Virus record (IMG/VR): IMGVR_UViG_3300042261_002385 | Location: 372,001-436,000 of that record | Source: a virus | Length of the DNA: 64,000 nucleotides | Direction: 5' to 3' (one strand) | Part shown: in pieces, positions 1 to 64,000 of the stretch | Position numbering within the stretch: position 1 is the first letter of the stretch | Layout of the letters: the number at the start of each line of letters is the position of its first letter | Notes under the pieces: generated by a model | The model's database searches: none | Told to the model about the DNA's origin: nothing | The model's input: only the letters and a program-made list of their open reading frames with translations | Made by a program: the position numbers and the translations under genes

Positions 1-2
1 AT

Positions 3-386
3 GAAGACACTGATATACCATATGCACTTTTCACAGTAGTTCATGAGATAGCACATTGTGTTGACTACTTAGAAAAAATATCGTTCTCAAAAAAGTGGCA
101 AGCAATCTCTGGTTGGAAAAAATGTGATATCAATGATAGAATACCAGAAGGATACAAAAGATATATTGAAAAAAGACCAGGTAGAAAATTAACCGGTCAT
201 AAAAAATCAGGATGGATTTATAAAGAAGGTTCTGACTTTTGTAGAAAATATACGTCTCGAAATCCAAGAGAAGATTTCGCTGACTGTTTGGCATTTGTAA
301 TTTTAGGATTTGAAGAAAAACTAAAAGGAGAAGGAGGCTTGAAAAAGCTTGAAATCATTAAGCAATTACTCAAAAAGATAGATTAA
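3..386 (+). CDS. Zinc metallopeptidase, C-terminal part (cut by window edge)
   Basis: The open frame enters from the left edge and stops at the TAA at 384-386, so the N-terminus lies outside the window. It contains a VHEIAH zinc-peptidase motif (HExxH) encoded at about 39-56. Further on comes an REDFADCLAF stretch, where the Glu is a plausible third zinc ligand, as in gluzincin-type peptidases (HExxH...E-x-x-A). The C-terminus is Lys-rich. Family knowledge suggests a peptidase; substrate and partner are unknown. A second HExxH protein lies at 2410, but the two share no obvious sequence beyond the motif. Confidence is limited by truncation. Confidence 0.75.
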   Translation, partial: EDTDIPYALFTVVHEIAHCVDYLEKISFSKKWQAISGWKKCDINDRIPEGYKRYIEKRPGRKLTGHKKSGWIYKEGSDFCRKYTSRNPREDFADCLAFVILGFEEKLKGEGGLKKLEIIKQLLKKID

Positions 387-410
387 TTTGAAATTTTAAG
401 TGTTTTTTAC

Positions 411-421
411 TTTATATATAA
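411..421 (+). promoter_or_regulatory. Late-type AT promoter motif
   Basis: TTTATATATAA lies 20 bases before the endolysin start. It is a variant of the TTAATATATA motif that recurs upstream of many genes here and resembles T4 late promoters (TATAAATA). Inference only. Confidence 0.5.
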
Positions 422-441
422 CTTAAAAATAAATTTAAGAT

Positions 442-1272
442 ATGTTATTAAAAGTAGGAAGTAAGGGAGATGATGTAAAAAAACTCCAAACAAAATTAGG
501 ATTGACATCAGATGGTTCTTTCGGACCTGGAACTGAAAAAGCAGTTAAGGCTTGGCAAACAGCAAATGGACTAAAAGCGGATGGTATAGTAGGTGATGGA
601 ACCTGGTCTAAACTATTCGGAGAATCAGCTCCAGTAGCTGCAGCAAAACCAGCAGTTGTAATACCACCATCCGATTTCAAATTGGAAGCACTAAAAGGAC
701 ATATTCCAGATGCGGTTATAGCTCAAATACCGGATACAGCAGCAAAATTTAATATCACAAATCCATTGAGATTGGCTCATTTTTTAGCACAATGTGGTCA
801 CGAAAGTGGTGGATTTAAAGCAGTTTCAGAAAATCTAAACTATTCAGCCAAAGGATTACTTGGAACTTTTCCAAAATACTTTAACGCTACAACAGCTGCT
901 CAATATGAAAGAAAACCAGAAATGATTGCTTCAAGAGTTTATGGTGGAAGAATGGGCAACGGAGATGAATCTACAAAAGAAGGATTTAAGTTTAGAGGAA
1001 GAGGATATATTCAATTAACTGGAAAATCAAACTACACTAATTTTACGAAATTTATTGGAGAAGATTGTATTGCAAATCCAGATTTAATTGCTACAAAATA
1101 TCCTTTAGCTTCAGCAGCTTTCTTCTTTGATTCAAATAAACTTTGGTCAATATGTGATTTAGGTTCATCTGATGATGTTGTAACTAAAGTTACTAAGAGA
1201 GTTAATGGGGGAACTATTGGATTAGCTGATAGAATTAAACACTTTAAAGAATATTATGCTCTATTAAAATAA
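442..1272 (+). CDS. Endolysin: peptidoglycan-binding domain plus GH19-like lysozyme
   Basis: A 276-residue lysis enzyme. Residues 1-60 form a PG_binding_1-type repeat (VGSKGDDVKKLQ... DGIVGDGTW). An Ala/Pro linker follows, and residues ~75-276 resemble the chitinase class I / GH19 lysozyme fold, with CGHESGGF (Glu121 is the likely catalytic acid) and FRGRGYIQLTGKSNY. The family cleaves peptidoglycan glycan strands at the end of infection. There is no signal peptide or membrane segment, so it would need a holin; a 57-residue candidate lies at 24173. The gene is single, with an AT-rich promoter motif upstream. The domain order binding-then-catalytic is common in phage endolysins. Confidence 0.93.
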   Translation: MLLKVGSKGDDVKKLQTKLGLTSDGSFGPGTEKAVKAWQTANGLKADGIVGDGTWSKLFGESAPVAAAKPAVVIPPSDFKLEALKGHIPDAVIAQIPDTAAKFNITNPLRLAHFLAQCGHESGGFKAVSENLNYSAKGLLGTFPKYFNATTAAQYERKPEMIASRVYGGRMGNGDESTKEGFKFRGRGYIQLTGKSNYTNFTKFIGEDCIANPDLIATKYPLASAAFFFDSNKLWSICDLGSSDDVVTKVTKRVNGGTIGLADRIKHFKEYYALLK

Positions 1273-1297
1273 AAATCAAAAAAATGATTTTAGAAAA

Positions 1298-1307
1298 TAA
1301 TATATAA
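1298..1307 (+). promoter_or_regulatory. Late-type promoter motif TAATATATAA
   Basis: TAATATATAA followed by an A-run, ending 19 bases before the ATG at 1327. Same arrangement as at 9393 (18 bases before 9421). Confidence 0.55.
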
Positions 1308-1326
1308 AAAAAATAATTTTACTAAA

Positions 1327-1665
1327 ATGAAACATGTTAAAACTTTTGAAGGTTTCTTTTCAAGATTATTCGGAGGAGACAAAATCGGAGACTGTGACAA
1401 AATGACTACTAATAGAGATGGTGATGGTATTGAAGGTATGGGTACTGATTATGTAATATTTGGTGGTAGAAAATTCGAAGAAGATGATATCGTTTATGCT
1501 GATGCAAAAGACCCAAAAAACAACGGATTTGAGAATAAATCAGGTATCTTACCAAGAATTGGTTACAGAGAGAAAGATTCAAAAAACGACGGAAAACTTA
1601 TTATCCCAGGTGGTGATATGTTGAAAAAATGGTTGAAATCTAGAGGACTCGGAAGTAGAATATAA
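1327..1665 (+). CDS. Leader-bearing small protein, function unknown
   Basis: 112 residues. It begins MKHVKTFEGFFSRLFGGDK, a divergent form of the capsid-targeting-type leader seen in some 25 proteins here; the usual LFE site is not obvious. The body is acidic/basic mixed with no recognised domain, and contains GDGIEGMGTDYVIFGG and a C-terminal LKSRGLGSRI. It is followed within 10 bases by a strong palindromic terminator, so it is transcribed alone or with the endolysin. Probably an internal head protein if the leader is functional (inference). Confidence 0.75.
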   Translation: MKHVKTFEGFFSRLFGGDKIGDCDKMTTNRDGDGIEGMGTDYVIFGGRKFEEDDIVYADAKDPKNNGFENKSGILPRIGYREKDSKNDGKLIIPGGDMLKKWLKSRGLGSRI

Positions 1666-1672
1666 CTATTAA

Positions 1673-1700
1673 AAACCACTCAATATTGAGTGGTTTTTTT
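1673..1700. terminator. Bidirectional rho-independent terminator
   Basis: AAACCACTCAATATTGAGTGGTTT is a perfect 24-base palindrome followed by T7. It sits between convergent genes and also ends in A-runs on the left, so it can serve both strands. Confidence 0.9.
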
Positions 1701-2394
1701 AATTTAATACTTCTTCTAATTTTATTTCTCTAATTACAGATTTATAAATATCAGGACTAGTTGAATTTAATATTTCTAAAACTTTTTTTCTATTAAAAAA
1801 ACCTTTATAATATGTTTTTTTATTTTCAATGAAATCACCATACTCAGCAGTTAAGTTTATGAAAAGATTAGGTTTGATTCTTAGTATACATTTATAAAGT
1901 ATACCACCAGTCTCATCATCATAAACACTTAATGTAAATGATTGCTCAAATTCAGAACCAACGTTAGAAAGCCCTGGTTTAAATCCTAATTTTTGAAACC
2001 AATCAATAACCAATTTATGTTTTGACCATCGACAAGTCATTTTAGTTTCAGTATCATAGTATGGAAATCTACTCGGCATTAATTCAAATTCCGACTCATC
2101 TGAAATATAATAATCATCTAATAGAATTTCATCTATATCAATATCTCTAGTTTCTTCTTTTGAGGTTGATAACTTTCGTTTAAATGTATTTGTTAAGTGT
2201 TTATCAAAAATGAATCTAGTCCTTCCATCTTGTGATAATCTTTCACACTCATCAATCAAAGATTTTGAAACTTCTGACTTAACAGATTCAACACTAAGTT
2301 CTTCAATAAAACCATCTGGTTTCTCATCTTCACTTATGACTGAGATTGTTCCATCTGGATTTTGCATCACTTTCATACTTGTTATATTAAACAT
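1699..2394 (-). CDS. Unknown protein with shared C-terminal motif
   Basis: 231 residues, no recognised family. The N-terminal half is acidic and the C-terminal half contains an alternating hydrophobic region. It ends VIREIKLEEVLN, the clearest long form of the C-terminal motif shared by about 30 otherwise different proteins in this window. It is divergent from the peptidase gene at 2410 across a 15-base AT-rich gap and convergent with 1327. Cytosolic by absence of signal or membrane segments. Nothing further can be said. Confidence 0.8.
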   Translation of the reverse strand: MFNITSMKVMQNPDGTISVISEDEKPDGFIEELSVESVKSEVSKSLIDECERLSQDGRTRFIFDKHLTNTFKRKLSTSKEETRDIDIDEILLDDYYISDESEFELMPSRFPYYDTETKMTCRWSKHKLVIDWFQKLGFKPGLSNVGSEFEQSFTLSVYDDETGGILYKCILRIKPNLFINLTAEYGDFIENKKTYYKGFFNRKKVLEILNSTSPDIYKSVIREIKLEEVLN

Positions 2395-2404
2395 TTAATA
2401 TATA
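2395..2404 (+). promoter_or_regulatory. Late-type promoter motif TTAATATATA
   Basis: TTAATATATAG in the short divergent gap, ending 5 bases before the ATG at 2410. This spacing implies a leaderless or nearly leaderless transcript. The near-palindromic core could also act toward the minus-strand gene. Confidence 0.6.
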
Positions 2405-2409
2405 GTTTC

Positions 2410-2994
2410 ATGAAACATTTATCAACATTTAAACTATTTGAGAGATTAGATAATTCTACATTAGTTACAATAGACCAGTTACTTGAAAGAATTAGAATTC
2501 CAAATCATATGAGACCACAAATTATTAACTGGTGGAATCAAAATAGAAGTGAAATTAGAATTCATTTTTTTAGATTTAATACTACAGAACCAATTGGTGG
2601 AATAATTATGGATGAAAATACTATAGTTTTGAACGATGACTTACAAACAAGACCAATGCCTCCTCATATTAAATTATTTTTGGCACTTCACGAAAGTAGA
2701 CACTGCGACCAACACAGAATGGGAAATTCAATAACACAATATTTTGATTCTGTCGTAAGAAACGATAGACAATCATTTATGAGACATTATCAAGAATTAG
2801 AAAGTGATGCTAATGACTTTGCTATTTCATCTATGAGAGCTTGTGGTTTCGACAGACAAATGAATTTTGAAGAAAGAATGCTTAGATCAAATGAAATGGC
2901 AGGAGATATGGTTTATCAAATGATGTCAGATGACATACAGAGATTGAATCCGGTTGATTTATTTGACTTATTTAAAAAACAAATTGGAGTGTGA
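2410..2994 (+). CDS. Leader-bearing HExxH zinc metallopeptidase
   Basis: 194 residues from the ATG at 2410, chosen because it puts MKHLSTFKLFERLD at the N-terminus like its neighbours; an upstream in-frame ATG would add 16 unrelated residues and overlap the promoter. The motif LALHESRHCDQH (HExxH) is followed by ELESDANDFA, whose Glu is a probable third zinc ligand, giving a gluzincin-type site. The leader contains L-F-E, a potential prohead-protease site. Family knowledge supports a zinc peptidase; packaging in the head and delivery with DNA is inference. Its stop overlaps the GTG start of the next gene. Confidence 0.83.
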   Translation: MKHLSTFKLFERLDNSTLVTIDQLLERIRIPNHMRPQIINWWNQNRSEIRIHFFRFNTTEPIGGIIMDENTIVLNDDLQTRPMPPHIKLFLALHESRHCDQHRMGNSITQYFDSVVRNDRQSFMRHYQELESDANDFAISSMRACGFDRQMNFEERMLRSNEMAGDMVYQMMSDDIQRLNPVDLFDLFKKQIGV

Positions 2995-3329
2995 AACATT
3001 TAAGAAAAATTTTTGAGTCAGCAGCAGAAGAAAATGAAATCAGAGAAGTTTGTATCTGGCTTCAAGACTTAGTTGATGATATTGAGATTACAGATAATGT
3101 TAGATGTTATGATATTAATATTCGTTGTTTTAGGAAGACTAATACATCTATTGGTGAGTTAGTTAAAAATTCAGAAAGACTTCAGGAAATAACAAAAGAA
3201 TATGCTGACCTTTTATTAAGATTGGAGGATTTAGGATATAAAGTTTCTTATCATTTATTAGAAAACAAACATCACCTTAACTTTTTTAGTATGACAGGTA
3301 AAATACAGATTAATAAAAAAGACCAATAA
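2991..3329 (+). CDS. Leader-bearing protein, paralog family
   Basis: 112 residues with a GTG start at 2991 that overlaps the preceding TGA. It begins MKHLRKIFESAAEENE (I-F-E site). The pattern after the leader (a helix, then short beta-like segments, then LEDLGYKVSYHL) resembles the proteins at 3335, 40134, 40550, 41468, 51612 and 51998, which suggests an expanded family. No catalytic motif is visible. Confidence 0.75.
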   Translation: MKHLRKIFESAAEENEIREVCIWLQDLVDDIEITDNVRCYDINIRCFRKTNTSIGELVKNSERLQEITKEYADLLLRLEDLGYKVSYHLLENKHHLNFFSMTGKIQINKKDQ

Positions 3330-3334
3330 ATTCA

Positions 3335-3697
3335 GTGAAATACTTACAAACATATAAATTATTTGAATCATCTAATATAGAACAGGTAATAAAAAATATT
3401 TTACTTCCTATAAGTGATGGTCATTTTCAGTATGAGGTAAGTGTTGAAGAATATAGTTCTATTCCTCAGCTAGTCATAAGAGTTGTTTCATGGACCGATG
3501 AACCTCTACTGATAACGGATGGGATTAAAGAGGAATTTATGGGTATGAAAAATTATTTAGAATCCGAAGGTTATAATTATATTTTAGTAAAATACTGGAG
3601 ACCTAACTCGGTCTCTAGTTCCAAACCATTTGATTATTTTATAAATAATTTTGAAGGAACTATATCAAATCTACTATTTGTTGTTAAAAAAATATGA
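3335..3697 (+). CDS. Leader-bearing protein, paralog family
   Basis: 120 residues, GTG start. It begins MKYLQTYKLFESSN with an L-F-E site, followed by IKNILLPISDGHFQYEVSV and a YLESEGYNYILVKYW segment. The same layout (IKDxLLxLxD ... YLxSEGY) recurs in the proteins at 40134, 41468, 51612 and 51998. The stop overlaps the ATG of the next gene (ATGA), so translation is probably coupled. Function unknown. Confidence 0.77.
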   Translation: MKYLQTYKLFESSNIEQVIKNILLPISDGHFQYEVSVEEYSSIPQLVIRVVSWTDEPLLITDGIKEEFMGMKNYLESEGYNYILVKYWRPNSVSSSKPFDYFINNFEGTISNLLFVVKKI

Positions 3698-4323
3698 AAC
3701 ACTTACAAACATATAAACTATTTGAGTCAATTGAAAGTGAAATCAATTTTGATAAAATCGTTGAAGTCCTTTCAACTGAATGCTCAGAATTTTTAGATAT
3801 TTTACAACAATTTAATATTGAAGGTGTTTTCAGAGGTCATAAAATTTGGGATGAAGGAAATATAACTAAAGGATTTTGGAAGGTAACACCTTTTGAGAAA
3901 AGACTTCCAAGAGATACTAAAGCATCTATAAGTAAATTATTAGATGAAGAATTTGAAAAGAAATTTGGAATTCCTCTAAGAAGTAAAGGAATATTTGCAA
4001 GTAAAGATATATCAATTGCAGCAGATTACGGAAGACATAAAAACGAAGCCTTTTTATTTTTCCCTAAAAACGGATTTAGATATTTTTGGAATCCGGAAGT
4101 AGATGATCTTTTTACTCTTTTAAGAGACGATACCAGTTGGTATGATAAAGAGCCTGTCTTTTGGAAAACAATGGAATGGTTAGATTTTAAACAGATTGTA
4201 GGTGGATACAGAGAAGGTGGAATTCAATATGTAAAGTATCAAGAAATAACTTTTATTTGTGATGAATATTATCTACTTGACTTAGATTACTATGACCAAT
4301 TCTTAAATTACTTTATTAAATAA
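3694..4323 (+). CDS. Leader-bearing protein, possible ADP-ribosyltransferase-like fold
   Basis: 209 residues. The leader MKHLQTYKLFESIE carries an L-F-E site. The body has VFRGHK (Arg47-Gly48), KRLPRDT, an RSKGIFASKD segment (residues ~96-105), DYGRHK and a later KYQEITFICDE. The order Arg-Gly ... Ser/aromatic ... Glu is reminiscent of R-S-E ADP-ribosyltransferases, and T4 packages ADP-ribosyltransferase Alt behind a comparable leader. This is an inference from motif order, not a proven family match; it could equally be an uncharacterised phage family. Last gene of a four-gene leader cluster. Confidence 0.7.
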   Translation: MKHLQTYKLFESIESEINFDKIVEVLSTECSEFLDILQQFNIEGVFRGHKIWDEGNITKGFWKVTPFEKRLPRDTKASISKLLDEEFEKKFGIPLRSKGIFASKDISIAADYGRHKNEAFLFFPKNGFRYFWNPEVDDLFTLLRDDTSWYDKEPVFWKTMEWLDFKQIVGGYREGGIQYVKYQEITFICDEYYLLDLDYYDQFLNYFIK

Positions 4324-4354
4324 AACAAAATCCATAACTTTACATAAAAATTAA

Positions 4355-4660
4355 ATGATAAAGTTATTTTCATACGGAACACTTATCGAAAAAGAAGTTC
4401 AACTTCGTGAATTTGGTCAAGAATTCAAAGTGGAATCAAATTTAGATGGTGTAAAAGATTTTACAATTGATAAAATAGAAATTGAAGGAGAATACTATTA
4501 TTGTGCCATCAGTAGACCAGAATCAATAATTCTGGGTCAAATTGTCCATATACCTGAAGAATTTATGACTTTAGTCGATGATTATGAAGGTGAAGATTAT
4601 AAAAGAGTAAGTGTCAAAACACTCTCTGATGTTGAATGTTTAATGTATGTAAAAAGATGA
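4355..4660 (+). CDS. Gamma-glutamylcyclotransferase-like (AIG2/GGCT) protein
   Basis: 101 residues. LFSYGTLIEKEVQLREFG at the N-terminus is the substrate-loop motif (YGTL) of the gamma-glutamylcyclotransferase superfamily. VDDYEGEDYKR near the C-terminus carries the expected catalytic Glu. Family members cleave gamma-glutamyl amines or dipeptides to 5-oxoproline. It is a compact, cytosolic form. The substrate in a phage is unknown. Downstream gene overlaps by an ATGA junction. Confidence 0.85.
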   Translation: MIKLFSYGTLIEKEVQLREFGQEFKVESNLDGVKDFTIDKIEIEGEYYYCAISRPESIILGQIVHIPEEFMTLVDDYEGEDYKRVSVKTLSDVECLMYVKR

Positions 4661-5010
4661 GCACCTTCGGAAAGAAATACTTAAATTATTGGCCTTATCG
4701 TTTTGATGAAATGATAACCGGTGATAGTTGTTTAAGATGGAATAAAACCGATAAAGATTTTCAATTAGAAATACTTAAAAAATGGTATCCTATTGGAATG
4801 CGTGGAAAAGCCATTTTAGCTGGTAAAACGACAGGAGGTAACTTGTATGAGATTACCGGATATATTGAGCATGTGTGGGGATGGAAATTAGATATTGATT
4901 ATGTTGATAGTAATTTTAGAAAAGATGTGCATCCTATCAGATTTATTCCAGAAGAAGAAGATAGACTTAGAATTTTAAGAGAGATTAGATTGGAAAAGTT
5001 ATTAGACTAA
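4657..5010 (+). CDS. Unknown protein with shared C-terminal motif
   Basis: 117 residues from ATG 4657, which overlaps the preceding stop (ATGA); a start at 4636 would overlap the upstream gene by 25 bases. Aromatic-rich N-terminus (KKYLNYWPYRF). It has a central GMRGKAILAGKTTGGNLYEITGYIEHVWGW beta-rich part, here only partly quoted, and ends LREIRLEKLLD, a member of the C-terminal motif family. No domain recognised. Confidence 0.78.
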   Translation: MSTFGKKYLNYWPYRFDEMITGDSCLRWNKTDKDFQLEILKKWYPIGMRGKAILAGKTTGGNLYEITGYIEHVWGWKLDIDYVDSNFRKDVHPIRFIPEEEDRLRILREIRLEKLLD

Positions 5011-5364
5011 TCCATCTAAGTTTTTTCTACGTCTATAAATCTTTTTCGATTTTTCCTTTTCTTTTTCTATAAATTTTTCATCACTATACATATAATTGTT
5101 ATAGTAAAGTAAAGTTCCATCTTCTTTATTTTCTTTTATACAATCATCACAGATTGCAATAATAAACTGGTCACCATCATGTTTTGATCCGTAACCAGCA
5201 TCAATAATCTGAATAATACCGTTATCAACCATTTCGTTGTTGATATTTAGAGTTGATCCATTTCTTTCCTTTTTAAAATAAAGCACATCTTCTTCAGTTT
5301 CAGAAAATCCACTTCGGTAGTTTTCTGGAATGACATTATTTTTTTTACAACAAATACAGTACAT
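5002..5364 (-). CDS. Small zinc-ribbon-like protein
   Basis: 120 residues. MYCICCKK and a later AICDDCIKE give two CxxC pairs, consistent with a zinc ribbon. The C-terminal part is Lys-rich and ends IYRRRKNLDGLV, a weak form of the shared C-terminal motif. First recognised member of a minus-strand run that ends here, convergent with 4657 (9-base overlap). Role unknown. Confidence 0.75.
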   Translation of the reverse strand: MYCICCKKNNVIPENYRSGFSETEEDVLYFKKERNGSTLNINNEMVDNGIIQIIDAGYGSKHDGDQFIIAICDDCIKENKEDGTLLYYNNYMYSDEKFIEKEKEKSKKIYRRRKNLDGLV

Positions 5365-5369
5365 ATTTT

Positions 5370-5612
5370 TTATTCTATGATAAATTTATCACAAGTCTCA
5401 TAGTCTTCACTTTCAATTGCATCTAAATAATCCTCACAATTTTTTTTGATATCACCAGTAAAAGGTATAATATCAGAAAACTCTTCTCTCAAATCAATAG
5501 CTCTCTTTAACTTACCATCTAAGTCATTTGGTAAAGATGATGATATTTGTATATTCTCACGTTGTTTTATAATACAATCCAAATACCTTTTTTTGATAAT
5601 TATTTTTCCCAT
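5370..5612 (-). CDS. Small unknown protein
   Basis: 80 residues, starting MGKIIIKKRYLDCIIKQRE and ending with an acidic tail (ESEDYETCDKFIIE). No family recognised. It sits immediately downstream of a 43-residue gene whose stop is adjacent to its start, within a minus-strand operon from 6467 to 5002. Confidence 0.7.
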   Translation of the reverse strand: MGKIIIKKRYLDCIIKQRENIQISSSLPNDLDGKLKRAIDLREEFSDIIPFTGDIKKNCEDYLDAIESEDYETCDKFIIE

Positions 5613-5744
5613 TTAATTAAATATTCTTTCTATTTTTTCTTTTCTAAATGACTTTCTCAAAAGAAATCTTTTACTTAAGTTATAAACTAAAGTTGATTGA
5701 TAATACACATCAACACCACCTGAAATCACATTAATCTCTTTCAT
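5613..5744 (-). CDS. 43-residue protein with shared C-terminal motif
   Basis: ATG at 5744, stop at 5613. The product begins MKEINVISGGVDVYYQS and ends RKSFRKEKIERIFN, a clear example of the C-terminal motif. It overlaps the upstream gene by 14 bases and abuts the downstream one, typical of this operon. Too small for domain assignment; the motif and tight packing support it being real. Confidence 0.65.
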   Translation of the reverse strand: MKEINVISGGVDVYYQSTLVYNLSKRFLLRKSFRKEKIERIFN

Positions 5745-5865
5745 AAATTCTTTTAATCTTGTTTTTTCTTATAAACCTTCTAAAGTATCTGCTAGCAGCA
5801 CCTCTTTTAGGATTTAACTTCTGATACATTTTTTCTACAGCCTTTTCTACCCAACTTTCACTCAT
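5731..5865 (-). CDS. 44-residue basic protein with shared C-terminal motif
   Basis: ATG at 5865 overlaps the stop of the nucleotidyltransferase gene (ATGA). The product begins MSESWVEKAVEKMYQKL, is strongly basic, and ends RRFIRKNKIKRIYERD, matching the C-terminal motif with a short extension. Translationally coupled to both neighbours. No domain assigned. Confidence 0.65.
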   Translation of the reverse strand: MSESWVEKAVEKMYQKLNPKRGAASRYFRRFIRKNKIKRIYERD

Positions 5866-6467
5866 TTCTCACACACCTTTCTAAAATCAGATAATATACT
5901 ATTTCTTAATTCTCTAAACTCTAAGTCTAATTCATTCCAAGTCCAATCTTTAGACACTAATTTATCCCAGATATAGTTAGCCATCTCAAAGTCATAAATG
6001 GATCCAGTAGTTGCAACCTGAGTTGCAAAAATTGGAATTCTAAGTGAATGAAAAATAGATTTTATTCCAGTGTGATAGTCTCCTATTTCTAATTTCTTTT
6101 TGCACTTCACCCAGCTATTTGAACTTACATGAGAAGTCGCGTGTCTAAGTTTAGGAAAATCTATATCTAAATTGTATGGGATATTTTCTTGAATCTTAGC
6201 CCAGGTTGGGGCAAAAATACACTCTAAGTTATTTATTCTATGCCACTCTAAATCTTCCTTAAACTTATCTGGAGTATAGATATGAATGTTATACTTCTCT
6301 AATTTCAACTCAATTGCTTCTACTGAATTGTTTGCTACCATTATGATATCCCAATCAGAATTTCCTGTATGAGTATTGTAAATTCTACTTCCGAAGATAT
6401 AGATGTTATGCACCCGCTTTGGATGAAGTCCTGAATGAAGTATTATATCTTGTGCAGTTGGTATCAT
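5862..6467 (-). CDS. Nucleotidyltransferase-domain protein (pol beta superfamily)
   Basis: 201 residues. IYIFGSRIYNTHTGNSDWDI (residues ~22-41) is the G-S-R/K ... D-x-D signature of MNT/pol beta-type nucleotidyltransferases; the two aspartates of SDWD would bind metal. The remainder is helical with several Trp. Members transfer AMP or other nucleotides to proteins, drugs or RNA; the acceptor here is unknown. First gene of a minus-strand operon of five. Antitoxin-like MNT/HEPN partners were looked for and not seen beside it. Confidence 0.82.
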   Translation of the reverse strand: MIPTAQDIILHSGLHPKRVHNIYIFGSRIYNTHTGNSDWDIIMVANNSVEAIELKLEKYNIHIYTPDKFKEDLEWHRINNLECIFAPTWAKIQENIPYNLDIDFPKLRHATSHVSSNSWVKCKKKLEIGDYHTGIKSIFHSLRIPIFATQVATTGSIYDFEMANYIWDKLVSKDWTWNELDLEFRELRNSILSDFRKVCEK

Positions 6468-6492
6468 AATTTATCAAATATAATAATTTAAT

Positions 6493-6502
6493 TTAATATA
6501 TA
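6493..6502 (+). promoter_or_regulatory. Late-type promoter motif TTAATATATA
   Basis: TTAATATATAC, 23 bases before the ATG at 6526 and followed by an A-rich leader ending AAAGATAAGATTATG, which recurs before the ATG at 8570. Confidence 0.6.
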
Positions 6503-6525
6503 CTACAATAAAAAAAGATAAGATT

Positions 6526-6927
6526 ATGAAACACTTAAAATTATTTGAAGATTATAAATATAAGGGCAACATCCGAGTTAAATTACTCGGAAACAATGAT
6601 TTGTGGTATGCTAGTAATAATGAATTTGAAATATCAAATATTAAATATACCATTCTCAGTCATAATAGTAGCAAACAAGTAATTTATGTTGCTACACTCA
6701 ATAATGCTGATGATTGTCAAGAAATTCAAATCTCTACGTTGAAGTATCACTACTTTGAGGGTGATTTAGTGATGTATTCTGAAGTAGGTTCTCATTTATG
6801 GGACAAAGAAATAGAATTATTCAAAAATTTGGGCGGTCAGTTTGGTTATTTAAACTTTTGTAAATTAGATAGTGGAACTGAAGTTGGTAAAACAGACCAT
6901 AGGAAATGGTTTGAAATAGTAGGTTAG
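6526..6927 (+). CDS. Leader-bearing protein, function unknown
   Basis: 133 residues. Starts MKHLKLFEDYKYKGN with an L-F-E site. The last 25 residues (KLDSGTEVGKTDHRKWFEIVG) resemble the C-terminus of the protein at 8570 (VEVGSIDHRGYFEVASVS), so the two are probably distant paralogs. The 3' end of the gene is duplicated just downstream (see repeat). No enzymatic motif. Confidence 0.77.
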   Translation: MKHLKLFEDYKYKGNIRVKLLGNNDLWYASNNEFEISNIKYTILSHNSSKQVIYVATLNNADDCQEIQISTLKYHYFEGDLVMYSEVGSHLWDKEIELFKNLGGQFGYLNFCKLDSGTEVGKTDHRKWFEIVG

Positions 6928-6977
6928 ATGTAGAACTGAAGTTAGTAAAACAGAGCATAGGAAATGGTTTGAAATAG
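6875..6977 (+). repeat. Imperfect tandem repeat, 45-base units with period 58
   Basis: Bases 6875-6919 (the 3' end of the coding region) recur at 6933-6977 with two mismatches in 45. The second copy lies in the non-coding gap before the next leader gene. This looks like a recent local duplication or the scar of a deleted paralog. Confidence 0.9.
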
Positions 6978-7004
6978 ATATAATAAGAAAAAAAGATTAG
7001 TATC

Positions 7005-7247
7005 ATGAAACACTTAAATAAATTTAATGAAGGTTGGTTTTCTAAAGATGAAGAAAATGAACCAGTAGATGCGGTAAATAGTAAAATTGAAGATGCTGCT
7101 TATAGTTTAGGATCATTTGGTACTATGACTAAGCAAGCCGCTTTTATAAACGGTGCTAAATGGGCTATTCATAATTTAACAGATGACGAGATTAAATTAC
7201 TCAGAGAGAATACTGATAAAGACGACCATAGTTTCTTTGGTTTATAA
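7005..7247 (+). CDS. Leader-bearing small protein
   Basis: 80 residues. Starts MKHLNKFNEGWFSKDEENE; the possible cleavage site is F-N-E rather than L-F-E. The rest is a helical segment with a Gly/Ala-rich middle (SLGSFGTMTKQAAFINGAKW). No family recognised. Member of the 6.5-9.1 kb cluster, each gene with its own AT-rich leader. Confidence 0.72.
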   Translation: MKHLNKFNEGWFSKDEENEPVDAVNSKIEDAAYSLGSFGTMTKQAAFINGAKWAIHNLTDDEIKLLRENTDKDDHSFFGL

Positions 7248-7256
7248 TAATTTAAT

Positions 7257-7266
7257 TTAATATAAT
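7257..7266 (+). promoter_or_regulatory. Late-type promoter motif variant
   Basis: TTAATATAATAG, 17 bases before ATG 7283. One-base variant of TTAATATATA. Confidence 0.45.
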
Positions 7267-7282
7267 AGAGAAAAATAGGATT

Positions 7283-7888
7283 ATGAAATACTTAAAATTA
7301 TTTGAAGAATTCAAGATTGATTCAGAGCGAAGTTATAACATCGGGGATACTATTAGTGGTGTTCCAGGTAGCGATACATCTATAGTTGTTCGAATTGATG
7401 AAAGGGGAAAACCTATATCTGTTATGGCGAGATTGGATGTTCATCCTCTCTTTACTCAAAGAGATATAAAAGAACTTTATGATCTTTCTGATGCAAAGAG
7501 CATTGGTGAAATATTAAGGCTACCGGAAAATAAATTCTCAGGAAATTCCGGGTGGAGAATTCCTCTTTTGAGTGAGGTAGATATCATGAGAAAGATGTAT
7601 AAAGGTCAAATAAGTCAAAATTGGAACTTTACACGACTTGAAGAGCCTCTTTATCTATATTCTAATCATGAGTGTAGAGAATTTTGGGAAATGGATCCAA
7701 ATACTCGACTAACATATCAACTAAAAAATAAAGATAAACTAGGACTTTTAGATTTTGCAGGAGGTGGATTAGATAAATTAGGAACCATCACAAAGCAGTT
7801 TAATATTAGACTTGTATATGACCTTTATAATTATAAATATTCAGATACTCTGAAAGATTTTGTTAAAACACCAAGATTTGATAGTTAA
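7283..7888 (+). CDS. Leader-bearing protein, function unknown
   Basis: 201 residues. MKYLKLFEEFKIDSE leader with L-F-E. Contains GDTISGVPGSDTSIVVRID, then NSGWRIPLLSEVDIMRKMY and a C-terminal GGGLDKLGTITKQFNIRLVYD. The GWRIP...YLYSN pattern is loosely reminiscent of phage/Bacteroidetes DUF1566-like sulfatase-fold domains, but I cannot assign it securely. Probably packaged if the leader works. Confidence 0.72.
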   Translation: MKYLKLFEEFKIDSERSYNIGDTISGVPGSDTSIVVRIDERGKPISVMARLDVHPLFTQRDIKELYDLSDAKSIGEILRLPENKFSGNSGWRIPLLSEVDIMRKMYKGQISQNWNFTRLEEPLYLYSNHECREFWEMDPNTRLTYQLKNKDKLGLLDFAGGGLDKLGTITKQFNIRLVYDLYNYKYSDTLKDFVKTPRFDS

Positions 7889-7955
7889 AAAAAAGACATT
7901 TTTAAATTTTATTATTAAATTATAATATAGAGAAAAAATAGAGAAAAATAGGATT

Positions 7956-8315
7956 ATGAAATATATTAAATTATTTGAAGAATGGAGTCCTAATTTAGAG
8001 TATGATGAATCCCAGAAAGAGGAGTTGAAAATAAATTACGAAAAATACGTAATGTCCAGAGATTATATTCCTAATATGATTAGAGATTTAATTAAGAAAC
8101 ATTTGTCTGAAAAATGGCATCCAACTCCCACACTAGATATTGTGGAAGTTAAGTGGGAACCAGAACCTTTCAAAGATCTTGCGAAACAAAAGGGTATTGT
8201 CAGGAAAAAAGAATTTAATGATGTTACTTATGCAGGAAAACTTACTCTAAAATCTGATTTTGCAAATACCCCAATTAGTTATAGCACAGGTGGTAACCCA
8301 ATTTGTTGGTGGTGA
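7956..8315 (+). CDS. Leader-bearing protein, N-terminal part of a frameshifted gene
   Basis: 119 residues. Leader MKYIKLFEEWSPNLEY (L-F-E). The frame ends abruptly at SYSTGGNPICWW, while the +1 frame over the same bases continues VTQFVGGDYRAMLGERF... and stays open to 8547. This suggests that one gene of roughly 195 codons was broken by a single-base change near 8280-8315, or that a frameshift is used. The body is Lys/Glu-rich. The product as written may be truncated. Confidence 0.65.
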   Translation: MKYIKLFEEWSPNLEYDESQKEELKINYEKYVMSRDYIPNMIRDLIKKHLSEKWHPTPTLDIVEVKWEPEPFKDLAKQKGIVRKKEFNDVTYAGKLTLKSDFANTPISYSTGGNPICWW

Positions 8316-8547
8316 TTATAGAGCGATGTTAGGAGAGAGATTTGATTTAATCTTAGCCGAAGCGACTAAATTACTTGATAATGTGTTGGATTTACCATAT
8401 AAAGGCGAAATGGATGATAGTAGCCATGGACCAATTTCTTTCAGACAAGTTGATAATACCTATACACTCAAACAAGAATTTGACAGACCACATGAATATA
8501 AGGCAATTTTCGGTTTAATACTTGATAAGGTTTATTTAGAAATATAA
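8260..8547 (+). CDS. Downstream part of the frameshifted 7956 gene
   Basis: Open frame overlapping the previous one by 56 bases in the +1 frame. The credible coding part is from about 8283 (FVGGDYRAMLGERFDLILAEA). It has no leader, no promoter and no convincing start of its own; the ATG at 8260 lies inside the coding part of the upstream frame. Best read as the C-terminal half of the same gene; sequencing error, mutation and programmed +1 shift are all possible. Confidence 0.55.
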   Translation: MQIPQLVIAQVVTQFVGGDYRAMLGERFDLILAEATKLLDNVLDLPYKGEMDDSSHGPISFRQVDNTYTLKQEFDRPHEYKAIFGLILDKVYLEI

Positions 8548-8569
8548 AAAATAAAAAAAAGATAAGATT

Positions 8570-9121
8570 ATGAAACACTTAAAATTATTTGAAGACTTCA
8601 ATGAGTATGATTTTGACGGTGCTAAAAACAATCCTGATAGAATTGTGGTCAAATTTGCGCCAGGTGGGTATAATAAATTTTGGGATCAATATGTAAAATC
8701 AACCGGTGATTATTATAGAGGATTAGGTGAGAATTGGACTTACTTTGGTAGTTGGGAAGACTTAGAAGAAAAATTTTCTAGTAAGGGATTAAAAATGAGA
8801 GATGGTGAATATTATCTTTTATATAAGAACTATGATCCAAAGGATATTAAAGATTGGTACTCTAAGGGGAAACCTGAAGGTAAATTAGCAGCGACATTCT
8901 ATTTTCTAAAATATAGCAAAGAAGCTGGAGAAATATACATAGTCTCTGTATATGGAACTGAATATCAATATGTAGAAGCGAACAAAGAATATACAACTGA
9001 TAAACTTGAAGGATATCCACAATCTACTTATTGTCGTTTTGATAAAGGTGATGTAGCTAGATTGGTTGAGGTAGGTTCTATCGATCATAGAGGTTATTTT
9101 GAGGTCGCATCAGTATCATAA
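8570..9121 (+). CDS. Leader-bearing protein, function unknown
   Basis: 183 residues. MKHLKLFEDFNEYDFDG leader with L-F-E. Tyr/Trp-rich body; C-terminus VEVGSIDHRGYFEVASVS is similar to the end of the 6526 protein. The leader DNA (AAAGATAAGATTATG) before the start is also shared with 6526. Likely an internal head protein by leader; activity unknown. Confidence 0.77.
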   Translation: MKHLKLFEDFNEYDFDGAKNNPDRIVVKFAPGGYNKFWDQYVKSTGDYYRGLGENWTYFGSWEDLEEKFSSKGLKMRDGEYYLLYKNYDPKDIKDWYSKGKPEGKLAATFYFLKYSKEAGEIYIVSVYGTEYQYVEANKEYTTDKLEGYPQSTYCRFDKGDVARLVEVGSIDHRGYFEVASVS

Positions 9122-9136
9122 ATAAGATTAAAACTA

Positions 9137-9388
9137 TTATAATAACTGACTTAATTTTAACTCTCTAATTATAGGAGTTAGTAAAATTCTTTGGTCATCC
9201 GGGAGTCCAATTAAACAACTTTGTAGTAAAACCGTAAAGTGTGAAACCTGGACTTCATCTTCATAGATATAAGCATTTGATAATTCTCTTTCAATTTCTC
9301 TTAAGTTTGAGGCAAGTTCATACATCTGCTTGTCAATTGCAGTATGTTTAATGTCTTTAATAGCTGATATAACTAAACCTGCTTTCAT
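9137..9388 (-). CDS. UVR-motif-like small protein with shared C-terminal motif
   Basis: 83 residues. KHTAIDKQMYELASNLREIE resembles the UVR motif (K..AI..Q.YE.AA.LRD.E) that mediates contacts in UvrB/UvrC and ClpC-type proteins. It ends IIRELKLSQLL, matching the shared C-terminal motif. It lies divergent from the HD-domain gene. The UVR assignment is by eye over ~30 residues and is only suggestive. Confidence 0.72.
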   Translation of the reverse strand: MKAGLVISAIKDIKHTAIDKQMYELASNLREIERELSNAYIYEDEVQVSHFTVLLQSCLIGLPDDQRILLTPIIRELKLSQLL

Positions 9389-9392
9389 AAAA

Positions 9393-9402
9393 TAATATAT
9401 AA
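9393..9402 (+). promoter_or_regulatory. Late-type promoter motif TAATATATAA
   Basis: TAATATATAA plus A-run, ending 18 bases before ATG 9421. A second copy, TTAATATATG, lies at 9409-9418, immediately before the start. Confidence 0.55.
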
Positions 9403-9420
9403 AAAAAATTAATATATGTT

Positions 9421-10398
9421 ATGGCAAATGATCCAAAAACAATTATAGAAGAATGGGGAGTTGATCCACTTGAAGGAGTTCAATTAAATGAAGTTCAACA
9501 AACAATAGTTGATGAGGCATTAGGAAATGCCACTTCATTCAGAAATGATAAAGTGGTAAGTGATGAACTTGAAAATAAATATTCTAGTTTATTCAGTCAA
9601 TGTGATAGTGTAATTAAATCATTGGATGAAACATCTCTTAAAAGACTTCTTAGAAATGTTTATATAAATGAAAATCCAAAGTGGCACCCTGAGAGAAACT
9701 CACTTGTTCATATTAAAATCGTTATGTCACGAGGAATTCAAACTGGAGATGATGACCTTATTCAAGCAGCACTTTATCACGACATTTCTAAATTTGATAC
9801 TGTTTCATTTAACAAACAGGGATGGCCAACATCACTTGGGCATGACAAAGCAGGAGCTGATGTTGCTATGTCAGATGGTGCAAATGAAGTAGTTGTTTAT
9901 GTTTGTGCTAAACATATGGTCATTAAGGGTTGGCAGGGAGCTTCAGAAGGTGGTGAATTAAATCCATCAACTAAGTTTAAGATATTTGCAGATGCTCCAG
10001 GAGCAGACAATAATGAAAAAGCAAAATCATTTTGGAAACTTTGTGTGTTTTCTAAAATGGATAATATGGGAAATGATTTCAACTATGAAAACTTAAGATG
10101 GGATAATCCAAACTATGATAATTGGGATGAAGAGTGTCCTTTAAGAGATCAATTTAAGAAAGCAGAACTAGTTGAGATTAAAGTGGAAAAACCAAAACCT
10201 CCTTTCTCTGCTCAAGAGATTATGGCATTTGGAGTTCAACCAGGTCCAATGATGGGTAAAGTTATTGGAGCTACTACTGGAAAAACTAGAGAAGAGGCTT
10301 TAGAAATTATTAAACAAATGACTGGTAATCCGAATTTGACTATGGAATCTAAAAGATGGATTAGGACATTTGAGAGTTTTAGAAATAAATTAAGATAG
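9421..10398 (+). CDS. HD-domain phosphohydrolase-like protein
   Basis: 325 residues. WHPERNSLVHIKIVM followed by ALYHDISKFDT (residues ~80-125) gives the H...HD pattern of HD-domain phosphohydrolases, and GHDKAGADVAM supplies a further conserved His/Asp. The C-terminal region (PPFSAQEIMAFGVQPGPMMG...EALEIIKQM) resembles the tail of CCA-adding/tRNA nucleotidyltransferase HD proteins. The very end (KRWIRTFESFRNKLR) looks like the capsid-targeting leader placed at the C-terminus. Substrate likely a nucleotide or phosphate ester; unknown. Confidence 0.8.
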   Translation: MANDPKTIIEEWGVDPLEGVQLNEVQQTIVDEALGNATSFRNDKVVSDELENKYSSLFSQCDSVIKSLDETSLKRLLRNVYINENPKWHPERNSLVHIKIVMSRGIQTGDDDLIQAALYHDISKFDTVSFNKQGWPTSLGHDKAGADVAMSDGANEVVVYVCAKHMVIKGWQGASEGGELNPSTKFKIFADAPGADNNEKAKSFWKLCVFSKMDNMGNDFNYENLRWDNPNYDNWDEECPLRDQFKKAELVEIKVEKPKPPFSAQEIMAFGVQPGPMMGKVIGATTGKTREEALEIIKQMTGNPNLTMESKRWIRTFESFRNKLR

Positions 10399-10707
10399 TA
10401 TTTCTTCTAATTTTAACTCTCTAATTTTTTGTAAGTCTAATTTCAATGTTTCAATTGATGAATACTTAAAATGTTTTCCACCGTCATAAGACCAACAATC
10501 TAAAGTTGATACAACTCTATTCCAGTCAAGTGGTTTAACTAAAACCACCTGTTGATTTTGATTATAAATAAGCTGAAAAGCATAAACACCTTCTTTTATA
10601 TAATTAAGTATTTCAGATGTTTTTTCATCGGAAAATCGTAAATTATACTTTACTTTATGGTAATTTAACTCAGCTTTTATATAAACTTCAATCATAATCC
10701 TAAACAC
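10390..10707 (-). CDS. Small unknown protein with shared C-terminal motif
   Basis: 105 residues. Beta-rich body (MIEVYIKAELNYHKVKYNLRF) and LDCWSYDGGKHFKYSS; ends QKIRELKLEEILS, a perfect member of the C-terminal motif. Last gene of a minus-strand operon running from 12287. Convergent with the HD gene. No family recognised. Confidence 0.78.
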   Translation of the reverse strand: MFRIMIEVYIKAELNYHKVKYNLRFSDEKTSEILNYIKEGVYAFQLIYNQNQQVVLVKPLDWNRVVSTLDCWSYDGGKHFKYSSIETLKLDLQKIRELKLEEILS

Positions 10708-10913
10708 TTTAATTTATTATCTCTCGCTTTTGATTTAGTGGTAAATAATTCCTTTCTATAATTACCAGTGATATCTAAATCATTAACAATTGTATAATGT
10801 CCTGTAACAATTCTTAGATAAACATATTTCTTCCCTTTAGTTAGGACTTTAACTTTTTGACCATTATAAACATTTTGATATCGGTCTTTAATAGCAATTA
10901 CATAATCCTTCAT
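10692..10913 (-). CDS. Small SH3-like protein with shared C-terminal motif
   Basis: 73 residues: VIAIKDRYQNVYNGQKVKVLTKG..., then tyrosine-rich strands, and C-terminus KARDNKLKCLGL. It belongs to a group of short beta-barrel-like proteins (also 10947, 24823, 26392, 45168) with the same tag. The SH3-like fold is inferred from strand pattern and length only. Confidence 0.72.
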   Translation of the reverse strand: MKDYVIAIKDRYQNVYNGQKVKVLTKGKKYVYLRIVTGHYTIVNDLDITGNYRKELFTTKSKARDNKLKCLGL

Positions 10914-10946
10914 ATTCCTATTTTATTTTTTCAATTGGCATTGGAG

Positions 10947-11192
10947 CTACAGAAATATCTCATCTAACATTTTTTGCCTCCAAACATCTAAAGTAACAAA
11001 GTTCTTTGTTGGAAACCAATCCATCTTACTAAATCCTTCTAAGTTTAAGTAATTTTTATCCCATTCTACAGCATCGAAAAAAACAAGACTTGCTTCATAT
11101 ACTTTACCATATTCTAATGGCTCTTCTAATTTTAGAATTGGATCTCCACTTAACTTATTTGTAAAGTTAGCATCTATACAAACTACTTTCAT
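10947..11192 (-). CDS. Small SH3-like protein
   Basis: 81 residues. KVVCIDANF ... LEYGKVYEASLVFF ... FVTLDVWRQKMLDEIFL. The opening 'VVCID...GKVYE' is typical of short phage beta-barrel proteins, and the C-terminus is a diverged form of the shared motif. The ATG overlaps the stop of the upstream gene. Function unknown. Confidence 0.72.
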   Translation of the reverse strand: MKVVCIDANFTNKLSGDPILKLEEPLEYGKVYEASLVFFDAVEWDKNYLNLEGFSKMDWFPTKNFVTLDVWRQKMLDEIFL

Positions 11193-11710
11193 ATTCCTAA
11201 ATCATCTAATTTACTATCTCTTAAAAACTCTTTGATAAGTAAGTTCAATTCATATTTTCCATCAACACAATCTCTTTCTAGAATCTTAATTGGTCTAATT
11301 TCTATTGTGTGAGTTCTATCAATTCTTTTATCAGAACCCCAATCGGATAACTGTGAATTTTTATTTTTGGATAGAATATCAAAAGTCATAAGTCTAATTG
11401 ACCTCATCTTTTTTGATGTAACTATTTTTGTTTTAAAGTAATCCGATTTCTCAAAAGTAATCTCAACTATGAAGTGAAACTTATCAGTGACTTCTGATAA
11501 GTTTGATGGCATAGTTTTATAAAACTGAGGCTGTTCAATATGAGAATAAGTAATGACTCCGCCACTTTCTGAAACTGCGACATCATCAATTGTGAAAAAA
11601 TCATCACTGGTCATTTCGAAAAAATTCTTTTGCTCAGGAAGCCAACTTAAAAAGATTAGACTTTTAGTTTCCTTATTAAATGAGTTTGATATATTGTAGT
11701 CAATTTTCAT
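11189..11710 (-). CDS. Unknown protein with shared C-terminal motif
   Basis: 173 residues, no recognised domain, mixed alpha/beta. It ends KEFLRDSKLDDLGI, one of the best short-form examples of the C-terminal motif. Overlaps the preceding 42-residue gene by 11 bases and the following gene by 4. Cytosolic. Confidence 0.77.
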   Translation of the reverse strand: MKIDYNISNSFNKETKSLIFLSWLPEQKNFFEMTSDDFFTIDDVAVSESGGVITYSHIEQPQFYKTMPSNLSEVTDKFHFIVEITFEKSDYFKTKIVTSKKMRSIRLMTFDILSKNKNSQLSDWGSDKRIDRTHTIEIRPIKILERDCVDGKYELNLLIKEFLRDSKLDDLGI

Positions 11711-11828
11711 TAAATATCCTTTTAATTTTTTGCACTCTAACTGTTTTTTTGAATCTAAAGTATTTCAATGGAACACCAGAACCCTGTAACAACCTTTCAT
11801 AGAAATATTTTAACTCAGACCTATTCAC
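11700..11828 (-). CDS. 42-residue protein with shared C-terminal motif
   Basis: GTG start at 11828, inside the end of the upstream gene (overlap with its TAG), stop at 11700. The product is basic and ends KKTVRVQKIKRIFNEN, nearly identical in its core to the endings at 5613 (KIERIFN) and 5731 (KIKRIY). Support comes from tag conservation and operon packing. Confidence 0.6.
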   Translation of the reverse strand: MNRSELKYFYERLLQGSGVPLKYFRFKKTVRVQKIKRIFNEN

Positions 11829-12168
11829 CTTTAATAATTTTGATGAGTTGATTATTAGCCATACCGGTTCCGATAAAATATTCTAAAGCTGTGTAGATGT
11901 TTTTACTGTGGTCTCTATATGAATTCTGAATTCTTAACTCACTTATATCACACTCTAAAACCGGCTTGTCAGAGGTCACATTTAACATCGAACATCTTTG
12001 ATGTAAATCTATGACTCTTTTTGTATAACCAATTGATATAATTCTATCATAAAAATTGACATCATTAAACTCTTCGGTTAATCTACTATCAATGTGACCA
12101 TAATACTTTAACCACTCGGCTTCTGTTTTGGCACACTTCCACATTTTTTCTAAATCTAACATACCCAA
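11821..12168 (-). CDS. Unknown small protein
   Basis: 115 residues, MGMLDLEKMWKCAKTEAEWLKYYGHID...; acidic, helical, no domain recognised. It ends NNQLIKIIKGE, which does not clearly match the shared motif. Middle gene of the 12287-10390 minus-strand operon with overlaps at both ends. Confidence 0.72.
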   Translation of the reverse strand: MGMLDLEKMWKCAKTEAEWLKYYGHIDSRLTEEFNDVNFYDRIISIGYTKRVIDLHQRCSMLNVTSDKPVLECDISELRIQNSYRDHSKNIYTALEYFIGTGMANNQLIKIIKGE

Positions 12169-12287
12169 TATTGATACTCATTTTCGTCTCTAAGGACTTC
12201 ATTTATTTTTAATTCACGCTCAAATCTTATAACAGAAGCTAAAATGTCATTATACATTAATACTCTACTATTTGCTATAATCCTCAT
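12156..12287 (-). CDS. 43-residue protein with shared C-terminal motif
   Basis: ATG at 12287, stop at 12156. The C-terminal half FERELKINEVLRDENEYQYW contains the long-form motif (RELKINEVL) with a short extension. It overlaps the start of the next gene by 13 bases and is first in the operon. Confidence 0.58.
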   Translation of the reverse strand: MRIIANSRVLMYNDILASVIRFERELKINEVLRDENEYQYWVC

Positions 12288-12311
12288 ATTACGCCAAATA
12301 TAATAAAAATT

Positions 12312-12321
12312 TTAATATATA
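12312..12321 (+). promoter_or_regulatory. Late-type promoter motif TTAATATATA
   Basis: TTAATATATA ending 4 bases before the GTG start at 12326; implies a leaderless transcript. Confidence 0.6.
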
Positions 12322-12325
12322 CAAT

Positions 12326-12850
12326 GTGAAACACTTAAAAAGATTTAATGAGAATATAACTTCTGATAATAGAACTGAAAGATTTCAGTCTATGATGGAT
12401 CTTGTGAAAGCCTTTGAGAAGGGAAAAATTACACCACCAACTGAAGATGTTCCAATAAGTCATGTCTATAAAGGTATAGTTATCAAAACGGTAAATAAAA
12501 TTGATACAACTGGTTTAGGTGGAAGACTCGGATCTCCTGACACCGAGCTTTCTGGAGTTGAAGTCTATAATGATATTGCTGAAGATTGGTTTAGAAGAAC
12601 ACTAGATGTTGAAAGTAAAAACTATCAAACAAACTGGATTTATATAGGTCAAAATTTTCGCTCTGGTCAATTTAGTCTCTGTTTCTACGAAAGTGAAAGT
12701 GGAGTGAAACAAAGAGTATCGGCTAATTATGGTGTTGATTTTCACGACCATTTAATACTTAACTACAATGATGTAAATCATGCTGAATTAGAAAACCTAC
12801 TAAGTCAATTCGGAGTTGAAGTAGATGAAATGTGGGGAATTCCAAGATAA
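12326..12850 (+). CDS. Leader-bearing protein, function unknown
   Basis: 174 residues with GTG start; the in-frame leader MKHLKRFNENITSDN fixes the start. Possible cleavage site F-N-E. The body contains TGLGGRLGSPDTELSGVEVY and a C-terminal acidic segment. No recognised catalytic site. Stands alone between minus-strand genes with its own promoter. Confidence 0.75.
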   Translation: MKHLKRFNENITSDNRTERFQSMMDLVKAFEKGKITPPTEDVPISHVYKGIVIKTVNKIDTTGLGGRLGSPDTELSGVEVYNDIAEDWFRRTLDVESKNYQTNWIYIGQNFRSGQFSLCFYESESGVKQRVSANYGVDFHDHLILNYNDVNHAELENLLSQFGVEVDEMWGIPR

Positions 12851-12853
12851 TTT

Positions 12854-13729
12854 TTATTCAACTTTTATTGAATTAAAAAATGATTTCCAATCCATCCAAC
12901 CTCTTCCAACATAATGAACATTTGGGTTAGTTGGTATGTTATCAGGAAAATCTTTTCTAATAGTTTTCCAGTGTCTATGACTTGTAATTTCAGTATAATT
13001 CTCAGATAACCATTTTACACAATCATCATAGTTTAGAAAACACTTTTTTTGATTTTGCACCCTATCATTTGATAAGAAATCTGACCAAGATATCCATCCT
13101 CTATTTTTATAATATCTTTCTGGTCTTCTCGGTAAAAAACTTGGAACCTCAATTTTTTTCCACTCAGCTAAGTTTTCTAAAATAATTTTATTTTCTTTTA
13201 TCCAATTTTTAGCTTCATCATATGATAAGTAGCTAATCTTTTTATTATCTTGTATTCTGTTTGTTCCTAAAAAATCTCCCCATGAAATCCATCCTCTATT
13301 TAGATAAACCTCTCTTGGATTTCTGGATATGAATTCGGGTAAGTCTTTTATTTTATACCATTCACTTTTGCTATTCACTGATAGGTTTTCTGAGACCCAT
13401 TTTTTACAATCATCATATGAAATTTCATATTTAATAGTTCCTCCTCCTTTACCACCTTTAGATGTATTGACTAGATTATCAAACTGAGTTATCCAATACT
13501 GTTCTCTTTCCGACCATATATTATCATCAATTTCTTCTAAAATTTTATAACCTATTTTTTTGTTTTCAGATAGTAGCTTTTTTATCCAACAATTCTTATG
13601 TGTCTTACTATTATTTCTCTGATAGATATGTCTTTTTAAACGGTTAGCTGGATTGTCAGCTTTACCGACATATCTAATGATTTCATCATCCTCAGAATAT
13701 AATCCATAGATAAATGTTTTTTTATCCAT
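12854..13729 (-). CDS. GIY-YIG endonuclease with three C-terminal repeats
   Basis: 291 residues. The N-terminal ~95 residues are a GIY-YIG nuclease domain: FIYGLY, RYVGKADNPANRLKRH (Arg and Tyr of the motif) and SEREQYWITQF. Three ~60-residue repeats follow, each with 'YDDxKKWxxEN ... GWxSWxDFL', a layout seen in free-standing homing-type endonucleases. It acts on double-stranded DNA; the target is unknown. Its neighbours are not interrupted by an intron, so it is a free-standing gene. The promoter upstream on the minus strand is of late type. Confidence 0.92.
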   Translation of the reverse strand: MDKKTFIYGLYSEDDEIIRYVGKADNPANRLKRHIYQRNNSKTHKNCWIKKLLSENKKIGYKILEEIDDNIWSEREQYWITQFDNLVNTSKGGKGGGTIKYEISYDDCKKWVSENLSVNSKSEWYKIKDLPEFISRNPREVYLNRGWISWGDFLGTNRIQDNKKISYLSYDEAKNWIKENKIILENLAEWKKIEVPSFLPRRPERYYKNRGWISWSDFLSNDRVQNQKKCFLNYDDCVKWLSENYTEITSHRHWKTIRKDFPDNIPTNPNVHYVGRGWMDWKSFFNSIKVE

Positions 13730-13742
13730 ATAAACTTTTTCT

Positions 13743-13754
13743 TTTATATATTAT
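13743..13754 (-). promoter_or_regulatory. Late-type promoter motif (minus strand)
   Basis: On the minus strand this reads TTATAATATATAAAAG and continues GAAAAAGTTTATATGG into the GIY-YIG start. The stretch AATATATAAAAGAAAAAG is shared with 17188 (+). Confidence 0.65.
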
Positions 13755-13809
13755 AAAACACATAGTCCCTATTCTGGGGTATTTGTAAAAACAACTAAAA
13801 TTAAAAATT

Positions 13810-14535
13810 ATGAAAAGTGAAACAGAATTTAAGAAATTTGCACTAAGTGAGGGTTTATCATCAATGGACCTACACTATCACCAACAACAAATTGAGGCTT
13901 CTATGACACCTTATATTCTTGAAGAAAGAGAAATGAGGGTCACACAAATGGATGTATTCAGTAGATTACTAAGAGATAGAATTATTTGGATATCAGGAGT
14001 TGTAGATCAAAGAATGTGTGATGTCACTCAAGCACAGCTTATGTTTTTAGATTCAACAGAAAAGAAAGATATCACACTTCATATAAATTCACCAGGTGGT
14101 TCCGTTTTACATGGTTTAGGAATTATTGATGTTATGAACTATATCAACTCAGATATCCAAACAATCAATACAGGAATGGCAGCATCTATGGGTTCTGTTC
14201 TACTTTCATCTGGAACAAAAGGAAAACGATCATCACTTCTACATTCAAGAGTTATGACACACCAAGTCAGTCACGGAATGCAAGGAAATATTCAAGATAC
14301 AACTATTTCTCACATTGAAGGACACAAATACAACTATATCTTATTTAAGATTTTGGCTGACAACTGTGGAAAATCTTTTGAAGAAATGATTGAGTCTTCT
14401 CGTCGTGACAAATGGTTTAACTCACATGAAGCACTCCAGTTTGGATTGATTGATGAGGTTATCGGTGATAACTCTATGGATAAAATGTTAGTTGGATTTG
14501 ATGACTATTATAACAGAGAAGTTTTATCAAAATAA
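13810..14535 (+). CDS. clpP: ClpP-type serine protease
   Basis: 241 residues, full-length ClpP. The catalytic triad is visible: Ser126 in GMAASMGS, His151 in RVMTHQVSHG, and Asp200 in SSRRDKWF. The oligomerisation and substrate segments (INSPGGSVLHGLGI) are intact. The N-terminal MTPYILEEREMRVTQMDVFSRL is of the style found in Bacteroidetes ClpP, suggesting acquisition from a host. No ClpX or ClpA gene is visible in the window, so it would use host or distant phage unfoldases. It could also serve in head maturation, as ClpP-fold proteases do in other phages (inference). Followed by DUF1573 and ABC exporter genes in the same direction. Confidence 0.95.
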   Translation: MKSETEFKKFALSEGLSSMDLHYHQQQIEASMTPYILEEREMRVTQMDVFSRLLRDRIIWISGVVDQRMCDVTQAQLMFLDSTEKKDITLHINSPGGSVLHGLGIIDVMNYINSDIQTINTGMAASMGSVLLSSGTKGKRSSLLHSRVMTHQVSHGMQGNIQDTTISHIEGHKYNYILFKILADNCGKSFEEMIESSRRDKWFNSHEALQFGLIDEVIGDNSMDKMLVGFDDYYNREVLSK

Positions 14536-14556
14536 TAAATAAGAAAAAACAACATT

Positions 14557-14925
14557 ATGAAAAATTTAATTTTAACTTTTATCTTTAGTTTAATCTCATT
14601 GATTTCTTTCTCACAGTCACAAATTGACTTTGTTGAACTAACACACGATTTCGGTAGAATTGAGTTCAAAGGTGATACATTAGTGACTCAATTCTGGTTT
14701 AAAAATAGAGGAACTTCAACACTAGAAATAATTGACGCAAAAGGTTCTTGTGGTTGCACAATAGCTGATTTTCCAAAAGAAGTTCCAGTGGGGACCGGAG
14801 GTTCAATCACTGTTAAGTATTATAGTGCTAACGAAGGTTTCATAAACAAAAGTGTAACTGTCACTACAAACGATCCAAACAATCCAGTTGTAGTTTTGCG
14901 AATCAAAGGTGAAACCTATAAATAA
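14557..14925 (+). CDS. Secreted DUF1573-domain protein
   Basis: 122 residues with an N-terminal signal peptide (MKNLILTFIFSLISLISFSQ, cleavage after FSQ likely). The mature part matches the DUF1573 pattern common in Bacteroidetes: HDFGRIEFKGD, FWFKNRGTSTLEI, KGSCGCT, and VTTNDPNNPVVVLRIKGE. It is an Ig-like periplasmic or surface domain. Probably co-transcribed with the ABC exporter six bases downstream. Its role in phage infection is unknown; it looks host-derived. Confidence 0.88.
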   Translation: MKNLILTFIFSLISLISFSQSQIDFVELTHDFGRIEFKGDTLVTQFWFKNRGTSTLEIIDAKGSCGCTIADFPKEVPVGTGGSITVKYYSANEGFINKSVTVTTNDPNNPVVVLRIKGETYK

Positions 14926-14931
14926 ATATAA

Positions 14932-16737
14932 ATGTCAAATTGGACTTTAATTAAAAGAATCTGGGAATTCGCTTACCCTTTTAGAAAAACTATTGGAGTA
15001 ATTTTCTTATGTATTCTTTTTACAGCCATCATTGATGGAATCAATACTTATTTTTTAAGTAATATTTTTGATATCATTCAGAAACACTCAAACGATCCAA
15101 ATTATATGAATGCAGCTCTTCTATCAGCTGCATTGGCTGGAATAGGAGTATTTGTAAGAATTCTTATTTCAAGATATCAAGGTAATCTTGAAATAAGAAA
15201 ACTTGATATAACTGCCTCAAACCATTTAAATCATTTTTCAATTGCAAAATATTTTGGATTTTCTAATGGTCAACACATCAATGAACACTCCGGAGTTAAA
15301 CAAAATATAATTACATCTGGTTTTCAATCAGTTCAAGGTCAAATTCAGCTTTTTGTTTATCACTTACTTCCAGCAGTTGCTAACTTTATAGTTTCAATTG
15401 TGATGTTGTTTTATATTAGCTCCTACATAGGATTCGCTTACTTAGGTGTGTCTTTTATTTTTCTTTGGTCGATATATAAGTTCAATACTTATCTTCAACC
15501 AAAATTGAGAGAAGTAAGAGACGCTAGAAATCAAACAGCTAGAACAATTTCTGAATTGTATCGATTTGTATTTTTAATTAAAAATGAAGTAGCTGAAAAG
15601 AAATCCTTAAATGATTTGGATGATGTTCAAGATGCGCATCAACAGGCCTATGAAAAGACTTGGCTACCTGGAAATAATTGGTTGACCATCATTCGATTAT
15701 CAACTGCTGGATTTAGATACTTAACCATACTTTTTGCAGTTTGGTTGTTATTTAATGGTTTTATAACTGCAGGTGCTATCTTCTTAATCTTTACCTGGTC
15801 TCAAAACTTCATAACGTCTCTTTGGATGATAACTGATATGCAAAAACAATTTATAACAGATAAAATTAACATTGAAAAGTATTTTGAAATTTTAGAAATC
15901 AAGCCTGACGTTCAAGAAGTTGAGACTCCAATAAGTTCAGATTTAATAGGAGATATTGAGTTTAGAAATGTCGAGTTCAGTTATCCACAAAGAAAAAAAT
16001 CACATAGTGATAAATTAGAAGATGAACTTCAATCAGAAATGGTTTTGAAAGGACTAACATTTACAATTAAAGAAGGTGAAAAAGTTGCCTTTGTCGGTGA
16101 AAGTGGTTCGGGTAAATCTACAATTGCGAATCTTGTAAGAAGAGCATTCGATCCACAAAATGGTGAAATTTTAGTAAATGGTAATAATCTTAAAGAATTA
16201 GAACTAAAATCATTTCTTAGAAAAATTGGAAGCGTAGACCAAGAGGTAAATCTCTTTGATAAGAGTATTCGAGAAAACATTTCTTATGGAACAGAAAGAC
16301 TACTAACCGATGAGGAGTTAAATAACATATCAAAGATGGCTCGTATTGATTCATTTTACAAAAAACTAGAACATGGTTGGGACACTATTGTTGGTGAACG
16401 TGGAGCTAAAGTATCAGGCGGTGAAAAACAAAGAATTGGTATCGCAAGAGCATTGGCTAAGAATCCAGAAATACTTATCTTTGATGAGGCGACTTCTGCA
16501 CTTGACACTGTAAGTGAAAGAGTGGTTCAAAAATCAATCGATGCTGTTAGTAAAGGAAAAACTTCTATAATCATCGCACACCGTCTTTCAACTGTAAAAA
16601 ACTGCGACAAGATATTTGTATTAAAACAGGGAGTATTATTAGCTGAAGGAACACATGAGCAACTTTTAGAAAGTTGCGAATATTATAAAGAATTAGTAAA
16701 ACATCAATTAACAAATAAACCAACAGAAAATGTATAA
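14932..16737 (+). CDS. ABC exporter, fused membrane and ATPase domains (MsbA-like)
   Basis: 601 residues. The N-terminal ~320 residues contain six hydrophobic segments of a type I exporter. The C-terminal ATPase has Walker A GESGSGKST (residues ~389-397), Q-loop VDQEVNLFD, signature VSGGEKQRIGIARA, Walker B ILIFDEATSALD and the H-loop IIIAHRLSTVKNC, all apparently intact. As a half-transporter it would act as an inner-membrane homodimer exporting lipid, drug or peptide. A complete ABC exporter in a phage is unusual. Downstream gene overlaps by 8 bases. The upstream secreted DUF1573 gene could be functionally linked (inference). Confidence 0.95.
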   Translation: MSNWTLIKRIWEFAYPFRKTIGVIFLCILFTAIIDGINTYFLSNIFDIIQKHSNDPNYMNAALLSAALAGIGVFVRILISRYQGNLEIRKLDITASNHLNHFSIAKYFGFSNGQHINEHSGVKQNIITSGFQSVQGQIQLFVYHLLPAVANFIVSIVMLFYISSYIGFAYLGVSFIFLWSIYKFNTYLQPKLREVRDARNQTARTISELYRFVFLIKNEVAEKKSLNDLDDVQDAHQQAYEKTWLPGNNWLTIIRLSTAGFRYLTILFAVWLLFNGFITAGAIFLIFTWSQNFITSLWMITDMQKQFITDKINIEKYFEILEIKPDVQEVETPISSDLIGDIEFRNVEFSYPQRKKSHSDKLEDELQSEMVLKGLTFTIKEGEKVAFVGESGSGKSTIANLVRRAFDPQNGEILVNGNNLKELELKSFLRKIGSVDQEVNLFDKSIRENISYGTERLLTDEELNNISKMARIDSFYKKLEHGWDTIVGERGAKVSGGEKQRIGIARALAKNPEILIFDEATSALDTVSERVVQKSIDAVSKGKTSIIIAHRLSTVKNCDKIFVLKQGVLLAEGTHEQLLESCEYYKELVKHQLTNKPTENV

Positions 16738-17158
16738 AGCTTATATTGTAATGAAAAAAGGTTATGAATATGATGATAATATTTATAACGAAACAGAAGG
16801 TGGAACTCCTAAAACAGTTTGTTTCACAAAAGATGATGCGATTAAAAAGGCAAAAGAGCTGAATATAAAAGAATATCAAACAAGTTCCATAACAGAATTT
16901 TCTTATGAGTATGAAGACTGTATAAATGTTGAATGGGATATATTTGAGAAATTCAATCAGTCTTTAGTTGAAAAGTATGGTAAAATTCAATCAAAATATA
17001 CCTGGGACAATACAGAAAATAGACTTCATCCTGAAGCTAATCAGGATGAAATAAACGAATATTGTAAAATGGTTACAGTTTCATTTTATGATGTAGTTGA
17101 GGTAGATGTTGATATGTCAAGTTGGAGGGATAATCAACTAAATCAAATTATAGACTAA
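16730..17158 (+). CDS. Unknown protein, weak shared C-terminal motif
   Basis: 142 residues. Overlaps the exporter stop by 8 bases. MYKAYIVMKKGYEYDDNIYNE, then helical and acidic; ends MSSWRDNQLNQIID, a diverged form of the C-terminal motif. It closes the clpP-DUF1573-ABC run and is followed by a terminator. No recognised family. Confidence 0.75.
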   Translation: MYKAYIVMKKGYEYDDNIYNETEGGTPKTVCFTKDDAIKKAKELNIKEYQTSSITEFSYEYEDCINVEWDIFEKFNQSLVEKYGKIQSKYTWDNTENRLHPEANQDEINEYCKMVTVSFYDVVEVDVDMSSWRDNQLNQIID

Positions 17159-17182
17159 CCACTTATGAAAGTGGTTTTTTTA
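17157..17182 (+). terminator. Rho-independent terminator
   Basis: AACCACTTATGAAAGTGGTT followed by T-rich sequence, directly after the stop of the 16730 gene. Confidence 0.85.
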
Positions 17183-17184
17183 TT

Positions 17185-17194
17185 TTAATATATA
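17185..17194 (+). promoter_or_regulatory. Late-type promoter motif TTAATATATA
   Basis: TTAATATATAAAAGAAAAAG, 16 bases before ATG 17211. The same 18-20-base block occurs at 24145 (+), 29833 (-) and 13754 (-), the strongest form of the motif. Confidence 0.7.
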
Positions 17195-17210
17195 AAAGAA
17201 AAAGTTATCT

Positions 17211-17627
17211 ATGGATAATTATAATACTAATTCTAAAGTAAGAAATTTTGGTGATTTCTGTAACAACTGGAAAGCTGAAAAAGAAAAACTTAAAACGGTT
17301 AAAAGAAGTTTTCAACCTAATTCTGATAGACAAAATCATACTACTAATACTAGAAACGAGTTTAATCCGATCACTAGAAAAATCACAGCTTACACTGAGG
17401 ATGAAGTAGAAGATACTTTAGATAACATGGCAGAAATCGAAAAAATGGAAGAAAAAAAGTCTGAAAAAGCTGAATCATTAGAAGACTGCCCATCATATTC
17501 AGAATTTAACAAAGCAATTTCAGAACTTAAAAAAGTCACAAAAAAAATCCATTCTGAATTGAAAAGAGGAACCAAAGGTGAAATTGATGATTATATCGAA
17601 AAGAAAATTTTTGGAAGAGATGTTTAA
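17211..17627 (+). CDS. Charged coiled-coil-like protein
   Basis: 138 residues, very Lys/Glu-rich. Begins MDNYNTNSKVRNFGDFCNNW; the VRNFGDF stretch is only vaguely like the capsid leader. The central half (EVEDTLDNMAEIEKMEEKKSEKAE) is acidic and likely helical or coiled. T4-type internal or scaffold proteins have similar composition, but there is no specific match. The stop codon lies within the terminator palindrome. Confidence 0.75.
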   Translation: MDNYNTNSKVRNFGDFCNNWKAEKEKLKTVKRSFQPNSDRQNHTTNTRNEFNPITRKITAYTEDEVEDTLDNMAEIEKMEEKKSEKAESLEDCPSYSEFNKAISELKKVTKKIHSELKRGTKGEIDDYIEKKIFGRDV

Positions 17628-17641
17628 ACATCTCTTTTTTA
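17616..17641 (+). terminator. Terminator overlapping the stop codon
   Basis: AGAGATGTTTAAACATCTCT is a perfect 20-base palindrome followed by T-rich sequence. The TAA stop of the 17211 gene lies at its centre. Confidence 0.88.
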
Positions 17642-17656
17642 TTTAAAACATTTCCT

Positions 17657-17664
17657 TATATTTG
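17657..17664 (+). promoter_or_regulatory. Host-type -7 box TATATTTG
   Basis: TATATTTGTA matches the Bacteroidetes -7 element TAnnTTTG, 13 bases before ATG 17678. The -33 TTG is not obvious. Confidence 0.6.
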
Positions 17665-17677
17665 TATAAAATATAAG

Positions 17678-17890
17678 ATGATGAATAAACTAATTAACAA
17701 GTTCAAAAATTATTTCAATCCTGAAATCAAAGGAGAAGATTTCATCGTAGGTGTAAAGACCTTACATCCAAAAGAAAAATCAAATCCAAAATTCAACTCA
17801 ATGACCACAGGTGATAGAAAAAGATTTTTTGATAATTATAACCAAAATCTTCTTAATCGCATCTCGGATATAAAATCAAAAAATTCATAA
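17678..17890 (+). CDS. Small basic protein
   Basis: 70 residues, MMNKLINKFKNYFNPEIKGED...; basic, no recognised domain. First gene of a small host-type-promoter operon; its TAA overlaps the ATG of the membrane peptide gene by one base. Confidence 0.7.
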   Translation: MMNKLINKFKNYFNPEIKGEDFIVGVKTLHPKEKSNPKFNSMTTGDRKRFFDNYNQNLLNRISDIKSKNS

Positions 17891-18054
17891 TGTTATTGAT
17901 AATCTTTTCAATATTCGCAATTGTTACCGCCATTCTTATCATCACACTAGTAGCCTCTCTATGGATACACAAAAACAAACGCGGTTCTAAAATTTGGAAC
18001 TTTGTAAATAAACACATCATCACAGATGAAGATGAATATTTAAAAAATAAATAG
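17890..18054 (+). CDS. 54-residue single-span membrane protein
   Basis: ATG at 17890 (TAATG overlap), stop 18052-18054. An N-terminal hydrophobic helix (IFSIFAIVTAILIITLVASL) is followed by a positively charged segment (HKNKRGSK) and an acidic tail, consistent with an N-out single-span inner-membrane protein. Function unknown. Confidence 0.68.
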   Translation: MLLIIFSIFAIVTAILIITLVASLWIHKNKRGSKIWNFVNKHIITDEDEYLKNK

Positions 18055-18059
18055 TTTTT

Positions 18060-18356
18060 ATGGAAATGATAAAATTCGAACTTCCTGAAATTCTATGGAA
18101 AGTCACCAGAGCTTATTTAACAAATGGAGTACCCACCCACTATTTGTTTGAAATCTTATCGAAAGAAAAAAGTTATTACTTTAAAGATCATAATTTAGCA
18201 CAGGAATTTTGTGACTCATTCGCTGATGAAGAAATAATCGAACCAGTTGAGGTTGCTAAATTTAATAATGAAAATATAGTTTATAATTTAAAAGTAGTTG
18301 CTTATATTGAAAGAATTGAGACGAAAAATATTATCCCAAAAGTTTTTGATTTATAA
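18060..18356 (+). CDS. Small unknown protein
   Basis: 98 residues: MEMIKFELPEILWKVTRAYL... and ...KVVAYIERIETKNIIPKVFDL. Alpha/beta, acidic, no recognised family. It follows the membrane peptide by five bases in the same operon. Confidence 0.72.
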   Translation: MEMIKFELPEILWKVTRAYLTNGVPTHYLFEILSKEKSYYFKDHNLAQEFCDSFADEEIIEPVEVAKFNNENIVYNLKVVAYIERIETKNIIPKVFDL

Positions 18357-18365
18357 ATTTTTTAT

Positions 18366-18373
18366 TATCTTTG
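18366..18373 (+). promoter_or_regulatory. Host-type -7 box TATCTTTG
   Basis: TATCTTTGTAT, Bacteroidetes-type, followed by the conserved leader element AATCACTACAA at 18385-18395 just before ATG 18397. Confidence 0.7.
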
Positions 18374-18384
18374 TATAAATAAAA

Positions 18385-18395
18385 AATCACTACAA
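18385..18395 (+). promoter_or_regulatory. Conserved leader element AATCACTACAA
   Basis: The same 9-11 bases occur in the leaders at 39481 and 56421 (+), and at 39387 and 22309 (-). Position is always between the promoter and the start codon. Function unknown. Confidence 0.6.
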
Positions 18396-18396
18396 A

Positions 18397-18633
18397 ATGG
18401 ACCAACAAAAAGTTAAAGACCACTTAAAAATTACAGGTATCGTAGCCGCAATTGTTTTCATCGGATTCAGTTATATAGTTGGATCTTTCAACCACTCAGT
18501 AGCAACTGAAGATGATAGAGGAATGGCACTAATAATTTTTGCACTCGCTGCTATCATTCTAAATATGATGTATTACGAGTCTTACACTGAAAAGAAAAAA
18601 GAAATTAAAGATAAAGAAAATGAAAATTGGTAA
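18397..18633 (+). CDS. Small two-span membrane protein
   Basis: 78 residues with two hydrophobic segments (ITGIVAAIVFIGFSYIVG and MALIIFALAAIILNMMYY) joined by a short acidic loop, and a charged Lys/Glu-rich C-terminus. Probably inner membrane. Driven by its own host-type promoter. No family recognised. Confidence 0.75.
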   Translation: MDQQKVKDHLKITGIVAAIVFIGFSYIVGSFNHSVATEDDRGMALIIFALAAIILNMMYYESYTEKKKEIKDKENENW

Positions 18634-18760
18634 AATGACAATCACTGAGGCTTATCATTACCTCAAACCTATAGCGAATAATCATGGACTAAATTTAAAT
18701 CGTGCCAAAGAATTTAAACTGGCCAGATTAATTTTAGTAAACCTTTATTGCCACAATTAA
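18620..18760 (+). CDS. 46-residue small protein
   Basis: ATG at 18620, overlapping the end of the membrane protein gene by 14 bases, stop 18758-18760. Product MKIGKMTITEAYHYLKPI... ending LILVNLYCHN. Helical; no domain. The operon position supports it. Confidence 0.55.
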   Translation: MKIGKMTITEAYHYLKPIANNHGLNLNRAKEFKLARLILVNLYCHN

Positions 18761-18770
18761 TATAATCGTT

Positions 18771-19106
18771 ATGAGAGTTTATAAGATTAGTACTAATTTG
18801 ACTAATGAGCAAAATAAAGAACTTGTTAAAAACATCGCTGAAGAAGATGCTAATTTTTTAGCAACATTAGATATTAAAGTATCAGTCGATCTTTTAGATG
18901 AAGAGGATAAATTAACCACTGTTATGGTCACTAACATCATCACAGTTGAAAAACTTAAAACATTTTTCAATAAAGCAAATATAGAATACGATGTTGAAGA
19001 TATTACAGAATATTTTTCAACTGAAGAAGATGAAGATGTTTTAACTCCAATTCTTGAAGAATTGACAACCGAAGACATTCTTAAAACATTCGGGGTAGAA
19101 ATATAA
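18771..19106 (+). CDS. Small acidic unknown protein
   Basis: 111 residues, rich in Asp/Glu, alpha/beta (MRVYKISTNLTNEQNKELVKN; LTTVMVTNIITVEKL). It ends ELTTEDILKTFGVEI, possibly a remote form of the shared C-terminal motif. Six bases before the HAD gene. Unknown function. Confidence 0.72.
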   Translation: MRVYKISTNLTNEQNKELVKNIAEEDANFLATLDIKVSVDLLDEEDKLTTVMVTNIITVEKLKTFFNKANIEYDVEDITEYFSTEEDEDVLTPILEELTTEDILKTFGVEI

Positions 19107-19111
19107 ATCCA

Positions 19112-19510
19112 ATGAAAGTAAGCTTTGATTTTGACGGGACACTGTCTCGAAAAGATGTGCAAAATTTCGCAACGACTCTTGTTCAGAGTGGTGTCGAAGT
19201 TTGGATTGTAACATCAAGAATAGCTACAGAACCGGCTTTGAAAAAAGGTTGGCATTGGATCGAAAGACAAAACCAAGAACTATATGATGTCGCTGAAAAA
19301 GTTGGAGTTAAAAAAGAAAATATTGTTTTCACAGAATTTGTTGATAAAATAAAATTTTTAAAAGATAAAAGTTTTATATTTCATATTGATGATGATGTCG
19401 ATGAGCTTATGGCTATTTTAGATTCTAAAGACAGCTGTAAGGCTGTAAATGTTGAACACTCAGAATGGAAACAAACTTGTGAAAATACTTTAAAAAATTT
19501 TGGTAAATAA
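19112..19510 (+). CDS. HAD-family phosphatase
   Basis: 132 residues. VSFDFDGTLS (Asp6 nucleophile and Asp8) is HAD motif I; VWIVTSR is motif II; KIKFLKDKSFIFHIDDDVDE supplies Lys and the DDD motif IV. A compact HAD without a large cap, like phage polynucleotide 3'-phosphatase or 5'-nucleotidase-like proteins. Substrate unknown. Cytosolic. Lies in a host-promoter (probably early) region. Confidence 0.87.
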   Translation: MKVSFDFDGTLSRKDVQNFATTLVQSGVEVWIVTSRIATEPALKKGWHWIERQNQELYDVAEKVGVKKENIVFTEFVDKIKFLKDKSFIFHIDDDVDELMAILDSKDSCKAVNVEHSEWKQTCENTLKNFGK

Positions 19511-19521
19511 AAAAATATTTA

Positions 19522-19529
19522 TATCTTTG
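19522..19529 (+). promoter_or_regulatory. Host-type -7 box TATCTTTG
   Basis: TATCTTTGTATC, followed by AATCACTT in the leader, 32 bases before ATG 19562. Confidence 0.65.
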
Positions 19530-19561
19530 TATCATTATTAATCACTTAAAACTTATAAAAA

Positions 19562-19777
19562 ATGGCAATTAAAAAAAATGCAGGAAAAGTAATCGGTCAG
19601 GTTGAAGGACTTAAAATTCGTCAAATCGATCAAACCGCTACCGTCAAAGGTAAAACAGTTACTAAGTCAACTCAAATTGGAATCTTTCGTGGTAAAAATG
19701 TGGTTGAAACTGGTTTTAAAAATCGAGAAACTGCACTTATACGAGCTAAAGAGATTAAATCACAAATCGTTAAATAA
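19562..19777 (+). CDS. Small basic protein, probable nucleic-acid binder
   Basis: 71 residues, highly basic (MAIKKNAGKVIGQVEG; KGKTVTKSTQIGIFRGKNV), beta-rich then a Lys/Arg-rich helix (TALIRAKEIKSQ). A monocistronic unit with host-type promoter and a terminator directly after it. DNA or RNA binding is inferred from charge only. Confidence 0.75.
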   Translation: MAIKKNAGKVIGQVEGLKIRQIDQTATVKGKTVTKSTQIGIFRGKNVVETGFKNRETALIRAKEIKSQIVK

Positions 19778-19784
19778 CATCACA

Positions 19785-19808
19785 GGAGACATTTAGTCTC
19801 CTTTTTTT
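19785..19808 (+). terminator. Rho-independent terminator
   Basis: GGAGAC-ATTTA-GTCTCC followed by T7, just after the 19562 gene. Confidence 0.9.
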
Positions 19809-19817
19809 ATATACTAT

Positions 19818-19925
19818 ATGAAAAAATGGTTGAAAAGAGTTGGTTTAGCTGGTTTTTTGTTCTTTTTAATCAAAGGATTAGTTTGGTTAAGTATTTTTAT
19901 AGCAGCTTACTTTTTAGGTAGTTAA
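19818..19925 (+). CDS. 35-residue membrane peptide
   Basis: ATG at 19818, stop 19923-19925. MKKWLKRVGLAGFLFFLIKG then a second hydrophobic stretch ending AAYFLGS. Positive N-terminus, so probably inserts in the inner membrane. Preceded by a terminator, with no obvious own promoter. Confidence 0.5.
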   Translation: MKKWLKRVGLAGFLFFLIKGLVWLSIFIAAYFLGS

Positions 19926-20164
19926 TTATCTAAACAAACACTTAATAATTTACCTTCTGAGTTATACCAATATCTACGAACTAAAACTCCAAACTCATTG
20001 TATTGGTAAACAATTTTGATATAGTTTTTTGAGCTATTAAATTCTTTTTGAATTATTTTTTTATCTTTAAATATTATTAAATCTTTTCCAATTTTGACAG
20101 TGTCTTGTGTAAATGAATTATTAAAGAATGATAGAAAAAATGTCAACAAACCAACAAACCTCAT
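19922..20164 (-). CDS. Small secreted protein
   Basis: 80 residues with signal peptide MRFVGLLTFFLSFFNNSFTQ (cleavage after FTQ). The mature part is beta-rich: IVYQYNEFGVLVRRYWYNSEGKL resembles the short YD/toxin_15-type antiparallel repeats of Bacteroidetes envelope proteins. Periplasmic or surface; role unknown. Confidence 0.72.
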   Translation of the reverse strand: MRFVGLLTFFLSFFNNSFTQDTVKIGKDLIIFKDKKIIQKEFNSSKNYIKIVYQYNEFGVLVRRYWYNSEGKLLSVCLDN

Positions 20165-20215
20165 TTGATATATATTTGAGGTTAATACTTAAATTAATAA
20201 AAAATAAATTAAATT

Positions 20216-20416
20216 ATGAAAAGATATAGTCCAATACTATTTATCTGGTTATTTTGCTTTATAGGAACTACCTCTAACGCCTACATGACTTATATAACTG
20301 GTGATTTGTCAGAAACACTTGCTTGGTCTTCTGCTGGTGCCTTCTTAGCAAATCTAATTGTCTATCATTTCTGGGCTACTAGAAAAGAAAAAGATTCTGA
20401 ATTATTAGATGAATAA
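20216..20416 (+). CDS. Small membrane protein
   Basis: 66 residues with two hydrophobic segments (PILFIWLFCFIGTTSNAYM and WSSAGAFLANLIVYHFWA) and a charged tail. It resembles in size and layout the 51-residue protein at 35289 (GDxxxxxAWxxAxxSS...). Stop overlaps the next ATG by 8 bases. Confidence 0.72.
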   Translation: MKRYSPILFIWLFCFIGTTSNAYMTYITGDLSETLAWSSAGAFLANLIVYHFWATRKEKDSELLDE

Positions 20417-20615
20417 AGAACTTTTAGAATATAACATCTGTTTAATTTCTGAACAACTTACAATAGAACAAATTATCTTTGCTCGAAGAAATAGAGATTG
20501 GAGAAAGTTTGATAAATTAGATGAAATTTCAAAATTAAGAGTTAGATTAGAAGAGTTAGAGTATTTTGCTGATGATATAGATCCTAACTATAAACCAAAA
20601 GGATATTTTCAATGA
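20409..20615 (+). CDS. Small acidic helical protein
   Basis: 68 residues: MNKELLEYNICLISEQLTIE..., ending FADDIDPNYKPKGYFQ. No recognised domain. Overlaps both neighbours, forming a three-gene operon (20216-20827). Confidence 0.7.
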   Translation: MNKELLEYNICLISEQLTIEQIIFARRNRDWRKFDKLDEISKLRVRLEELEYFADDIDPNYKPKGYFQ

Positions 20616-20827
20616 TAAATAAAAAAAACATACAGGAATACTTTGAACTGATGAAATCAAAAAATGTCATTGCTGACTATTGGAACTTTGATAATTTTCT
20701 GGAAGAATCGGAACATGTCAAAATCTACTATTCACATAAGTCTGGAAAACGATCTTCATTTAGATTTACTAAAGAAATGGTAATTCAAGAACTTAGAGAT
20801 AACAAGTTAAAAAAAATTTTTGATTAG
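20612..20827 (+). CDS. Small unknown protein with shared C-terminal motif
   Basis: 71 residues. ATGA overlap with the upstream gene. Ends VIQELRDNKLKKIFD, a good member of the C-terminal motif family. The body has an aromatic-rich segment (YWNFDNFLEESEHVKIYY). Convergent with 20828. Confidence 0.75.
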   Translation: MINKKNIQEYFELMKSKNVIADYWNFDNFLEESEHVKIYYSHKSGKRSSFRFTKEMVIQELRDNKLKKIFD

Positions 20828-21004
20828 TTACTTATTCTTAGGTGGTCTAAAAGGCATAGCTTTATTCCACTCCTCTTTTCTTTTTTCACATCCACAATCT
20901 TCATATCCCAAAGTTTTTGCAACTTTCACTGCCAATTTATCAACACGAACTAATTTAGTTGCCTTAGCTACCAAATCACCCATACCTTTTAATTCTTCTG
21001 ACAT
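20828..21004 (-). CDS. Small Cys-rich phage-type protein (CGC motif)
   Basis: 58 residues from ATG 21004, preferred because the longer frame would run through the AATATATA-type region. Pattern GMGDLVAKATKLV ... GYEDCGCEKRKEEWNKAMPF: the 'GLGD..xKxT....CGCxxRxxxLN' layout is found in many phage proteins of unknown function, with the cysteines possibly binding metal. Convergent with 20612. Confidence 0.75.
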   Translation of the reverse strand: MSEELKGMGDLVAKATKLVRVDKLAVKVAKTLGYEDCGCEKRKEEWNKAMPFRPPKNK

Positions 21005-21030
21005 ATATTGTATATATTTAGATTTTTTTT

Positions 21031-21038
21031 TATATTTG
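21031..21038 (+). promoter_or_regulatory. Host-type -7 box TATATTTG
   Basis: TATATTTG ending 4 bases before ATG 21043, implying a leaderless transcript. Confidence 0.6.
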
Positions 21039-21042
21039 CTGT

Positions 21043-21378
21043 ATGAAAACATTATTTACATCACTAATACTTTTAACGTCAAGTGTAATTTATTCACAAT
21101 ATAAATATAACAATGACTACGATAATAATTCTTTAAATGAACAGACCTGGCAAATTTCAACCACTTTTACTAATCAACAAATATCTTTTAGTTGGGAAAA
21201 AGATATCGTAACTTCTATTATAATAAAATCGATAGACAATGAATTTTATCTACCTAAAATCGATGCTTTTATGACTTCACAGCTTACTTTAAATCAACTT
21301 GCTAGCGGTAGATACGAGGTGATTTTTTTAGATGATTGTGATGCTATTATGTATACAAAAAAATTCGAAATAAAATGA
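21043..21378 (+). CDS. Small secreted protein, possible short sorting-type C-terminus
   Basis: 111 residues. Signal peptide MKTLFTSLILLTSSVIYSQ. The beta-rich mature part ends LNQLASGRYEVIFLDDCDAI then MYTKKFEIK. This SG-x-Y ... KKFxIK ending is close to the final strands of type A type IX sorting domains, though the domain is shorter than usual. Extracellular or outer-surface location is inferred. First of a three-gene operon with 4-base overlaps. Confidence 0.7.
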   Translation: MKTLFTSLILLTSSVIYSQYKYNNDYDNNSLNEQTWQISTTFTNQQISFSWEKDIVTSIIIKSIDNEFYLPKIDAFMTSQLTLNQLASGRYEVIFLDDCDAIMYTKKFEIK

Positions 21379-21626
21379 CAATTTTTACTAGAGCTAAAAT
21401 ATCTAGAATCCTCCAAGACAAAACTAACTCTGGTGAGATAAGAGGATTTCAATTGGCTGATAATTATTTAAGAATTACTAAGTCTAAACGAACTGGATTT
21501 ACATTCAAAATTGACAACTTTACTGATAATGTTTTGATAAAAATACTTCAGAAAAAAACTCCTCACCCATCAATTCAAAATATAGAAACTTTCTATGAAA
21601 ATCAAATAGAAATATTTACAATATGA
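21375..21626 (+). CDS. Small basic unknown protein
   Basis: 83 residues: MTIFTRAKISRILQDKTNSG..., beta-rich and basic, no recognised domain. ATGA overlaps with both neighbours. Confidence 0.7.
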   Translation: MTIFTRAKISRILQDKTNSGEIRGFQLADNYLRITKSKRTGFTFKIDNFTDNVLIKILQKKTPHPSIQNIETFYENQIEIFTI

Positions 21627-22006
21627 GACCAGAAAAAATTTTACTCCACATCGATAAAACAATAATTGAAAAAATAAAAAATGGTGAACGTTGGCTCAGT
21701 TTAATTGACTATCTAAAAGATAATATAAATAAATACAAAAGAAGAGATGGATACATCCAGGTTTCTGAAAAATATCTAATTAATAATTGGGATAGAATTG
21801 ACTGGAAAAAAAGAATGACCACAATGTTGGTAATTCAATCAAATAGACGTATTTCTGATATAAATTGGATTAAAAAAAGTCACTCAAAATTTCCACAATT
21901 GGGGTCTATTGGTATGTATAATTTAATTTTATTAAAAGATAAACTAAGATATAATCAATCTTCCGATTCTGAGTCTTCTAGATTATCTGATAATTCTAAC
22001 TCATAA
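21623..22006 (+). CDS. Unknown basic protein
   Basis: 127 residues, MRPEKILLHIDKTIIEKIKN..., Lys/Arg/Trp-rich helical body and Ser/Asp-rich tail (QSSDSESSRLSDNSNS). The tail-coding DNA overlaps the 3' end of the minus-strand gene at 21955. No family. Confidence 0.7.
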   Translation: MRPEKILLHIDKTIIEKIKNGERWLSLIDYLKDNINKYKRRDGYIQVSEKYLINNWDRIDWKKRMTTMLVIQSNRRISDINWIKKSHSKFPQLGSIGMYNLILLKDKLRYNQSSDSESSRLSDNSNS

Positions 22007-22137
22007 ACATCACCTCTAAATTCAATCCAGTGATTATCGTTGATTGAATATCTTTTAATGTAAGTCTCTATTTTATCTCCTGTTTTAAGTATGATTTTAT
22101 TTTCTAAGATTTTTATAGTGCCTTTAATATCTGCCAT
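21955..22137 (-). CDS. Small beta-rich protein
   Basis: 60 residues: MADIKGTIKILENKIILKTG..., alternating charged/hydrophobic strands suggest a small beta-barrel, then an acidic tail (DNLEDSESED). It overlaps the convergent gene by 52 bases. An AATATATA-type motif lies upstream on the minus strand near 22160. Confidence 0.65.
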   Translation of the reverse strand: MADIKGTIKILENKIILKTGDKIETYIKRYSINDNHWIEFRGDVYELELSDNLEDSESED

Positions 22138-22177
22138 ACGTAATTTAAATTTTGTTTAATATATATTGAAATAAAAA

Positions 22178-22197
22178 AACCCATTTTTTAATGGGTT
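22178..22197. terminator. Hairpin terminator, bidirectional
   Basis: AACCCAT-TTTTTA-ATGGGTT. On the minus strand it is followed by T7 and overlaps the stop codon of the 22188 gene. Confidence 0.8.
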
Positions 22198-22307
22198 TCT
22201 TGTTTATATTTTTTCAACAAAGCTTCGTTGAGTTGTATTCTTTTTAGTTTCTTTACTAAGTTTCCTCGGTTTCTTTTTGGTTTTCCTTCTTTTCTTGCTT
22301 TTGCCAT
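22188..22307 (-). CDS. 39-residue highly basic protein
   Basis: ATG at 22307, stop at 22188. MAKARKEGKPKRNRGNLVKK, then KLKRIQLNEALLKKYKQETH: about one third Lys/Arg, so probably binds nucleic acid. Own late-type promoter (22325-22334) and leader element GTAGTGATT (minus: AATCACTAC). Confidence 0.65.
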   Translation of the reverse strand: MAKARKEGKPKRNRGNLVKKLKRIQLNEALLKKYKQETH

Positions 22308-22308
22308 A

Positions 22309-22317
22309 GTAGTGATT
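22309..22317 (-). promoter_or_regulatory. Leader element AATCACTAC (minus)
   Basis: AATCACTAC directly before ATG 22307, here behind a late-type promoter rather than a host-type one. Confidence 0.5.
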
Positions 22318-22324
22318 TTTTTAT

Positions 22325-22334
22325 TATATATTAA
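22325..22334 (-). promoter_or_regulatory. Late-type promoter motif TTAATATATA (minus)
   Basis: Minus strand CTTAATATATAATAAAA, 17 bases before ATG 22307, overlapping the stop of the upstream methyltransferase gene. Confidence 0.6.
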
Positions 22335-22981
22335 GTTTTGATATAATAATTAAACCAAGTTCCAGAATTAGACCAAGTCACATCTAATAAAATTTTACTT
22401 AGTGGTGGTCCGAAAATTTTATAAGTTATAAAGTGTGATCCAACTGGTAATAGATTCCAAATAGACTGAGTCAACTCTACAGGAAAACAAACATCATTTG
22501 TGAATACAACAACAGGTTTTTCAAAGTCAAATTGCAAAATGTCATCGTTTAATAAAATGACATTATTGAAATCGTGTTCTAACCTTTCTAGAAGTTCAAC
22601 TGCATATACGTGTCGACCGGTCACAATCTCAACTCCTACAATATTTTCAAAATCTGAAATTAGAGACATATGCAGACAAATTTTTCCGACACCACTACCT
22701 ACGTCGATGAAAGTATCTATACCTTTGTTATGCTTACAAATCTCTTTGTGAATTGTCTCAACACCTGACTTAGTAATCTCACCATACACAAACTTCTTAT
22801 CGTCATAAATAAGTGATTTTTTTTGTTGAATAGTTTTGTCTAAATCTTCCAATGAATATACTTTATCACTAAATTCATTTTGAATTTTACTTGGATCTTC
22901 AGGTAAAAGATTGTTTAAAGTCATTTTGATATTAACATACTTGTCATATATTGTTTCTAACAAATTATCCAACTTAGTCAT
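22331..22981 (-). CDS. SAM-dependent methyltransferase, DOT1-like
   Basis: 216 residues. KFVYGEITKSGVETIHK followed by TFIDVGSGVGKICLHMSL, then VGVEIVTGRHVYAVELL and LLNDDILQFDF. The 'YGE(I/L)T ... F(I/L)D(V/L)GSG(V)G ... G(V/I)E' series is the layout of the DOT1/histone H3K79 methyltransferase superfamily, also present in some bacteria. The target in a phage is unknown (protein Lys or other). No membrane segment. Start chosen at ATG 22981. Confidence 0.82.
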   Translation of the reverse strand: MTKLDNLLETIYDKYVNIKMTLNNLLPEDPSKIQNEFSDKVYSLEDLDKTIQQKKSLIYDDKKFVYGEITKSGVETIHKEICKHNKGIDTFIDVGSGVGKICLHMSLISDFENIVGVEIVTGRHVYAVELLERLEHDFNNVILLNDDILQFDFEKPVVVFTNDVCFPVELTQSIWNLLPVGSHFITYKIFGPPLSKILLDVTWSNSGTWFNYYIKT

Positions 22982-23106
22982 ACTATTTTATAATTTGAAA
23001 CATTTTATGTTTAGATCATCTAAACTTTTTCAACAAATCTATTCAGTTATTAACATCCAGACAACCTTTTAGAAGAATTAACGTATCTTTATAAAAAATT
23101 AATTAT

Positions 23107-23349
23107 ATGATGTTATCTTACTTACTTCTACTTTGCACACTTTATTTAGTGTGGTCTTTTAACTTATCTTGTCTCGTTTTTCTTATAGAACAGGGATATT
23201 TCAGTCACAAATTTTGGACACGTTCACTTAGGTCTACTTTTGTGATGCCACCATTTGCAATATTGGTTTATTCGGTAATTTTCTTTAAAGAATCGGTTAG
23301 TGTTAATTGGGAAAATCTTAAGATGGTTATGACAAAAAGAAAAGATTAA
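23107..23349 (+). CDS. Small membrane protein
   Basis: 80 residues with a long N-terminal hydrophobic stretch (LSYLLLLCTLYLVWSFNLSC) and a second segment (FVMPPFAILVYSVIFF), then a Lys-rich tail. Inner membrane. Convergent, overlapping the 23346 gene by 4 bases. Confidence 0.7.
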   Translation: MMLSYLLLLCTLYLVWSFNLSCLVFLIEQGYFSHKFWTRSLRSTFVMPPFAILVYSVIFFKESVSVNWENLKMVMTKRKD

Positions 23350-23462
23350 AACTTTTCTTTTTGATTATTAGACCATTCAAAGTAATCTTTTCTATCTCTG
23401 ACAACAGTTGTAGTTAATAATGTCAATGAAAAAAGTGACAATATAAATAAAATTATTTCCAT
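23346..23462 (-). CDS. 38-residue membrane peptide
   Basis: ATG at 23462, stop at 23346. Hydrophobic MEIILFILSLFSLTLLTTTV followed by VRDRKDYFEWSNNQKEKF. Single-span with charged tail. Support is compositional only. Confidence 0.5.
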   Translation of the reverse strand: MEIILFILSLFSLTLLTTTVVRDRKDYFEWSNNQKEKF

Positions 23463-23549
23463 AGTCTATATATTCTTTAAATCGAAAAAAAGTGTAAATA
23501 ACAGTTTAACAAATTGTTAATTATATTTGGTCAAATAAATAATAATCAC

Positions 23550-23557
23550 TATATTTG
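23550..23557 (+). promoter_or_regulatory. Host-type promoter: TTTG-N20-TATATTTG
   Basis: -33 TTTG at 23526-23529, -7 box TATATTTG at 23550-23557; ATG follows after 4 bases (23562), so the mRNA may be leaderless. Confidence 0.75.
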
Positions 23558-23561
23558 TTAA

Positions 23562-23798
23562 ATGAAAAGGATAAAACTCTTACCAATTTTAATTTTCACT
23601 TTTGTGACTGGTATTTTAGTTTTTAAATTTTCCAGTCGGCCATCTGGCTGTAAAACTATCGTTATACTACAAAATGGAGAATCCATAAATTGTAAATGGA
23701 TTAACTCATACAACTCTGGGTTTTCAAGTATCCGTAAGTGTGATGGTTCTGATTTTCAAACAGCAACTGCAAATATTAAACAAGTCATAAATAAATAA
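23562..23798 (+). CDS. Small membrane-anchored protein
   Basis: 78 residues. N-terminal anchor MKRIKLLPILIFTFVTGILV, then a short beta-rich domain with Cys (CKTIVILQNGESINCKW). Probably periplasmic-facing. Next gene starts two bases after the stop. Confidence 0.72.
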   Translation: MKRIKLLPILIFTFVTGILVFKFSSRPSGCKTIVILQNGESINCKWINSYNSGFSSIRKCDGSDFQTATANIKQVINK

Positions 23799-23799
23799 G

Positions 23800-24105
23800 A
23801 TGAAAAATTTTAAATCATTCTCACCTAAAGTTGATGAAAAAAGAAGATTAGTCTTAACTCGTTTTTATACTGGCGTTAAAGACTCTAACTCTTTTTGCTA
23901 TCAGATAACTAAGATTACAAAAGTCGGAACTTTAGATAAAAAGTTTAAACCACTCTATGCTTTCGGAACAGACGACTTTAACTCAGTTAAATCATTCTCA
24001 CATAGTGGTAACGGTCAACCAGTTAAAGTCTTCAGAAAACCTTTTAAATCAGTATTCGGAGTTGAAAAGAAAAACGATCCAGTCAGTGTTTGGCGAAAAA
24101 TATAA
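23800..24105 (+). CDS. Unknown basic protein
   Basis: 101 residues, Lys/Phe/Ser-rich (MKNFKSFSPKVDEKRRLVLTR). The first seven residues slightly recall the capsid leader but lack LFE. No domain recognised. Confidence 0.7.
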   Translation: MKNFKSFSPKVDEKRRLVLTRFYTGVKDSNSFCYQITKITKVGTLDKKFKPLYAFGTDDFNSVKSFSHSGNGQPVKVFRKPFKSVFGVEKKNDPVSVWRKI

Positions 24106-24144
24106 CTGTAAAAAAACCAGAAATCTATACACGTTATTTTTAAC

Positions 24145-24154
24145 TTAATATATA
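24145..24154 (+). promoter_or_regulatory. Late-type promoter motif TTAATATATA
   Basis: TTAATATATAAAAGAAAAAA, 18 bases before the holin-candidate ATG at 24173. Strong form of the motif. Confidence 0.7.
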
Positions 24155-24172
24155 AAAGAAAAAATAACGCTT

Positions 24173-24346
24173 ATGAAACTAACTAAAGAACAATTGCTTG
24201 GAATCGTAAGACACACACTAACATTTGTTGGTGGTATCGTTGTAATGAAGGGACTTGTAGATGAAGCTACAGTAACTGAAATTACAGGTGGTGTTCTTAC
24301 TTTAGCTGGAGCCATTTGGTCTATCATCGCTAAAAACAAGGCGTAA
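24173..24346 (+). CDS. Holin candidate (Pam3-gp28-like)
   Basis: 57 residues, ATG 24173, stop 24344-24346. LLGIVRHTLTFVGGIVVMKG - LVDEATVTEITGGVLTLAGA - IWSIIAKNKA: two Gly-rich hydrophobic helices with a short acidic turn and Lys-rich end. The R-H-x-L-T...GG...KGL-V-D-E pattern resembles a small-holin family. It would permeabilise the inner membrane to release the endolysin encoded at 442. It is monocistronic, with a late-type promoter and a terminator, which fits a timed lysis gene. Confidence 0.78.
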   Translation: MKLTKEQLLGIVRHTLTFVGGIVVMKGLVDEATVTEITGGVLTLAGAIWSIIAKNKA

Positions 24347-24370
24347 TAGTCACTTAAGAAAAAAAATTAA

Positions 24371-24395
24371 AACCCACTTAATAGTGGGTTTTTTA
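24371..24395 (+). terminator. Rho-independent terminator
   Basis: AACCCACT-TAAT-AGTGGGTT followed by T-rich sequence, 25 bases after the holin candidate. Confidence 0.9.
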
Positions 24396-24419
24396 TTTTG
24401 TATTGTAATCATTTATTGT

Positions 24420-24427
24420 TATATTTG
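24420..24427 (+). promoter_or_regulatory. Host-type promoter TATATTTG
   Basis: -33 TTTG near 24397-24400 and -7 box TATATTTG, then leader AAATAAATCCACT and ATG 24444. Confidence 0.75.
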
Positions 24428-24443
24428 TAGAAATAAATCCACT

Positions 24444-24722
24444 ATGAAAAAATTTGAATCAAGTCGTTTAACAGAAGGAAATAAGTTATTTCCAACTCAA
24501 ATCTTATTATCAAGCAAAGGGGTCGTGGTAAAAAAACCAGGTATGTTTTCATCAGAAGAAAAAGTAATACCTTACTCACAAATTACTTATATTAATATTA
24601 ACACACCACTAGTCGGTTTCTCAAGTATTGAAATCGGAACCGAAAATCAACCAGTCATAATCGGTGGTCTTCTTAAAAGAGAAGTGGAGGAAATTCAAAG
24701 TTTAATTTTAGAAACGTTATAA
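24444..24722 (+). CDS. Small PH-like beta protein
   Basis: 92 residues from ATG 24444, just after the promoter (a longer frame would include the promoter). LLSSKGVVVKKPGMFSSEE then KVIPYSQITYININTPLVG and IEIGTENQPVIIGGL, ending in a helix (REVEEIQSLILETL): the strand order and final helix resemble bacterial PH (bPH) domains. Fold inference only. Confidence 0.72.
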   Translation: MKKFESSRLTEGNKLFPTQILLSSKGVVVKKPGMFSSEEKVIPYSQITYININTPLVGFSSIEIGTENQPVIIGGLLKREVEEIQSLILETL

Positions 24723-24733
24723 ATTTAATTATT

Positions 24734-24823
24734 ATGAGCACGGAAATTTTAGCAGCAATTATGACACCAGTTGTTATTTTTAGTATTTTAATTATTGCAA
24801 CAATCAAAGATAAACGCAACTAA
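24734..24823 (+). CDS. 29-residue membrane peptide
   Basis: MSTEILAAIMTPVVIFSILI then IATIKDKRN; one membrane span. TAATG overlap with the next gene supports translation. Confidence 0.5.
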   Translation: MSTEILAAIMTPVVIFSILIIATIKDKRN

Positions 24824-25020
24824 TGGTTGTTATATGCAGAGATAATAAAGACTATGAAAGGTTCCTAAAAATTGGCGAGAAGTATTTCGTTATAGAAATT
24901 CTTTGTCAAGAAAACCAATTTTGGTATAGAATTGAAGGATTGAATACTATTTTCAGCTACTTTCGATTCTACCCAGTAGACCTTATTAGACAACAAAAGA
25001 TTGAAGATTTAGGTATCTAA
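24823..25020 (+). CDS. Small SH3-like protein with shared C-terminal motif
   Basis: 65 residues: MVVICRDNKDYERFLKIGEK then YFVIEILC..., ending DLIRQQKIEDLGI. Opening and length match the short beta-barrel group at 10947 and 45168; the end is a clear C-terminal motif. ATG overlaps the upstream stop. Confidence 0.75.
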   Translation: MVVICRDNKDYERFLKIGEKYFVIEILCQENQFWYRIEGLNTIFSYFRFYPVDLIRQQKIEDLGI

Positions 25021-25022
25021 AA

Positions 25023-25032
25023 TTAATATATA
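25023..25032 (+). promoter_or_regulatory. Late-type promoter motif TTAATATATA
   Basis: TTAATATATAA ending 4-5 bases before ATG 25037. Confidence 0.65.
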
Positions 25033-25036
25033 ACCT

Positions 25037-25594
25037 ATGAGGTTATTAAATTTCGAGCTTTTTTGTGAAGCCTACAACAAACCAAGAGCTGGTGGTAAAC
25101 GTCGTTGGTCAGTCAAATATAAGAAGAAAATTGATTGTAGTAATCCAAAAGGATTTTCTCAAAAACAATATTGTAAAAGAAAACGTAGAGGTGGTCACTA
25201 TAAAACAGAATCAGTTGATAATGATTTTATAAAAAATACTCTTGGTCATATATTCTTAGAAGTATCTGATGTTAGTGATTGGTTTTTTTCGGTAGAAGGC
25301 GATATTTTTAGTAACTACTATGAAGTTTATATATCATTTGGTGATTCTGAACCATATCGAGGAGATGAAGGTGATGAATATCAACAAAGACAAATTTCTA
25401 AAGAATTAATAGATTGTATAAAAAGATCTATAGATTTTATGGACGGTGAAGATTTTTATTATAATTTACTTTTTTGTTCAGAATATTCATCCGACCCTGG
25501 TGAAGATTATATAGATACAATAGATATTGAAGATTTGAAACCAGGTCAATCAATGTTAGAAAATGAATCTATCAGAATAAAATTTTCTAAATAG
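25037..25594 (+). CDS. Leader-bearing protein with basic Cys motif
   Basis: 185 residues. Leader MRLLNFELFCEAYN (F-C-E). Then an Arg/Lys-rich part with RRWSVKYKKKIDCSNPKGFS and QKQYCKRKRRGG, a conserved short basic motif seen in several phage proteins. The C-terminal ~120 residues are acidic. The combination of leader and basic patch would suit a DNA-associated internal head protein (inference). Confidence 0.75.
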   Translation: MRLLNFELFCEAYNKPRAGGKRRWSVKYKKKIDCSNPKGFSQKQYCKRKRRGGHYKTESVDNDFIKNTLGHIFLEVSDVSDWFFSVEGDIFSNYYEVYISFGDSEPYRGDEGDEYQQRQISKELIDCIKRSIDFMDGEDFYYNLLFCSEYSSDPGEDYIDTIDIEDLKPGQSMLENESIRIKFSK

Positions 25595-25631
25595 TTTAAT
25601 CTTTTTTTCCAATAGACATATAACTCTTACT

Positions 25632-25991
25632 ATGAGTTTATTCTATTTCTTTACAATTGTTTTTATTCTATGGGAGCTTAACACTCTCATTTTTACAAAG
25701 TCATATAACGATTTTTTAGAGTCAAGTATTCAAAGAATTCAAACACAGAAAGTCACTACAGATGATATTGTTTTTTCACTTTTTAACCTTTCTTATTTTA
25801 TTTGGACATCAATAGGAATATTTACCAATCAATATCTGTTTTTTTTACTACTTCTTATTTTAGGAGTTGTTAGTGCAACTGTTTCTAAAAAGATTAAAAA
25901 ATCTAATATAGACAGAATTCTATTACACAGGAGAATCGATGCTGTTATTTCAATCGTAATATTAGTTTTGATTTGGTTCAGTCGGTATTAA
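25632..25991 (+). CDS. Membrane protein, four spans
   Basis: 119 residues with hydrophobic segments at the N-terminus (FYFFTIVFILWELNTLIF), middle (two, including YLFFLLLLILGVVSA) and C-terminus (AVISIVILVLIWFS). Inner membrane, no family recognised. The loop carries a Lys-rich patch. Confidence 0.75.
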   Translation: MSLFYFFTIVFILWELNTLIFTKSYNDFLESSIQRIQTQKVTTDDIVFSLFNLSYFIWTSIGIFTNQYLFFLLLLILGVVSATVSKKIKKSNIDRILLHRRIDAVISIVILVLIWFSRY

Positions 25992-26000
25992 ATCAAATCG

Positions 26001-26084
26001 ATGAAAAGATTAATCTTAAAAGTATTACTGTGGTGGAGCCTCAAATATAAAAAAAATAAAAGAAAGTCAATTTGGGATTTATGA
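26001..26084 (+). CDS. 27-residue basic peptide
   Basis: MKRLILKVLLWWSLKYKKNK then RKSIWDL. Amphipathic, Lys/Trp-rich. The TGA overlaps the ATG of the next gene. Low support. Confidence 0.4.
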   Translation: MKRLILKVLLWWSLKYKKNKRKSIWDL

Positions 26085-26395
26085 TGTCAGAAAAAAATGA
26101 ATTAAATGTAGTTCAGAGTCACATTAATAAAATATACGAACTTTTTAAATCACAATCAAAACTAAATTATGTCACTCCATCTATACCAGGTCAACAAATT
26201 GTCGACTATCTTCAAATAGACAAGTCAGAGTATTACCACTTCTTTAATTTGATGTGCTATGAACTAAAAGTGCTTTCTATAAATCCAGGAACAGATGAAG
26301 TGTCTTATCATTGGCAGGAAAATGATTATGGATTACTAGAACCACTCAGAACTCAACTTGAAAGAGATATTAAAATTGATGAACTAGGTATATGA
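26081..26395 (+). CDS. Unknown protein with shared C-terminal motif
   Basis: 104 residues from ATG 26081 (ATGA overlap with the upstream peptide). Helical, and ends TQLERDIKIDELGI, a good C-terminal motif. ATGA overlap with the next tagged gene. No domain recognised. Confidence 0.75.
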   Translation: MMSEKNELNVVQSHINKIYELFKSQSKLNYVTPSIPGQQIVDYLQIDKSEYYHFFNLMCYELKVLSINPGTDEVSYHWQENDYGLLEPLRTQLERDIKIDELGI

Positions 26396-26616
26396 GAGTA
26401 GGTGATATTGTTAGATTAAAATCTGAACACTATTTAAATCAGTTCATTAAAGGAGACTGTTCTATAACACAAGTAGTTAAATATAATAATAAACATAGAA
26501 GGACTCGATATCATATTAAAAATAGTCAAGATTGCATGACTTGGGTATATTTAGAAGAAATAGATTTAATAAGTGATTTAAGAGACCAAAGACTATCAAT
26601 GATAGGTATCAAATAA
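26392..26616 (+). CDS. Small SH3-like protein with shared C-terminal motif
   Basis: 74 residues: MRVGDIVRLKSEHYLNQFIK, then basic strands, ending SDLRDQRLSMIGIK. The GDIVRLK opening is typical of SH3-like/KOW small barrels. Belongs with 10692, 24823 and 45168. Confidence 0.75.
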   Translation: MRVGDIVRLKSEHYLNQFIKGDCSITQVVKYNNKHRRTRYHIKNSQDCMTWVYLEEIDLISDLRDQRLSMIGIK

Positions 26617-26617
26617 A

Positions 26618-26628
26618 TAAATATATAA
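26618..26628 (+). promoter_or_regulatory. Late-type promoter motif variant
   Basis: TAAATATATAA ending 4 bases before the TerC-like ATG at 26633. Confidence 0.55.
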
Positions 26629-26632
26629 GTAT

Positions 26633-27286
26633 ATGTTAACAACCATCTTTATTATCTTAAACATTGTTTTATTAGAAATTGTTCTAAGCATTGACAATGC
26701 GGCTGTCTTATCAACTATGGTAGGACAACTTCCAAAATCTGAACAAAAAAAGGCACTGACTTGGGGAATCTTTGGAGCTTATATCTTTAGAGGTTTGGCA
26801 CTTCTTTTTGCGACCATTTTAATTAAGTTGACTTGGTTAAAAGTAGTCGGTGGTCTTTACTTAGTATATTTAGGAATTAAATCACTAAGTCTCCAATCAG
26901 ATAGTAAAGAAAAACACCCAGTCAAATTACCGTTCTTAAATACATTTTGGTCAACTGTCGTTATGGTCGAATTTATGGATATTATTTTTAGCATTGACAA
27001 TATATTTTCAGCAGTCGCATTTACCAACAACTTCTGGGTAATTTGTTTAGGGGTTTTTATAGGCATTTTAGCTATTCGTTTTGCTACAACTAAAATGATT
27101 GAGTTAGTGAAAAAAATACCAGTTATTGAAAAAATAGCTTTTGTAGTAATCGGTGTGTTAGGTATAAAATTAGTCTTATCTTCTTTCTTTCCTGAATTAA
27201 CATCTGAACTAGTTGACTTAGTTTTTTCACTTGGAACACTAGTCGCTTTTTTGACACCGGTTTTAATTAACAAGCTCAGTAAATAG
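26633..27286 (+). CDS. TerC/YkoY-family integral membrane protein
   Basis: 217 residues, about seven hydrophobic helices. Two copies of the family signature are present: EIVLSIDNAAVLSTMV in helix 1 and MDIIFSIDNIFSAVAF in the middle, each with the acidic Asp-Asn pair expected for metal binding. TerC relatives export manganese or associate with tellurite resistance and metalation of secreted proteins. Complete length for the YkoY-type subfamily. Unusual in a phage. Could alter host metal balance or envelope function; inference only. Confidence 0.9.
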   Translation: MLTTIFIILNIVLLEIVLSIDNAAVLSTMVGQLPKSEQKKALTWGIFGAYIFRGLALLFATILIKLTWLKVVGGLYLVYLGIKSLSLQSDSKEKHPVKLPFLNTFWSTVVMVEFMDIIFSIDNIFSAVAFTNNFWVICLGVFIGILAIRFATTKMIELVKKIPVIEKIAFVVIGVLGIKLVLSSFFPELTSELVDLVFSLGTLVAFLTPVLINKLSK

Positions 27287-27296
27287 TTTTTGATAT

Positions 27297-27306
27297 TTAA
27301 TATATA
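27297..27306 (+). promoter_or_regulatory. Late-type promoter motif TTAATATATA
   Basis: TTAATATATA ending 4 bases before ATG 27311. Confidence 0.65.
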
Positions 27307-27310
27307 ATAT

Positions 27311-27601
27311 ATGAAATTAAAACATTTACAAGACTTTGCGCAAACAAGATTTGGAGGAGCTGAAAAAATAGCTAACACGGCTAAAGACAAAGGTGGACTA
27401 GCACTATTGACCTGGAGACACTTTAAAGTTAAACTTCCTTACTATAAAAAGGCTGCTGAGGGTGAACTGGATTTAGAACAAGCAAAAAAAGAGTTTGATA
27501 AAACCCTAAAGTCAATTAATCTAAACATGACTCAAACTGAGTTTCAAACTGAAGTAGGTAGACTTGAAGTCTTAGGTGAGTTACTTATTAAAAACTCTTA
27601 G
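27311..27601 (+). CDS. Helical protein, function unknown
   Basis: 96 residues, mostly helical: MKLKHLQDFAQTRFGGAEKI ... and LNMTQTEFQTEVGRLEVLGE. The first nine residues vaguely recall the capsid leader. Convergent with the racemase (4-base overlap). Driven by a late-type promoter, so perhaps structural. Confidence 0.7.
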   Translation: MKLKHLQDFAQTRFGGAEKIANTAKDKGGLALLTWRHFKVKLPYYKKAAEGELDLEQAKKEFDKTLKSINLNMTQTEFQTEVGRLEVLGELLIKNS

Positions 27602-28371
27602 ATAGTTACTCTTTGAGAATTTATTTTCTGACCAATTAATTGTAACGATTCTCTATCAAATTCATCACTACTACCGGTTGTAAAATACTTACACGTTCCA
27701 CCTAAACTTGGTTCTATTCCTAAAGCGGAAATATAATCAACTATAATATCATCCTGAGAAATAATCTTAATATCTGGATATAATTCCTTGATGATATCTT
27801 TTAAAATGATGTAGTGTGTGCATGCTAATAAAATTGTGTCAATATCATTGTTTAAGTTAAACAATTCAGATAAATCCGACTTAATTATCTCTAAACCTTC
27901 AGATGTATTGAATTCACCAGTTTCAACCAACTGAGCCCAATTTGGACAACTTAAAGCCGTAACTCTGTCTAAAGACTTTTGATAAACACCCAAATGTATT
28001 GTTTTAGACGTTCCTAACACACCTAAATGATCATACTTGACTCTCTTTACCCAATCAATTGTTGGTGTGATTATATCAATTGTATTTGATGAATAGGTAG
28101 ATAACGAACAAGCTGTATTACAAGCTACAATGTTTGTTTTACATCCTGACTGATTCAAAAAATCTAAACCACGAGTGGTTAGTGATACAATTTCTTGAGA
28201 ATCAAGTTCTCCATATGGTGCTGTAAGATTGTCACCTAAGAAAACAAAGTCATAGTCTGGAAACTTTTTACGAAGTGTCGTCAATATAAAAAGACCACCA
28301 TATCCAGAATCAAAAACACCGATAGGATTATAAGATGAGTTAAACTCAAGATATAATTTTAACCACTTCAT
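27598..28371 (-). CDS. murI: Glutamate racemase with N-terminal leader
   Basis: 257 residues. IGVFDSGYGGL (residues 17-27), FLGDNLTAPYG (44-54), VACNTAC with catalytic Cys84, and LLACTHYIIL with Cys184/His186 are the core MurI motifs; both catalytic cysteines are present. It interconverts L- and D-glutamate, supplying D-Glu for peptidoglycan. The first ~15 residues (MKWLKLYLEFNSSYN) extend beyond normal MurI and resemble the capsid-targeting leader. The gene directly upstream (28368) also has such a leader. Enzyme confidence is high; packaging in the head is inference. Confidence 0.93.
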   Translation of the reverse strand: MKWLKLYLEFNSSYNPIGVFDSGYGGLFILTTLRKKFPDYDFVFLGDNLTAPYGELDSQEIVSLTTRGLDFLNQSGCKTNIVACNTACSLSTYSSNTIDIITPTIDWVKRVKYDHLGVLGTSKTIHLGVYQKSLDRVTALSCPNWAQLVETGEFNTSEGLEIIKSDLSELFNLNNDIDTILLACTHYIILKDIIKELYPDIKIISQDDIIVDYISALGIEPSLGGTCKYFTTGSSDEFDRESLQLIGQKINSQRVTI

Positions 28372-28703
28372 ATATTTTGGTCCTGTAGATATCTTTCAAC
28401 TTGAGTTTTAAAAACTTCAAAATCAGAAGGAATAGTTTTGAATTTAGACTGCCTTATGAAAATTTCTTGATTTCCATTTTTTTCTAAACTATAACCAAGA
28501 TGTGTTTTTTTAATTATCTCACCTGTCGGTAGTTGTGCTGTCGACTCGTCTATAAACTCACCACCGATATTGGAAATAAACATTACTTCTGAATTTGAAA
28601 AATCATTTGGATCATACTCTTTAGTTTGACCATGACTTCTCATCACGGTTCTTAAATCATTTAGACCCTCCTTAATATAATCTTTATATCTTTTAACTTT
28701 CAT
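28368..28703 (-). CDS. Leader-bearing small protein
   Basis: 111 residues. Leader MKVKRYKDYIKEGLND (I-K-E site), close in style to T4 internal-protein leaders. The body is beta-rich (GGEFIDESTAQLPTGEIIKK). ATGA overlap with the racemase gene and adjacency to the tail/fibre gene suggest late co-expression. Function unknown. Confidence 0.75.
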   Translation of the reverse strand: MKVKRYKDYIKEGLNDLRTVMRSHGQTKEYDPNDFSNSEVMFISNIGGEFIDESTAQLPTGEIIKKTHLGYSLEKNGNQEIFIRQSKFKTIPSDFEVFKTQVERYLQDQNI

Positions 28704-29806
28704 TACGCTCTAGTAATTGCAAATTGTTGTATTGAATCAAGTCCCCAATCACCTCCCCAGTTGGTTGTTCCACATGATGTAGTGGTTGAACCAGCTGGTG
28801 TGAGTTGTTTATATCCTAACAATTCGTCAAGTGAATAAAGAACATACTCTGCTGAATAAACATCTTCTGATCCAACGACAGCAACTATCCAAGCTGAGTC
28901 ATTAAGTAAGAAACTACCTTCTTTATAGTAGGCTATAACGCTTGTAGGATGTGTGACTCCATCTGGAATAGAAATTGGATAAAATAAGTTTTCTTCTAAT
29001 TGGTTAAAAGCAAACCAACTTAATGGTGTTTGGTAATAAATGAATTGATTATTTGAGTGTGTTGCTGCGTAACTAGCTGCTGATAAAGGTGTCAACGTTT
29101 GTGCTCCAGAACCGTAAGCCTCAAATGTTATACCTGTTATTAGTCCACAAGCTGGAGGAGCAGAACCAGTCGTTACACTTGCAGTAAATGAAAATATTTG
29201 TTTGTCAAGATTCATAACACGATCGAGATATAAAGTATATGTGGTTGAATAACTAGCATTTGATGAAAAATTTATAGTAGCATCAGTAACTTTTAAGTCA
29301 TCATACGTAATTTCAGTTGCTGGAATAATATCACCTGTATCATCTTTAACTAAACGAGCATATCTTGGTAACAAAGAAACTGAGATTACTGGTGCATCAA
29401 AGGTTACAGTCAAAGTATTTAAGTCTACAAATTCAGGGGTGATACCATTGGTAGTAGATATTTCAGTGGGTCTAAAACTTTCTCTAGACTTTTGTAATTG
29501 AGCAGCTACAGTAGGAGCTCCAGAAACAAACGGTGGAAAAACTCTATGTTTCTTTTGGTCATAAGTATTTGTTTCATCCCAACCTAAATCACCATTTGGT
29601 TCTTTTTCAACATCTACATAGAAAGTTTCATCAATTCTATCCCAGCAGAGACTTATGTAAGTAATTTCTTTTTCATCTTCTATAATAATTCTACCTCTTG
29701 AATCGATTTGCCTTTCAAGACCAGAACCTTTTAAAGCTGCACTCCAAGCCACTTGACCAACAATTGAAAGTAAATTTACGACTCGGTTAGTATCATCTAT
29801 AGCCAT
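28703..29806 (-). CDS. Tail/fibre structural protein (paralog of 29845)
   Basis: 367 residues. The N-terminal region (CWDRIDETFYVDVE; FPPFVSGAPTVAAQLQKSRE) and C-terminal region (YVLYSLDELLGYKQLTPAGS and WGGDWGLDSIQQFAITRA) align by eye with the protein encoded at 29845; the middle is shorter. Beta-rich, Ser/Thr/Tyr-rich, no signal peptide: typical of fibre or baseplate adhesins. Promoter on the minus strand is the strong late form. Exact virion position unknown. Confidence 0.82.
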   Translation of the reverse strand: MAIDDTNRVVNLLSIVGQVAWSAALKGSGLERQIDSRGRIIIEDEKEITYISLCWDRIDETFYVDVEKEPNGDLGWDETNTYDQKKHRVFPPFVSGAPTVAAQLQKSRESFRPTEISTTNGITPEFVDLNTLTVTFDAPVISVSLLPRYARLVKDDTGDIIPATEITYDDLKVTDATINFSSNASYSTTYTLYLDRVMNLDKQIFSFTASVTTGSAPPACGLITGITFEAYGSGAQTLTPLSAASYAATHSNNQFIYYQTPLSWFAFNQLEENLFYPISIPDGVTHPTSVIAYYKEGSFLLNDSAWIVAVVGSEDVYSAEYVLYSLDELLGYKQLTPAGSTTTSCGTTNWGGDWGLDSIQQFAITRA

Positions 29807-29823
29807 ATCACATTTTTTTCTTT

Positions 29824-29833
29824 TATATATTAA
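29824..29833 (-). promoter_or_regulatory. Late-type promoter motif TTAATATATA (minus)
   Basis: Minus strand TTAATATATAAAAGAAAAAA, 17 bases before ATG 29806; strong form shared with 17185 and 24145. Confidence 0.7.
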
Positions 29834-29844
29834 TTCTCAAAAAC

Positions 29845-31332
29845 CTAAACTCTATTAATTCTGAATTGCTGAATAGTATCTATCCAATTACCACCCCAAT
29901 TAATTGTTCCACACAAATAAGTAGACGAACCAGCTGGACTTAATTGATATGTTTCACCAATTATGTCTAAAGAATAAAGCACGTATTCATAAGAACTATT
30001 ATAGTCTAATTCAGAGCCTATAATTCCCACAATCCACGGTGCGTCTTCAAGCAAGTAAGCTCCGTTTTTATAATAAACATAAACAGTCGTTGGTATAGTA
30101 ACGCTAGCCGGAACTAAAACAGTAGAATCTAATTTAGTTAAAAATTCAGTCCAATTCAATCCTTCTTGATAATAAATAAATTTATTATCAGTATTGGTGA
30201 GAAAAGACCATTCTGACTCTGACACTGGATAAATCAATTGCTCACCTGATCCATAAGCTTCTATGAAAATACTACTAATTTCAGGACAAGCTCTTGGGGC
30301 ATCTATTGTTGTTGCTGAAACTTCATGAGATGTTGACTCTTTTGCCAAATTGAACACACCATCTATAGTAATCACGTGTGTTGTGCCATATTCTGCCGGA
30401 GGCTCAATAGTTAAATAAACATCGTTTGTTTTATCTTCGTCAGAGTTAATTTCTGTAACTGTAAGATTGTATGAAATTTCAGGTCCCGATGCAGTCACAT
30501 CATCAATAGTAAAAATTGCTTCACTATCACCACCCGAAACTCTAATCTGATCACCGACACGATATCCAGAACCACCAGAAACTATAGTTGCTGACTCAAC
30601 TGCGCCTCCATCAACACTTTCTATTAAAAAAATTGAATTTCCATTACCTCTATCAATTACTAATGTTTCTCCTGCTTGATAGCCTGTTCCCGCTGATATA
30701 ATTGTTGCTGATGTTAATCTGCCTCCTTCATGGGTCATTTCTAATGTTAGACCAGAACCACCAGGTGATCCAGTCACACTGCCTGTAAATGGATTTGTAA
30801 AACCACCTAATCCATCACCAGCAACAAATATACTACCACTTAGAACACGAGTTGGAGTAGCCGATACTAAGACTTGAGCAGAAGTTCCAACATCACTTAA
30901 TACATTGTATGTAGTTGATATATAACCTGAACCAGAAGTTAGAAGACTTATACTATTGATATAACCGTTAGCAAGTCCAGTGATAGAAATACTATCTGTT
31001 GATAGTAATGATGAGTAGATTTTATTTTTAAAATTTAAGTTTAGAGTTTGGAGATTTGAAAACTCTGCCGTAACGTCATTTCCTGTTGGAAGTGAAGTAG
31101 CTACATATCCTACTTTTTGTTTTTGTAACTGGGCAGCCACAGTAGGCGCTCCTTCTTCAAAAGATGGAAAAATCTTATAAGTTTTTTTATTAGAATCATC
31201 TTGAACATAAAGTGCTTCATCTATTCTATCCCATATTATTGAAATCATAGCATCTTCAGATTTTGTAGTAAAAATTACAATTTTTCTATTCTCTGAAGTT
31301 ATTTGACCCGCTCTTACTTCTCTATCAAACAT
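29845..31332 (-). CDS. Tail/fibre structural protein with GSGY-repeat insertion
   Basis: 495 residues. Ends align with the 28703 protein (IIWDRIDEALYVQD; FEEGAPTVAAQLQKQK; YSLDIIGETYQLSPAGSS; WGGNWIDTIQQFRINRV). Between them lies an extra ~150 residues with at least three units of the type 'SATIxSGGSGYxxGDxxxVxxG' (LTSGSGYIS, SAGTGYQAGETLVI, SGGSGYRVGDQIRV), a beta repeat known from T4-like structural proteins. An adhesin/baseplate role is likely. The insertion distinguishes the paralogs. Confidence 0.83.
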   Translation of the reverse strand: MFDREVRAGQITSENRKIVIFTTKSEDAMISIIWDRIDEALYVQDDSNKKTYKIFPSFEEGAPTVAAQLQKQKVGYVATSLPTGNDVTAEFSNLQTLNLNFKNKIYSSLLSTDSISITGLANGYINSISLLTSGSGYISTTYNVLSDVGTSAQVLVSATPTRVLSGSIFVAGDGLGGFTNPFTGSVTGSPGGSGLTLEMTHEGGRLTSATIISAGTGYQAGETLVIDRGNGNSIFLIESVDGGAVESATIVSGGSGYRVGDQIRVSGGDSEAIFTIDDVTASGPEISYNLTVTEINSDEDKTNDVYLTIEPPAEYGTTHVITIDGVFNLAKESTSHEVSATTIDAPRACPEISSIFIEAYGSGEQLIYPVSESEWSFLTNTDNKFIYYQEGLNWTEFLTKLDSTVLVPASVTIPTTVYVYYKNGAYLLEDAPWIVGIIGSELDYNSSYEYVLYSLDIIGETYQLSPAGSSTYLCGTINWGGNWIDTIQQFRINRV

Positions 31333-31353
31333 TTGGTGGTTTAAAATTTTATT

Positions 31354-31377
31354 TATATATTAATATTATAATATATA
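31354..31377. promoter_or_regulatory. Divergent pair of late-type promoter motifs
   Basis: Minus: TTAATATATAAATAAAA (31354-31363) toward the gene starting at 31332. Plus: TAATATATA (31369-31377) ending 6 bases before ATG 31384. Confidence 0.6.
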
Positions 31378-31383
31378 TTAAAA

Positions 31384-31950
31384 ATGAAAGGATTAATCGT
31401 TTTAGATATAGATGAGACGTTGATATCATCTAAGGTAGTTTTAGAAAATGAACTTGACACAATTGACCAAAACCAGTTTGATTTTAGCTTCACATTGGAT
31501 TGGCAGTCAGAAACATATTATGTTTTTATCAAAAAAAGACCATTTTTAGACGAATTTATAGAATATTTGGTCAAAGACTTTGAAATAGCAGTATTTACAG
31601 CAGCAGACAGAGAGTATGCAACAAAAATACTACAACACTTAGGTATATTTGACAGACTTAAATTCTTTAAATCTCGAGAGTCTTTAAGTATAGGGTTTGA
31701 CTGGTTTAAACTATTTGTTTACCTAAAAAAACTTAAATCAATACCAGATATAGATTTAAAAAAGACAGTCATAATTGACGACACTAAAGAAGTCGCAAAT
31801 AGAAACTCTAAGAATTTAATACATGTCAATCAATTCAAATGGAACAGAAAATCTTCTGAAAATGACGCTACACTTCTAAAAGTTATTTCTTTACTTGAAC
31901 AAATAAAAGACTTACCAGATTGGACCTCAGTTAAAAAAAGAATTGTATAG
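31384..31950 (+). CDS. FCP1/NIF-like HAD phosphatase
   Basis: 188 residues. VLDIDETLISS (Asp8 nucleophile, Asp10), then YVFIKKRPFLDEFIEYL, IAVFTAADREYATKIL, and KTVIIDDTKEVANRN. The spacing and the 'KRPxxDEF ... FTAxxxxYA ... IDD' series match the NLI-interacting-factor/FCP1 CTD-phosphatase branch of HAD enzymes, which dephosphorylate proteins in eukaryotes and are sporadic in large phages. Substrate here unknown. Convergent with the leader gene at 31952. Confidence 0.87.
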   Translation: MKGLIVLDIDETLISSKVVLENELDTIDQNQFDFSFTLDWQSETYYVFIKKRPFLDEFIEYLVKDFEIAVFTAADREYATKILQHLGIFDRLKFFKSRESLSIGFDWFKLFVYLKKLKSIPDIDLKKTVIIDDTKEVANRNSKNLIHVNQFKWNRKSSENDATLLKVISLLEQIKDLPDWTSVKKRIV

Positions 31951-31951
31951 A

Positions 31952-32317
31952 TTATTTAGACTGTTGTAATCTTTTAGTCTTTTCTTTTGACCTTTCACAT
32001 TTTACTTTAATATAATCATGAGCTCTTTTAAGTCGTTTTTTAACTTCAGGATCTTTCGAGGTTCTTACAGCAACTCTTAATCTTTGTTCTATCAAATTTA
32101 TAATCTGAGATTGACGCTTATGTGACTTACTCTTAAAACTTTGACTATTCAATGTCTTTCTGACATCTTCTAAAGTTCTAAACTTTACTGATACTGTATC
32201 ATCAGGATTTTCGTCAGTGTATAACCTACGAGAGGAACCTTTAGGCTTTTTTCCAGTTCCTACTAAAGGGTCTTTTTCTTCTGAGATAAATTGACCAAAG
32301 CTTTCTAAATGTATCAT
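31952..32317 (-). CDS. Leader-bearing basic protein
   Basis: 121 residues. Leader MIHLESFGQFISEEKD (I-S-E site). The rest is strongly basic: KKPKGSSRRLYTDENP, KSKSHKRQSQIINLIEQRL and KVKCERSKEKTKRLQQSK. Basic internal proteins with a cleavable leader are the classic T4 IP pattern; a packaged DNA-binding role is inferred. The promoter motif TAATATATAA lies 9 bases upstream on the minus strand. Confidence 0.78.
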   Translation of the reverse strand: MIHLESFGQFISEEKDPLVGTGKKPKGSSRRLYTDENPDDTVSVKFRTLEDVRKTLNSQSFKSKSHKRQSQIINLIEQRLRVAVRTSKDPEVKKRLKRAHDYIKVKCERSKEKTKRLQQSK

Positions 32318-32334
32318 TAGATTATATATTATAT

Positions 32335-33339
32335 TTAGTAACCGAATACTCCTTTGTCTGCATTATAATTTTGTAAAACCTCATCTGGAGTTAAGGATCT
32401 TGTATAACAATAAACTTTAGATACTCTTCCATTTAGTAAATTACCACCAGGACTATAACAAGCTACATTTGTAGAACCGTTACCGGTATAAGCTGTTTTA
32501 ATAGTTGTATAACTACTATCTAATATTCCGTTTATATAAAGTTTCATTCCATCTGTTGTATTAAAAGTTAAAGCTGCATTATACCACTTGTTTAAACTAA
32601 ACGTAGCAGTTGATGGATAGTTAGAAGGAAATCCTGCCCAATTTGAATGACCGTTATACATTTTATTAGTTCCTTGAAAAAACATATAATGACCTCCAGT
32701 ATTACTACTTAAAACATTGTTGTCTTGATATGAATTTAAATAAAACCAAACAGATTTAGTATAAGATGTTGATGATAGAACCGCTCCTGAACCACTACCG
32801 TATTGATTAGAACCATTAAAGGTGAAATAAGCAGGTGATGTTGAAGTATATGTAGGATTATTAACAAGTGTAATGTTTTGAGTCGTGCCTGCTAAATCTG
32901 TCCAAGTAGTTCCTGATCCTGTATAACTTAAAGGATTACCAGCATCTAGACGTAAAGATAAATCAGTAGTGACAATTTGACCATAAGACGTCCAATATCC
33001 ATTTGAGTTTAAATAAGATAAAGCATTTGAAGCTGTTAAAAATGATTGACTCGTCAACTTTAAAACAGTAGATAAGAACTCAGCATCAGTAAATTGAGAG
33101 GTTCTTCTGAATCCTACCGATGTTCCTGAAACTATCACACTTCCAGATGCTGCTGTTTTTGGGCCTGTATAAGGGTATCCAATTATATATCCTAAATCTT
33201 CATCGGGTCCGTTAAACCAAGTCAATCCACCACAACCGGCTGTCCAACCAGTGGACTGAATCGATAAGTTTCCATACTGAGTTGATCCAGTCGGTGCACT
33301 TAAACTTGGATTATAAGCAAACGCTCTTGATGTTGGCAT
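32335..33339 (-). CDS. LamG-domain structural adhesin
   Basis: 334 residues, no signal peptide. The C-terminal ~200 residues form a LamG/concanavalin-like jelly roll: LSLRLDAGNPLSYTGSGTTW, AYFTFNGSNQY, SVWFYLNS, YNAALTFNTTDGMKLYINGI, and NGRVSKVYCYTRSLTPDEVL. The same fold is present in the plus-strand protein at 36944. The N-terminal part is Gly/Ser/Thr-rich. Probably a fibre tip or virion decoration binding host glycans. Confidence 0.85.
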   Translation of the reverse strand: MPTSRAFAYNPSLSAPTGSTQYGNLSIQSTGWTAGCGGLTWFNGPDEDLGYIIGYPYTGPKTAASGSVIVSGTSVGFRRTSQFTDAEFLSTVLKLTSQSFLTASNALSYLNSNGYWTSYGQIVTTDLSLRLDAGNPLSYTGSGTTWTDLAGTTQNITLVNNPTYTSTSPAYFTFNGSNQYGSGSGAVLSSTSYTKSVWFYLNSYQDNNVLSSNTGGHYMFFQGTNKMYNGHSNWAGFPSNYPSTATFSLNKWYNAALTFNTTDGMKLYINGILDSSYTTIKTAYTGNGSTNVACYSPGGNLLNGRVSKVYCYTRSLTPDEVLQNYNADKGVFGY

Positions 33340-33349
33340 AGATTATATA

Positions 33350-34075
33350 TTATTTATATAATGTAGTATCTATCGTTTGTAGAATAAAATCACACACCAA
33401 TATATGTCCTCGAGCAGTCGGATGTATTCCATCTGATGTCATACTTTGTAGATCATAAGGCTCAATAAATTGACATTCGGTTAAATCTGATTTTAATTTC
33501 AGCTGTAGGTTTTTTCTTTTTTCAACATATGGAATCCAATCTGACCTTTTACTTAATAGATTTGCTGGTCTTCCGACAGGAAGAATGTTAATATCCATAA
33601 ACTTACCTTCAATCTTCCAACCTAAGTTAACCCAAACATCACAACCATGTGAGTTGGATATGTCAATCATTTTCTGAAAATTAGAAATAGTTGTCTCCAA
33701 AGGTATTGACATATTTGAAGCATCATTTCCACCACCATATAAGATAACACGGTCCCAATTTTTACCAGTCTTAAACATCGATTCTAATTTTTCTAACATC
33801 CATTTTGAAGTCTTACCACCAGAAGCTCCAACATCAACAGTGACACCATATGGTGATAACTTTTGTGATAAGTGATTAGGCCAAGTCCAAGTTATCTTTT
33901 GTCCAGAATTAGTTGTAACAGCACTTTGTGAATCACCTATAATAAGAATAGACATCGGTGGTTTAATAGTATCAGTTACAACCTGACTGTTTGTTTTGAT
34001 AAAACTAATTTGTTTCTCATCTCTTAAAACTCCAGAAAACAAAAAAGATAAAATTAAAATTCCAAGCAATCTCAT
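33350..34075 (-). CDS. Secreted SGNH/GDSL-type hydrolase
   Basis: 241 residues. N-terminal hydrophobic segment (LLGILILSFLFSGVL), then ILIIGDSQSA (block I, nucleophile Ser), DVGASGGKTS (block II), ILYGGGNDAS (block III, Asn) and DGIHPTARGH (block V, Asp/His). All four SGNH blocks are present. Such enzymes deacetylate or de-esterify polysaccharides or lipids. Its place among fibre genes suggests virion-associated or surface glycan modification. The signal segment argues for export; alternatively it is a membrane anchor. Confidence 0.88.
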   Translation of the reverse strand: MRLLGILILSFLFSGVLRDEKQISFIKTNSQVVTDTIKPPMSILIIGDSQSAVTTNSGQKITWTWPNHLSQKLSPYGVTVDVGASGGKTSKWMLEKLESMFKTGKNWDRVILYGGGNDASNMSIPLETTISNFQKMIDISNSHGCDVWVNLGWKIEGKFMDINILPVGRPANLLSKRSDWIPYVEKRKNLQLKLKSDLTECQFIEPYDLQSMTSDGIHPTARGHILVCDFILQTIDTTLYK

Positions 34076-34164
34076 ACGTTATATATTATAATTTTTATAA
34101 AAACAAAGTTATAAACAAATCAATTTTTATATCGTATAACCGTGATATAAAATATTTACTTATT

Positions 34165-34674
34165 ATGAAAAATTTAATTCTTACCTTAATTTTAAGCTTT
34201 GTGTCGACAATTTTGTTTTCACAAACATCACTTGATATCTATGTTGTATCAAATCAAGGAACTGGAGTTCCTGAATGTCCTTTCGGGTTAGTCGATACCT
34301 GGTCCAGTCAATCAGGAGCTGGGAATATGACACTTATTTCACAAGACTCAATCTTTGGAGCGCCGGTATACCACTATGAGATTCCAGATACCACTTATCC
34401 TATTTTAGTGACTATCTGTCTTTATGTTGGTTCACAACAACCACCATTTCCACCACAAACTCCGAACTGTGTAACATTGACAGTTAATGGTCCTATGATG
34501 GCTTATACAATTGTTGCAGATTGTGGACAACTACAAATAGAAGAAATTTTTACAGAAGATAAAATCGTAAGTATTACAAATCTTTTAGGTCAACCAATCA
34601 GTTGGAAACAAGAAGAACTTATGATTGTTAAATTCTCTAATGGAACTTATAAAAAATTATTCGTCAATAAATAA
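34165..34674 (+). CDS. Secreted protein with type A type IX sorting domain
   Basis: 169 residues. Signal peptide MKNLILTLILSFVSTILFSQ. A short Ig-like beta region follows, then a C-terminal part KIVSITNLLGQPISWKQEE - LMIVKFSNGTYKKLFVNK. That ending has the hallmarks of the Bacteroidetes Por secretion (type A T9SS) domain: N-x-x-G-x-x, then G-T-Y-x-x-x-x-V-x-K. It would be exported to periplasm by Sec and to the surface by the host type IX machinery. The domain is slightly short. Role unknown. Confidence 0.83.
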   Translation: MKNLILTLILSFVSTILFSQTSLDIYVVSNQGTGVPECPFGLVDTWSSQSGAGNMTLISQDSIFGAPVYHYEIPDTTYPILVTICLYVGSQQPPFPPQTPNCVTLTVNGPMMAYTIVADCGQLQIEEIFTEDKIVSITNLLGQPISWKQEELMIVKFSNGTYKKLFVNK

Positions 34675-34926
34675 ATGACTAAATCTGAAATCATTTCCCG
34701 TATTATTTTTTTAGAGTCTCAGATAACTCAAAAAATTATTAGTGATAGAAGTTTTAGAGCTAGTGACCAAGATGAGTTTAAAGAACATAGAACCGAATTA
34801 AGAATCTTAAGAGAAATGGTCAAAGATGAATTATATCCACCAAGCTATCTTCCTGATGGAAAAAATCCTCAAAGACCTAGTGTTGATTTAGAAATTAAAA
34901 AACCAAAACTAGATAATAAGTTATAA
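34675..34926 (+). CDS. Small helical protein
   Basis: 83 residues, immediately after the previous stop: MTKSEIISRIIFLESQITQK..., charged coiled-coil-like helix then Pro-rich tail (YPPSYLPDGKNPQRPS). No recognised domain. Confidence 0.7.
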   Translation: MTKSEIISRIIFLESQITQKIISDRSFRASDQDEFKEHRTELRILREMVKDELYPPSYLPDGKNPQRPSVDLEIKKPKLDNKL

Positions 34927-34927
34927 T

Positions 34928-35272
34928 ATGGACTATAAAGAAATGCAACTATTAACAAATCAAAAGTTTGAATCACTAGACTTTAAAGTAGGTGATATCT
35001 TTTCAGAAATGTTAGCTCACTGGAAAGTAATTATTAAAGTTGATGGTGATAGACTTACTGTTATTTCTGGTTCATCAAAAAATCTAAAATTAGAATCATA
35101 TACACCGAAAGAATTTAAAGAACATTGTTCTTATAAAAATATCACAGGTTATTGGATAGACTTTATGAAAAACGATACTAGAAGAGCATCAGACTATTTA
35201 GAAGCTTACTTTGAGCAAATAGATATGAGTCAAAAAGAAATAAGAGATTTCAAATTAGATTTAGTTCTCTGA
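34928..35272 (+). CDS. Unknown protein with shared C-terminal motif
   Basis: 114 residues. Central beta part (KVGDIFSEMLAHWKVIIKVD) and C-terminus SQKEIRDFKLDLVL, a short form of the C-terminal motif. Sits between envelope-protein genes. Confidence 0.72.
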   Translation: MDYKEMQLLTNQKFESLDFKVGDIFSEMLAHWKVIIKVDGDRLTVISGSSKNLKLESYTPKEFKEHCSYKNITGYWIDFMKNDTRRASDYLEAYFEQIDMSQKEIRDFKLDLVL

Positions 35273-35288
35273 AAAAAAATTTTTGATT

Positions 35289-35444
35289 ATGAAAAAACAA
35301 TTTCTATTTATCGTTTTCGTTCTTTCTTGTGTTAATATCTGCACGTGTTTTATGATTGGTGATTCAGTAGCAGCAATTGCCTGGGTTACAGCAGCTATCT
35401 CTTCAATAGATCACTTTAATACTTTAAGAAGGTTAGACGATTAG
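35289..35444 (+). CDS. 51-residue membrane protein
   Basis: ATG 35289, stop 35442-35444. MKKQFLFIVFVLSCVNICTC then FMIGDSVAAIAWVTAAISSI: two hydrophobic segments, similar in layout to the 20216 protein. A lipobox-like LSC is possible but the following helix argues for a membrane protein. Confidence 0.6.
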   Translation: MKKQFLFIVFVLSCVNICTCFMIGDSVAAIAWVTAAISSIDHFNTLRRLDD

Positions 35445-35471
35445 TCTGTTTTACAACTAGATATATAGAGT

Positions 35472-36344
35472 ATGAAACCACTACTTACTCTTATTGCTAT
35501 AATATTATACACAAATTTATTTTGTCAACAATCACAAGATACAGTAAGTCTTAGTCCACAACAATTATTCGAGTTTAACTCTAAATGGAATAACTTAGGT
35601 GTATCACAAATCTACGTAGATTTCTCTAAAGATGTGCTGTCAAACTCTGATTTATCATTCGGAGTAGTTGGTAGAAAAGTATCGACTACACTAAATCTAT
35701 CATATAATATACAATCTCCAAATGGCAACTGGAGTCATATGATACTTAGTTCGATAAATCCTGTTTGGAAATACTATGGTTTAGGCTACGGATTTTCACA
35801 TACTACCGATAAAAGAGTTACAACATTACAATCAATGATATCCTCTGATTTCAAGTTTCAAAACAATATTAATTTGAATTTTATAGATATTTACAAAACA
35901 AAAAAAATAGGTAAACTGGGATGGGGAATAACCTTGTCTAAAACATACTGGGATGAATGGCAAGGACCGTGGGAAGGCCAATATATTGTAGACTCATTAG
36001 GTAATTGGGTTAGTAATATTTATCCTATCAATCCACCATCTAATCAATTATCAACTCGAGCTATAATAATGTATACATATACATTTAAAACAAAAATTGT
36101 TGATATATCACCTCAAACATTCATTACATCGGATATTCATAAAGTATTTAAAAGTCCTGAATTGCAAATTAGTTACTTTGATGATGTAAACCTGGATATT
36201 TACTACGGTGTTTGCATGAATTGGAAAATAACCAACAAGTTTCGACTTAATACTACTTTAAGATTTAATAACACATATGATAAACAAAATTTAGGATTCA
36301 AAAAAAGTAATCCTATCCTTTTTATGATTGGAACAAGTTTTTAA
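35472..36344 (+). CDS. Outer-membrane beta-barrel-like protein
   Basis: 290 residues. Signal peptide MKPLLTLIAIILYTNLFCQ. The mature part is made of alternating aromatic/polar strands (LNLSYNIQSPNGNWSHMILS; YYGLGYGFSHTTDKRVTTLQ; TLRFNNTY), and the chain ends in Phe after a beta strand (ILFMIGTSF), the classic BAM-recognition ending. Size suits an 8-12-strand barrel. A phage-encoded outer-membrane protein could block superinfection or alter adsorption; inference. Convergent with 36341. Confidence 0.82.
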   Translation: MKPLLTLIAIILYTNLFCQQSQDTVSLSPQQLFEFNSKWNNLGVSQIYVDFSKDVLSNSDLSFGVVGRKVSTTLNLSYNIQSPNGNWSHMILSSINPVWKYYGLGYGFSHTTDKRVTTLQSMISSDFKFQNNINLNFIDIYKTKKIGKLGWGITLSKTYWDEWQGPWEGQYIVDSLGNWVSNIYPINPPSNQLSTRAIIMYTYTFKTKIVDISPQTFITSDIHKVFKSPELQISYFDDVNLDIYYGVCMNWKITNKFRLNTTLRFNNTYDKQNLGFKKSNPILFMIGTSF

Positions 36345-36895
36345 TTATCTAAGATATTACTGGAGACTTCAAAGTATTTACCATCAGTAGATCCTCCGAT
36401 ATTATCTAACTCTTCACCGTCATATAATACTTTAGAAATCATATCACCATAAAAGTAAGATGTGATACCAACTTCTTGGTCAACTATTAATTTTAGTTTA
36501 GATGAATCAAACTCTTCACACTCTATTTTAGATTCAAAGAAAGAACCTTTTTCACCACTAACACAAATTAAAAGCGGATCAGTTGATGTTTGATATCTAT
36601 CAACAAACTCAAAATTATCAACCTCATCAGAGTAAAGTTCTTCATCAGATATCTGAAAAACTTCATGACCTGATTCATCGGTCACACTTAAAACAAACTT
36701 ATCTCCGACACCCCAGTTGTGATAGATATCATCTATATCATAAAAAGATTTACCAAGTTTTTCATCTAAAACAATATCTTGTAAAGTAGATTCTTTAGAC
36801 AATTCTGAATTGATTATAGATATGTCTTGTTCTGATAATGTTCCAATAGTTACTTCAGCTCCATAACCCCAGATAGTAATAGTGAATTTTTTCAT
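36341..36895 (-). CDS. Acidic beta-rich unknown protein
   Basis: 184 residues, strongly acidic: FTITIWGYGAEVTIGTLSEQ, ...DIYHNWGVGDKFVLSVTDES..., no recognised family. Possibly a small phage immunity/antagonist-type protein by composition, but no evidence. Overlaps the barrel gene by 4 bases at its end. Confidence 0.72.
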   Translation of the reverse strand: MKKFTITIWGYGAEVTIGTLSEQDISIINSELSKESTLQDIVLDEKLGKSFYDIDDIYHNWGVGDKFVLSVTDESGHEVFQISDEELYSDEVDNFEFVDRYQTSTDPLLICVSGEKGSFFESKIECEEFDSSKLKLIVDQEVGITSYFYGDMISKVLYDGEELDNIGGSTDGKYFEVSSNILDN

Positions 36896-36927
36896 AATTT
36901 TGAATTTATTATAGTTATATCGAAAAA

Positions 36928-36937
36928 TAATATATAG
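36928..36937 (+). promoter_or_regulatory. Late-type promoter motif TAATATATAG
   Basis: TAATATATAG ending 6 bases before ATG 36944. Confidence 0.6.
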
Positions 36938-36943
36938 TTTTAT

Positions 36944-38281
36944 ATGATATCAAGACTTTCAACATTTTCGGGACCTATATCTACTATATTTAAAAAAATC
37001 ACTAGTTCTACTTCTGTCGTCACAAATGGTTTAGTTCTTTACTACGATCCAAGTAATTCACAAAGTTATCCAGGAACTGGAAATACTATCTATGACTTAT
37101 CTGGAAATTCACTTCACGGTTCAATGTCTAATATTAGTTTTACCAGTTCATATTTTACTTATAATGGAACATCATCACAAATATCTATAACCGATAATTC
37201 CTTACTAGAACCTGGAAGTGGTAGTTGGACAATGGAAGCTTGGGTTAATCAAACTGTTTCAGGAAACGATGTTGTATTAGGTAAATTTGATAACGGTGGT
37301 TTATCTGAAGATGTTAGTTATAGTCTTAGAACTACCGGAACTAACTATTATGGTCAATACAGTGATGGTTCTGGAACAGGTGCAACTTTATTTCAAAATA
37401 GTATTACTGTTACAGCAAGTGTTGGAAACTGGTATCAAATAGTTTTAGTTTGGAAAAACGGAGCAGTAAAAACGTTAGAAACGTTTGTAAATGGTCTTAG
37501 TATAGGAACTTCAAGTCACAGTTTGACTAGCTTAGTTAATACCGCAAACAACCTTTATATTGGAAGTTACAATGGTGGTGAGTATACTCAATACTTTGAT
37601 GGAAAAATTGGAGTAGTAAGATTGTATAATACAGCATTGACACAAGCTGATGTTTATCAAAACTTCTCTGCTGATGCTTCTAAATATGGTTTAGTATATG
37701 ATGAGATTAGAGAACAACTTACCGAATCACAAAGGATAACATATGACGCAGCAACTGATGGCAATTGGATTAAGGTAACACAGACTCAATATGATAATAT
37801 CGCAACTAATGTGTTAGGCACCACAAAATACCGAGATACTGACTCTAATTTTACAGCTGGATCATCTCAATGGGGTAGTCCTTTCTTTTTAGTGGGTGGT
37901 TCAGCAAGTTTCTATATACCGGCTGATAACTATATAGTCGCGTATAAATTTATTGCAGGTAGAACAAATGAAACCTACTCTACAAGAATTTATCAATCAA
38001 ATACTTATTCACCAACTGCCAGTTCTTGGACCGCACTTGGTGTGACTAACTCGTTTGTTACCGGAGCATCAGCTAACGAAGTGGCTTACTATGTAAGAAA
38101 GAAACCAAGTTCAGTTACTCCTATAAATGTATTTATAGCTATCTATTCATCTAACAATCTTAAACAAAGTGTTGGAACACCGACTTATCTTAGCTCTAAT
38201 TTTGGAACATCATTTACTACTTATGCTTCAACAAATTCACCAGCTTTACAAGTATTAGCGACTCCTACAAAATCTTGGTAA
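36944..38281 (+). CDS. LamG-domain fibre protein
   Basis: 445 residues. The first ~23 residues (MISRLSTFSGPISTIFKKI) match the N-terminus of the next protein and may be an attachment segment. Residues ~28-245 form a LamG jelly roll (LVLYYDPSNSQSYPGTGNTI, WTMEAWVNQ, GNWYQIVLVW, GKIGVVRLYNTALTQADVYQ). The C-terminal ~190 residues are homologous to the following protein. Likely tail-fibre or decoration adhesin. The DNA is rich in Ser/Thr codons, unlike the small-gene neighbours. Confidence 0.87.
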   Translation: MISRLSTFSGPISTIFKKITSSTSVVTNGLVLYYDPSNSQSYPGTGNTIYDLSGNSLHGSMSNISFTSSYFTYNGTSSQISITDNSLLEPGSGSWTMEAWVNQTVSGNDVVLGKFDNGGLSEDVSYSLRTTGTNYYGQYSDGSGTGATLFQNSITVTASVGNWYQIVLVWKNGAVKTLETFVNGLSIGTSSHSLTSLVNTANNLYIGSYNGGEYTQYFDGKIGVVRLYNTALTQADVYQNFSADASKYGLVYDEIREQLTESQRITYDAATDGNWIKVTQTQYDNIATNVLGTTKYRDTDSNFTAGSSQWGSPFFLVGGSASFYIPADNYIVAYKFIAGRTNETYSTRIYQSNTYSPTASSWTALGVTNSFVTGASANEVAYYVRKKPSSVTPINVFIAIYSSNNLKQSVGTPTYLSSNFGTSFTTYASTNSPALQVLATPTKSW

Positions 38282-38285
38282 AATT

Positions 38286-38948
38286 ATGTTAAATAGAATA
38301 TCTAACTTTTCTGGACCAAAATCAGTAACATTTAAAAAAATAGCTGCAGCTACTGGAGCCGACTCAATTAGATCTTCTTTAAATGCTGGATCACAAACTA
38401 GATACGATAGTGCTACAGTTGGTGACTTTATAACTGTTTCATCAGCTGAATACGCTTCTGTTGTAACCGCAGTCACTGCAACAAAGTATATTATGACAGA
38501 TGCTGATTTAACCAGTTCATTTACTGGTTGGTCTACAGGATATAATGTTTCTTACCAAGATACAACAAAGTCTGAAGGTGCGATTCCTACATCAAATTAT
38601 ATAATAGGATATGCATTTAGTGGAGGATTTGGAGCAGGCAATATAACAACATATTTAAGAACAGGAACCGCTTCTAATAATACACATACAAAATTAGGTT
38701 CGAATATTGTTTTTGCACCGGGTTCTGGAAGTAAAACACTTTACTTCATAAGAAAAGCTCCTACAACAGCGACTTCCCAGAAAACATATGTTTCATTCTA
38801 TATGAATGGAACTAACTTAGGTCAAGTTTCAGGTAAAACAAATTATCCAATTTACTATAGTCAATTTATTGATACAAATACTTGGACCTCTTTTACTGGT
38901 GGTTATCCTACTTTACAGGTTATAGCAACTACAAATAAACTTTGGTGA
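38286..38948 (+). CDS. Fibre protein, paralog of the 36944 C-terminus
   Basis: 220 residues. N-terminus MLNRISNFSGPKSVTFKKIA parallels the 36944 start. The body (RYDSATVGDFITVSSAEYAS; TNYPIYYSQF; PTLQVIATTNKLW) parallels the last 190 residues of that protein (TYDAATDGNWIKVTQTQYDN; PALQVLATPTKSW). It therefore looks like the same fibre protein without the LamG module. Four-base gap between the genes. Confidence 0.85.
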   Translation: MLNRISNFSGPKSVTFKKIAAATGADSIRSSLNAGSQTRYDSATVGDFITVSSAEYASVVTAVTATKYIMTDADLTSSFTGWSTGYNVSYQDTTKSEGAIPTSNYIIGYAFSGGFGAGNITTYLRTGTASNNTHTKLGSNIVFAPGSGSKTLYFIRKAPTTATSQKTYVSFYMNGTNLGQVSGKTNYPIYYSQFIDTNTWTSFTGGYPTLQVIATTNKLW

Positions 38949-38950
38949 TG

Positions 38951-39382
38951 CTACCCAATCTTCCAAACACCTAATAACCGACAACGCAGTTTAGTAGCAT
39001 CATTCGAGTTACCACCAACTACTTCACCATCTTTAATAGTAAACGCGTGGTGTGATACAACAATGATATAAGTTCCTTTATCATACCACTTAACAAATTG
39101 TCCTACTGTTTTAATTGAGCTATCTGAAATAGGTTTAATCGATTTACGACCTAATTTACGACCTTCATTGACCAACCTTTTCATAGTAAACATAAACTTA
39201 GGTGTGCCTTTTTTATCTGGTCTTAAAAATTCTTTCTTTACAAATTTATGAGCTTTATCATAATCCCAATCACAAGCCGCTGCAAAAGCACGAACTACAC
39301 AATCATTTTTTTCAGACTGAGCAATCTTTGATTCGACATAATTTTTGATAGAGTCTTTAGGTGAAGTAAAGTTTAATTTCAT
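38951..39382 (-). CDS. Papain-like cysteine-peptidase-like protein
   Basis: 143 residues from ATG 39382, preferred because the minus-strand promoter box (39401-39408) lies inside the longer frame. KNDCVVRAFAAAC (Cys28), YIIVVSHHAFTIKDG (His112) and VVGGNSNDATKL (Asn/Asp) give a Cys-His-Asn/Asp order as in C39/papain-like folds. The enzyme role is inferred from motif order and needs structural support. It has a host-type promoter, so possibly early. Confidence 0.75.
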   Translation of the reverse strand: MKLNFTSPKDSIKNYVESKIAQSEKNDCVVRAFAAACDWDYDKAHKFVKKEFLRPDKKGTPKFMFTMKRLVNEGRKLGRKSIKPISDSSIKTVGQFVKWYDKGTYIIVVSHHAFTIKDGEVVGGNSNDATKLRCRLLGVWKIG

Positions 39383-39386
39383 AGAG

Positions 39387-39408
39387 TGTAGTGATTTATA
39401 CAAAGATA
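39387..39408 (-). promoter_or_regulatory. Host-type -7 box plus leader element (minus)
   Basis: Minus strand: TATCTTTG (39401-39408) then AATCACTACA (39387-39396), then ATG 39382. Same order as at 18366, 39466 and 56406. Confidence 0.7.
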
Positions 39409-39465
39409 CAAAAATTTTTTAGATTAAAAAACTTATTTAACTATTGCTGTTTACTAATAATTCCT

Positions 39466-39490
39466 TATATTTGTAGAAATAATCACTACA
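39466..39490 (+). promoter_or_regulatory. Host-type promoter TATATTTG with leader AATCACTACA
   Basis: -33 TTG at 39444-39446, -7 TATATTTG at 39466-39473, leader element AATCACTACA at 39481-39490, ATG immediately after. Confidence 0.8.
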
Positions 39491-39784
39491 ATGTCATTCG
39501 TTAAAATCAATCAGGGAAAAGTTGAACTTCGTAACTGTTGGGGTGTATTAACTCGATACATCACTGATAGAGCTAAAAGCTGTAATATAAATCAATCACA
39601 AGACCTTATCTTAGTTACTAAATTAAATGGTCAAGTAGAACTTAGAAAATCAAATGGTATGTTAGTTAGAACTATTACCAATGCGGCCGAAGATGCTAAG
39701 TTTCAAGGTGATGATATCTTAGTGATTAAATATCCAAAATGTGAACTAAGAAATCAATGGGGTGTCTTAATTAGAAAGGTTTAA
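39491..39784 (+). CDS. Small protein of WGVL repeats
   Basis: 97 residues built from three ~35-residue repeats: VELRNCWGVLTRYIT, VELRKSNGMLVRTIT, and CELRNQWGVLIRKV, each beta-rich. It resembles propeller-type blades (G-x-V-E-L-R-x-x-x-G-x-L-x-R-x-I) but is too short for a full propeller, so it would need to oligomerise or form a fragment. Monocistronic, host-type promoter. Confidence 0.77.
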   Translation: MSFVKINQGKVELRNCWGVLTRYITDRAKSCNINQSQDLILVTKLNGQVELRKSNGMLVRTITNAAEDAKFQGDDILVIKYPKCELRNQWGVLIRKV

Positions 39785-39890
39785 TTGATAATCAAGTTTT
39801 GCTAATTATCTAGAATGGAATGCTCATAAACATCAGTATTTACAAGACTTTTAGATAAATTCTAAATAACACTATTATATATATTGTATT

Positions 39891-39974
39891 ATGAAGAAAG
39901 ATAATTTAATTCCTATTGCTATCTTAATCGGTTGGTTTACGATTGTAATAGCATTTGCTATTTACATGGGATAA
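39891..39974 (+). CDS. 27-residue membrane peptide
   Basis: MKKDNLIPIAILIGWFTIVI then AFAIYMG; single span, preceded by an AT-rich TATATATTG region. Weak support, but hydrophobic micro-genes of this type are common here. Confidence 0.42.
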   Translation: MKKDNLIPIAILIGWFTIVIAFAIYMG

Positions 39975-40133
39975 GATTAATAATATCTTATTTCTGTTAC
40001 TTTATGACCTGAAACCTTTTTGTCTGCTTAAAACGTTATTGAAAATAAATATATAATAAAAATTAGGCGGATTATGAAAGTGATAATCCAAACGAAGAGT
40101 ATTTCAATCTTAAAATAGTTGGATAATATCTAT

Positions 40134-40553
40134 ATGAAAAGAATTAAATCATTCATTTTGTTTGAGACATTTGATGAACAAGATGACGTCTATCAAATTA
40201 CCACTACTGTAAAAGAAATGTTATTAGAGTTAGACTTCTTAGATATTGAAAAAAGAGTTGATATTGTTAAAAATCATTCTAAATTACAAATTGATGAATC
40301 CCCTGAGATTATTGTAATTAATCTATGGAAGAAGGCAATTAAAAAAGAAGACTATGGATTTAGAGCTTCTTATCATTGGAATGATGTTAAAGATGTTATA
40401 GTGCCAGTTATTGATTATTTAGAAGCGGAAGGATTTACTTGGCAAATGGATAGGGGAACGCTTGCTTATAATGGAGTTCCTATTATATCTACATCAGGTA
40501 GTCAGCAATTCGATACTGTTAGGAGTAAAGTAGAAATGTGGTTTATAAGATGA
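40134..40553 (+). CDS. Leader-bearing protein, paralog family
   Basis: 139 residues from ATG 40134 (the frame extends 5 codons upstream without leader sense). Leader MKRIKSFILFETFDE (L-F-E). It aligns along most of its length with the 51612 protein: VKEMLLELDFLD, a W-x-D-(V/I)-K-D-(V/I)-(I/M) segment, Y-L-x-x-E-G, and the ending (V/R)-x-(K/S)-x-E-M-W-F. Function unknown; a packaged protein by its leader. ATGA junction to the next. Confidence 0.8.
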   Translation: MKRIKSFILFETFDEQDDVYQITTTVKEMLLELDFLDIEKRVDIVKNHSKLQIDESPEIIVINLWKKAIKKEDYGFRASYHWNDVKDVIVPVIDYLEAEGFTWQMDRGTLAYNGVPIISTSGSQQFDTVRSKVEMWFIR

Positions 40554-40969
40554 GAAAGATTAAGTCATTTAAGTTATTTGAAAGTGATTATCTACCACTA
40601 AATTTTGATTATACACAGTATGATGAAGACCATAAATTCATTTCAGATACACTTTTAGATTTAGAAGACATAGGATATAAAATCAAAATCTCACCAGATG
40701 GAATTTCTAGTCATATAGGAATTAATGAAGAAATGCCATTCTTTATAATTGATAATAAAAAATACTTTAAATTTTCTGATGTTAAAGAACAACTTCTTCA
40801 AATTAAATCTTACTTAGATGATAGATGGTTTAAGTGTGGTGTTCTTTTTGAAGGTGATCCTAAAAGACTAGAAGTTTATATAGATGAAAAAGATTATGAC
40901 TATTTAGATGATTGGTTTCAAACATCAACTACAGCAATCGTAAATTTAGCAGTCTATTTTAATATATAG
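40550..40969 (+). CDS. Leader-bearing protein, paralog family
   Basis: 139 residues from ATG 40550, overlapping the upstream TGA. Leader MRKIKSFKLFESDYLP (L-F-E). Acidic, with LLDLEDIGYKIKISPDG and SDVKEQLLQIKSYLDD segments as in the family. Function unknown. Confidence 0.78.
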   Translation: MRKIKSFKLFESDYLPLNFDYTQYDEDHKFISDTLLDLEDIGYKIKISPDGISSHIGINEEMPFFIIDNKKYFKFSDVKEQLLQIKSYLDDRWFKCGVLFEGDPKRLEVYIDEKDYDYLDDWFQTSTTAIVNLAVYFNI

Positions 40970-40972
40970 TTA

Positions 40973-41452
40973 GTGAAACATTTAAAATCATATAAAGTAT
41001 TTGAAAATTCGGGTTCTGGAAATGCCCAATTTGATTGGTTGAGAAAACAAAATAATGAAAGATTTTTTAAGTTAGCAGATATACTTTATTCTGAAGTTTT
41101 TGATGAGTATGATGTTATCGAAAAAAAAGATGAAAGTTTTGATGGCCAAGCCGATCCTACTCACAAATTCTGGGGATTCAATTTATTAAACGGAGGTTTT
41201 GTAAAAAATAAAAGTGAAATCTCAGACACTGATTCTATTAAATCAATTTTCGTTTACAATATACCAGAACACGAAGAAAGTGAATTTTATGAATTGTTAA
41301 AAAGTTTAGATGAAAGAGTTTTTGATTATTGTGAAAAACATTTAGTCGTTACTCAAGAATCATATGTCAATGATTATGTTTACTTTGACTTTATAATATC
41401 TTTCGGAGATGAAACTGCTTTTTATAACGAGTTAGGCGCACCACTTACTTGA
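40973..41452 (+). CDS. Leader-bearing protein
   Basis: 159 residues, GTG start. Leader MKHLKSYKVFENSGSG (V-F-E). Less like the neighbouring paralogs; contains ADPTHKFWGFNLLNGGFVKN and a C-terminal YVYFDFIISFGDETAF. No known domain. Confidence 0.75.
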   Translation: MKHLKSYKVFENSGSGNAQFDWLRKQNNERFFKLADILYSEVFDEYDVIEKKDESFDGQADPTHKFWGFNLLNGGFVKNKSEISDTDSIKSIFVYNIPEHEESEFYELLKSLDERVFDYCEKHLVVTQESYVNDYVYFDFIISFGDETAFYNELGAPLT

Positions 41453-41467
41453 AAACTTGAATAAACT

Positions 41468-41944
41468 ATGAAAAGAATAAAGACATTTAAACTATTTGAA
41501 TCAGTATCCGAACAAATTATAAGAGACATACTCTTAGATCTAACTGATGATAGTAATTTCAATGTTAATATCAAAAAGGTAGATTATCATTTAGAAGTTG
41601 TTATAACGAGGGGTTCTTATTTAGATTCAAGAAAAACAAGAGAGATTCCAGGAGCACCTGAAGCACCAGGTGGATATCCAAATAATTTATTTTTATGGTT
41701 TGAAATCAAAGATGTTATTATAAGATTATGTGAGTATGTTTATTCAGAAACTGAATTAAAACCAATTGAGAATAGACATTTTCAACAATGGTATTTACAG
41801 GCAGAACATTTTTCAAAATCACCATTTAGAATGAAAAATCTTGGTATTGGAAGTGAGTTTGGTATAGGATGGCACAAAGCAGAAGATTTTACTTTAGGTG
41901 ATTTTATTTCTTTTACTGGATTAAAATTAATAATTAAATTGTGA
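41468..41944 (+). CDS. Leader-bearing protein, paralog family
   Basis: 158 residues. Leader MKRIKTFKLFESVSEQ (L-F-E), then IIRDILLDLTDDSNFNVNIK, LEVVITRG and a FEIKDVIIRLCEYVYSE segment as in the family, with a Pro-rich insert (PGAPEAPGGYP). ATGA-type junction (GTGA) with the next gene. Confidence 0.78.
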   Translation: MKRIKTFKLFESVSEQIIRDILLDLTDDSNFNVNIKKVDYHLEVVITRGSYLDSRKTREIPGAPEAPGGYPNNLFLWFEIKDVIIRLCEYVYSETELKPIENRHFQQWYLQAEHFSKSPFRMKNLGIGSEFGIGWHKAEDFTLGDFISFTGLKLIIKL

Positions 41945-42213
41945 GAAGAATAAAGACATACAAATTATTTGAATCTGTTCAAAACTGGATAGAGATTAAT
42001 GATAAACTTTGTAGAGATTTCGAGTTTTCTGATTTCAATGAAGCTTTACAATTCATTAATAAAATATCAGATATTTGTGAATCAGAAAATCATCATCCCG
42101 AAATCAATTGGACTTATAATAAGATAACTCTAAAGTTATCAACACACGATGCAGGAGATATTATCACTGATAAAGATTTCAGATTAGCTAAATTAATAGA
42201 TGATTTAGTATAG
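41941..42213 (+). CDS. Leader-bearing protein resembling pterin dehydratase fold
   Basis: 90 residues, GTG start. Leader MRRIKTYKLFESVQNW (L-F-E). The body CRDFEFSDFNEALQFINKIS - DICESENHHPEINWTYNKIT - LKLSTHDAGDIITDKDFRLA matches the pterin-4a-carbinolamine dehydratase (PCD/DCoH) pattern: F..F..A..F...V...AE..HHPd....Y..V...L.TH...G.T..D. The HHPE and STHDAG residues fit the active site. Last of the five-gene leader cluster, followed by a terminator. Confidence 0.85.
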   Translation: MRRIKTYKLFESVQNWIEINDKLCRDFEFSDFNEALQFINKISDICESENHHPEINWTYNKITLKLSTHDAGDIITDKDFRLAKLIDDLV

Positions 42214-42221
42214 GCATAAAA

Positions 42222-42250
42222 AAACCTCATCAATTGATGAGGTTTATTTT
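42222..42250. terminator. Bidirectional terminator
   Basis: AAACCTCATCAATTGATGAGGTTT perfect palindrome between convergent genes, T-rich on the right and A-rich on the left. Confidence 0.9.
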
Positions 42251-42255
42251 TTTGA

Positions 42256-42540
42256 TTACTGTCTTGCTGGAAATATACCTTGAACACAAATATAACTTTC
42301 AATGTATGGTGTTCCATCAGGTAATAAATCACCTTGTCTTAAGTATTGGCCATTAGCATCTTTCTTTCTTAAATCAGGTAGTTTGAAATTTGTTTGACCA
42401 TCGCCTCCAAACTGAGTTCCTAAAAGTGCAAAAAGAGCTTGATTTTGTGCAATACCAATTGTTTGACCGTGGCAAATCATCCAGCCTTGAGTTTCAAACA
42501 TAAAAACAAATTGTTTAATAGTTCCTATAAATTCATCCAT
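42256..42540 (-). CDS. Phage tail-collar domain protein
   Basis: 94 residues. IGTIKQFVFMFETQGWMICH, QTIGIAQNQALFALLGTQFGG and TNFKLPDLRKKD are the core of the Tail Collar/microcystin-dependent protein family (G.I..F......GW..C.G......Y..L....G..FGGdg...F.LPDLRG). It is the short single-domain form, found in phage fibres and free in bacteria. Structural role at the tail tip is likely. Confidence 0.9.
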   Translation of the reverse strand: MDEFIGTIKQFVFMFETQGWMICHGQTIGIAQNQALFALLGTQFGGDGQTNFKLPDLRKKDANGQYLRQGDLLPDGTPYIESYICVQGIFPARQ

Positions 42541-42576
42541 AATAAATAATAATTTTAGTTTATATATCTAAAATGA

Positions 42577-43401
42577 TTATCTTAATTTGGCAATAGCTGA
42601 ATTCTTAATCTGACGACATCTTTCTTGACCAACTCCAATCACATTAGAGATTTCAGAAATTGTCATTTCAGAATGACCTGATAGCCCAAATGACATTTCA
42701 ATAACCAATCGTTCTCTATCTGATAAACGAGTAAGTAGTTGTGATATCTCATACTTAACAGAATCAACTTCTAAGTCTTTATCAGTTTCTGAATCAGAAC
42801 TTATTGTATCAATTAAAGTAAGGCTATCTTCATCAAAAGATATTTGACTATCTAATGAACTAACATAAGCAGATGATTTTAAACTTAATTCAATCTTACT
42901 TACATCAACACCTAAAGCTTCAGATAGTTCTTCGGCAGTCGCTGGTCTTAATAACTTCTGTTCTAAGTTGATTTGACATTCTCTAATCTTATTTAAACTA
43001 TTGATTTGATTTAAGGGAAGTCTAATCATTCTGGAGTTATCTGCCAAACTTTGAAGTATTGATTGACGAATCCACCAAACAGCATATGAAATGAATTTTA
43101 TACCTTTAGTTTCGTCAAACTTTTGTGCAGCTTTTATTAGACCAATGTTTCCTTCACTTACTAAGTCAGAGATATCTAAACCTCGACCTTGATATTGTTT
43201 TGCAATACTAACAACAAAACGTAAGTTAGCTTCGACTAATTCGTTTTGAGCTTTGAGACTTCCTTGTTTAATTTGTTTAGCAAGTTCTACCTCTCTGTCT
43301 GGAGTGATAAGTTGTTTAGGATTAATGTCTTTTAGATATTTATCAAAAGACTCGGAATCACGGTTAGTGATTGATTGTTGGATTTTCGTAGTGTTTCTCA
43401 T
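42577..43401 (-). CDS. Primary-like sigma-70 factor
   Basis: 274 residues from ATG 43401; a longer frame adds 12 residues but lies in the AT-rich upstream region. Regions are visible in order: 1.2 (FDKYLKDINPKQLITPDREV), 2.1-2.4 (NLRFVVSIAKQYQGRGLDIS, DLVSEGNIGLIKAAQKFD, FISYAVWWIRQSILQSLA), 3 (RLPLNQINSLNKIRE), and 4 (LLTRLSDRERLVIEMSFGLS, then a helix-turn-helix ending RCRQIKNSAIAKLR). This is the architecture of Bacteroidetes RpoD, not an ECF or T4 gp55. It probably redirects host polymerase, with phage promoters of TAnnTTTG or TTAATATATA type as candidates. Confidence 0.95.
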   Translation of the reverse strand: MRNTTKIQQSITNRDSESFDKYLKDINPKQLITPDREVELAKQIKQGSLKAQNELVEANLRFVVSIAKQYQGRGLDISDLVSEGNIGLIKAAQKFDETKGIKFISYAVWWIRQSILQSLADNSRMIRLPLNQINSLNKIRECQINLEQKLLRPATAEELSEALGVDVSKIELSLKSSAYVSSLDSQISFDEDSLTLIDTISSDSETDKDLEVDSVKYEISQLLTRLSDRERLVIEMSFGLSGHSEMTISEISNVIGVGQERCRQIKNSAIAKLR

Positions 43402-43513
43402 ATAATATAAATATACTATATAGACGTAAAAAGTCAATAAAGGTTACCAAAATTAACAATTTTTTTTGATTTTTTTAATTAAATATATACTTTATTAAAA
43501 AATAATAATTATA

Positions 43514-43750
43514 ATGAAACATATTAAAAATTATAGATTGTTTGAATCAGCTGGTCCAGAAGAAGCTTGGAGAGAATTATTCAAAAATTGGGATGGTAAA
43601 AGTCCGAATGCTCCATGGCACTATCAATATGATGAGTTCAAAAAAGAGCTTCAAGCAGAAGGTAAATGGAAACCTGAATGGGATAAGAGTTTTAACTCTT
43701 CACGAGACCAAGCACAAGAAGATTATCTTACACATTTTAACAGACATTAA
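43514..43750 (+). CDS. Leader-bearing small protein
   Basis: 78 residues. Leader MKHIKNYRLFESAGPE (L-F-E); the body is charged and aromatic (WRELFKNWDGKSPNAPWHYQ). Monocistronic with a following terminator. It is divergent from the sigma factor gene across an AT-rich region containing TAAATATATAC. Confidence 0.75.
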   Translation: MKHIKNYRLFESAGPEEAWRELFKNWDGKSPNAPWHYQYDEFKKELQAEGKWKPEWDKSFNSSRDQAQEDYLTHFNRH

Positions 43751-43756
43751 ATTAAA

Positions 43757-43785
43757 GACCTCATTAAAAAGATGAGGTTTTTTTA
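43757..43785 (+). terminator. Rho-independent terminator
   Basis: ACCTCAT-TAAAAAG-ATGAGGT followed by T7, after the 43514 gene. Confidence 0.9.
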
Positions 43786-43805
43786 TGCTGTTTAATTTTT
43801 TTGTT

Positions 43806-43813
43806 TATCTTTG
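43806..43813 (+). promoter_or_regulatory. Host-type -7 box TATCTTTG
   Basis: TATCTTTGTCT, 30 bases before ATG 43844. Confidence 0.65.
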
Positions 43814-43843
43814 TCTTATTACTAACAATTTAAATTTATCATT

Positions 43844-44017
43844 ATGGAAAACATTAGAATGACTCCTGAACAGGAGCAAAAAGTAGCTGATTATGTATAT
43901 CTTAAATACAAACAGTTTGAAAAGAAAACTTTGATTATCAAAGATAAAGGCACACACTATGAAGTATTAGCTCACAAAGATGGTTCACCACTTATCTTAG
44001 GAAAAGATATTTTTTAA
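43844..44017 (+). CDS. 57-residue basic protein
   Basis: ATG 43844, stop 44015-44017. MENIRMTPEQEQKVADYVYL..., Lys-rich, then short strands. Its own host-type promoter and the promoter of the next gene bracket it. No domain recognised. Confidence 0.68.
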   Translation: MENIRMTPEQEQKVADYVYLKYKQFEKKTLIIKDKGTHYEVLAHKDGSPLILGKDIF

Positions 44018-44046
44018 ATCTCATTTGAAATTTAAAAAAATTATCT

Positions 44047-44054
44047 TAAATTTG
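44047..44054 (+). promoter_or_regulatory. Host-type promoter TAAATTTG
   Basis: -33 TTTG at 44025-44028 and -7 TAAATTTG; ATG 44074 follows after 19 bases. Confidence 0.65.
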
Positions 44055-44073
44055 TATAAAACTATATTACCGT

Positions 44074-44520
44074 ATGAAAAACAACTTTAAAACAAAATGG
44101 ACTCGATTCAAACGTAAATTCATTGTAGCCTGGTATGGCCTTAGTGCAACACGAAGAGATTCTAGAATCCAAAAACCTAAAATGTCCGAGACCGAAGAAC
44201 AAGCAGCCAGAATTTGGATTAAAGTAGTCCATCAAAAAGATTCTGATTTAATGTATAATCCACAAACACACGAAGCTTATGCGCTCTGGGAATCACCAAG
44301 TGGAACTGTTTACCTATTCTTAGAAGCAGGAAACCTTAGAGTTATCAATACCGTTGTAGGTTATGATATCAGATTAAGCTCACAAGTTGAACAGTGGTGT
44401 GCTAGTATCTTCTCACGAGAAGTGGCTAAACGTAGAGCGAAGTTTCGTAAGAATGCTGAATCTAAAGTAACACACTCATTAGATAGTCTTGAGACTAGAT
44501 TAGAAACACTTGAGAAATAA
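44074..44520 (+). CDS. Unknown basic protein
   Basis: 148 residues. The basic N-terminus (NNFKTKWTRFKRKFIVAWYG) could be amphipathic. A central beta part follows (YALWESPSGTVYLFLEAGN), then a helical Lys/Arg/Glu-rich C-terminus. No recognised domain. Stop overlaps next start by one base. Confidence 0.73.
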   Translation: MKNNFKTKWTRFKRKFIVAWYGLSATRRDSRIQKPKMSETEEQAARIWIKVVHQKDSDLMYNPQTHEAYALWESPSGTVYLFLEAGNLRVINTVVGYDIRLSSQVEQWCASIFSREVAKRRAKFRKNAESKVTHSLDSLETRLETLEK

Positions 44521-44732
44521 TGTTATATGTTGTTAAAGTAAAAGATAAAGATTTGTTTTTTACTCGTGATGATTCAGATGAATGGATTTCTGAAATCCCA
44601 CTTATTGTTACTTTAAAAGAAGCCGAGACCATTATGACTTGGGCGAAAACAAAGATACCCGATTTGTCAGAAGATAATTGGTATCAAAAACAAGATTTAG
44701 AAATTAGACAAATAACATATCAAATTATTTAA
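44520..44732 (+). CDS. Small acidic unknown protein
   Basis: 70 residues, MLYVVKVKDKDLFFTRDDSD..., ends ...WYQKQDLEIRQITYQII. Alpha/beta, acidic; no domain. Precedes the structured non-coding region. Confidence 0.7.
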   Translation: MLYVVKVKDKDLFFTRDDSDEWISEIPLIVTLKEAETIMTWAKTKIPDLSEDNWYQKQDLEIRQITYQII

Positions 44733-44734
44733 TC

Positions 44735-44898
44735 TTAGTGACCGTTAGTTGCACTAAGCTCTATGTCAAGATAGAGAATATAATCAATTAAGACTTGACT
44801 CAACTTAATTGTTTCGCTATTGACACTGAGCGAACGGGGTTTAAATCCACCTGTCTGTAAGATGGGGTCCAGAAGATGGGTGAATCAGTGTCTTTTTT
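44735..44898 (+). ncRNA. Structured leader or small RNA with alternative hairpins
   Basis: Non-coding stretch with ordered stems: CTTAGTG/CACTAAG, CTCTAT/ATAGAG, CAATTAAG/CTTAATTG, then TTCGCT(44813)/AGCGAA(44829). A long terminal stem GACACTGA(44822-44829)/TCAGTGTC(44885-44892) is followed by T6. The TTCGCT hairpin and the terminal stem share bases 44822-44829, so they are mutually exclusive. CACCTGTCT/AGATGGGTG pair inside the terminal loop, and AAGATGGG is repeated. It lies 10 bases before ATG 44908. It could be an attenuator, a riboswitch-like leader or a processed RNA. No tRNA cloverleaf or host-type promoter found. Confidence 0.6.
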
Positions 44899-44907
44899 AT
44901 TTTAACT

Positions 44908-45171
44908 ATGATAGTATTCAATACAATAAAGAAAGCAGAACACTGGTTAAAGTGGTATTCTAAACATAACGATTATCATAGAGATGGTTATGATTGGGAA
45001 TCTGTTTCAACTTATATTGATGGAAATCTTGTTGTAACTCGTCACCAAGGTGATGGTTGTGGGTGTGGATGTGACGACCATCATTTTGATTTCATCACAG
45101 TTCATGGTAGAATTAAAAAATTCGATACTAAATCTATTCGTGGTGAAAAGATAAATGACTTAGGTGTATGA
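44908..45171 (+). CDS. Small protein with Cys/His cluster and shared C-terminal motif
   Basis: 87 residues. The central HQGDGCGCGCDDHHFDF is a dense Cys/Asp/His patch that could bind metal. Ends SIRGEKINDLGV, a C-terminal motif. First gene after the structured RNA and head of a run of five tagged genes with ATGA junctions. Confidence 0.77.
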   Translation: MIVFNTIKKAEHWLKWYSKHNDYHRDGYDWESVSTYIDGNLVVTRHQGDGCGCGCDDHHFDFITVHGRIKKFDTKSIRGEKINDLGV

Positions 45172-45371
45172 TAGTTAAATGTAAATCAGATAATGACTCT
45201 GTTGGTAAACTTAAAGGCTTGACTATTGATAAATCATATACAGTTACTGGTATTGATAAAATAGGGTATAGAATAGTTGATAATGAATTTAGAAACTATT
45301 GGTATACAAAAGAATTGTTTTATCCGATAGATGAAGAAAGAAATAAAAAATTAAATGCCTTAGGAATATGA
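45168..45371 (+). CDS. Small SH3-like protein with shared C-terminal motif
   Basis: 67 residues: IVKCKSDNDSVGKLKGLTID, KSYTVTGIDKIGYRIVDNEF, then EERNKKLNALGI. The layout 'VKC...LT..K.Y.V......Y.I..N....Y....F' is that of short phage beta-barrel proteins. ATGA junctions on both sides. Confidence 0.78.
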   Translation: MIVKCKSDNDSVGKLKGLTIDKSYTVTGIDKIGYRIVDNEFRNYWYTKELFYPIDEERNKKLNALGI

Positions 45372-45715
45372 AAACCCCAGATGAAATTAGATTAGAAGAA
45401 ACTAAAAAGTGTAAAGGATACACTAATAGACAATTACGTTTTAATCTTATAATTTATAACTTCTTTAAATTTCTTTTTTCAAGAACATTTATGTTTATTT
45501 TCTATGCTACACTAATCGTAATAATGTCAATGTTTATGATGGTTCCAATCGAAATTAGAATCTTCTTTGGTCTTATATCACACTTTATTCTTTTTATGGT
45601 ATTTGATCCACTGATAAGTAAGTTTGTTGGTGTAGACTATACCAAAAAAGAAATCAATATCTTAATACAGGTCAATAAAGAGATTCTAAAACAAAGACTA
45701 AATGAAAGAAGTTGA
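45368..45715 (+). CDS. Membrane protein, two to three spans
   Basis: 115 residues. Hydrophobic segments FMFIFYATLIVIMSMFMMV and IFFGLISHFILFMVF, charged ends. Overlaps the next gene by 14 bases. Embedded in a run of tagged soluble proteins but its own C-terminus (LKQRLNERS) is only weakly motif-like. Confidence 0.73.
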   Translation: MKTPDEIRLEETKKCKGYTNRQLRFNLIIYNFFKFLFSRTFMFIFYATLIVIMSMFMMVPIEIRIFFGLISHFILFMVFDPLISKFVGVDYTKKEINILIQVNKEILKQRLNERS

Positions 45716-46181
45716 AATCCTTTTAGACATCATAAATAAACTTCCAGGAGTCGAAGTTACTGGTCATATCTTAGACAGATCTTTTGACCAAATTAAATCA
45801 AAATGGTCAGGGCCCCTTATCTTTTTACATATAGATGAAAGTGAACAAGAAGGTTTATTCTTCTTAACCAGAGTATTAGATAAGAGATATTTTCAACACG
45901 GACATCTTTGGAGAATCGAACTATCAGTTGGAGACCTTAATTATAACAATGGTGATAGACCAATCACCTATCAGATATTTAGACCACTAGTAGGAATCGA
46001 AACTGAAGAAACATTAGTCAGGGAATATAGTGACTTGATTGAAAACATGGTTTATCATTTCAATCACAGTGAGTTTATGGACTGTTATAGAATGTGTAGA
46101 GAAAAATATAGTAATAGTAGACTTCATTGGACTAACGAGGCTTGGTTAAGAAAAGATAAATTAAACAGATTAGGAATATAA
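45702..46181 (+). CDS. Unknown protein with shared C-terminal motif
   Basis: 159 residues; alpha/beta, with GPLIFLHIDESEQEGLFF and HLWRIELSVGDLNY segments. Ends AWLRKDKLNRLGI, a clear C-terminal motif. No recognised domain. Confidence 0.75.
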   Translation: MKEVEILLDIINKLPGVEVTGHILDRSFDQIKSKWSGPLIFLHIDESEQEGLFFLTRVLDKRYFQHGHLWRIELSVGDLNYNNGDRPITYQIFRPLVGIETEETLVREYSDLIENMVYHFNHSEFMDCYRMCREKYSNSRLHWTNEAWLRKDKLNRLGI

Positions 46182-46205
46182 ACAAAAATTAAATAATTTA
46201 GGAGT

Positions 46206-46553
46206 ATGAATAATTTTTTAGATGATACCGATATTTTTATAAAGGATAACTTAGACTGGATATTAGCTGGTAACTATGATGATAAGTTTAATAAAGAACA
46301 GTTAGATAAGATGATTGAACTAAGTTTTCTTTATAATCATATGATATTAGAAAACGATAAACTTACTTTTGAGTATAGTAAGTATCAAATAAATCTAACT
46401 AATCTTTATGAACAATATAGTGAGTTGGTTTATCAATTAGGTAGAGAAGGAGTAAAGAATATGATTATCACTACAATCACTTCACAGGACCAATTTAAGT
46501 TAGCTTTTAAATCATTCTTAAGAGATAGAAAGATTAATAAAATTATCGAATAA
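46206..46553 (+). CDS. Helical protein with shared C-terminal motif
   Basis: 115 residues, acidic and helical (MNNFLDDTDIFIKDNLDWIL). Ends FLRDRKINKIIE, a C-terminal motif. The following ~145 bases hold the remains of another tagged gene. Confidence 0.74.
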   Translation: MNNFLDDTDIFIKDNLDWILAGNYDDKFNKEQLDKMIELSFLYNHMILENDKLTFEYSKYQINLTNLYEQYSELVYQLGREGVKNMIITTITSQDQFKLAFKSFLRDRKINKIIE

Positions 46554-46559
46554 TCGAAT

Positions 46560-46701
46560 ATGAGAAGAAGACATCCAGAAATTAAAGGGTATAAAAGGGT
46601 ATATTCTTATTTTAGATTATTCCGGTAATCGAAGACCACTCGGAACATTTGAACCGTAAGACGTGATAAGAGATAAGAAGTTAAAGAAACTTGGAATATA
46701 A
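46560..46701 (+). pseudogene. Broken gene retaining the shared C-terminal motif
   Basis: ATG at 46560 opens MRRRHPEIKGYK and shifts frame at a perfect 10-base tandem duplication (46584-46593 and 46594-46603, AAAGGGTATA). Removing one copy restores MRRRHPEIKGYILILDYSGN and RRPLGTFEP, followed by an in-frame TAA (46657-46659) and then DVIRDKKLKKLGI ending at 46701. The tag therefore lies in the restored frame, beyond one nonsense codon. This is best read as a decaying ~46-codon tagged gene. Confidence 0.75.
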
Positions 46702-46723
46702 ATGAAAAGATATCTATAGAAAT

Positions 46724-47041
46724 ATGAAATGTTATAAGCTAGTCGATAACACACCAGTTAAATGTGAATTAGATGAGATAGATATGAAGGATAAAACTCT
46801 TTGGTATGATGATTTCTCAGGAGTTCAAGTTTCTACTGTATTCTTAGTTTGGGACCATTCATTCGGAAATGGAGCACAACCAGTTCTTTTTGAAACAATG
46901 GTGTTTGGTGGCGTCTATAATGACTATCAAATCAGATATAATACTTATGAAGAAGCCGAAGCAGGTCATAAAGAAACGTGTTATATGGTTAATAAAATAT
47001 CTGATGATAGACAAAAAAAATTAGATGATTTAGGTATCTAA
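46724..47041 (+). CDS. Conserved phage-type protein with shared C-terminal motif
   Basis: 105 residues. VSTVFLVWDHSFGNGAQPVL - FETMVFGGVYNDYQIRYNTY - EEAEAGH is the pattern of a widespread small phage protein ('VSTVFLGLDH...PLLFETMVFGG...Q.RY.T..EA..GH') of unknown function. Ends SDDRQKKLDDLGI, so a known family here carries the local tag; homologs elsewhere would show whether the tag is an add-on. Confidence 0.83.
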   Translation: MKCYKLVDNTPVKCELDEIDMKDKTLWYDDFSGVQVSTVFLVWDHSFGNGAQPVLFETMVFGGVYNDYQIRYNTYEEAEAGHKETCYMVNKISDDRQKKLDDLGI

Positions 47042-47066
47042 AATTTGTATTATCAAATAATTTCCT

Positions 47067-47074
47067 TATCTTTG
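47067..47074 (+). promoter_or_regulatory. Host-type promoter of a small RNA
   Basis: -33 TTTG at 47044-47047, 19-base spacing, -7 TATCTTTG at 47067-47074. No coding frame follows for 130 bases. Confidence 0.75.
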
Positions 47075-47080
47075 TAGTGT

Positions 47081-47166
47081 CAGAAAAGATAACGGTTGCC
47101 GACGATATCAAAGTATGAAGGGCGGGGGTAAGACCACGAAGTAAATCAGAGGCAGGCTGCCTTTTT
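47081..47166 (+). ncRNA. Candidate small RNA with own promoter and terminator
   Basis: About 86 bases between a host-type promoter and AGGCA-GGC-TGCCT followed by T5. It contains GATA-a-CGG-TTG-CCG-acga-TATC near the 5' end and a G-rich segment (GGGCGGGGG) rare in this AT-rich genome. The base composition is markedly more GC-rich than its surroundings, as for structured RNAs. No Rfam class recognised by eye. Confidence 0.65.
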
Positions 47167-47208
47167 AAAAAAAAAGAACTTTTCTACTTTGTAAGAGTAA
47201 AATTAATA

Positions 47209-47796
47209 ATGAAAATAGTAAACAATAGAATAGACTTCTTAAACGAAGTTAAGACACTCATACCAGACAACCCAACGTGTATTGAAATAGGAGTAGAAAA
47301 AGGAGATTTTAGTAAACTACTTATACAATATCTGACACCTAAAAAACTATTCTTAGTAGATCCGTGGCAAACCGGTCACGATAAAAACTCAGAACCTAAT
47401 TATGGAACAGTGTTAAATAGTTTACCAACCGCTTACTCTACAGAACAAGATTACGCTTCTATCTTAACTCATTTCTATAAAGATATAAAATCAAATAAGG
47501 TTATTGTAAGACCGGACTTCTCATATAATGTAGTAGATGATTTTCCTGACAACTATTTTGACTTTATCTATATTGACTCCTGTCACCTTTATGATTCTGT
47601 TAAGGCAGATTTAAATGATTTTCTACCTAAATTAAAAGTAGACGGTATAATGGCCGGTCATGACTATTTTAACTATGATAACTTTGGCGTAATCAAAGCA
47701 GTAGACGAGTTCTGTATTGAACACGGTTTTGAAAAAATAGTAATGGCTCAACCATCTTGGGATTGGGCACTTAGAAAAACAAATCTTAATTTCTAA
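47209..47796 (+). CDS. Class I SAM-dependent methyltransferase (Methyltransf_24-like)
   Basis: 195 residues. CIEIGVEKGDFSKLLIQYL is the SAM-binding motif I, then LFLVDPWQTG, FDFIYIDSCHLYDSVKADLN and LKVDGIMAGHDYF. The 'IDxxHxYxxVxxDL ... L..GG...GHDY' series is typical of the small class I methyltransferase family found in glycan or secondary metabolite loci. Acceptor unknown. No membrane segment. Confidence 0.88.
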   Translation: MKIVNNRIDFLNEVKTLIPDNPTCIEIGVEKGDFSKLLIQYLTPKKLFLVDPWQTGHDKNSEPNYGTVLNSLPTAYSTEQDYASILTHFYKDIKSNKVIVRPDFSYNVVDDFPDNYFDFIYIDSCHLYDSVKADLNDFLPKLKVDGIMAGHDYFNYDNFGVIKAVDEFCIEHGFEKIVMAQPSWDWALRKTNLNF

Positions 47797-47827
47797 CTAT
47801 TATTTTGATTAAATAATAAATATTAAG

Positions 47828-47835
47828 TATATTTG
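47828..47835 (+). promoter_or_regulatory. Host-type promoter TATATTTG
   Basis: -33 TTTG at 47804-47807, 20-base spacing, -7 TATATTTG, ATG 4 bases later (47840). Confidence 0.75.
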
Positions 47836-47839
47836 TGAT

Positions 47840-47998
47840 ATGAAGACATATTATTTAATCGTAAGTCTATTAGCAGTTATTGGATTATCTCAATTGCTAT
47901 CTGACTATCCTATCTTAGTTGGTTTAATTTCATTTGGAATCGCTATTGGTTACTCTAATGAACTGCACATACTTAAACAGAAAACTAATAAACAGTAG
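47840..47998 (+). CDS. 52-residue membrane protein
   Basis: ATG 47840, stop 47996-47998. Two hydrophobic segments (YYLIVSLLAVIGLSQLL and YPILVGLISFGIAIGY) and Lys-rich end. Directly behind a host-type promoter, next gene 3 bases later. Confidence 0.65.
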   Translation: MKTYYLIVSLLAVIGLSQLLSDYPILVGLISFGIAIGYSNELHILKQKTNKQ

Positions 47999-48001
47999 TC
48001 T

Positions 48002-48238
48002 ATGAAAGTATTCTTTGAATTAGAAGTAGGGTTATTTGACCGTGCTTCAATAAGAACGCAATTAAATAACTCTAAAGCAAAACTCGAATATTGGTATCCC
48101 CAGTGTCGTGTTCTTCTTACAGAAGATAAGAATTGGTTTGAATCAAAGTTTTATTTTGAAGCTGATGGTTTACCAGATACGGCTAAACTACATATGCAAC
48201 ATTGGCTAGGTAAACTAAAGAGTTTAGCAAAATTATGA
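48002..48238 (+). CDS. Small unknown protein
   Basis: 78 residues, MKVFFELEVGLFDRASIRTQ..., alpha/beta with Trp residues; ends HWLGKLKSLAKL, a remote match to the C-terminal motif. ATGA junction with the next gene. Confidence 0.72.
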   Translation: MKVFFELEVGLFDRASIRTQLNNSKAKLEYWYPQCRVLLTEDKNWFESKFYFEADGLPDTAKLHMQHWLGKLKSLAKL

Positions 48239-48603
48239 TAGAAAAACTATGGAATGATATTAGACTTATCTATGACGGTTATAATTTTAAGAGTAATTCA
48301 TTAGTAGATGATCTAATGATTGTCTCACAAGATAACTATTACATAGTAAATTTCAGCCGTTCGGATAGCCTGTCTAAAAAAAGAATCACTACTCAAATAA
48401 GAATCGAAAAGAACTATAATTTAGTTAATATGTGGTCTATAGGTAAACAATTCGATGATAGATACCACAATAAAACAGATTATAAACTCACGGTTCAAAC
48501 AAATAATAAAATAGAAGTAGATGAAAACCACAAAATTGAATTAGCATATAAAATAATCACACCATTCCTAAGAGAAGTTAAACTTGCTAAGATTATAAAC
48601 TAA
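48235..48603 (+). CDS. Unknown protein with shared C-terminal motif
   Basis: 122 residues; basic, beta-rich centre. Ends PFLREVKLAKIIN, a C-terminal motif. No recognised domain. Confidence 0.74.
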   Translation: MIEKLWNDIRLIYDGYNFKSNSLVDDLMIVSQDNYYIVNFSRSDSLSKKRITTQIRIEKNYNLVNMWSIGKQFDDRYHNKTDYKLTVQTNNKIEVDENHKIELAYKIITPFLREVKLAKIIN

Positions 48604-48607
48604 AGAT

Positions 48608-48892
48608 ATGGATTTAGAACAAATGATACAAAGATGTCCTGACATCACTAAACTTACTCAATCTTTGCTTAATGAAGTGGCTATAAAAAAAACCGGTCAA
48701 GAACTGAATTTCAATCTAACATTCATTGAGAACGGATATGATGATTTAGATGTAATTGAATTAGTAATGGAAATCGAAAAGATATTAGATATCACTATAC
48801 CCGATGATGTGGTAGATGTAATTATAAAAGGAAAACCACCACGTTTCACCGAGTGGATTCGAAATGAAAAGATTAGACAACTTGGCTTATGA
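48608..48892 (+). CDS. Acyl-carrier-like protein lacking the attachment serine, with shared C-terminal motif
   Basis: 94 residues. FIENGYDDLDVIELVMEIEK - ILDITIPDDVVDVI has the acyl carrier protein helix pattern (D-S-L-x-x-x-E-L-x-x-x-I-E-x-x-F-x-I-x-I-P-D), but the phosphopantetheine Ser of DSL is Asp (DDL). It would therefore not be a classical carrier and may bind a partner instead. Ends WIRNEKIRQLGL, the C-terminal motif. Carrier fold by eye, moderate certainty. Confidence 0.75.
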   Translation: MDLEQMIQRCPDITKLTQSLLNEVAIKKTGQELNFNLTFIENGYDDLDVIELVMEIEKILDITIPDDVVDVIIKGKPPRFTEWIRNEKIRQLGL

Positions 48893-49077
48893 TAAAAAAA
48901 GTCAGTGATACACTCTTTGGTATATGGGGTCTTTGCTTATTTGCAATAAAATGGGTATTAGGATTTATATGGTGCCAAACTACCGGTCATAAATTCACTA
49001 CTATACACTATTCTAAAAAAAGTGGTGAATCACTCGAAATATGTGAACGTTGTTTAAAAACAAGAATAAATTATTGA
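48889..49077 (+). CDS. Small membrane protein with zinc-ribbon-like end
   Basis: 62 residues. A hydrophobic helix (LFGIWGLCLFAIKWVLGFIW) is followed by CQTTGHKF...CERCLKTR. The C..GH...CxRC pattern is like DUF1660-type small phage proteins, also represented at 50880. ATGA junction with the preceding gene. Confidence 0.75.
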   Translation: MIKKVSDTLFGIWGLCLFAIKWVLGFIWCQTTGHKFTTIHYSKKSGESLEICERCLKTRINY

Positions 49078-49096
49078 TATTGTAAATAATTTTAAC

Positions 49097-49104
49097 TATA
49101 TTTG
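49097..49104 (+). promoter_or_regulatory. Host-type promoter TATATTTG
   Basis: -33 TTG at 49074-49076, 20-base spacing, -7 TATATTTG; ATG 49134 after a 29-base leader ending ACCACT. Confidence 0.7.
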
Positions 49105-49133
49105 TAATTATTAACTATCAAATCAAAACCACT

Positions 49134-49238
49134 ATGAAAGGAGACCTAAACGAAATTGCTATCAAATCTATTATACAAGGAGTTATTGCAAACGCTATCA
49201 TAGTTATTAGCGTCACTCTATACCAACTGATTTTCTAA
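49134..49238 (+). CDS. 34-residue membrane peptide
   Basis: MKGDLNEIAIKSIIQGVIAN then AIIVISVTLYQLIF. Single hydrophobic span after a charged N-terminus. Own promoter; the stop lies within an inverted repeat. Confidence 0.55.
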   Translation: MKGDLNEIAIKSIIQGVIANAIIVISVTLYQLIF

Positions 49239-49275
49239 TACAAAAATCTGTTCATTTTTCTGTATATTAGAAAAT
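49230..49275. promoter_or_regulatory. Inverted repeat ATTTTCTAATA/TATTAGAAAAT
   Basis: Perfect 11-base arms at 49230-49240 and 49265-49275, immediately before the -7 box at 49282. It could be an operator or a weak terminator; no T-run follows, favouring an operator. Confidence 0.5.
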
Positions 49276-49281
49276 AATCCT

Positions 49282-49289
49282 TATCTTTG
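49282..49289 (+). promoter_or_regulatory. Host-type -7 box TATCTTTG
   Basis: TATCTTTG ending 3 bases before ATG 49293; leaderless transcript likely. Preceded by TTTCTGTA (49257-49264). Confidence 0.7.
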
Positions 49290-49292
49290 TGT

Positions 49293-49817
49293 ATGAAATC
49301 AACCGTAATTAAACACATCGAAAAATTATCTAAAAACACCATCCCTACGCCAGATGCCGCTGGTAACTTCTATGAATATCCACTACAATCCCTATTCACT
49401 ATAACACACGGTGGAACTAAATCCGGCCACGTAGACCTTATCACATCAGGTAAATTTATCATTACCGAAAACGATTTTAAAGTTGATAAAACATTCGCCT
49501 CAATGTCTATGTCCAGTAAAATTGGAAACCAATACAGATATAAATTTATTGTAACTATTAATGAACCTAAAGAATCAGATATTAAAATCACAGGTTCTGA
49601 AAAAGCCCTTTACTCTGGTGTCTACAAAAAAGAACACACCTTTATGTTTAATTCATTTACTGATGCTAATGAATTCTACTTACATATGAGTGATAAATTA
49701 AACCTAACCAACGATACCTATAAAAATAGGAGATATACTCAATTGGTTAATGATAATGCACCAGAATTCACCAAAGACGTTTATTTAGACTTAATTAGAG
49801 AGTTCAATGTAATGTAA
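49293..49817 (+). CDS. Unknown protein
   Basis: 174 residues from ATG 49293 (fixed by the promoter). Mixed alpha/beta: TKSGHVDLITSGKFIITEND, YRYKFIVTINEPKESDIKI. No family recognised, no signal peptide. Codon use includes more C-ending codons than neighbours (ACC, TAC, GCC), which suggests a separate origin. Confidence 0.75.
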   Translation: MKSTVIKHIEKLSKNTIPTPDAAGNFYEYPLQSLFTITHGGTKSGHVDLITSGKFIITENDFKVDKTFASMSMSSKIGNQYRYKFIVTINEPKESDIKITGSEKALYSGVYKKEHTFMFNSFTDANEFYLHMSDKLNLTNDTYKNRRYTQLVNDNAPEFTKDVYLDLIREFNVM

Positions 49818-49902
49818 TATAAAATGACTACGAAAGTTGTTTATAACTCTGATTTTTAATATACAAAAATATGCACACTTTTCTGTAGTCTTTCTTAAAG
49901 AC

Positions 49903-50037
49903 TCAAACTTTGTTTGTAGTATTATATAGCCTAATAGCCTTCTCCATTCGCAAAACTCTACGCTTAATAAACCACCTGGCACGCTTATTACGATACATCT
50001 GACTGAGGTTCTCTATAAAGGTTATCTTATAGTCCAT
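49903..50037 (-). CDS. 44-residue basic protein
   Basis: ATG at 50037 overlaps the end of the upstream frame, stop at 49903. MDYKITFIENLSQMYRNKRA then RWFIKRRVLRMEKAIRLYN..., about 25% Arg/Lys. Third gene of a minus-strand operon headed by the ribbon-helix-helix gene. Confidence 0.5.
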   Translation of the reverse strand: MDYKITFIENLSQMYRNKRARWFIKRRVLRMEKAIRLYNTTNKV

Positions 50038-50167
50038 AAATACGTTTTATCTTCATCATACGAGCCGTCTTAATGAGTTTAGATTTGATACGAGCCTTCC
50101 ATGATTTTGCAAGTGAAAATGATGTTACTACATTATCACTGGCGACTTTGTTACTCTCCCAATCCAT
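50027..50167 (-). CDS. 46-residue basic protein with shared C-terminal motif
   Basis: ATG at 50167 lies inside the 3' end of the regulator gene, stop at 50027. Ends LIKTARMMKIKRIYGL, close to the C-terminal motif variants KIKRIF and KIKRIY at 11700 and 5731. Second gene of the regulator operon. Confidence 0.58.
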   Translation of the reverse strand: MDWESNKVASDNVVTSFSLAKSWKARIKSKLIKTARMMKIKRIYGL

Positions 50168-50342
50168 CTTTGACATCCATAAACTTCTTTATGACAAGTT
50201 CTAAAAGCTTCGAACGGTCGTAACCATTCGACTCACAGTAAGATTCAAACCGGTCAAATACTTTGGCATCAATTGTGCCACATAAACGTTTCTTAGCGGC
50301 GTTTTCTCTTTTCGCCATTTCAAATTCATCTTCTTCTTTCAT
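50151..50342 (-). CDS. Ribbon-helix-helix DNA-binding protein
   Basis: 63 residues. KKRLCGTIDAKVFDRFESYC - ESNGYDRSKLLELVIKKFM gives a beta strand followed by two helices, as in the Arc/CopG/MetJ superfamily. The N-terminus is acidic and basic mixed. It would bind DNA as a dimer of ribbons. A late-type TAATATATAA motif lies just upstream on the minus strand. TTTCTGTA/TACAGAAA words and an inverted repeat in the flanking DNA are candidate operators. Confidence 0.83.
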   Translation of the reverse strand: MKEEDEFEMAKRENAAKKRLCGTIDAKVFDRFESYCESNGYDRSKLLELVIKKFMDVKDGLGE

Positions 50343-50640
50343 AGTATATTATATATTAGAATTTTGTGCTCAAGTTCTGATTTCTAATCGTGGCTAACGT
50401 AAGTAAATGTAATGGCTGACTTAACCCTTTTGACACAAACTTACAAATACAAATAGAATCAACACAAAATCATACAAAAAAACGACCACATTTCTGTATG
50501 TGATACAAATATCCGTTCAGAATTTTGTATCTTTGTATTTTACTTATACAGAAAAACAAACAATTTTTTGTATCAATTACATACCTGAATACAGAAATTT
50601 GACCGGAATTTCGCCCCAAAAATCCAGCCCATTTCCAAGC
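50343..50640. promoter_or_regulatory. Regulatory intergenic region with TTTCTGTA boxes
   Basis: No coding frame is convincing in this 298-base gap. It contains the late-type motif before the regulator gene. A plus-strand host-type box TATCTTTG lies at 50528-50535, flanked by TTTCTGTA (50491-50498) and its inverted form TACAGAAA (50547-50554 and 50590-50597). The plus-strand promoter would give a transcript antisense to the 3' end of the 50641 gene, or a small RNA. Confidence 0.55.
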
Positions 50641-50865
50641 TTATTCCCCTATAATTTGATTAATCTTACCTTGTCTTATTTGAGACCTTATACTATAGAA
50701 GCTATCTAAATTAATTGACCAACTATTATTAATAAACACAGTTTCGCCTACTATCTGGTATACACTATCTTGTTTTTGGAGTTCGCCTAAAATCCAATCT
50801 TGTGAAACTTCCATTTCGCCAATAGGAGACATTATAACTAATTTATCAACTTTATTATCTAACAT
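50641..50865 (-). CDS. Small unknown protein with shared C-terminal motif
   Basis: 74 residues: MLDNKVDKLVIMSPIGEMEV..., beta-rich; ends SQIRQGKINQIIGE, a C-terminal motif. Divergent from 50880 across 14 bases. Confidence 0.72.
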   Translation of the reverse strand: MLDNKVDKLVIMSPIGEMEVSQDWILGELQKQDSVYQIVGETVFINNSWSINLDSFYSIRSQIRQGKINQIIGE

Positions 50866-50879
50866 AGATATTATATTAT

Positions 50880-51092
50880 ATGAATTGGATTTGTCGTTTA
50901 TTTAGGCATAAGTTTCGTTATCAAGAAAAAAGAGTTCCTTTACAGATTGGGTCTATTACTAAAAAGTTTAGAAAGTGTCAGAGATGTGGTCTTACTCAGA
51001 AGTATTTAAATGATACTGGCCAGTGGATTGAATTAAGAAAGACATTATCTGAGATACGGGATGAAAAGCTATCTAAATTAGGAATCAAATAA
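50880..51092 (+). CDS. Small zinc-binding-like protein with shared C-terminal motif
   Basis: 70 residues. MNWICRLFRHKF then RKCQRCGLTQKYLNDTGQW: Cys-His and CxxC pairs as in DUF1660-type phage proteins. Ends SEIRDEKLSKLGIK, one of the most canonical C-terminal motifs. Convergent with 51085. Confidence 0.8.
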   Translation: MNWICRLFRHKFRYQEKRVPLQIGSITKKFRKCQRCGLTQKYLNDTGQWIELRKTLSEIRDEKLSKLGIK

Positions 51093-51273
51093 TTTTCTTC
51101 ATATTGGAGTAGATAACAAAGTTAATTCTATCTACTAATTGAGGTCTTTCCCTATCGTTTATTATAAGGACTTTGTTATCTACTATGAATTTAGTTTTAT
51201 ACACTTTATTTAGTGTAGTATTTTTAACTTTACCTTTAAGGTCAAATGTTGAGATGCAGAGTATATCTATCAT
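51085..51273 (-). CDS. Small beta-barrel-like protein
   Basis: 62 residues: MIDILCISTFDLKGKVKNTT - LNKVYKTKFIVDNKVLIIND..., similar in layout to the short SH3-like group, but the end (NFVIYSNMKKII) carries only a weak tag. ATGA junction with 51270. Confidence 0.7.
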   Translation of the reverse strand: MIDILCISTFDLKGKVKNTTLNKVYKTKFIVDNKVLIINDRERPQLVDRINFVIYSNMKKII

Positions 51274-51548
51274 TTGATATTATTAAGAATATCTTTAGGT
51301 AGTTCTGACTCTGTAATGGTAGTTGTCTTAGTTTTAGTTGGAGTTATTTGGACCATTTCAAAATGGAATAATTGTTTATTTTGAGTTTTAGTTCTGACGT
51401 GGTAGTATTCAGAGATTTGTCCTGTAGAGTGAATAGTTCCTAAGTGTTTTTTATCTTTCATAGTTATATTATTATTGTTATTATTATTAGTTTTATAAAA
51501 ATTAGGTGAAGGCATATCTGAGTAGTGGCACCATTGTTCATCGTTCAT
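51270..51548 (-). CDS. Small protein with Asn run
   Basis: 92 residues. An Asn7 stretch encoded by an ATT/AAT microsatellite (51463-51490) separates a short N-terminus from the body KDKKHLGTIHSTGQISEYYH... An internal ATG just after the repeat (product MKDKKHLG...) may be the real start. Thr/Lys-rich; no domain. Confidence 0.65.
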   Translation of the reverse strand: MNDEQWCHYSDMPSPNFYKTNNNNNNNITMKDKKHLGTIHSTGQISEYYHVRTKTQNKQLFHFEMVQITPTKTKTTTITESELPKDILNNIK

Positions 51549-51594
51549 AGTTTTTATATGATGAAGTGGGTTTTTGGTTTAAATATTTTATAAA

Positions 51595-51604
51595 TTAATA
51601 TATA
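51595..51604 (+). promoter_or_regulatory. Late-type promoter motif TTAATATATA
   Basis: TTAATATATAA ending 6-7 bases before the GTG start at 51612. Confidence 0.65.
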
Positions 51605-51611
51605 ACTTATT

Positions 51612-52001
51612 GTGAAAAAGATTAAATCATTTAGTTTATTTGAGTCAGTTGATGATGCATTAGACATTTTACCTGTTGTAAAGGATATGTTATTAGAGTT
51701 AAGTGATTTAGATTATATTACTAATTGTGTAGTAAGAAGAATGGATGGTTGTGAGTATATTAGAATAGGAATTTCTAAGCCAGTTGTGATTGGAGATAGA
51801 TATGATGTTAAGGCATCATTCGAGTGGATTGATATAAAAGATATTATGGATACTATTATAGAGTATTTAAAATCCGAAGGGTATCATTATCAAGTGGATA
51901 AGGGAACCCTATCTTGGAGTGGTCATCCTATTGTGGTCACTTCTGGAAATGCCTTTGAAGGTATTAAATCAAGATGTGAAATGTGGTTTGAAAAGAGATG
52001 A
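51612..52001 (+). CDS. Leader-bearing protein, paralog of 40134
   Basis: 129 residues, GTG start. Leader MKKIKSFSLFESVDDA (L-F-E). Shared with 40134: VKDMLLELSDLD, a WxDIKDIM segment, YLKSEGYHYQVDKGTLSWSG and the ending SRCEMWFEKR. ATGA junction with the next leader gene. Function unknown. Confidence 0.8.
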   Translation: MKKIKSFSLFESVDDALDILPVVKDMLLELSDLDYITNCVVRRMDGCEYIRIGISKPVVIGDRYDVKASFEWIDIKDIMDTIIEYLKSEGYHYQVDKGTLSWSGHPIVVTSGNAFEGIKSRCEMWFEKR

Positions 52002-52513
52002 AGAGGTTAAAATCATTTAAGTTATTTAATGAATCAAAAGATTATAATTTATCTACTATAAAGGATATGTTATTAGATTTTACTGATAAGGATATTGATG
52101 TTGATGTCAGTGAAGGTTCTTGGATTTTAGATAATGGGGAAGTTGAATATGTTAAGATAAAGATTGGAAAATTTAATGGACCTCTTTTTAGTATAGAAAG
52201 GTGTTTATTAGATGTTATAGATTATTTAGAAGAATCTGGGTTTGTTATGATGGATGAGTCTTGGTATTGGAATGATTCTTGGCAGCATTACGTTGGGTGT
52301 CCTAATTGTTTATCAGATGATTTTGAGGACAATTATGGTTTACGTGGAGCAACTCGTTGTAATAAGTGTGAGTATATCGGGCCTCCTGATAGTTTTTTAC
52401 AAGACCAGTGGTCAGTTACAAGATATGATTTGGCAAAGGATATTAAGGGTAGGCAGGTTGAACAAATAGAGTTACTTTTCAGTGATAGAAGGAGTAAGTT
52501 CGGTGGTGGGTAA
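51998..52513 (+). CDS. Leader-bearing protein with zinc ribbon
   Basis: 171 residues. Leader MKRLKSFKLFNESKDY (F-N-E). The N-terminal half follows the paralog family (IKDMLLDFTDKDIDVDV; VIDYLEESGF). A four-Cys zinc ribbon follows (CPNCLSDDFEDNYGL ... TRCNKCEYIG), absent in the other paralogs, then a basic end (SDRRSKFGGG). A fusion of the family domain with a zinc module. Confidence 0.8.
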   Translation: MKRLKSFKLFNESKDYNLSTIKDMLLDFTDKDIDVDVSEGSWILDNGEVEYVKIKIGKFNGPLFSIERCLLDVIDYLEESGFVMMDESWYWNDSWQHYVGCPNCLSDDFEDNYGLRGATRCNKCEYIGPPDSFLQDQWSVTRYDLAKDIKGRQVEQIELLFSDRRSKFGGG

Positions 52514-52652
52514 TTAGAAATTCCTGCCTAAAAAATTTTTAAGCCGTCTTCGACGATAGGTCAAAATTTTTTTTCGGGGAGTCAAAATTTTTTTAAACTG
52601 TAGAATCAGAATTAATCAGATAGTTTTTATGGGTTAGATGTGAAAGAGATTA
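52514..52652. other. Non-coding gap with repeated GTCAAAATTTTTTT
   Basis: No convincing gene. GTCAAAATTTTTTT occurs twice (around 52560 and 52582), with AAAAAATTTTT and a CGTC-TTC-GACG mini-hairpin nearby. Could hold a terminator for the leader genes. Confidence 0.5.
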
Positions 52653-52733
52653 TTAGTCTTTATCAATAATAGACCAAATTAATCCACTGATGCCAGCTGC
52701 TATAAGTAAAGTGATTAAGGTTGAAATATCCAT
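52653..52733 (-). CDS. 26-residue membrane peptide
   Basis: MDISTLITLLIAAGISGLIW then SIIDKD; single span. Placed between the gap and the lipoprotein gene on the same strand. Low support. Confidence 0.45.
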   Translation of the reverse strand: MDISTLITLLIAAGISGLIWSIIDKD

Positions 52734-52743
52734 AGTTAGATTT

Positions 52744-53013
52744 TTAGAATGCTGGAACGGTGTCTTTAATTACTTTATCGTATTTATGATCAATTAAGAT
52801 AAAAGGAGCTGGAATTACCACTTGAGATCCGTCAGAGTTTCGGTAAGTGGCATAGTTTTCACCCAATTCGATAGAATCAGTGAACCAGATGGCTTTATGT
52901 TTTTCGCCTTTGTAGTGGACGTATCCTTTAATTTCATAACGCCAGGTGGTTTCTTTTTTGGATTGTTGACAACTTAAAATAAGTAACGTGGTTAAGATAA
53001 TTAGGTATTTCAT
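52744..53013 (-). CDS. Small lipoprotein
   Basis: 89 residues. MKYLIILTTLLILSCQQSKK has a type II signal peptide with lipobox LILSC. The mature part is beta-rich (WRYEIKGYVHYKGEKHKAIW; SDGSQVVIPAPFILID). It would be anchored in the outer or inner membrane on the periplasmic or surface side. Small phage lipoproteins often act in superinfection exclusion; here inference. Confidence 0.82.
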   Translation of the reverse strand: MKYLIILTTLLILSCQQSKKETTWRYEIKGYVHYKGEKHKAIWFTDSIELGENYATYRNSDGSQVVIPAPFILIDHKYDKVIKDTVPAF

Positions 53014-53054
53014 ATTTTGTAATTTTAAGTTATATTAATCTGGTTTAAAAAGTT

Positions 53055-53807
53055 TTATATGATATTAAACCAACAGTATTGTTTATGCCAGTTTTGGGTA
53101 TGATTAAAGAAGTAACTTCCTGTTCTAGAGTTATCAATAAGTATTAGACCAGGTTGGTCTTGGTTATTTCCTCTACAAACTATAATTTTATCATCATCTA
53201 TTAATTCACTGAAATAGGTTTGTATTCCATTAAATTGATTTAGGGCATGATTTATATAAGGAGATGATTTTTTTCCATATATGATAGATGTAGCGGGTCC
53301 AATTCTTCCTTCCATACTAATTATACTTGAGCACATTTGTATCTTTGTAATTATTCTTCGATAATCTTGGTCAAAATCTCCGGTTAGTTTGACATCTAGT
53401 GATGACATTGGTCCATATGCAATTGATTTAGGAAGTTTAGTATTTTGGTTTAAGAAATCAATTACTTCATCTTTGAGTTTTTGGTAAGTCTCAAATTTTT
53501 TAGAAGTCAGTGTAAGTTTCATAATTTTTGGACTTATCACTTGATTTCCTGAACTACTTACTATTGAGTTATATTGTGAGCTTAAATCAACTGCTATTGA
53601 TGAAGTATTATTTTCTCTAAAATTGTTTAGTTCTTCAATCTTATCATCTAAAACAGCATCAACTACTAATTCTCTGTTTCGTTGTTTAATCTGTCTTTGA
53701 TATTCTTCTTCATCTTGTGATACCATATCAATATACATCAATTGAGCCGTTGGGTGACTCATTTGTTTATCTGAGTAGTTACAAATAGATTTAAGTTCGT
53801 CAATCAT
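53055..53807 (-). CDS. Unknown protein, possibly virion structural
   Basis: 250 residues. The C-terminal half has SIISMEGRIGPATSIIYGKK, DDDKIIVCRGNNQDQPGLIL and a Trp/Tyr-rich end. The G-x-x-(G/S)-N/T ... DK-V/I-I/V ... G layout loosely recalls the P-domain region of T4-type capsid or vertex proteins, but the protein is far too short for gp23 and I do not assign it. Ends 3 bases before the sorting-domain gene on the same strand. Confidence 0.72.
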   Translation of the reverse strand: MIDELKSICNYSDKQMSHPTAQLMYIDMVSQDEEEYQRQIKQRNRELVVDAVLDDKIEELNNFRENNTSSIAVDLSSQYNSIVSSSGNQVISPKIMKLTLTSKKFETYQKLKDEVIDFLNQNTKLPKSIAYGPMSSLDVKLTGDFDQDYRRIITKIQMCSSIISMEGRIGPATSIIYGKKSSPYINHALNQFNGIQTYFSELIDDDKIIVCRGNNQDQPGLILIDNSRTGSYFFNHTQNWHKQYCWFNII

Positions 53808-53809
53808 AA

Positions 53810-56260
53810 TTATCTTAATAATCTCACGCTACCCTGAAGTTCTCTTTTATCATCGTTTTTTGGAAGACCAAACTCGATAGTCCAGTTATAGATTCCATCA
53901 GGACAGATTTTATTATTATAAGTTCCATCCCATTTACCAGTAACATCAAAAGATTCCCATACCATTTCTCCCCATCTATTATACATAGTCATATGAAACT
54001 GATAGATATCAACTCCTGAAGTAATAATTGGAGAAAAGTATTGATTGTGTTCGTCTCCGTCTGGAGTAAATGAATTTGGAATATAAATTAATTCTTGTGG
54101 ACAAAGTTGAATAGTAACTGTTATATTTTGTGGATAAGATTGGCAGCCTAATTCCCAGCGAGTTGCTTGAAATAAAAACACACCTTCTTGATTCCAAGTT
54201 AAGTTAATTTGGTCTCCGATTAAGGTATCTCCAAAAGTTGACCATTCTGTATAACCTGGTTGTGAAAAAAGTGATACATAGGTATCAGTAATTGAGTCTC
54301 CTTCACATAGTTCGTGATACTCAGAATTAGTGATTTGACCATCAATTTGTATTGAGAATTGTGGACGTGGATTTACTTCAATTTGAGATGTTTGTGTAAA
54401 TTGACACCCTGATTGAATATAAGTATACGTTATGGTGTTTAGACCTGCTAATTGTGTTGTTGGACAGAACTGAGAATTTTGAACACCAACTCCTGAGAAT
54501 TGACCACCTACTGGTTGTGCAGATAATTGGACACAGTTATCATAGTCACAAAGTGGAAGAACTGGTGTGATTTGTGGAACGATATCTAAATCTACAATAG
54601 TAAATGTTTGTGGAGGTGAAAGACATCCAGTTACATCTTCTCCTATAACAGTTAAGGCATTTGGGTAAACACCACCAGCGACTCCTGTCACATCGAGTAA
54701 GATGTTTTGGGTTCCTTGACCAGAGATTGTTCCGATTGTTGAGGTCCAGTTATAGGTTAAGTTATTAAAAAGACTTGATGTTTGATAAGGGTTATTTGAA
54801 GAGTTAACACAAACTGTATCACTTCCTATTATTGGGTTTATTATAACTTGTGGTGGATCTGTTAAGGTAACGGTTCCAGTTGCTTGGCATCCATTAGCAT
54901 CGGTTACTACAACACTAAAGTTTCCTTGGCAAAGACCAGTTGCAGTTTGTCCAGTTTGATTATCAGACCAAAGATAAGTGTAGGGTGCAATACCTGCTAC
55001 TGGATTTACCACGGCTTGTCCATCACAGTAACTGTAGCAAAGTGGATTAGTTCCTGTAACTGGTGGTTGTGGAAGTGCTGCTGGTTCAACAATAGTGGCC
55101 AATCCTTGATAGCTACAACCAGATGCGTCCTGGAGTGTGAAGTTATAGTTTCCAGCACAAAGACCATTTTGTGTTAGTGAGTTTCCGACTAAACCAGGCC
55201 AACTTATAGTTATTGGAGCAGTTCCACCTATTGGAGTTACAATTATCTGACAAGTGCAATCACCATTACAAAGTGGATTCGTTATTTGAACTCCTGGAGG
55301 TGGTAGATTCGGGGTTGGAGTCACTAAAATAGTGTCTGGTCCTAAGTTTCCAGCTCCAGCATTACATTGAGACCAGCCTAGATTACAAGTTGGATAAACA
55401 AATTGACAAGTGTATTGAGTTGGTCCATTTGGAGTTACCGTGATTTGAGGTCCGGTTCCGATTGGAATTGGATTTCCAACTTGAAACCAAGTTAATGTAG
55501 GTGTCACTTGTGGACCTGATGGTGTCCATCTGTAAGCGTTGTTCTGAGTTGTCCACTGAGTTGAGTTTCTACCTGGAACAGTCACGGCTGCGGATCCTAA
55601 AAGGTTATGAACACCTTGAACTGCGGTTCCGCCAGCCCATTGTGGACAGTTTGGTTTATTTTGAATATGATTTTCGATTACGTTTGTAGATTCGTAAATT
55701 ACAATATGGAAAGTTCCTAATAGGTTAGTGCAAGAAAACATAGGAACGTTTATCCAACTAACAATTAATCTACGACATGGAGCTACGCCTTGAACTTGAT
55801 AACGGACTAAACCTCCGATACCTGGATTCCAGTCTTGCCACGGTCCCATAATACAATTCTTAGGTGTTAAGGCGTTTCCTGTTGGAATTGGATTTGATGT
55901 AAAAGTTGTTGGTTGACCAGCGCTAAATGAAATCCAACCGTTTGAACCTATCCAGAATTGTGTATACGTGTTTCCATAGTAACAGAAAGTAAAACCAATG
56001 TTAAATGGTCCAGATTGAGAGTCATCTCCTAAAGCAACAGTAGTTCCGGCATTGGGTTGACCGACAAATGGTATGTTAGTAACGGTATAGTTTGTGGTTT
56101 GATTTGGATTAGAACCAGGTCCACACTGAGAAAGGTCAGCTGTTAAAGTAGTTTGTGTTACTCCACAAGGTAGAGTTACATCTGGTCCTAAATAAGGACA
56201 ATATTGACCAAATGTGAATTGGGCAAAGATAAGGCTTAAAAAAATTATTAGGTTTCTCAT
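53810..56260 (-). CDS. Secreted SprB-repeat protein with type B type IX sorting domain
   Basis: 816 residues. Signal peptide MRNLIIFLSLIFAQFTFG. The N-terminal ~230 residues are a beta domain with many Cys. Residues ~330-470 contain two SprB-type repeats (NPLCNGDCTCQIIVTPIGG; NPLCYSYCDGQAVVNPVAG...YTYLWSDNQTG; VVVTDANGCQATGTVTLTDP). Ig-like segments follow, then a C-terminal ~90-residue gliding-motility-type domain: YIPNSFTPDGDEHNQYFSP, MYNRWGEMVWES and WDGTYNNKICPDGIYNWTI. This is the type B (CHU_C) T9SS signal of Bacteroidetes surface adhesins. The phage therefore appears to put a SprB-like protein on the host surface via the host's machinery. GC content and Pro/Thr/Gly-rich codons differ from neighbours. 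Confidence 0.93.
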   Translation of the reverse strand: MRNLIIFLSLIFAQFTFGQYCPYLGPDVTLPCGVTQTTLTADLSQCGPGSNPNQTTNYTVTNIPFVGQPNAGTTVALGDDSQSGPFNIGFTFCYYGNTYTQFWIGSNGWISFSAGQPTTFTSNPIPTGNALTPKNCIMGPWQDWNPGIGGLVRYQVQGVAPCRRLIVSWINVPMFSCTNLLGTFHIVIYESTNVIENHIQNKPNCPQWAGGTAVQGVHNLLGSAAVTVPGRNSTQWTTQNNAYRWTPSGPQVTPTLTWFQVGNPIPIGTGPQITVTPNGPTQYTCQFVYPTCNLGWSQCNAGAGNLGPDTILVTPTPNLPPPGVQITNPLCNGDCTCQIIVTPIGGTAPITISWPGLVGNSLTQNGLCAGNYNFTLQDASGCSYQGLATIVEPAALPQPPVTGTNPLCYSYCDGQAVVNPVAGIAPYTYLWSDNQTGQTATGLCQGNFSVVVTDANGCQATGTVTLTDPPQVIINPIIGSDTVCVNSSNNPYQTSSLFNNLTYNWTSTIGTISGQGTQNILLDVTGVAGGVYPNALTVIGEDVTGCLSPPQTFTIVDLDIVPQITPVLPLCDYDNCVQLSAQPVGGQFSGVGVQNSQFCPTTQLAGLNTITYTYIQSGCQFTQTSQIEVNPRPQFSIQIDGQITNSEYHELCEGDSITDTYVSLFSQPGYTEWSTFGDTLIGDQINLTWNQEGVFLFQATRWELGCQSYPQNITVTIQLCPQELIYIPNSFTPDGDEHNQYFSPIITSGVDIYQFHMTMYNRWGEMVWESFDVTGKWDGTYNNKICPDGIYNWTIEFGLPKNDDKRELQGSVRLLR

Positions 56261-56405
56261 AAATTATGATATGGTTTTTTTTAAAAAAAGTTTATTACGG
56301 TATATATTGATAAGTTGTTTGTGAATTATCGTAAATAGATAAAAGATTAGCAAACTTATTAACTGGATTAGCAACCAAAATATTTGATAATTTAGATAAA
56401 TTCCT

Positions 56406-56430
56406 TATCTTTGTATTATAAATCACTACA
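56406..56430 (+). promoter_or_regulatory. Host-type promoter TATCTTTG with leader AATCACTACA
   Basis: -33 TTTG at 56383-56386, 19-base spacing, -7 TATCTTTG at 56406-56413, leader element at 56421-56430, ATG 56443. Confidence 0.8.
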
Positions 56431-56442
56431 AAAACAACACTT

Positions 56443-57129
56443 ATGACATACGATATTAACAAGCGTTTCGAATTTTTAAATCAACTAACAGGACTTGTTG
56501 TTGATGGAATTACTCCATCTTTGATAGTTACTGGTGAAGGTGGACTTGGTAAAACTCACTCAGTTATGCAAACTATCCGTCAGAAGCACGTTCCTGACCA
56601 CGAATTTATAGTGTTTAAAGGATATTCTACCGCTCGAGGTCTTTACAATACTCTTTTTGATAATAATGGTAAAGTTATTGTTTTTGACGACTGTGATTCT
56701 ATTTTAGAGGACAGAGTGGCACTTAACATTTTAAAGTCGGCTCTTGACTCTTATGAGAAAAGAACAATTTCTTGGATGTCACGTATGGCAAGAAATGACG
56801 AGTATCCACAACAATTTGATTTCAAAGGTCAAGTCATTTTTATCTCAAATAAAAATATGGATTCTATTGATGATGCGATTTTGAGTCGTTCACTTACAGT
56901 AGACCTTTCAATGACTTCTGTAGAAAAAATTCAACGAATGAGTTTTATCTTACCGAATATTTTACCGGACTATGATTTAGATATCAAACAAGAGGCTTTA
57001 GAGTTCTTGAATCAAAAGAAGGATGATGTTAATTTGAATCTACGTAGTTTGATTATTACTTCTAAATTAAGAGCGGCTTATCCTGAAAACTGGAAAGACT
57101 TAGCCAATTATATGATTACTACTAAATAA
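56443..57129 (+). CDS. AAA-type ATPase
   Basis: 228 residues. LIVTGEGGLGKTHSVM (Walker A), KVIVFDDCDSIL (Walker B), QVIFISNKN (sensor 1) and DDAILSRSLTVDL (arginine-finger region). It resembles the minimal phage AAA ATPases related to clamp-loader and Orc/CDC6-type folds. No nuclease or protease domain is fused. Monocistronic between a host-type promoter and a terminator, so probably early. Role unknown; it could remodel DNA-protein complexes. Confidence 0.88.
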   Translation: MTYDINKRFEFLNQLTGLVVDGITPSLIVTGEGGLGKTHSVMQTIRQKHVPDHEFIVFKGYSTARGLYNTLFDNNGKVIVFDDCDSILEDRVALNILKSALDSYEKRTISWMSRMARNDEYPQQFDFKGQVIFISNKNMDSIDDAILSRSLTVDLSMTSVEKIQRMSFILPNILPDYDLDIKQEALEFLNQKKDDVNLNLRSLIITSKLRAAYPENWKDLANYMITTK

Positions 57130-57141
57130 TCTGTAACAAAA

Positions 57142-57168
57142 AACCCACTCAATCGAGTGGGTTTTTTT
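57142..57168 (+). terminator. Rho-independent terminator
   Basis: AACCCACTC-AATC-GAGTGGGTT followed by T7, after the ATPase gene. Confidence 0.92.
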
Positions 57169-57193
57169 CTATGTTAGTAAAATAAAATTATTA

Positions 57194-57772
57194 TCAAAAA
57201 GGTGAAAGTTTATGACGTGAGGGGTTTAAATTTTTACCACTTCCTGCTACAGCGGACAAGCATTTCCAACATATCGCAGCTGCGAAAGTAATAATAGCTC
57301 CGGCTAAAACACCAATACCTAATCCAGTTCCTAATAAAGCAAGTAAAGTAACGATGGCTCCTCCAATAGTGATTGCTGCTGAACTTAACCAACCTATCAT
57401 TTTCAAGAATTCAACTGCACTCATACCTAAAATTTCTTCAGTAATTAACGTATAGTTTTCTTTTAATACCGGTTGTAATTTTTTCTCGTCAGTTGGTGGA
57501 ACATAATTTTTTAATTTTTCATAACAATCTTTTATGTCTTCTATACCAACTTTTTCGGATACTATTTTACAAGCAGCATTGAATTTATCGGCATATTTCT
57601 CCATTACCTCTTTAGCCTTCTCCATACCTTCGCGGTAAGATCCTGTTAGTTTATCCCAGAGGTTTTTAAGACTATTTTTTAGTGAGTCCCACCACTCACC
57701 CAATCTGCTAAATAATCCTTCTTCTTCATTAATGGAATAAGAAAAACTTTCGAATGATTTGACGTATTTCAT
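57194..57772 (-). CDS. Leader-bearing protein with Gly-rich membrane helices
   Basis: 192 residues. Leader MKYVKSFESFSYSINEEE (I-N-E site). Two helical charged regions (WWDSLKNSLKNLWDKL; AKEVMEKYADKFNAACKIV) follow. Then come hydrophobic Gly/Ala-rich helices (IGWLSSAAITIGGAIVTLLA, LLGTGLGIGVLAGAIITFAA) of glycine-zipper type, and a short basic tail. A packaged protein able to insert in membranes would suit DNA ejection across the inner membrane; inference. Late-type promoter upstream (57791-57800). Confidence 0.8.
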   Translation of the reverse strand: MKYVKSFESFSYSINEEEGLFSRLGEWWDSLKNSLKNLWDKLTGSYREGMEKAKEVMEKYADKFNAACKIVSEKVGIEDIKDCYEKLKNYVPPTDEKKLQPVLKENYTLITEEILGMSAVEFLKMIGWLSSAAITIGGAIVTLLALLGTGLGIGVLAGAIITFAAAICWKCLSAVAGSGKNLNPSRHKLSPF

Positions 57773-57790
57773 TTTATTTAATATTTTTTT

Positions 57791-57800
57791 TATATATTAA
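57791..57800 (-). promoter_or_regulatory. Late-type promoter motif TTAATATATA (minus)
   Basis: Minus strand TTAATATATAAAAAAAATATT, 18 bases before ATG 57772. Confidence 0.65.
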
Positions 57801-57973
57801 GTGACAAAAATGTTTTTTTTACCGATTTTTCAACTGTTTTTTTTTGTTTGACTTAATTAATGTATAGTCTAATGAGGATATATCTTAAACTCTACTCACG
57901 GTGATAAAAAGAAAAATGATAGAACCAGAATTCAAAGAATCGGTGATTACTTTCGAATCGGTGAGATTTTAGA

Positions 57974-58195
57974 CTAATCTTCAGTCCAGTTTTCGGGGTC
58001 TATCAAATCACCTTCATCAATCAAATCCATTTTTATATAGATAAACACTTGATTGTGTTCTTTAATGAATTTTAGTTCATCGTAGTAGTTGAATTCTTTT
58101 TCTGCACGTTTTTTCCAATAATCATAAACGCCATCAAAGTCTTTGTTAAAAGAAGTTGCTTTTACTTTACCAATTTTTTTGAGTCTTAGTTCCAT
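57974..58195 (-). CDS. Small unknown protein
   Basis: 73 residues, MELRLKKIGKVKATSFNKDF..., charged, acidic end (DEGDLIDPENWTED). Last gene of a four-gene minus-strand operon (58847-57974), overlapping the upstream gene by 29 bases. No domain. Confidence 0.7.
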   Translation of the reverse strand: MELRLKKIGKVKATSFNKDFDGVYDYWKKRAEKEFNYYDELKFIKEHNQVFIYIKMDLIDEGDLIDPENWTED

Positions 58196-58424
58196 TTATC
58201 AGCTGTTCTATTTTATAGTCTCTTTTATTTATTATTTTTTCATTTAATACATTTTCTAAAACTAATTCTAGGTCAGCTGCAAGTGAGTCTATTTTTATTG
58301 TGAAGATTTCACCATCAAATGTATCTTTTAAGGTATATGATGGTAGAAATGTGGTTGAGTGGTAAGATATAGGTAGATGATTTTGGAATCTACCACTAAA
58401 TTTTTTAAGTAATTTATCAATCAT
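58167..58424 (-). CDS. Small protein with internal form of the shared C-terminal motif
   Basis: 85 residues. IDKLLKKFSGRFQNHLPISY..., then EKIINKRDYKIEQLINGTKTQKNW: the motif KRDYKIEQLI followed by 8 extra residues encoded in the overlap with the next gene. Function unknown. Confidence 0.7.
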   Translation of the reverse strand: MIDKLLKKFSGRFQNHLPISYHSTTFLPSYTLKDTFDGEIFTIKIDSLAADLELVLENVLNEKIINKRDYKIEQLINGTKTQKNW

Positions 58425-58435
58425 TTAATCTGATA

Positions 58436-58654
58436 TTAATTAAGTAGTTTATTTAATAGTTGTTCTCTATGAGATCTAAGATTTCTCCTATAAGAGTCTA
58501 AAATTATTACTTCAATTTCTTTTTCTGTGATGAGAAAACCATGATGCATATCTTGTATTATTTCAGGTGACAGGTCAAGTTTTACTCCTTTGTAATATGC
58601 TTGAGTAAGACCATCTGGTTCTTTAATCCATTTTATCTCGTCTTTCTCTATCAT
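58436..58654 (-). CDS. Small protein with shared C-terminal motif
   Basis: 72 residues, MIEKDEIKWIKEPDGLTQAY..., ends RSHREQLLNKLLN. It is similar in layout to the next upstream gene product (a beta part with 'xxYYKGVKLDLSPEIIQDM'), suggesting tandem duplication. Overlaps the 58623 gene by 32 bases. Confidence 0.72.
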   Translation of the reverse strand: MIEKDEIKWIKEPDGLTQAYYKGVKLDLSPEIIQDMHHGFLITEKEIEVIILDSYRRNLRSHREQLLNKLLN

Positions 58655-58847
58655 TTAGTATTTGTTCTAATTGTTTATCTCTTATTTGATCTAATTCTTT
58701 TTTATAGTAGAACATAATAATAGATTCTGCTTTCATATCTGTTTGAATGACATAGTCTTGAACATTTTGACGAGTGACTTTAAGTTTTATATCGTCATAG
58801 AAAACTTCTTCGCCTTTAAATATTAGGAGTTCTTTGTTAAATTTCAT
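58623..58847 (-). CDS. Small protein with shared C-terminal motif
   Basis: 74 residues. LLIFKGEEVFYDDIKLKVTR - QNVQDYVIQTDMKAESIIMF..., then QIRDKQLEQILNDRERRDKMD: motif RDKQLEQIL plus a 10-residue extension lying in the overlap with the next gene. Parallel to 58436. First gene of the operon, with an AATATATAAAA motif upstream on the minus strand. Confidence 0.72.
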   Translation of the reverse strand: MKFNKELLIFKGEEVFYDDIKLKVTRQNVQDYVIQTDMKAESIIMFYYKKELDQIRDKQLEQILNDRERRDKMD

Positions 58848-58950
58848 ACTTTTTATATATTTTGCTCATTTTTTGTTGTTAAATTTTGTTTCTAAATTTT
58901 AACATAATCATATAAAACCGTTGATAATAAAGGGTTTCATAAAAAATAGC

Positions 58951-58958
58951 TATTTTTG
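58951..58958 (+). promoter_or_regulatory. Possible host-type -7 box TATTTTTG
   Basis: TATTTTTG fits TAnnTTTG, 15 bases before ATG 58974; no good -33 element. Confidence 0.45.
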
Positions 58959-58973
58959 AATTATATATACAAA

Positions 58974-59192
58974 ATGATTAGAAGGATTATATCGTGGTAT
59001 AAAATCTGGATATTAAAAAGAGAAATAAAGTCAATTCAAGTAGAAATTGATGAGTATTATCTTACGCTATTAGCCCGTAATGATGAATTTCATAAGGTCA
59101 TAGACATAGACAAACACTTTCAGAGAGTTGTTAAACTAAGAGACGTTGAAAGACGTGAGTTAGAAAGACAGATTGAATCTCTTAAAAGGTAG
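58974..59192 (+). CDS. Small basic coiled-coil protein
   Basis: 72 residues from ATG 58974 (an upstream frame extension lies within the promoter). Aromatic-basic N-terminus (MIRRIISWYKIWILKREIKS), then a long charged helix (RVVKLRDVERRELERQIESL). Possibly membrane-associated. No family. Confidence 0.68.
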   Translation: MIRRIISWYKIWILKREIKSIQVEIDEYYLTLLARNDEFHKVIDIDKHFQRVVKLRDVERRELERQIESLKR

Positions 59193-59256
59193 TTAAAACT
59201 TCTCTTTTTAATTAAGTAATCAATTTCACTTAAATTGTTTACCCTAAATTTGTGCC

Positions 59257-60906
59257 TTAAATTTTAGTTACGAGATTTTCTACAATTTGGAGACCTCTTA
59301 TTATTTTTGAATAATAATCATTTACTCTCCAATTTCTCAAATATTGACAAGCTCTTTCACCAGTATCTTGACCTAAATAATCTATGAAATTTGATAAATT
59401 ATCTAAACCGTAAGTGCTATTAGAAAAGAAGTTTGATAGACTTATCATTTTTTGACGAGCTATTTCTAAATCTTCTATGGTATTAAATTCACCAGACATT
59501 AGTCTTGTATAGAACTTTTGACTTATTCTTTCTAAACTTTCAACAATTGGTAAATATTTGTTTTCAGTTTCTTCACTGTCGGATTTTAGAATTTTTTTAA
59601 CAGTTTCTAAATTTTTAGTGATTCTAGTAGTTCTTTCAGCTGCTCTTTTGTAAAGGTCTTTGATTCTATTATTAATTTGATTAATGCAGTATTCTTTATT
59701 ACTTTCGTCTTCAGTAGACATCATATCATAATAAAGTTCTGATATTGATCCAAAATAGTTTTGATATCTTGAAGCTGATTCTAAGACAAACATTGACCAT
59801 CTACCACCAACTCCTCTAGATACTAAATTTTTGATATTAGACACATCGCCTATGATGTCAGCTTTAAGTGCAATTTGAGTAAGATATCTTTCAATATTTT
59901 GTTTTCTAACATCATCATCACTAACTACTAATCTGCTGCCAGATTTAAGTTCTTCTCTTTCATCTTTTATTTCACTTCTACGTTGATACTCACCCGACTT
60001 TAATTTATTTAAGTCTAACACTAAGGCAAAATGAGCATCTTTTATAGTAGATTCTACATTTGTTCCAGTATATGATTTAAAGTATTGGTTTAGTCCAACA
60101 TTCCACTCGTAAGGATCTACGGCATCTTTATCATCATCATCATCACCTTCTTCTTTTTCTTTAAGAACACAAATTCTGTTAAAATCTCCACCAGATACAT
60201 TCCAAGAGTATCTTCCATAACTTCTCCAAGCACTACCATTTGGTGATCCACCGTCGAACCTGTCTTGAATACAGAATACTTCTCCACCACTTTGAAAAAT
60301 CGTTGCAATTACATCTGGATCTCTATCATGTGCTGCAATTGTAACTTTTGTCAAGTGTGGTAGACTACGGAGAGTTCTTACTCCATTTGAATCAGGTAAC
60401 AGGGTAGATACTACTTTATATTTTTGCAAAGATTTTGATTTAGATGCTACGCTTCTAAGAACTCCATCAACTCCAGTTTGTGTGATGAATTTACCATCTG
60501 ATGAAAACCAGAATTTAATTATTTTTACCTCTGGTTGTTGTGGTTCTTTTCCAGATCCATCACAATGGGGACAATCAACGATTCTAGTTCTTTGACCCCA
60601 CATACGTGCTAATTTACCTGATTTACAAACCTCACCTTCAACACCGTGTTGTCTGAATGCGGTTTTAGAAGTCATTTTACAAGGTTCATCTTTAGGTTCA
60701 AATTTAACATTTAGTGCCTTTTTGAAAGGTAAGTATTCAAACATATCATCTGAAAACTGAGATAGTGGAAAATCGTAACTGCGAGCTAATTTTTCGAGTG
60801 TATTAATGAATCTTTGTTTAGATTCAGAATTTATATATCCTAAAATTTTAGTTAATTTAACTGATTCAAATGCTTCGAAAAGTTTGAGATATTTTAATTG
60901 TCTCAT
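59257..60906 (-). CDS. Large leader-bearing protein with Cys-rich motif
   Basis: 549 residues. Leader MRQLKYLKLFEAFESV (L-F-E). Residues ~70-125 hold cysteines at CKMTSK, VCKSGKL and DCPHCDGSGKE, the last being DnaJ-zinc-finger-like (CxxCxGxG). The middle has LRSLPHLTKVTIAAHDRDPD and GDDDDDKD. The C-terminal ~250 residues are helical. Probably a large internal head protein by leader. Overlaps the upstream leader gene by 4 bases. Activity unknown. Confidence 0.8.
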   Translation of the reverse strand: MRQLKYLKLFEAFESVKLTKILGYINSESKQRFINTLEKLARSYDFPLSQFSDDMFEYLPFKKALNVKFEPKDEPCKMTSKTAFRQHGVEGEVCKSGKLARMWGQRTRIVDCPHCDGSGKEPQQPEVKIIKFWFSSDGKFITQTGVDGVLRSVASKSKSLQKYKVVSTLLPDSNGVRTLRSLPHLTKVTIAAHDRDPDVIATIFQSGGEVFCIQDRFDGGSPNGSAWRSYGRYSWNVSGGDFNRICVLKEKEEGDDDDDKDAVDPYEWNVGLNQYFKSYTGTNVESTIKDAHFALVLDLNKLKSGEYQRRSEIKDEREELKSGSRLVVSDDDVRKQNIERYLTQIALKADIIGDVSNIKNLVSRGVGGRWSMFVLESASRYQNYFGSISELYYDMMSTEDESNKEYCINQINNRIKDLYKRAAERTTRITKNLETVKKILKSDSEETENKYLPIVESLERISQKFYTRLMSGEFNTIEDLEIARQKMISLSNFFSNSTYGLDNLSNFIDYLGQDTGERACQYLRNWRVNDYYSKIIRGLQIVENLVTKI

Positions 60907-62567
60907 ATTTGTGGACCTACGATTTCTACTTTTATTCCGCTTCTTCTTAGTTCGGATACATATTCTTTAGTTTGCTTGTCAACTATAAGGTCACCAGAAA
61001 TTACTAATTTTTTTACTTTTAAGTTACTGAAACCTTCTTTCATATCAGCTAATGTATCTAATGTATAAAGTATTTGTAATTCTTCCAATTCAGTGAATAT
61101 AGAAAGATCAATATCTCCTGTCATATCACAACTTAATATCTGAAGTTTCTTAATATTTGGATTTACTGAAACAATTTCTTCGAATATCTTAGAGTCAAAT
61201 TTACATTTATCAAATGCGATAGAGTCTGTTTTTACGTTGCTAAATCCTGACAATGTTTTTATTTTCAATGATTTGAATTTAATCCATTCTAAGTCAAGTG
61301 GAATTTGAGTCAAATTCTCTGGAATATCTGTAGTCTCAATTACTAGTTGTTTGATTTTTGCTTTTGGTGATATTTTTATCTTACTCCAGTCATAAACTGC
61401 ACTTAAGTAAAGTGATTTAGTATTTTTTCCAATAAACTGAGCTTGGTCAAGTCTCATTCTATCCATATAAGGAGCTCTAATTGAATCTTCAGGATCAATA
61501 TCCGGTGTGAATAAATATCTAGAAGAACTTGGGCTTGTGTTTTCAACGTTGCTTGAATATTTTGTTACAAGCTCGTCAAATATATCTTTCATCCTATCTG
61601 GATAAGCTCTGTCAAAGTAAATCTTTGCTTCACTTTGGTCATCAAATGATTCGATATTTCTAATCATCATTCTTGAAAGTGGTAGTTTATCTGATATTTT
61701 TTCATCATTCCAGAAAATCGGAGTATCAAATACAAAGAAAGCTGGAATTGAATTCGGATCGAAAACGTTTCCTAATAGTTGTTCTCTGTAGCCACCTGTG
61801 TATAAATGTTGACAAGAACTATAGAATTTTGAAATAGACATGTTCAAAATATCACTCGGATTGTGGTCAATCTGAAGATATATATCTCTTCCAAAGATTG
61901 CATATTCATATCTGTAGTCACTGTTGTGATTTTCTTTAGCTAAATTTCTTAATTGACTAATATCTCTTGATGAGAAAATAGTTGTAGAGACTCTATCATC
62001 TGGATAACATCTATTGTAGTCATCAACAAAGCTATTGATATTAATTAAGTTCGTTGAGAAAACAGGATCACCTGCATTCTTTTTAACACGAATCATATTT
62101 CCTTCTTCATCTCTAATTGGTCTACCATTCTCATCTTTTTGAATTCTTTCTGAAGCTTGAGTTTCTCTAATTTCTAATTTTCTAAATACCGGCTCATAGA
62201 TAAAAACTATTTGATCTACAGTTGGTGCTTGGATATTAAAATTATCCATAACCATTTTACTAGCATCGGTTAGAAGCTCTAAATTTATAGACTCTTGAAG
62301 AACATGATTGAATTTATCTGGAATACTTGTAAATGAATTCATAATATTTTCCATATTACAATCAAAAAAATAAGATAAAACTTTAAGTTTATCTTCTTCT
62401 TCAAGTTTCCATCTACCTTGTTTAATCTTATCGGTCGGATCTACTTCTTCATAATCTAAGTATTTCTCACCCCATTGTTGAGCAACAGCTTTTGCTTGTT
62501 TTGGTAAGATAATATCTTTGATTCTGGCTTCGTTTAACCATTGTTCTCTAGTTTTAATCCACTTCAT
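60903..62567 (-). CDS. Large leader-bearing protein with leucine-rich C-terminal region
   Basis: 554 residues. Leader MKWIKTREQWLNEARIKD (L-N-E), closest here to the T4 internal-protein form. The central region has MSISKFYSSCQHLYTGGYRE and IPAFFVFDTPIFWNDEKISD. Residues ~415-550 are LRR-like (LEWIKFKSLKIKTLSGFSNV; LKIPL-type spacing; TELEELQILYTLDTL; NLKVKKLVISGDL). The middle plus LRR layout suggests a recognition platform. Packaged location is inference. Late-type promoter just upstream. Confidence 0.82.
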   Translation of the reverse strand: MKWIKTREQWLNEARIKDIILPKQAKAVAQQWGEKYLDYEEVDPTDKIKQGRWKLEEEDKLKVLSYFFDCNMENIMNSFTSIPDKFNHVLQESINLELLTDASKMVMDNFNIQAPTVDQIVFIYEPVFRKLEIRETQASERIQKDENGRPIRDEEGNMIRVKKNAGDPVFSTNLININSFVDDYNRCYPDDRVSTTIFSSRDISQLRNLAKENHNSDYRYEYAIFGRDIYLQIDHNPSDILNMSISKFYSSCQHLYTGGYREQLLGNVFDPNSIPAFFVFDTPIFWNDEKISDKLPLSRMMIRNIESFDDQSEAKIYFDRAYPDRMKDIFDELVTKYSSNVENTSPSSSRYLFTPDIDPEDSIRAPYMDRMRLDQAQFIGKNTKSLYLSAVYDWSKIKISPKAKIKQLVIETTDIPENLTQIPLDLEWIKFKSLKIKTLSGFSNVKTDSIAFDKCKFDSKIFEEIVSVNPNIKKLQILSCDMTGDIDLSIFTELEELQILYTLDTLADMKEGFSNLKVKKLVISGDLIVDKQTKEYVSELRRSGIKVEIVGPQI

Positions 62568-62571
62568 AAAC

Positions 62572-62581
62572 TATATATTAA
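62572..62581 (-). promoter_or_regulatory. Late-type promoter motif TTAATATATA (minus)
   Basis: Minus strand TTTTAATATATAG ending 4 bases before ATG 62567. Confidence 0.65.
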
Positions 62582-62620
62582 AATATTTTGTTTATTTTTT
62601 GATTTAGATAAAAACTTTAG

Positions 62621-62628
62621 TATCTTTG
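62621..62628 (+). promoter_or_regulatory. Host-type promoter TATCTTTG
   Basis: -33 TTTG at 62598-62601, 19-base spacing, -7 TATCTTTG; ATG 62643 follows after 14 bases. Confidence 0.8.
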
Positions 62629-62642
62629 TCTATAACATAAAT

Positions 62643-63269
62643 ATGAAAACATCTTTTAAACTCTTTAACTTTTTAGGAGCACCAGTTGAAATTAGTGTCT
62701 GGTTTTTCTTAATTTTTCTTTTTTTGAATGTCAAAATAGTCTTAGCTCTTTTTATTTCTATATTAGTTCACGAAATGGCTCATGCGCTAGTTGCTCATAG
62801 ACTCGGCTGGGGATTCTATGGAATAAAACTAGACCTGTTTTTCGGAACTGCAAACGTAGATATGTCTATGCCTGAAAGAGATTCAATACGTGTCGTTGCT
62901 GCTGGCCCGCTAAGTAATTTGCTACTTGCTGGTGTGACTTTGTTAGGATATTCACTCGCTGTAAATTCAAACTTAGGTGTGAATCCACAAGTAGGTTCAT
63001 TTCTGAATAGTCTTTTTACTATAAATATGATTTTATTTATTTTCAACTTACTTCCTATTTTTCCGATGGATGGTGGTAGATTGGTTAGAGATATTTTACT
63101 TACTAGACTACGAAGTAGACTAAAAGCTCGTAGAATATCAGCAACAATATCATTGATAGCGTCAGCACTTCTTTTACTATATTCTGTTTCAATAAGTGCT
63201 ATTTTCTTAATATTCTTTTCGGCTTTCTTTATATGGATTGCTTATAAGGATCTTCAAGAACTTAAATAA
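62643..63269 (+). CDS. Site-2-protease-like membrane metallopeptidase (M50)
   Basis: 208 residues from ATG 62643, fixed by the promoter upstream. ILVHEMAHALVAHRL (His43, Glu44, His47) is the zinc motif in a membrane helix. FNLLPIFPMDGGRL (Asn135...Asp143-Gly-Gly) supplies the third ligand region. About five to six hydrophobic segments, no PDZ or CBS domain: a minimal S2P. The family cuts membrane-spanning anti-sigma factors or clears signal peptides. A phage copy could act on host envelope regulators (inference). Host-type promoter suggests early expression. Confidence 0.92.
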   Translation: MKTSFKLFNFLGAPVEISVWFFLIFLFLNVKIVLALFISILVHEMAHALVAHRLGWGFYGIKLDLFFGTANVDMSMPERDSIRVVAAGPLSNLLLAGVTLLGYSLAVNSNLGVNPQVGSFLNSLFTINMILFIFNLLPIFPMDGGRLVRDILLTRLRSRLKARRISATISLIASALLLLYSVSISAIFLIFFSAFFIWIAYKDLQELK

Positions 63270-63274
63270 TCAAA

Positions 63275-63285
63275 TAAATATATAG
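63275..63285 (+). promoter_or_regulatory. Late-type promoter motif variant
   Basis: TAAATATATAG ending 3 bases before ATG 63289. Confidence 0.55.
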
Positions 63286-63288
63286 TTT

Positions 63289-63543
63289 ATGATACTAAAA
63301 GACTGGCAAGTAATTGCTGAATCTGATGAATGTGTATTAGTTACTATTGATGAATCTGTCGATATCAATGGTTTGGAACTAACATTAATTAGTGATACTA
63401 GAACTCCAATTTTAAAGTTAAAGGTAACTTGTAGAGAGATACACATTTGTTCACATACTGAGAAGCCAATGTTTGCTCAATTAGGAAACTCTGTCAAATA
63501 CGTAAAGGGTTCTGGAAAATCTATGTATACAGAAAATGTGTGA
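63289..63543 (+). CDS. Small beta-rich unknown protein
   Basis: 84 residues: MILKDWQVIAESDECVLVTI..., beta-rich with Cys-His (VTCREIHICSHTEKP). No family recognised. Overlaps the next gene by 8 bases. Confidence 0.72.
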   Translation: MILKDWQVIAESDECVLVTIDESVDINGLELTLISDTRTPILKLKVTCREIHICSHTEKPMFAQLGNSVKYVKGSGKSMYTENV

Positions 63544-63724
63544 TTGGAAACGACTTCGTGTTGATGAATTAATAGAAGGAGTTGATTTCTATTGGGAAGA
63601 AAAAGAAGGTATTAGACTTAGAGTTTTTACTGAATCTTATTTACAGATGATTAGACCAAAGTGTTGTGAATCAGGTTGTCGACACTGTCCGTGGAATTTT
63701 AAAAAAGAGAATAATGTCAAATAA
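63536..63724 (+). CDS. DUF5522-like Cys-rich small protein
   Basis: 62 residues. The C-terminal PKCCESGCRHCPWNFKKE matches the short 'CCGxGCRHCPY' motif of a bacterial Cys-rich family, probably metal-binding. N-terminal half DWKRLRVDELIEGVDFYWEE. Overlaps both neighbours. Confidence 0.8.
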   Translation: MCDWKRLRVDELIEGVDFYWEEKEGIRLRVFTESYLQMIRPKCCESGCRHCPWNFKKENNVK

Positions 63725-63953
63725 ATTTTACTGCCCTGGTTGTGGTTATGTTTGTGCTTTAGTTACAGATTTAAATGATATATACGTTGCTAAAATTAAC
63801 AAAAGAATATGGGTTGATTTTACGAATTATCAATGTGATAAATGTTTTGATTCATTTACTACTACAGAATTAGATGAATTGAATTTGTTTGAAATTAATA
63901 AAGCAATTCGACGGTCTGAAAGAAAAACTAAAATAAAAACGTTATTAAAGTAA
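63714..63953 (+). CDS. Zinc-ribbon protein, possible shared C-terminal motif
   Basis: 79 residues from ATG 63714, inside the end of the previous gene. FYCPGCGYVCALVTD and YQCDKCFDSF give two CxxC pairs of a zinc ribbon. Ends IRRSERKTKIKTLLK, a weak member of the C-terminal motif family. Followed by a strong terminator. Confidence 0.77.
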   Translation: MSNKFYCPGCGYVCALVTDLNDIYVAKINKRIWVDFTNYQCDKCFDSFTTTELDELNLFEINKAIRRSERKTKIKTLLK

Positions 63954-63958
63954 AAAAA

Positions 63959-63986
63959 ACCCTCTGATTTCTCAGAGGGTTTTTTG
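63959..63986 (+). terminator. Rho-independent terminator
   Basis: ACCCTCTGA-TTTC-TCAGAGGGT followed by T6; 9-base perfect stem. Confidence 0.93.
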
Positions 63987-64000
63987 TGTAAATTAATTTA

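Follow-up and report, generated by a model that had tools for sequence, protein, structure and literature searches.

We found that a 436,265-bp virus record encodes an 816-residue protein with the features of a cargo protein of the type IX secretion system (T9SS), namely a Sec signal peptide, SprB-type repeats and a type B C-terminal sorting domain (CTD). Its relatives recur in conserved slots of unrelated phages, and at the same places a three-gene form can stand in for the single chain. In our preferred reading, the protein is a phage-encoded surface adhesin that would be made in the infected Bacteroidota cell and displayed via the host T9SS, its purpose being superinfection exclusion. We assign this full explanation a probability of about 0.5; export to the host surface, taken by itself, is well supported by the sequence signals and highly probable. 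The window analysed here is the 64,000-nucleotide stretch at positions 372001-436000 of the record, and no tRNA was found within it.

The viral genome and its predicted host

The tail sheath of the record is 68.6% identical to that of LR745206.1, a 634-kb huge phage, and 61.8% identical to that of LR756502.1 (642 kb); the next relatives of the sheath come from other huge phages, Lak phages and a Tenacibaculum phage. In the study of these huge phages, genomes over 634 kb were placed in the Mahaphage clade, whose predicted hosts are Bacteroidetes (PMC7162821). As judged by its sequence, the 436-kb record is a viral genome related to the Mahaphages. In at least 13 ORFs of this phage a leader, recognised by a simple hydropathy rule and by eye, not by SignalP, is followed by Q, against a background Q frequency of 3.2%. 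Q after the signal peptide is the Bacteroidetes Q-rule (PMC5837995); the Q-ending leaders match it and therefore give independent support for a Bacteroidota host. The sequences thus resolve the host to the phylum Bacteroidota and not to Flavobacterium, the genus that the preliminary description refers to.

The window also encodes a GDSL-type lipase/acylhydrolase with an apparent signal peptide (33350-34075, minus strand), a 601-aa ABC transporter (14932-16737, plus strand; phrog_2392, E 1e-124) and a 290-aa protein with a Q-type leader, a C-terminal Phe and an outer-membrane beta-barrel-like pattern (35472-36344, plus strand). The last matches no Pfam family; it may be an outer-membrane protein of the phage or a shuttle that escaped recognition. 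An exported protein of the endonuclease/exonuclease/phosphatase family (PF03372) with a Q-type leader, at L010 11626-12363 (minus strand), is a candidate for a phage-secreted nuclease. Otherwise different proteins at window positions 51612-52513, 57194-57772 and 59257-62567, along with the products of many genes genome-wide, begin with a similar leader (for example MKYLKxFExF or MKRLKSFKLFNES), which this phage group may use as a common tag for targeting or packaging.

Domain organisation of the 816-residue protein

The protein is encoded in a single uninterrupted frame with an ATG start (Table 1).

Table 1. The 816-residue ORF, its parts and its downstream neighbours, in window coordinates
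Feature	Positions	Strand	Remarks
Single-chain T9SS type B cargo protein (predicted), adhesin-like	53810..56260	-	816 aa; Pfam, NCBIfam, relatives, alignment
Sec signal peptide, residues 1-18, then Q19	56207..56260	-	Sequence; Bacteroidota Q-rule
N-terminal domain, residues 19-320	55301..56206	-	Slowest-evolving part, mean column identity 0.84
SprB repeat, best stretch, residues 404-436	54953..55051	-	PF13573
PKD_6 domain, residues 474-530	54671..54841	-	PF19408, 25.2 vs cut-off 25
CHU_C / T9SS type B C-terminal sorting domain, residues 726-812	53825..54085	-	PF13585, TIGR04131
250-aa protein, 2 nt downstream of the 816-aa gene	53055..53807	-	Same strand
89-aa predicted lipoprotein (MKYLIILTTLLILSCQQ)	52744..53013	-	Simple sequence rule only

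Its N-terminus reads MRNLIIFLSLIFAQFTFG and then QYCP, which by its sequence is a Sec signal peptide. The domain that follows matched no family in the Pfam search. SprB repeats (PF13573) were found in two stretches, the second at about residues 325-395; the score in this protein is just above threshold (30.6 bits vs a cut-off of 28), and the same family scores strongly in relatives, with 52.5 bits in L046. After the PKD_6 domain, the AlphaFold2 model is all beta and has two Ig-like beta-sandwich segments that extend to about residue 720. The model of the full chain is likewise all-beta and multi-domain, with a mean pLDDT of 69.9 and a pTM of 0.28 that make its domain arrangement unreliable.

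The C-terminal domain matched CHU_C with 52.1 bits against a Pfam cut-off of 27 (E 7.3e-14), and residues 726-814 matched the NCBIfam model TIGR04131, 'T9SS type B sorting domain', with 36.5 against a cut-off of 35. In the same profile search, CHU_C was detected at E <= 0.001 in 21/22 phage records and 0/14 control genomes, so its presence in phage records is not due to chance. Five motifs, A-E, are needed for secretion by a type B CTD (PMC12618676). Apart from that motif scheme, the alignment shows the conserved blocks FTPDGD, YNRWGE, WDGTYN and DGIY and the end G-x-V-x-L-L-R in this domain. The signal peptide, the SprB-type repeats and the type B signal that the preliminary description had read out of this ORF were borne out by the Sec leader, PF13573, and PF13585 with TIGR04131, respectively, and the sorting domain, whose possible breakage it had raised, is intact up to the last residue.

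The 250-aa gene downstream probably shares one transcript with the 816-aa gene; it is not kept beside the corresponding gene in other phages. The predicted lipoprotein is a possible operon partner.

A profile search against the PDB gave one strong match, GhpA of the Aureispira grappling hook (9flp and others; E 1.2e-45, in 9 stretches), which takes in the C-terminal domain (GhpA residues 5800-5886). Foldseek also ranked GhpA first (E 1e-19), followed by eukaryotic Ig-chain proteins as a generic match. The phage protein resembles GhpA in its homologous T9SS CTD and its repeat domains, whereas GhpA is a bacterial hook protein of 5,898 aa, a very long chain that the 816-residue protein lacks. SprB of Flavobacterium johnsoniae, also very large, has the signal peptide, SprB repeats and type B CTD in common with the phage protein. 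Unlike SprB, the latter has only 816 residues, its conserved N-terminal domain is of another kind, and no sprF is linked to it; sprB and sprF are linked (PMC12618676). The earlier designation as an SprB-like protein thus holds for the repeats and the CTD and does not extend to the N-terminal domain, the size or the genetic linkage, and the best solved relative is GhpA.

Relatives in conserved slots of unrelated phages

A scan of viral contigs identified 27 with relatives of the 816-aa protein, at 44-68% identity and mostly over the full length; the 634-kb and 642-kb huge phages carry relatives as well. The genomic contexts of the 27 are unrelated, comprising jumbo-type contigs of up to 291 kb, immuto-like myophages and others nearer to the huge phages. 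Together with the 436,265-bp virus record and its huge-phage-like tail sheath, these relatives uphold the claim that the protein is phage-encoded, and by sequence the gene is a recurrent phage gene, not contamination.

A full-length homologue, 45% identical, is present in a Flavobacteriales MAG (L057) among ordinary bacterial neighbours, and a bacterial origin of the gene is plausible. This homologue, and the GC content of the 816-aa ORF (0.387 vs 0.318 +/- 0.024 for the other genes of the window), would suit a passenger host gene that was picked up by chance and brings no benefit, or a misassembled bacterial stretch. The high GC may only reflect a protein rich in G, P and T, and the 27 viral relatives, the conserved slots and low dN/dS make the passenger explanation highly improbable; the relatives and slots rule out bacterial contamination or misassembly.

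An alignment of 19 sequences (18 from phages and the bacterial homologue) showed that every homologue has a hydrophobic leader followed by [SG]Q. Q19 is invariant in 19/19 while the leader around it varies, and the core CTD residues are invariant too. The dN/dS of the CTD is 0.07-0.29. These values indicate that the CTD is under purifying selection in this family and that no part of the protein is decaying.

In the immuto-like contigs (L041-L046), the gene order is sheath, sheath, tube, the 816-type gene, a 123-aa ORF, baseplate hub and tape measure. The cultivated Flavobacterium phage immuto has sheath, a tube-like tail completion protein, hub and tape measure, and the 816-type gene is absent. 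Because this slot is empty in immuto, the gene is an accessory insertion in a late operon and not a required tail part. The lom gene of lambda likewise sits among tail genes. The empty slot, and the location of the gene elsewhere in other lineages, led us to reject a fixed component of the tail module.

The position inside the tail operon of immuto-like phages nevertheless counts against our preferred reading to the extent that it would also suit a virion structural protein, a tail or head decoration that would keep its signal peptide and CTD as relics. Virions commonly bear Ig-like domains, and the protein has a weak match to a Hoc-like decoration protein (phrog_2973, E 0.011), its only structural PHROG match and not a significant one. 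On the other hand, the hydrophobicity of the leader, Q19 and the CTD are all maintained, and a Sec leader would take the protein away from the site of virion assembly, the cytoplasm. A phage that is viable in culture has nothing in this slot, and in the genome of the window the gene lies about 185 kb away from the tail sheath gene. We consider a virion protein improbable.

Two observations on these phages stand apart from the 816-type gene. Two adjacent, diverged tail sheath genes are present in the immuto-like phages L041, L046, L054, L084 and L085. Immuto itself has a run of exported genes (MW353176.1 9935-16409; L073 936-7410) that encode a non-specific endonuclease, a C-type lectin, a dockerin-like protein ending in LGDVNGTGLN and a cohesin protein with a type A T9SS signal, which suggests that this phage, which can be grown, carries a cohesin-dockerin surface scaffold.

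A three-gene form at the same slots

The window's phage also has, outside the window, three consecutive ORFs of 349, 188 and 189 aa (G000 60723-62934; L010 4923-7134), each with its own leader. The 188- and 189-aa ORFs correspond to successive PKD/Ig and Ig/CHU_C parts of the 816-aa protein, and the CTD is present only in the third. This three-gene version is paralogous to the 816-aa gene and is the more surprising of the two findings. We refer to its products as tip, adaptor and anchor. Upstream of them lies a gene for a large protein with a leader and a type A CTD (TIGR04183, 23.4 bits).

A scan with the 188-aa ORF gave 100 relatives, of which 80 were kept. Some 80 viral contigs (including L065, L067 and L078-L157) share the layout of tip, adaptor (about 187 aa) and anchor with CTD (about 188 aa), with leaders that end in Q; many of these contigs are near-duplicates, and 43 adaptors remain below 93% similarity. 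The tips vary in size (197, 262, 322, 349 or 632 aa, often about 197) while adaptor and anchor stay constant. The commonest spacing between adaptor and anchor is a one-base stop/start overlap, which, with the separate leaders conserved in about 80 contigs, rules out a chance split of a pseudogene.

The tips and adaptors nearly always terminate in I-x-H-N/D. When the search model was shortened by its last 14 residues and no tail was required, an H-N or H-D end was found in 83/83 adaptors and in 81/82 of the genes just upstream. Among all ORFs of at least 100 aa at these loci, 167/1,003 have such an end, so that about three others remain if the total includes all the counted tips and adaptors. 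In the proposed assembly, the subunits to be joined onward, tip and adaptor, bear the tail, and the last subunit, the anchor, bears the CTD instead. The tail of the adaptor aligns with the linker of the single chain, directly ahead of the start of the anchor. The adaptor model (pLDDT 91.1) places the final residues beyond the last strand and without secondary structure; the simplest reading of the model is that this free tail would dock into the next subunit. An intein-like reading of the terminal H-N was rejected: no intein domain matched, and nothing follows the Asn. Near the split cassette of L145, exported proteins of 384 and 455 aa (312-1466 and 7130-8497) end in S-I-G-P-I-Q-H-N and S-S-I-S-H-N and are possible alternative tips.

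Single-chain and three-gene forms occupy the same slots. Of the single-form contigs, 23 have homologous neighbours on both sides in common with at least one of 42 three-gene contigs, and this holds for the immuto-like as well as the jumbo lineage; for instance, the single gene of L041 and the triplet of L107 both lie between tube (83% identical) and hub (85% identical) genes. Because the flanks are homologous, the single chain and the triplet substitute for each other at one and the same locus. Among the genes flanking the cassettes in the jumbo lineage, PHROGs named none except a dehydrogenase and a weak tape-measure match. We also considered L068 (LR745206, 832 aa) as a fused three-gene cassette; the alignment shares mainly the glycine-rich tip and the CTD, and the evidence for the single chain therefore rests on the 816-aa family.

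As a stand-alone gene, the adaptor was found in 0 of 396 Bacteroidota genomes at E <= 1e-22, with a positive control of 2e-93 in the phage itself. A search of 50,697 annotated phages with the adaptor and the 197-aa tip matched only the two huge-phage records, in neither case as a three-gene cassette. A bolder reading, which we hold to be less likely than not, is that Bacteroidota phages have remade a T9SS adhesin of one chain as a three-part fibre that assembles itself; a swappable tip and a constant adaptor would each plug into the next subunit by the free I-x-H-N/D tail and ride out on the CTD of the anchor.

Predicted dependence on a host shuttle and the proposed route to the surface

Type B cargo depends on PorP/SprF-like shuttles; these are in short supply in wild-type cells, bind cargo stoichiometrically and are not recycled (PMC12618676); SprF binds SprB (PMC9143113). 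A cognate shuttle near type B cargo is usual and not universal, as three F. johnsoniae substrates are also orphans (PMC12618676). TIGR03519 (PorP/SprF) had no member in the genome of the window's phage (G000) or in 15 further phage records, whereas the bacterial positive control yielded 10. Because no phage record tested encodes PorP/SprF, the phage cargo must borrow a host shuttle, which it may tie up. Export by the host type IX system to the surface, as claimed earlier, is consistent with the Sec and CTD signals, and the cognate shuttle is not in the phage. Against our explanation, type B secretion as a rule requires a cognate shuttle, which is mostly encoded by a neighbouring gene.

From the signals, their conservation, the exchange of forms at shared slots and the missing shuttle, we infer the following course of export, display, assembly and purpose. 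The 816-aa protein would be exported by Sec; removal of the leader would expose Q19, to be cyclised by the host glutaminyl cyclase. The host T9SS would then recognise the type B CTD, and the cargo would be handed over to a PorP/SprF-type shuttle of the host, since no phage tested encodes one. Displayed on the outer surface with its N-terminal domain facing outward, the protein may change phage adsorption to the infected cell, both by covering the cell and by occupying the scarce type B shuttles of the host, and so, by analogy with other systems, cause superinfection exclusion. In the three-gene version, tip, adaptor and anchor would be exported separately and probably assembled end to end via their I-x-H-N tails. 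Tip and adaptor have no CTD to take them across the outer membrane, which is a further point against the proposal.

The missing phage shuttle would also fit a decoy that jams the T9SS: shuttle-less cargo would sequester host PorP/SprF or SprF-like proteins and lower the SprB-type adhesins that other phages need, display being a side effect. The scarcity of type B shuttles in the host and their stoichiometric use (PMC12618676) argue in the same direction. Such a decoy would need neither a strongly conserved N-terminal domain of 300 aa nor a swappable tip, and we regard it as quite unlikely to be the main function.

Discussion

At the same surface location, the protein could serve adhesion instead: infected cells would adhere to one another, to a surface or to prey, which would bring the progeny into contact with new hosts. 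Both the architecture and the closest solved relative, the GhpA grappling hook, are adhesive, and a swappable tip gene with constant adaptor and anchor is what adhesins with changing targets have. However, a cell near lysis would gain little from sticking, and the conserved N-terminal domain has no known ligand. Adhesion as the purpose is a possible, if rather unlikely, alternative; our preferred reading holds superinfection exclusion to be the most likely purpose. The interpretation given in the preliminary description is supported in part: phage origin, a Bacteroidota host, the export signals and an adhesin-like architecture hold, and receptor blocking, receptor mimicry or altered motility of infected cells are hypothetical roles.

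Phage-encoded proteins with a T9SS sorting signal have a precedent in Cryophage, whose type A cargo (an endoglucanase, a GH39 and a PA14 protein) was called a unique occurrence and was proposed to use the host system, perhaps in superinfection exclusion (PMC7468147). The Cryophage proteins bear type A signals, whereas the protein described here is adhesin-like, of type B, recurrent across phage lineages and accompanied by a three-part version. T9SS domains have also been noted near BACON genes of crAss-like phages (PMC6949934). Huge phages are stated to encode proteins that are predicted to reach the membrane or the surface of the host cell and that may influence other infections (PMC7162821); the main text of that study does not mention T9SS, and the material that could be searched contained no type B cargo, split cassette or tail motif. 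The literature surveyed, mostly papers outside subscription, gave no report of a phage type B cargo, its recurrence in conserved slots or a three-part form, which is not proof of absence.

T9SS cargo has been regarded as a bacterial feature; the phages described here, though unrelated, have time and again a type B adhesin of their own in conserved slots, which offers a direct test of how phages remodel the Bacteroidota surface. The natural exchange of one chain for three provides a comparison for how the T9SS might carry proteins without a sorting signal. If the three-part fibre is real, its assembly would follow a new principle, in which subunits are linked in a plug-in or donor-strand-like manner and exported piggyback by the T9SS, and the fibre would belong to a new class of surface organelle installed by phages. 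The conserved I-x-H-N tail may turn out to be a compact tag for linking proteins.
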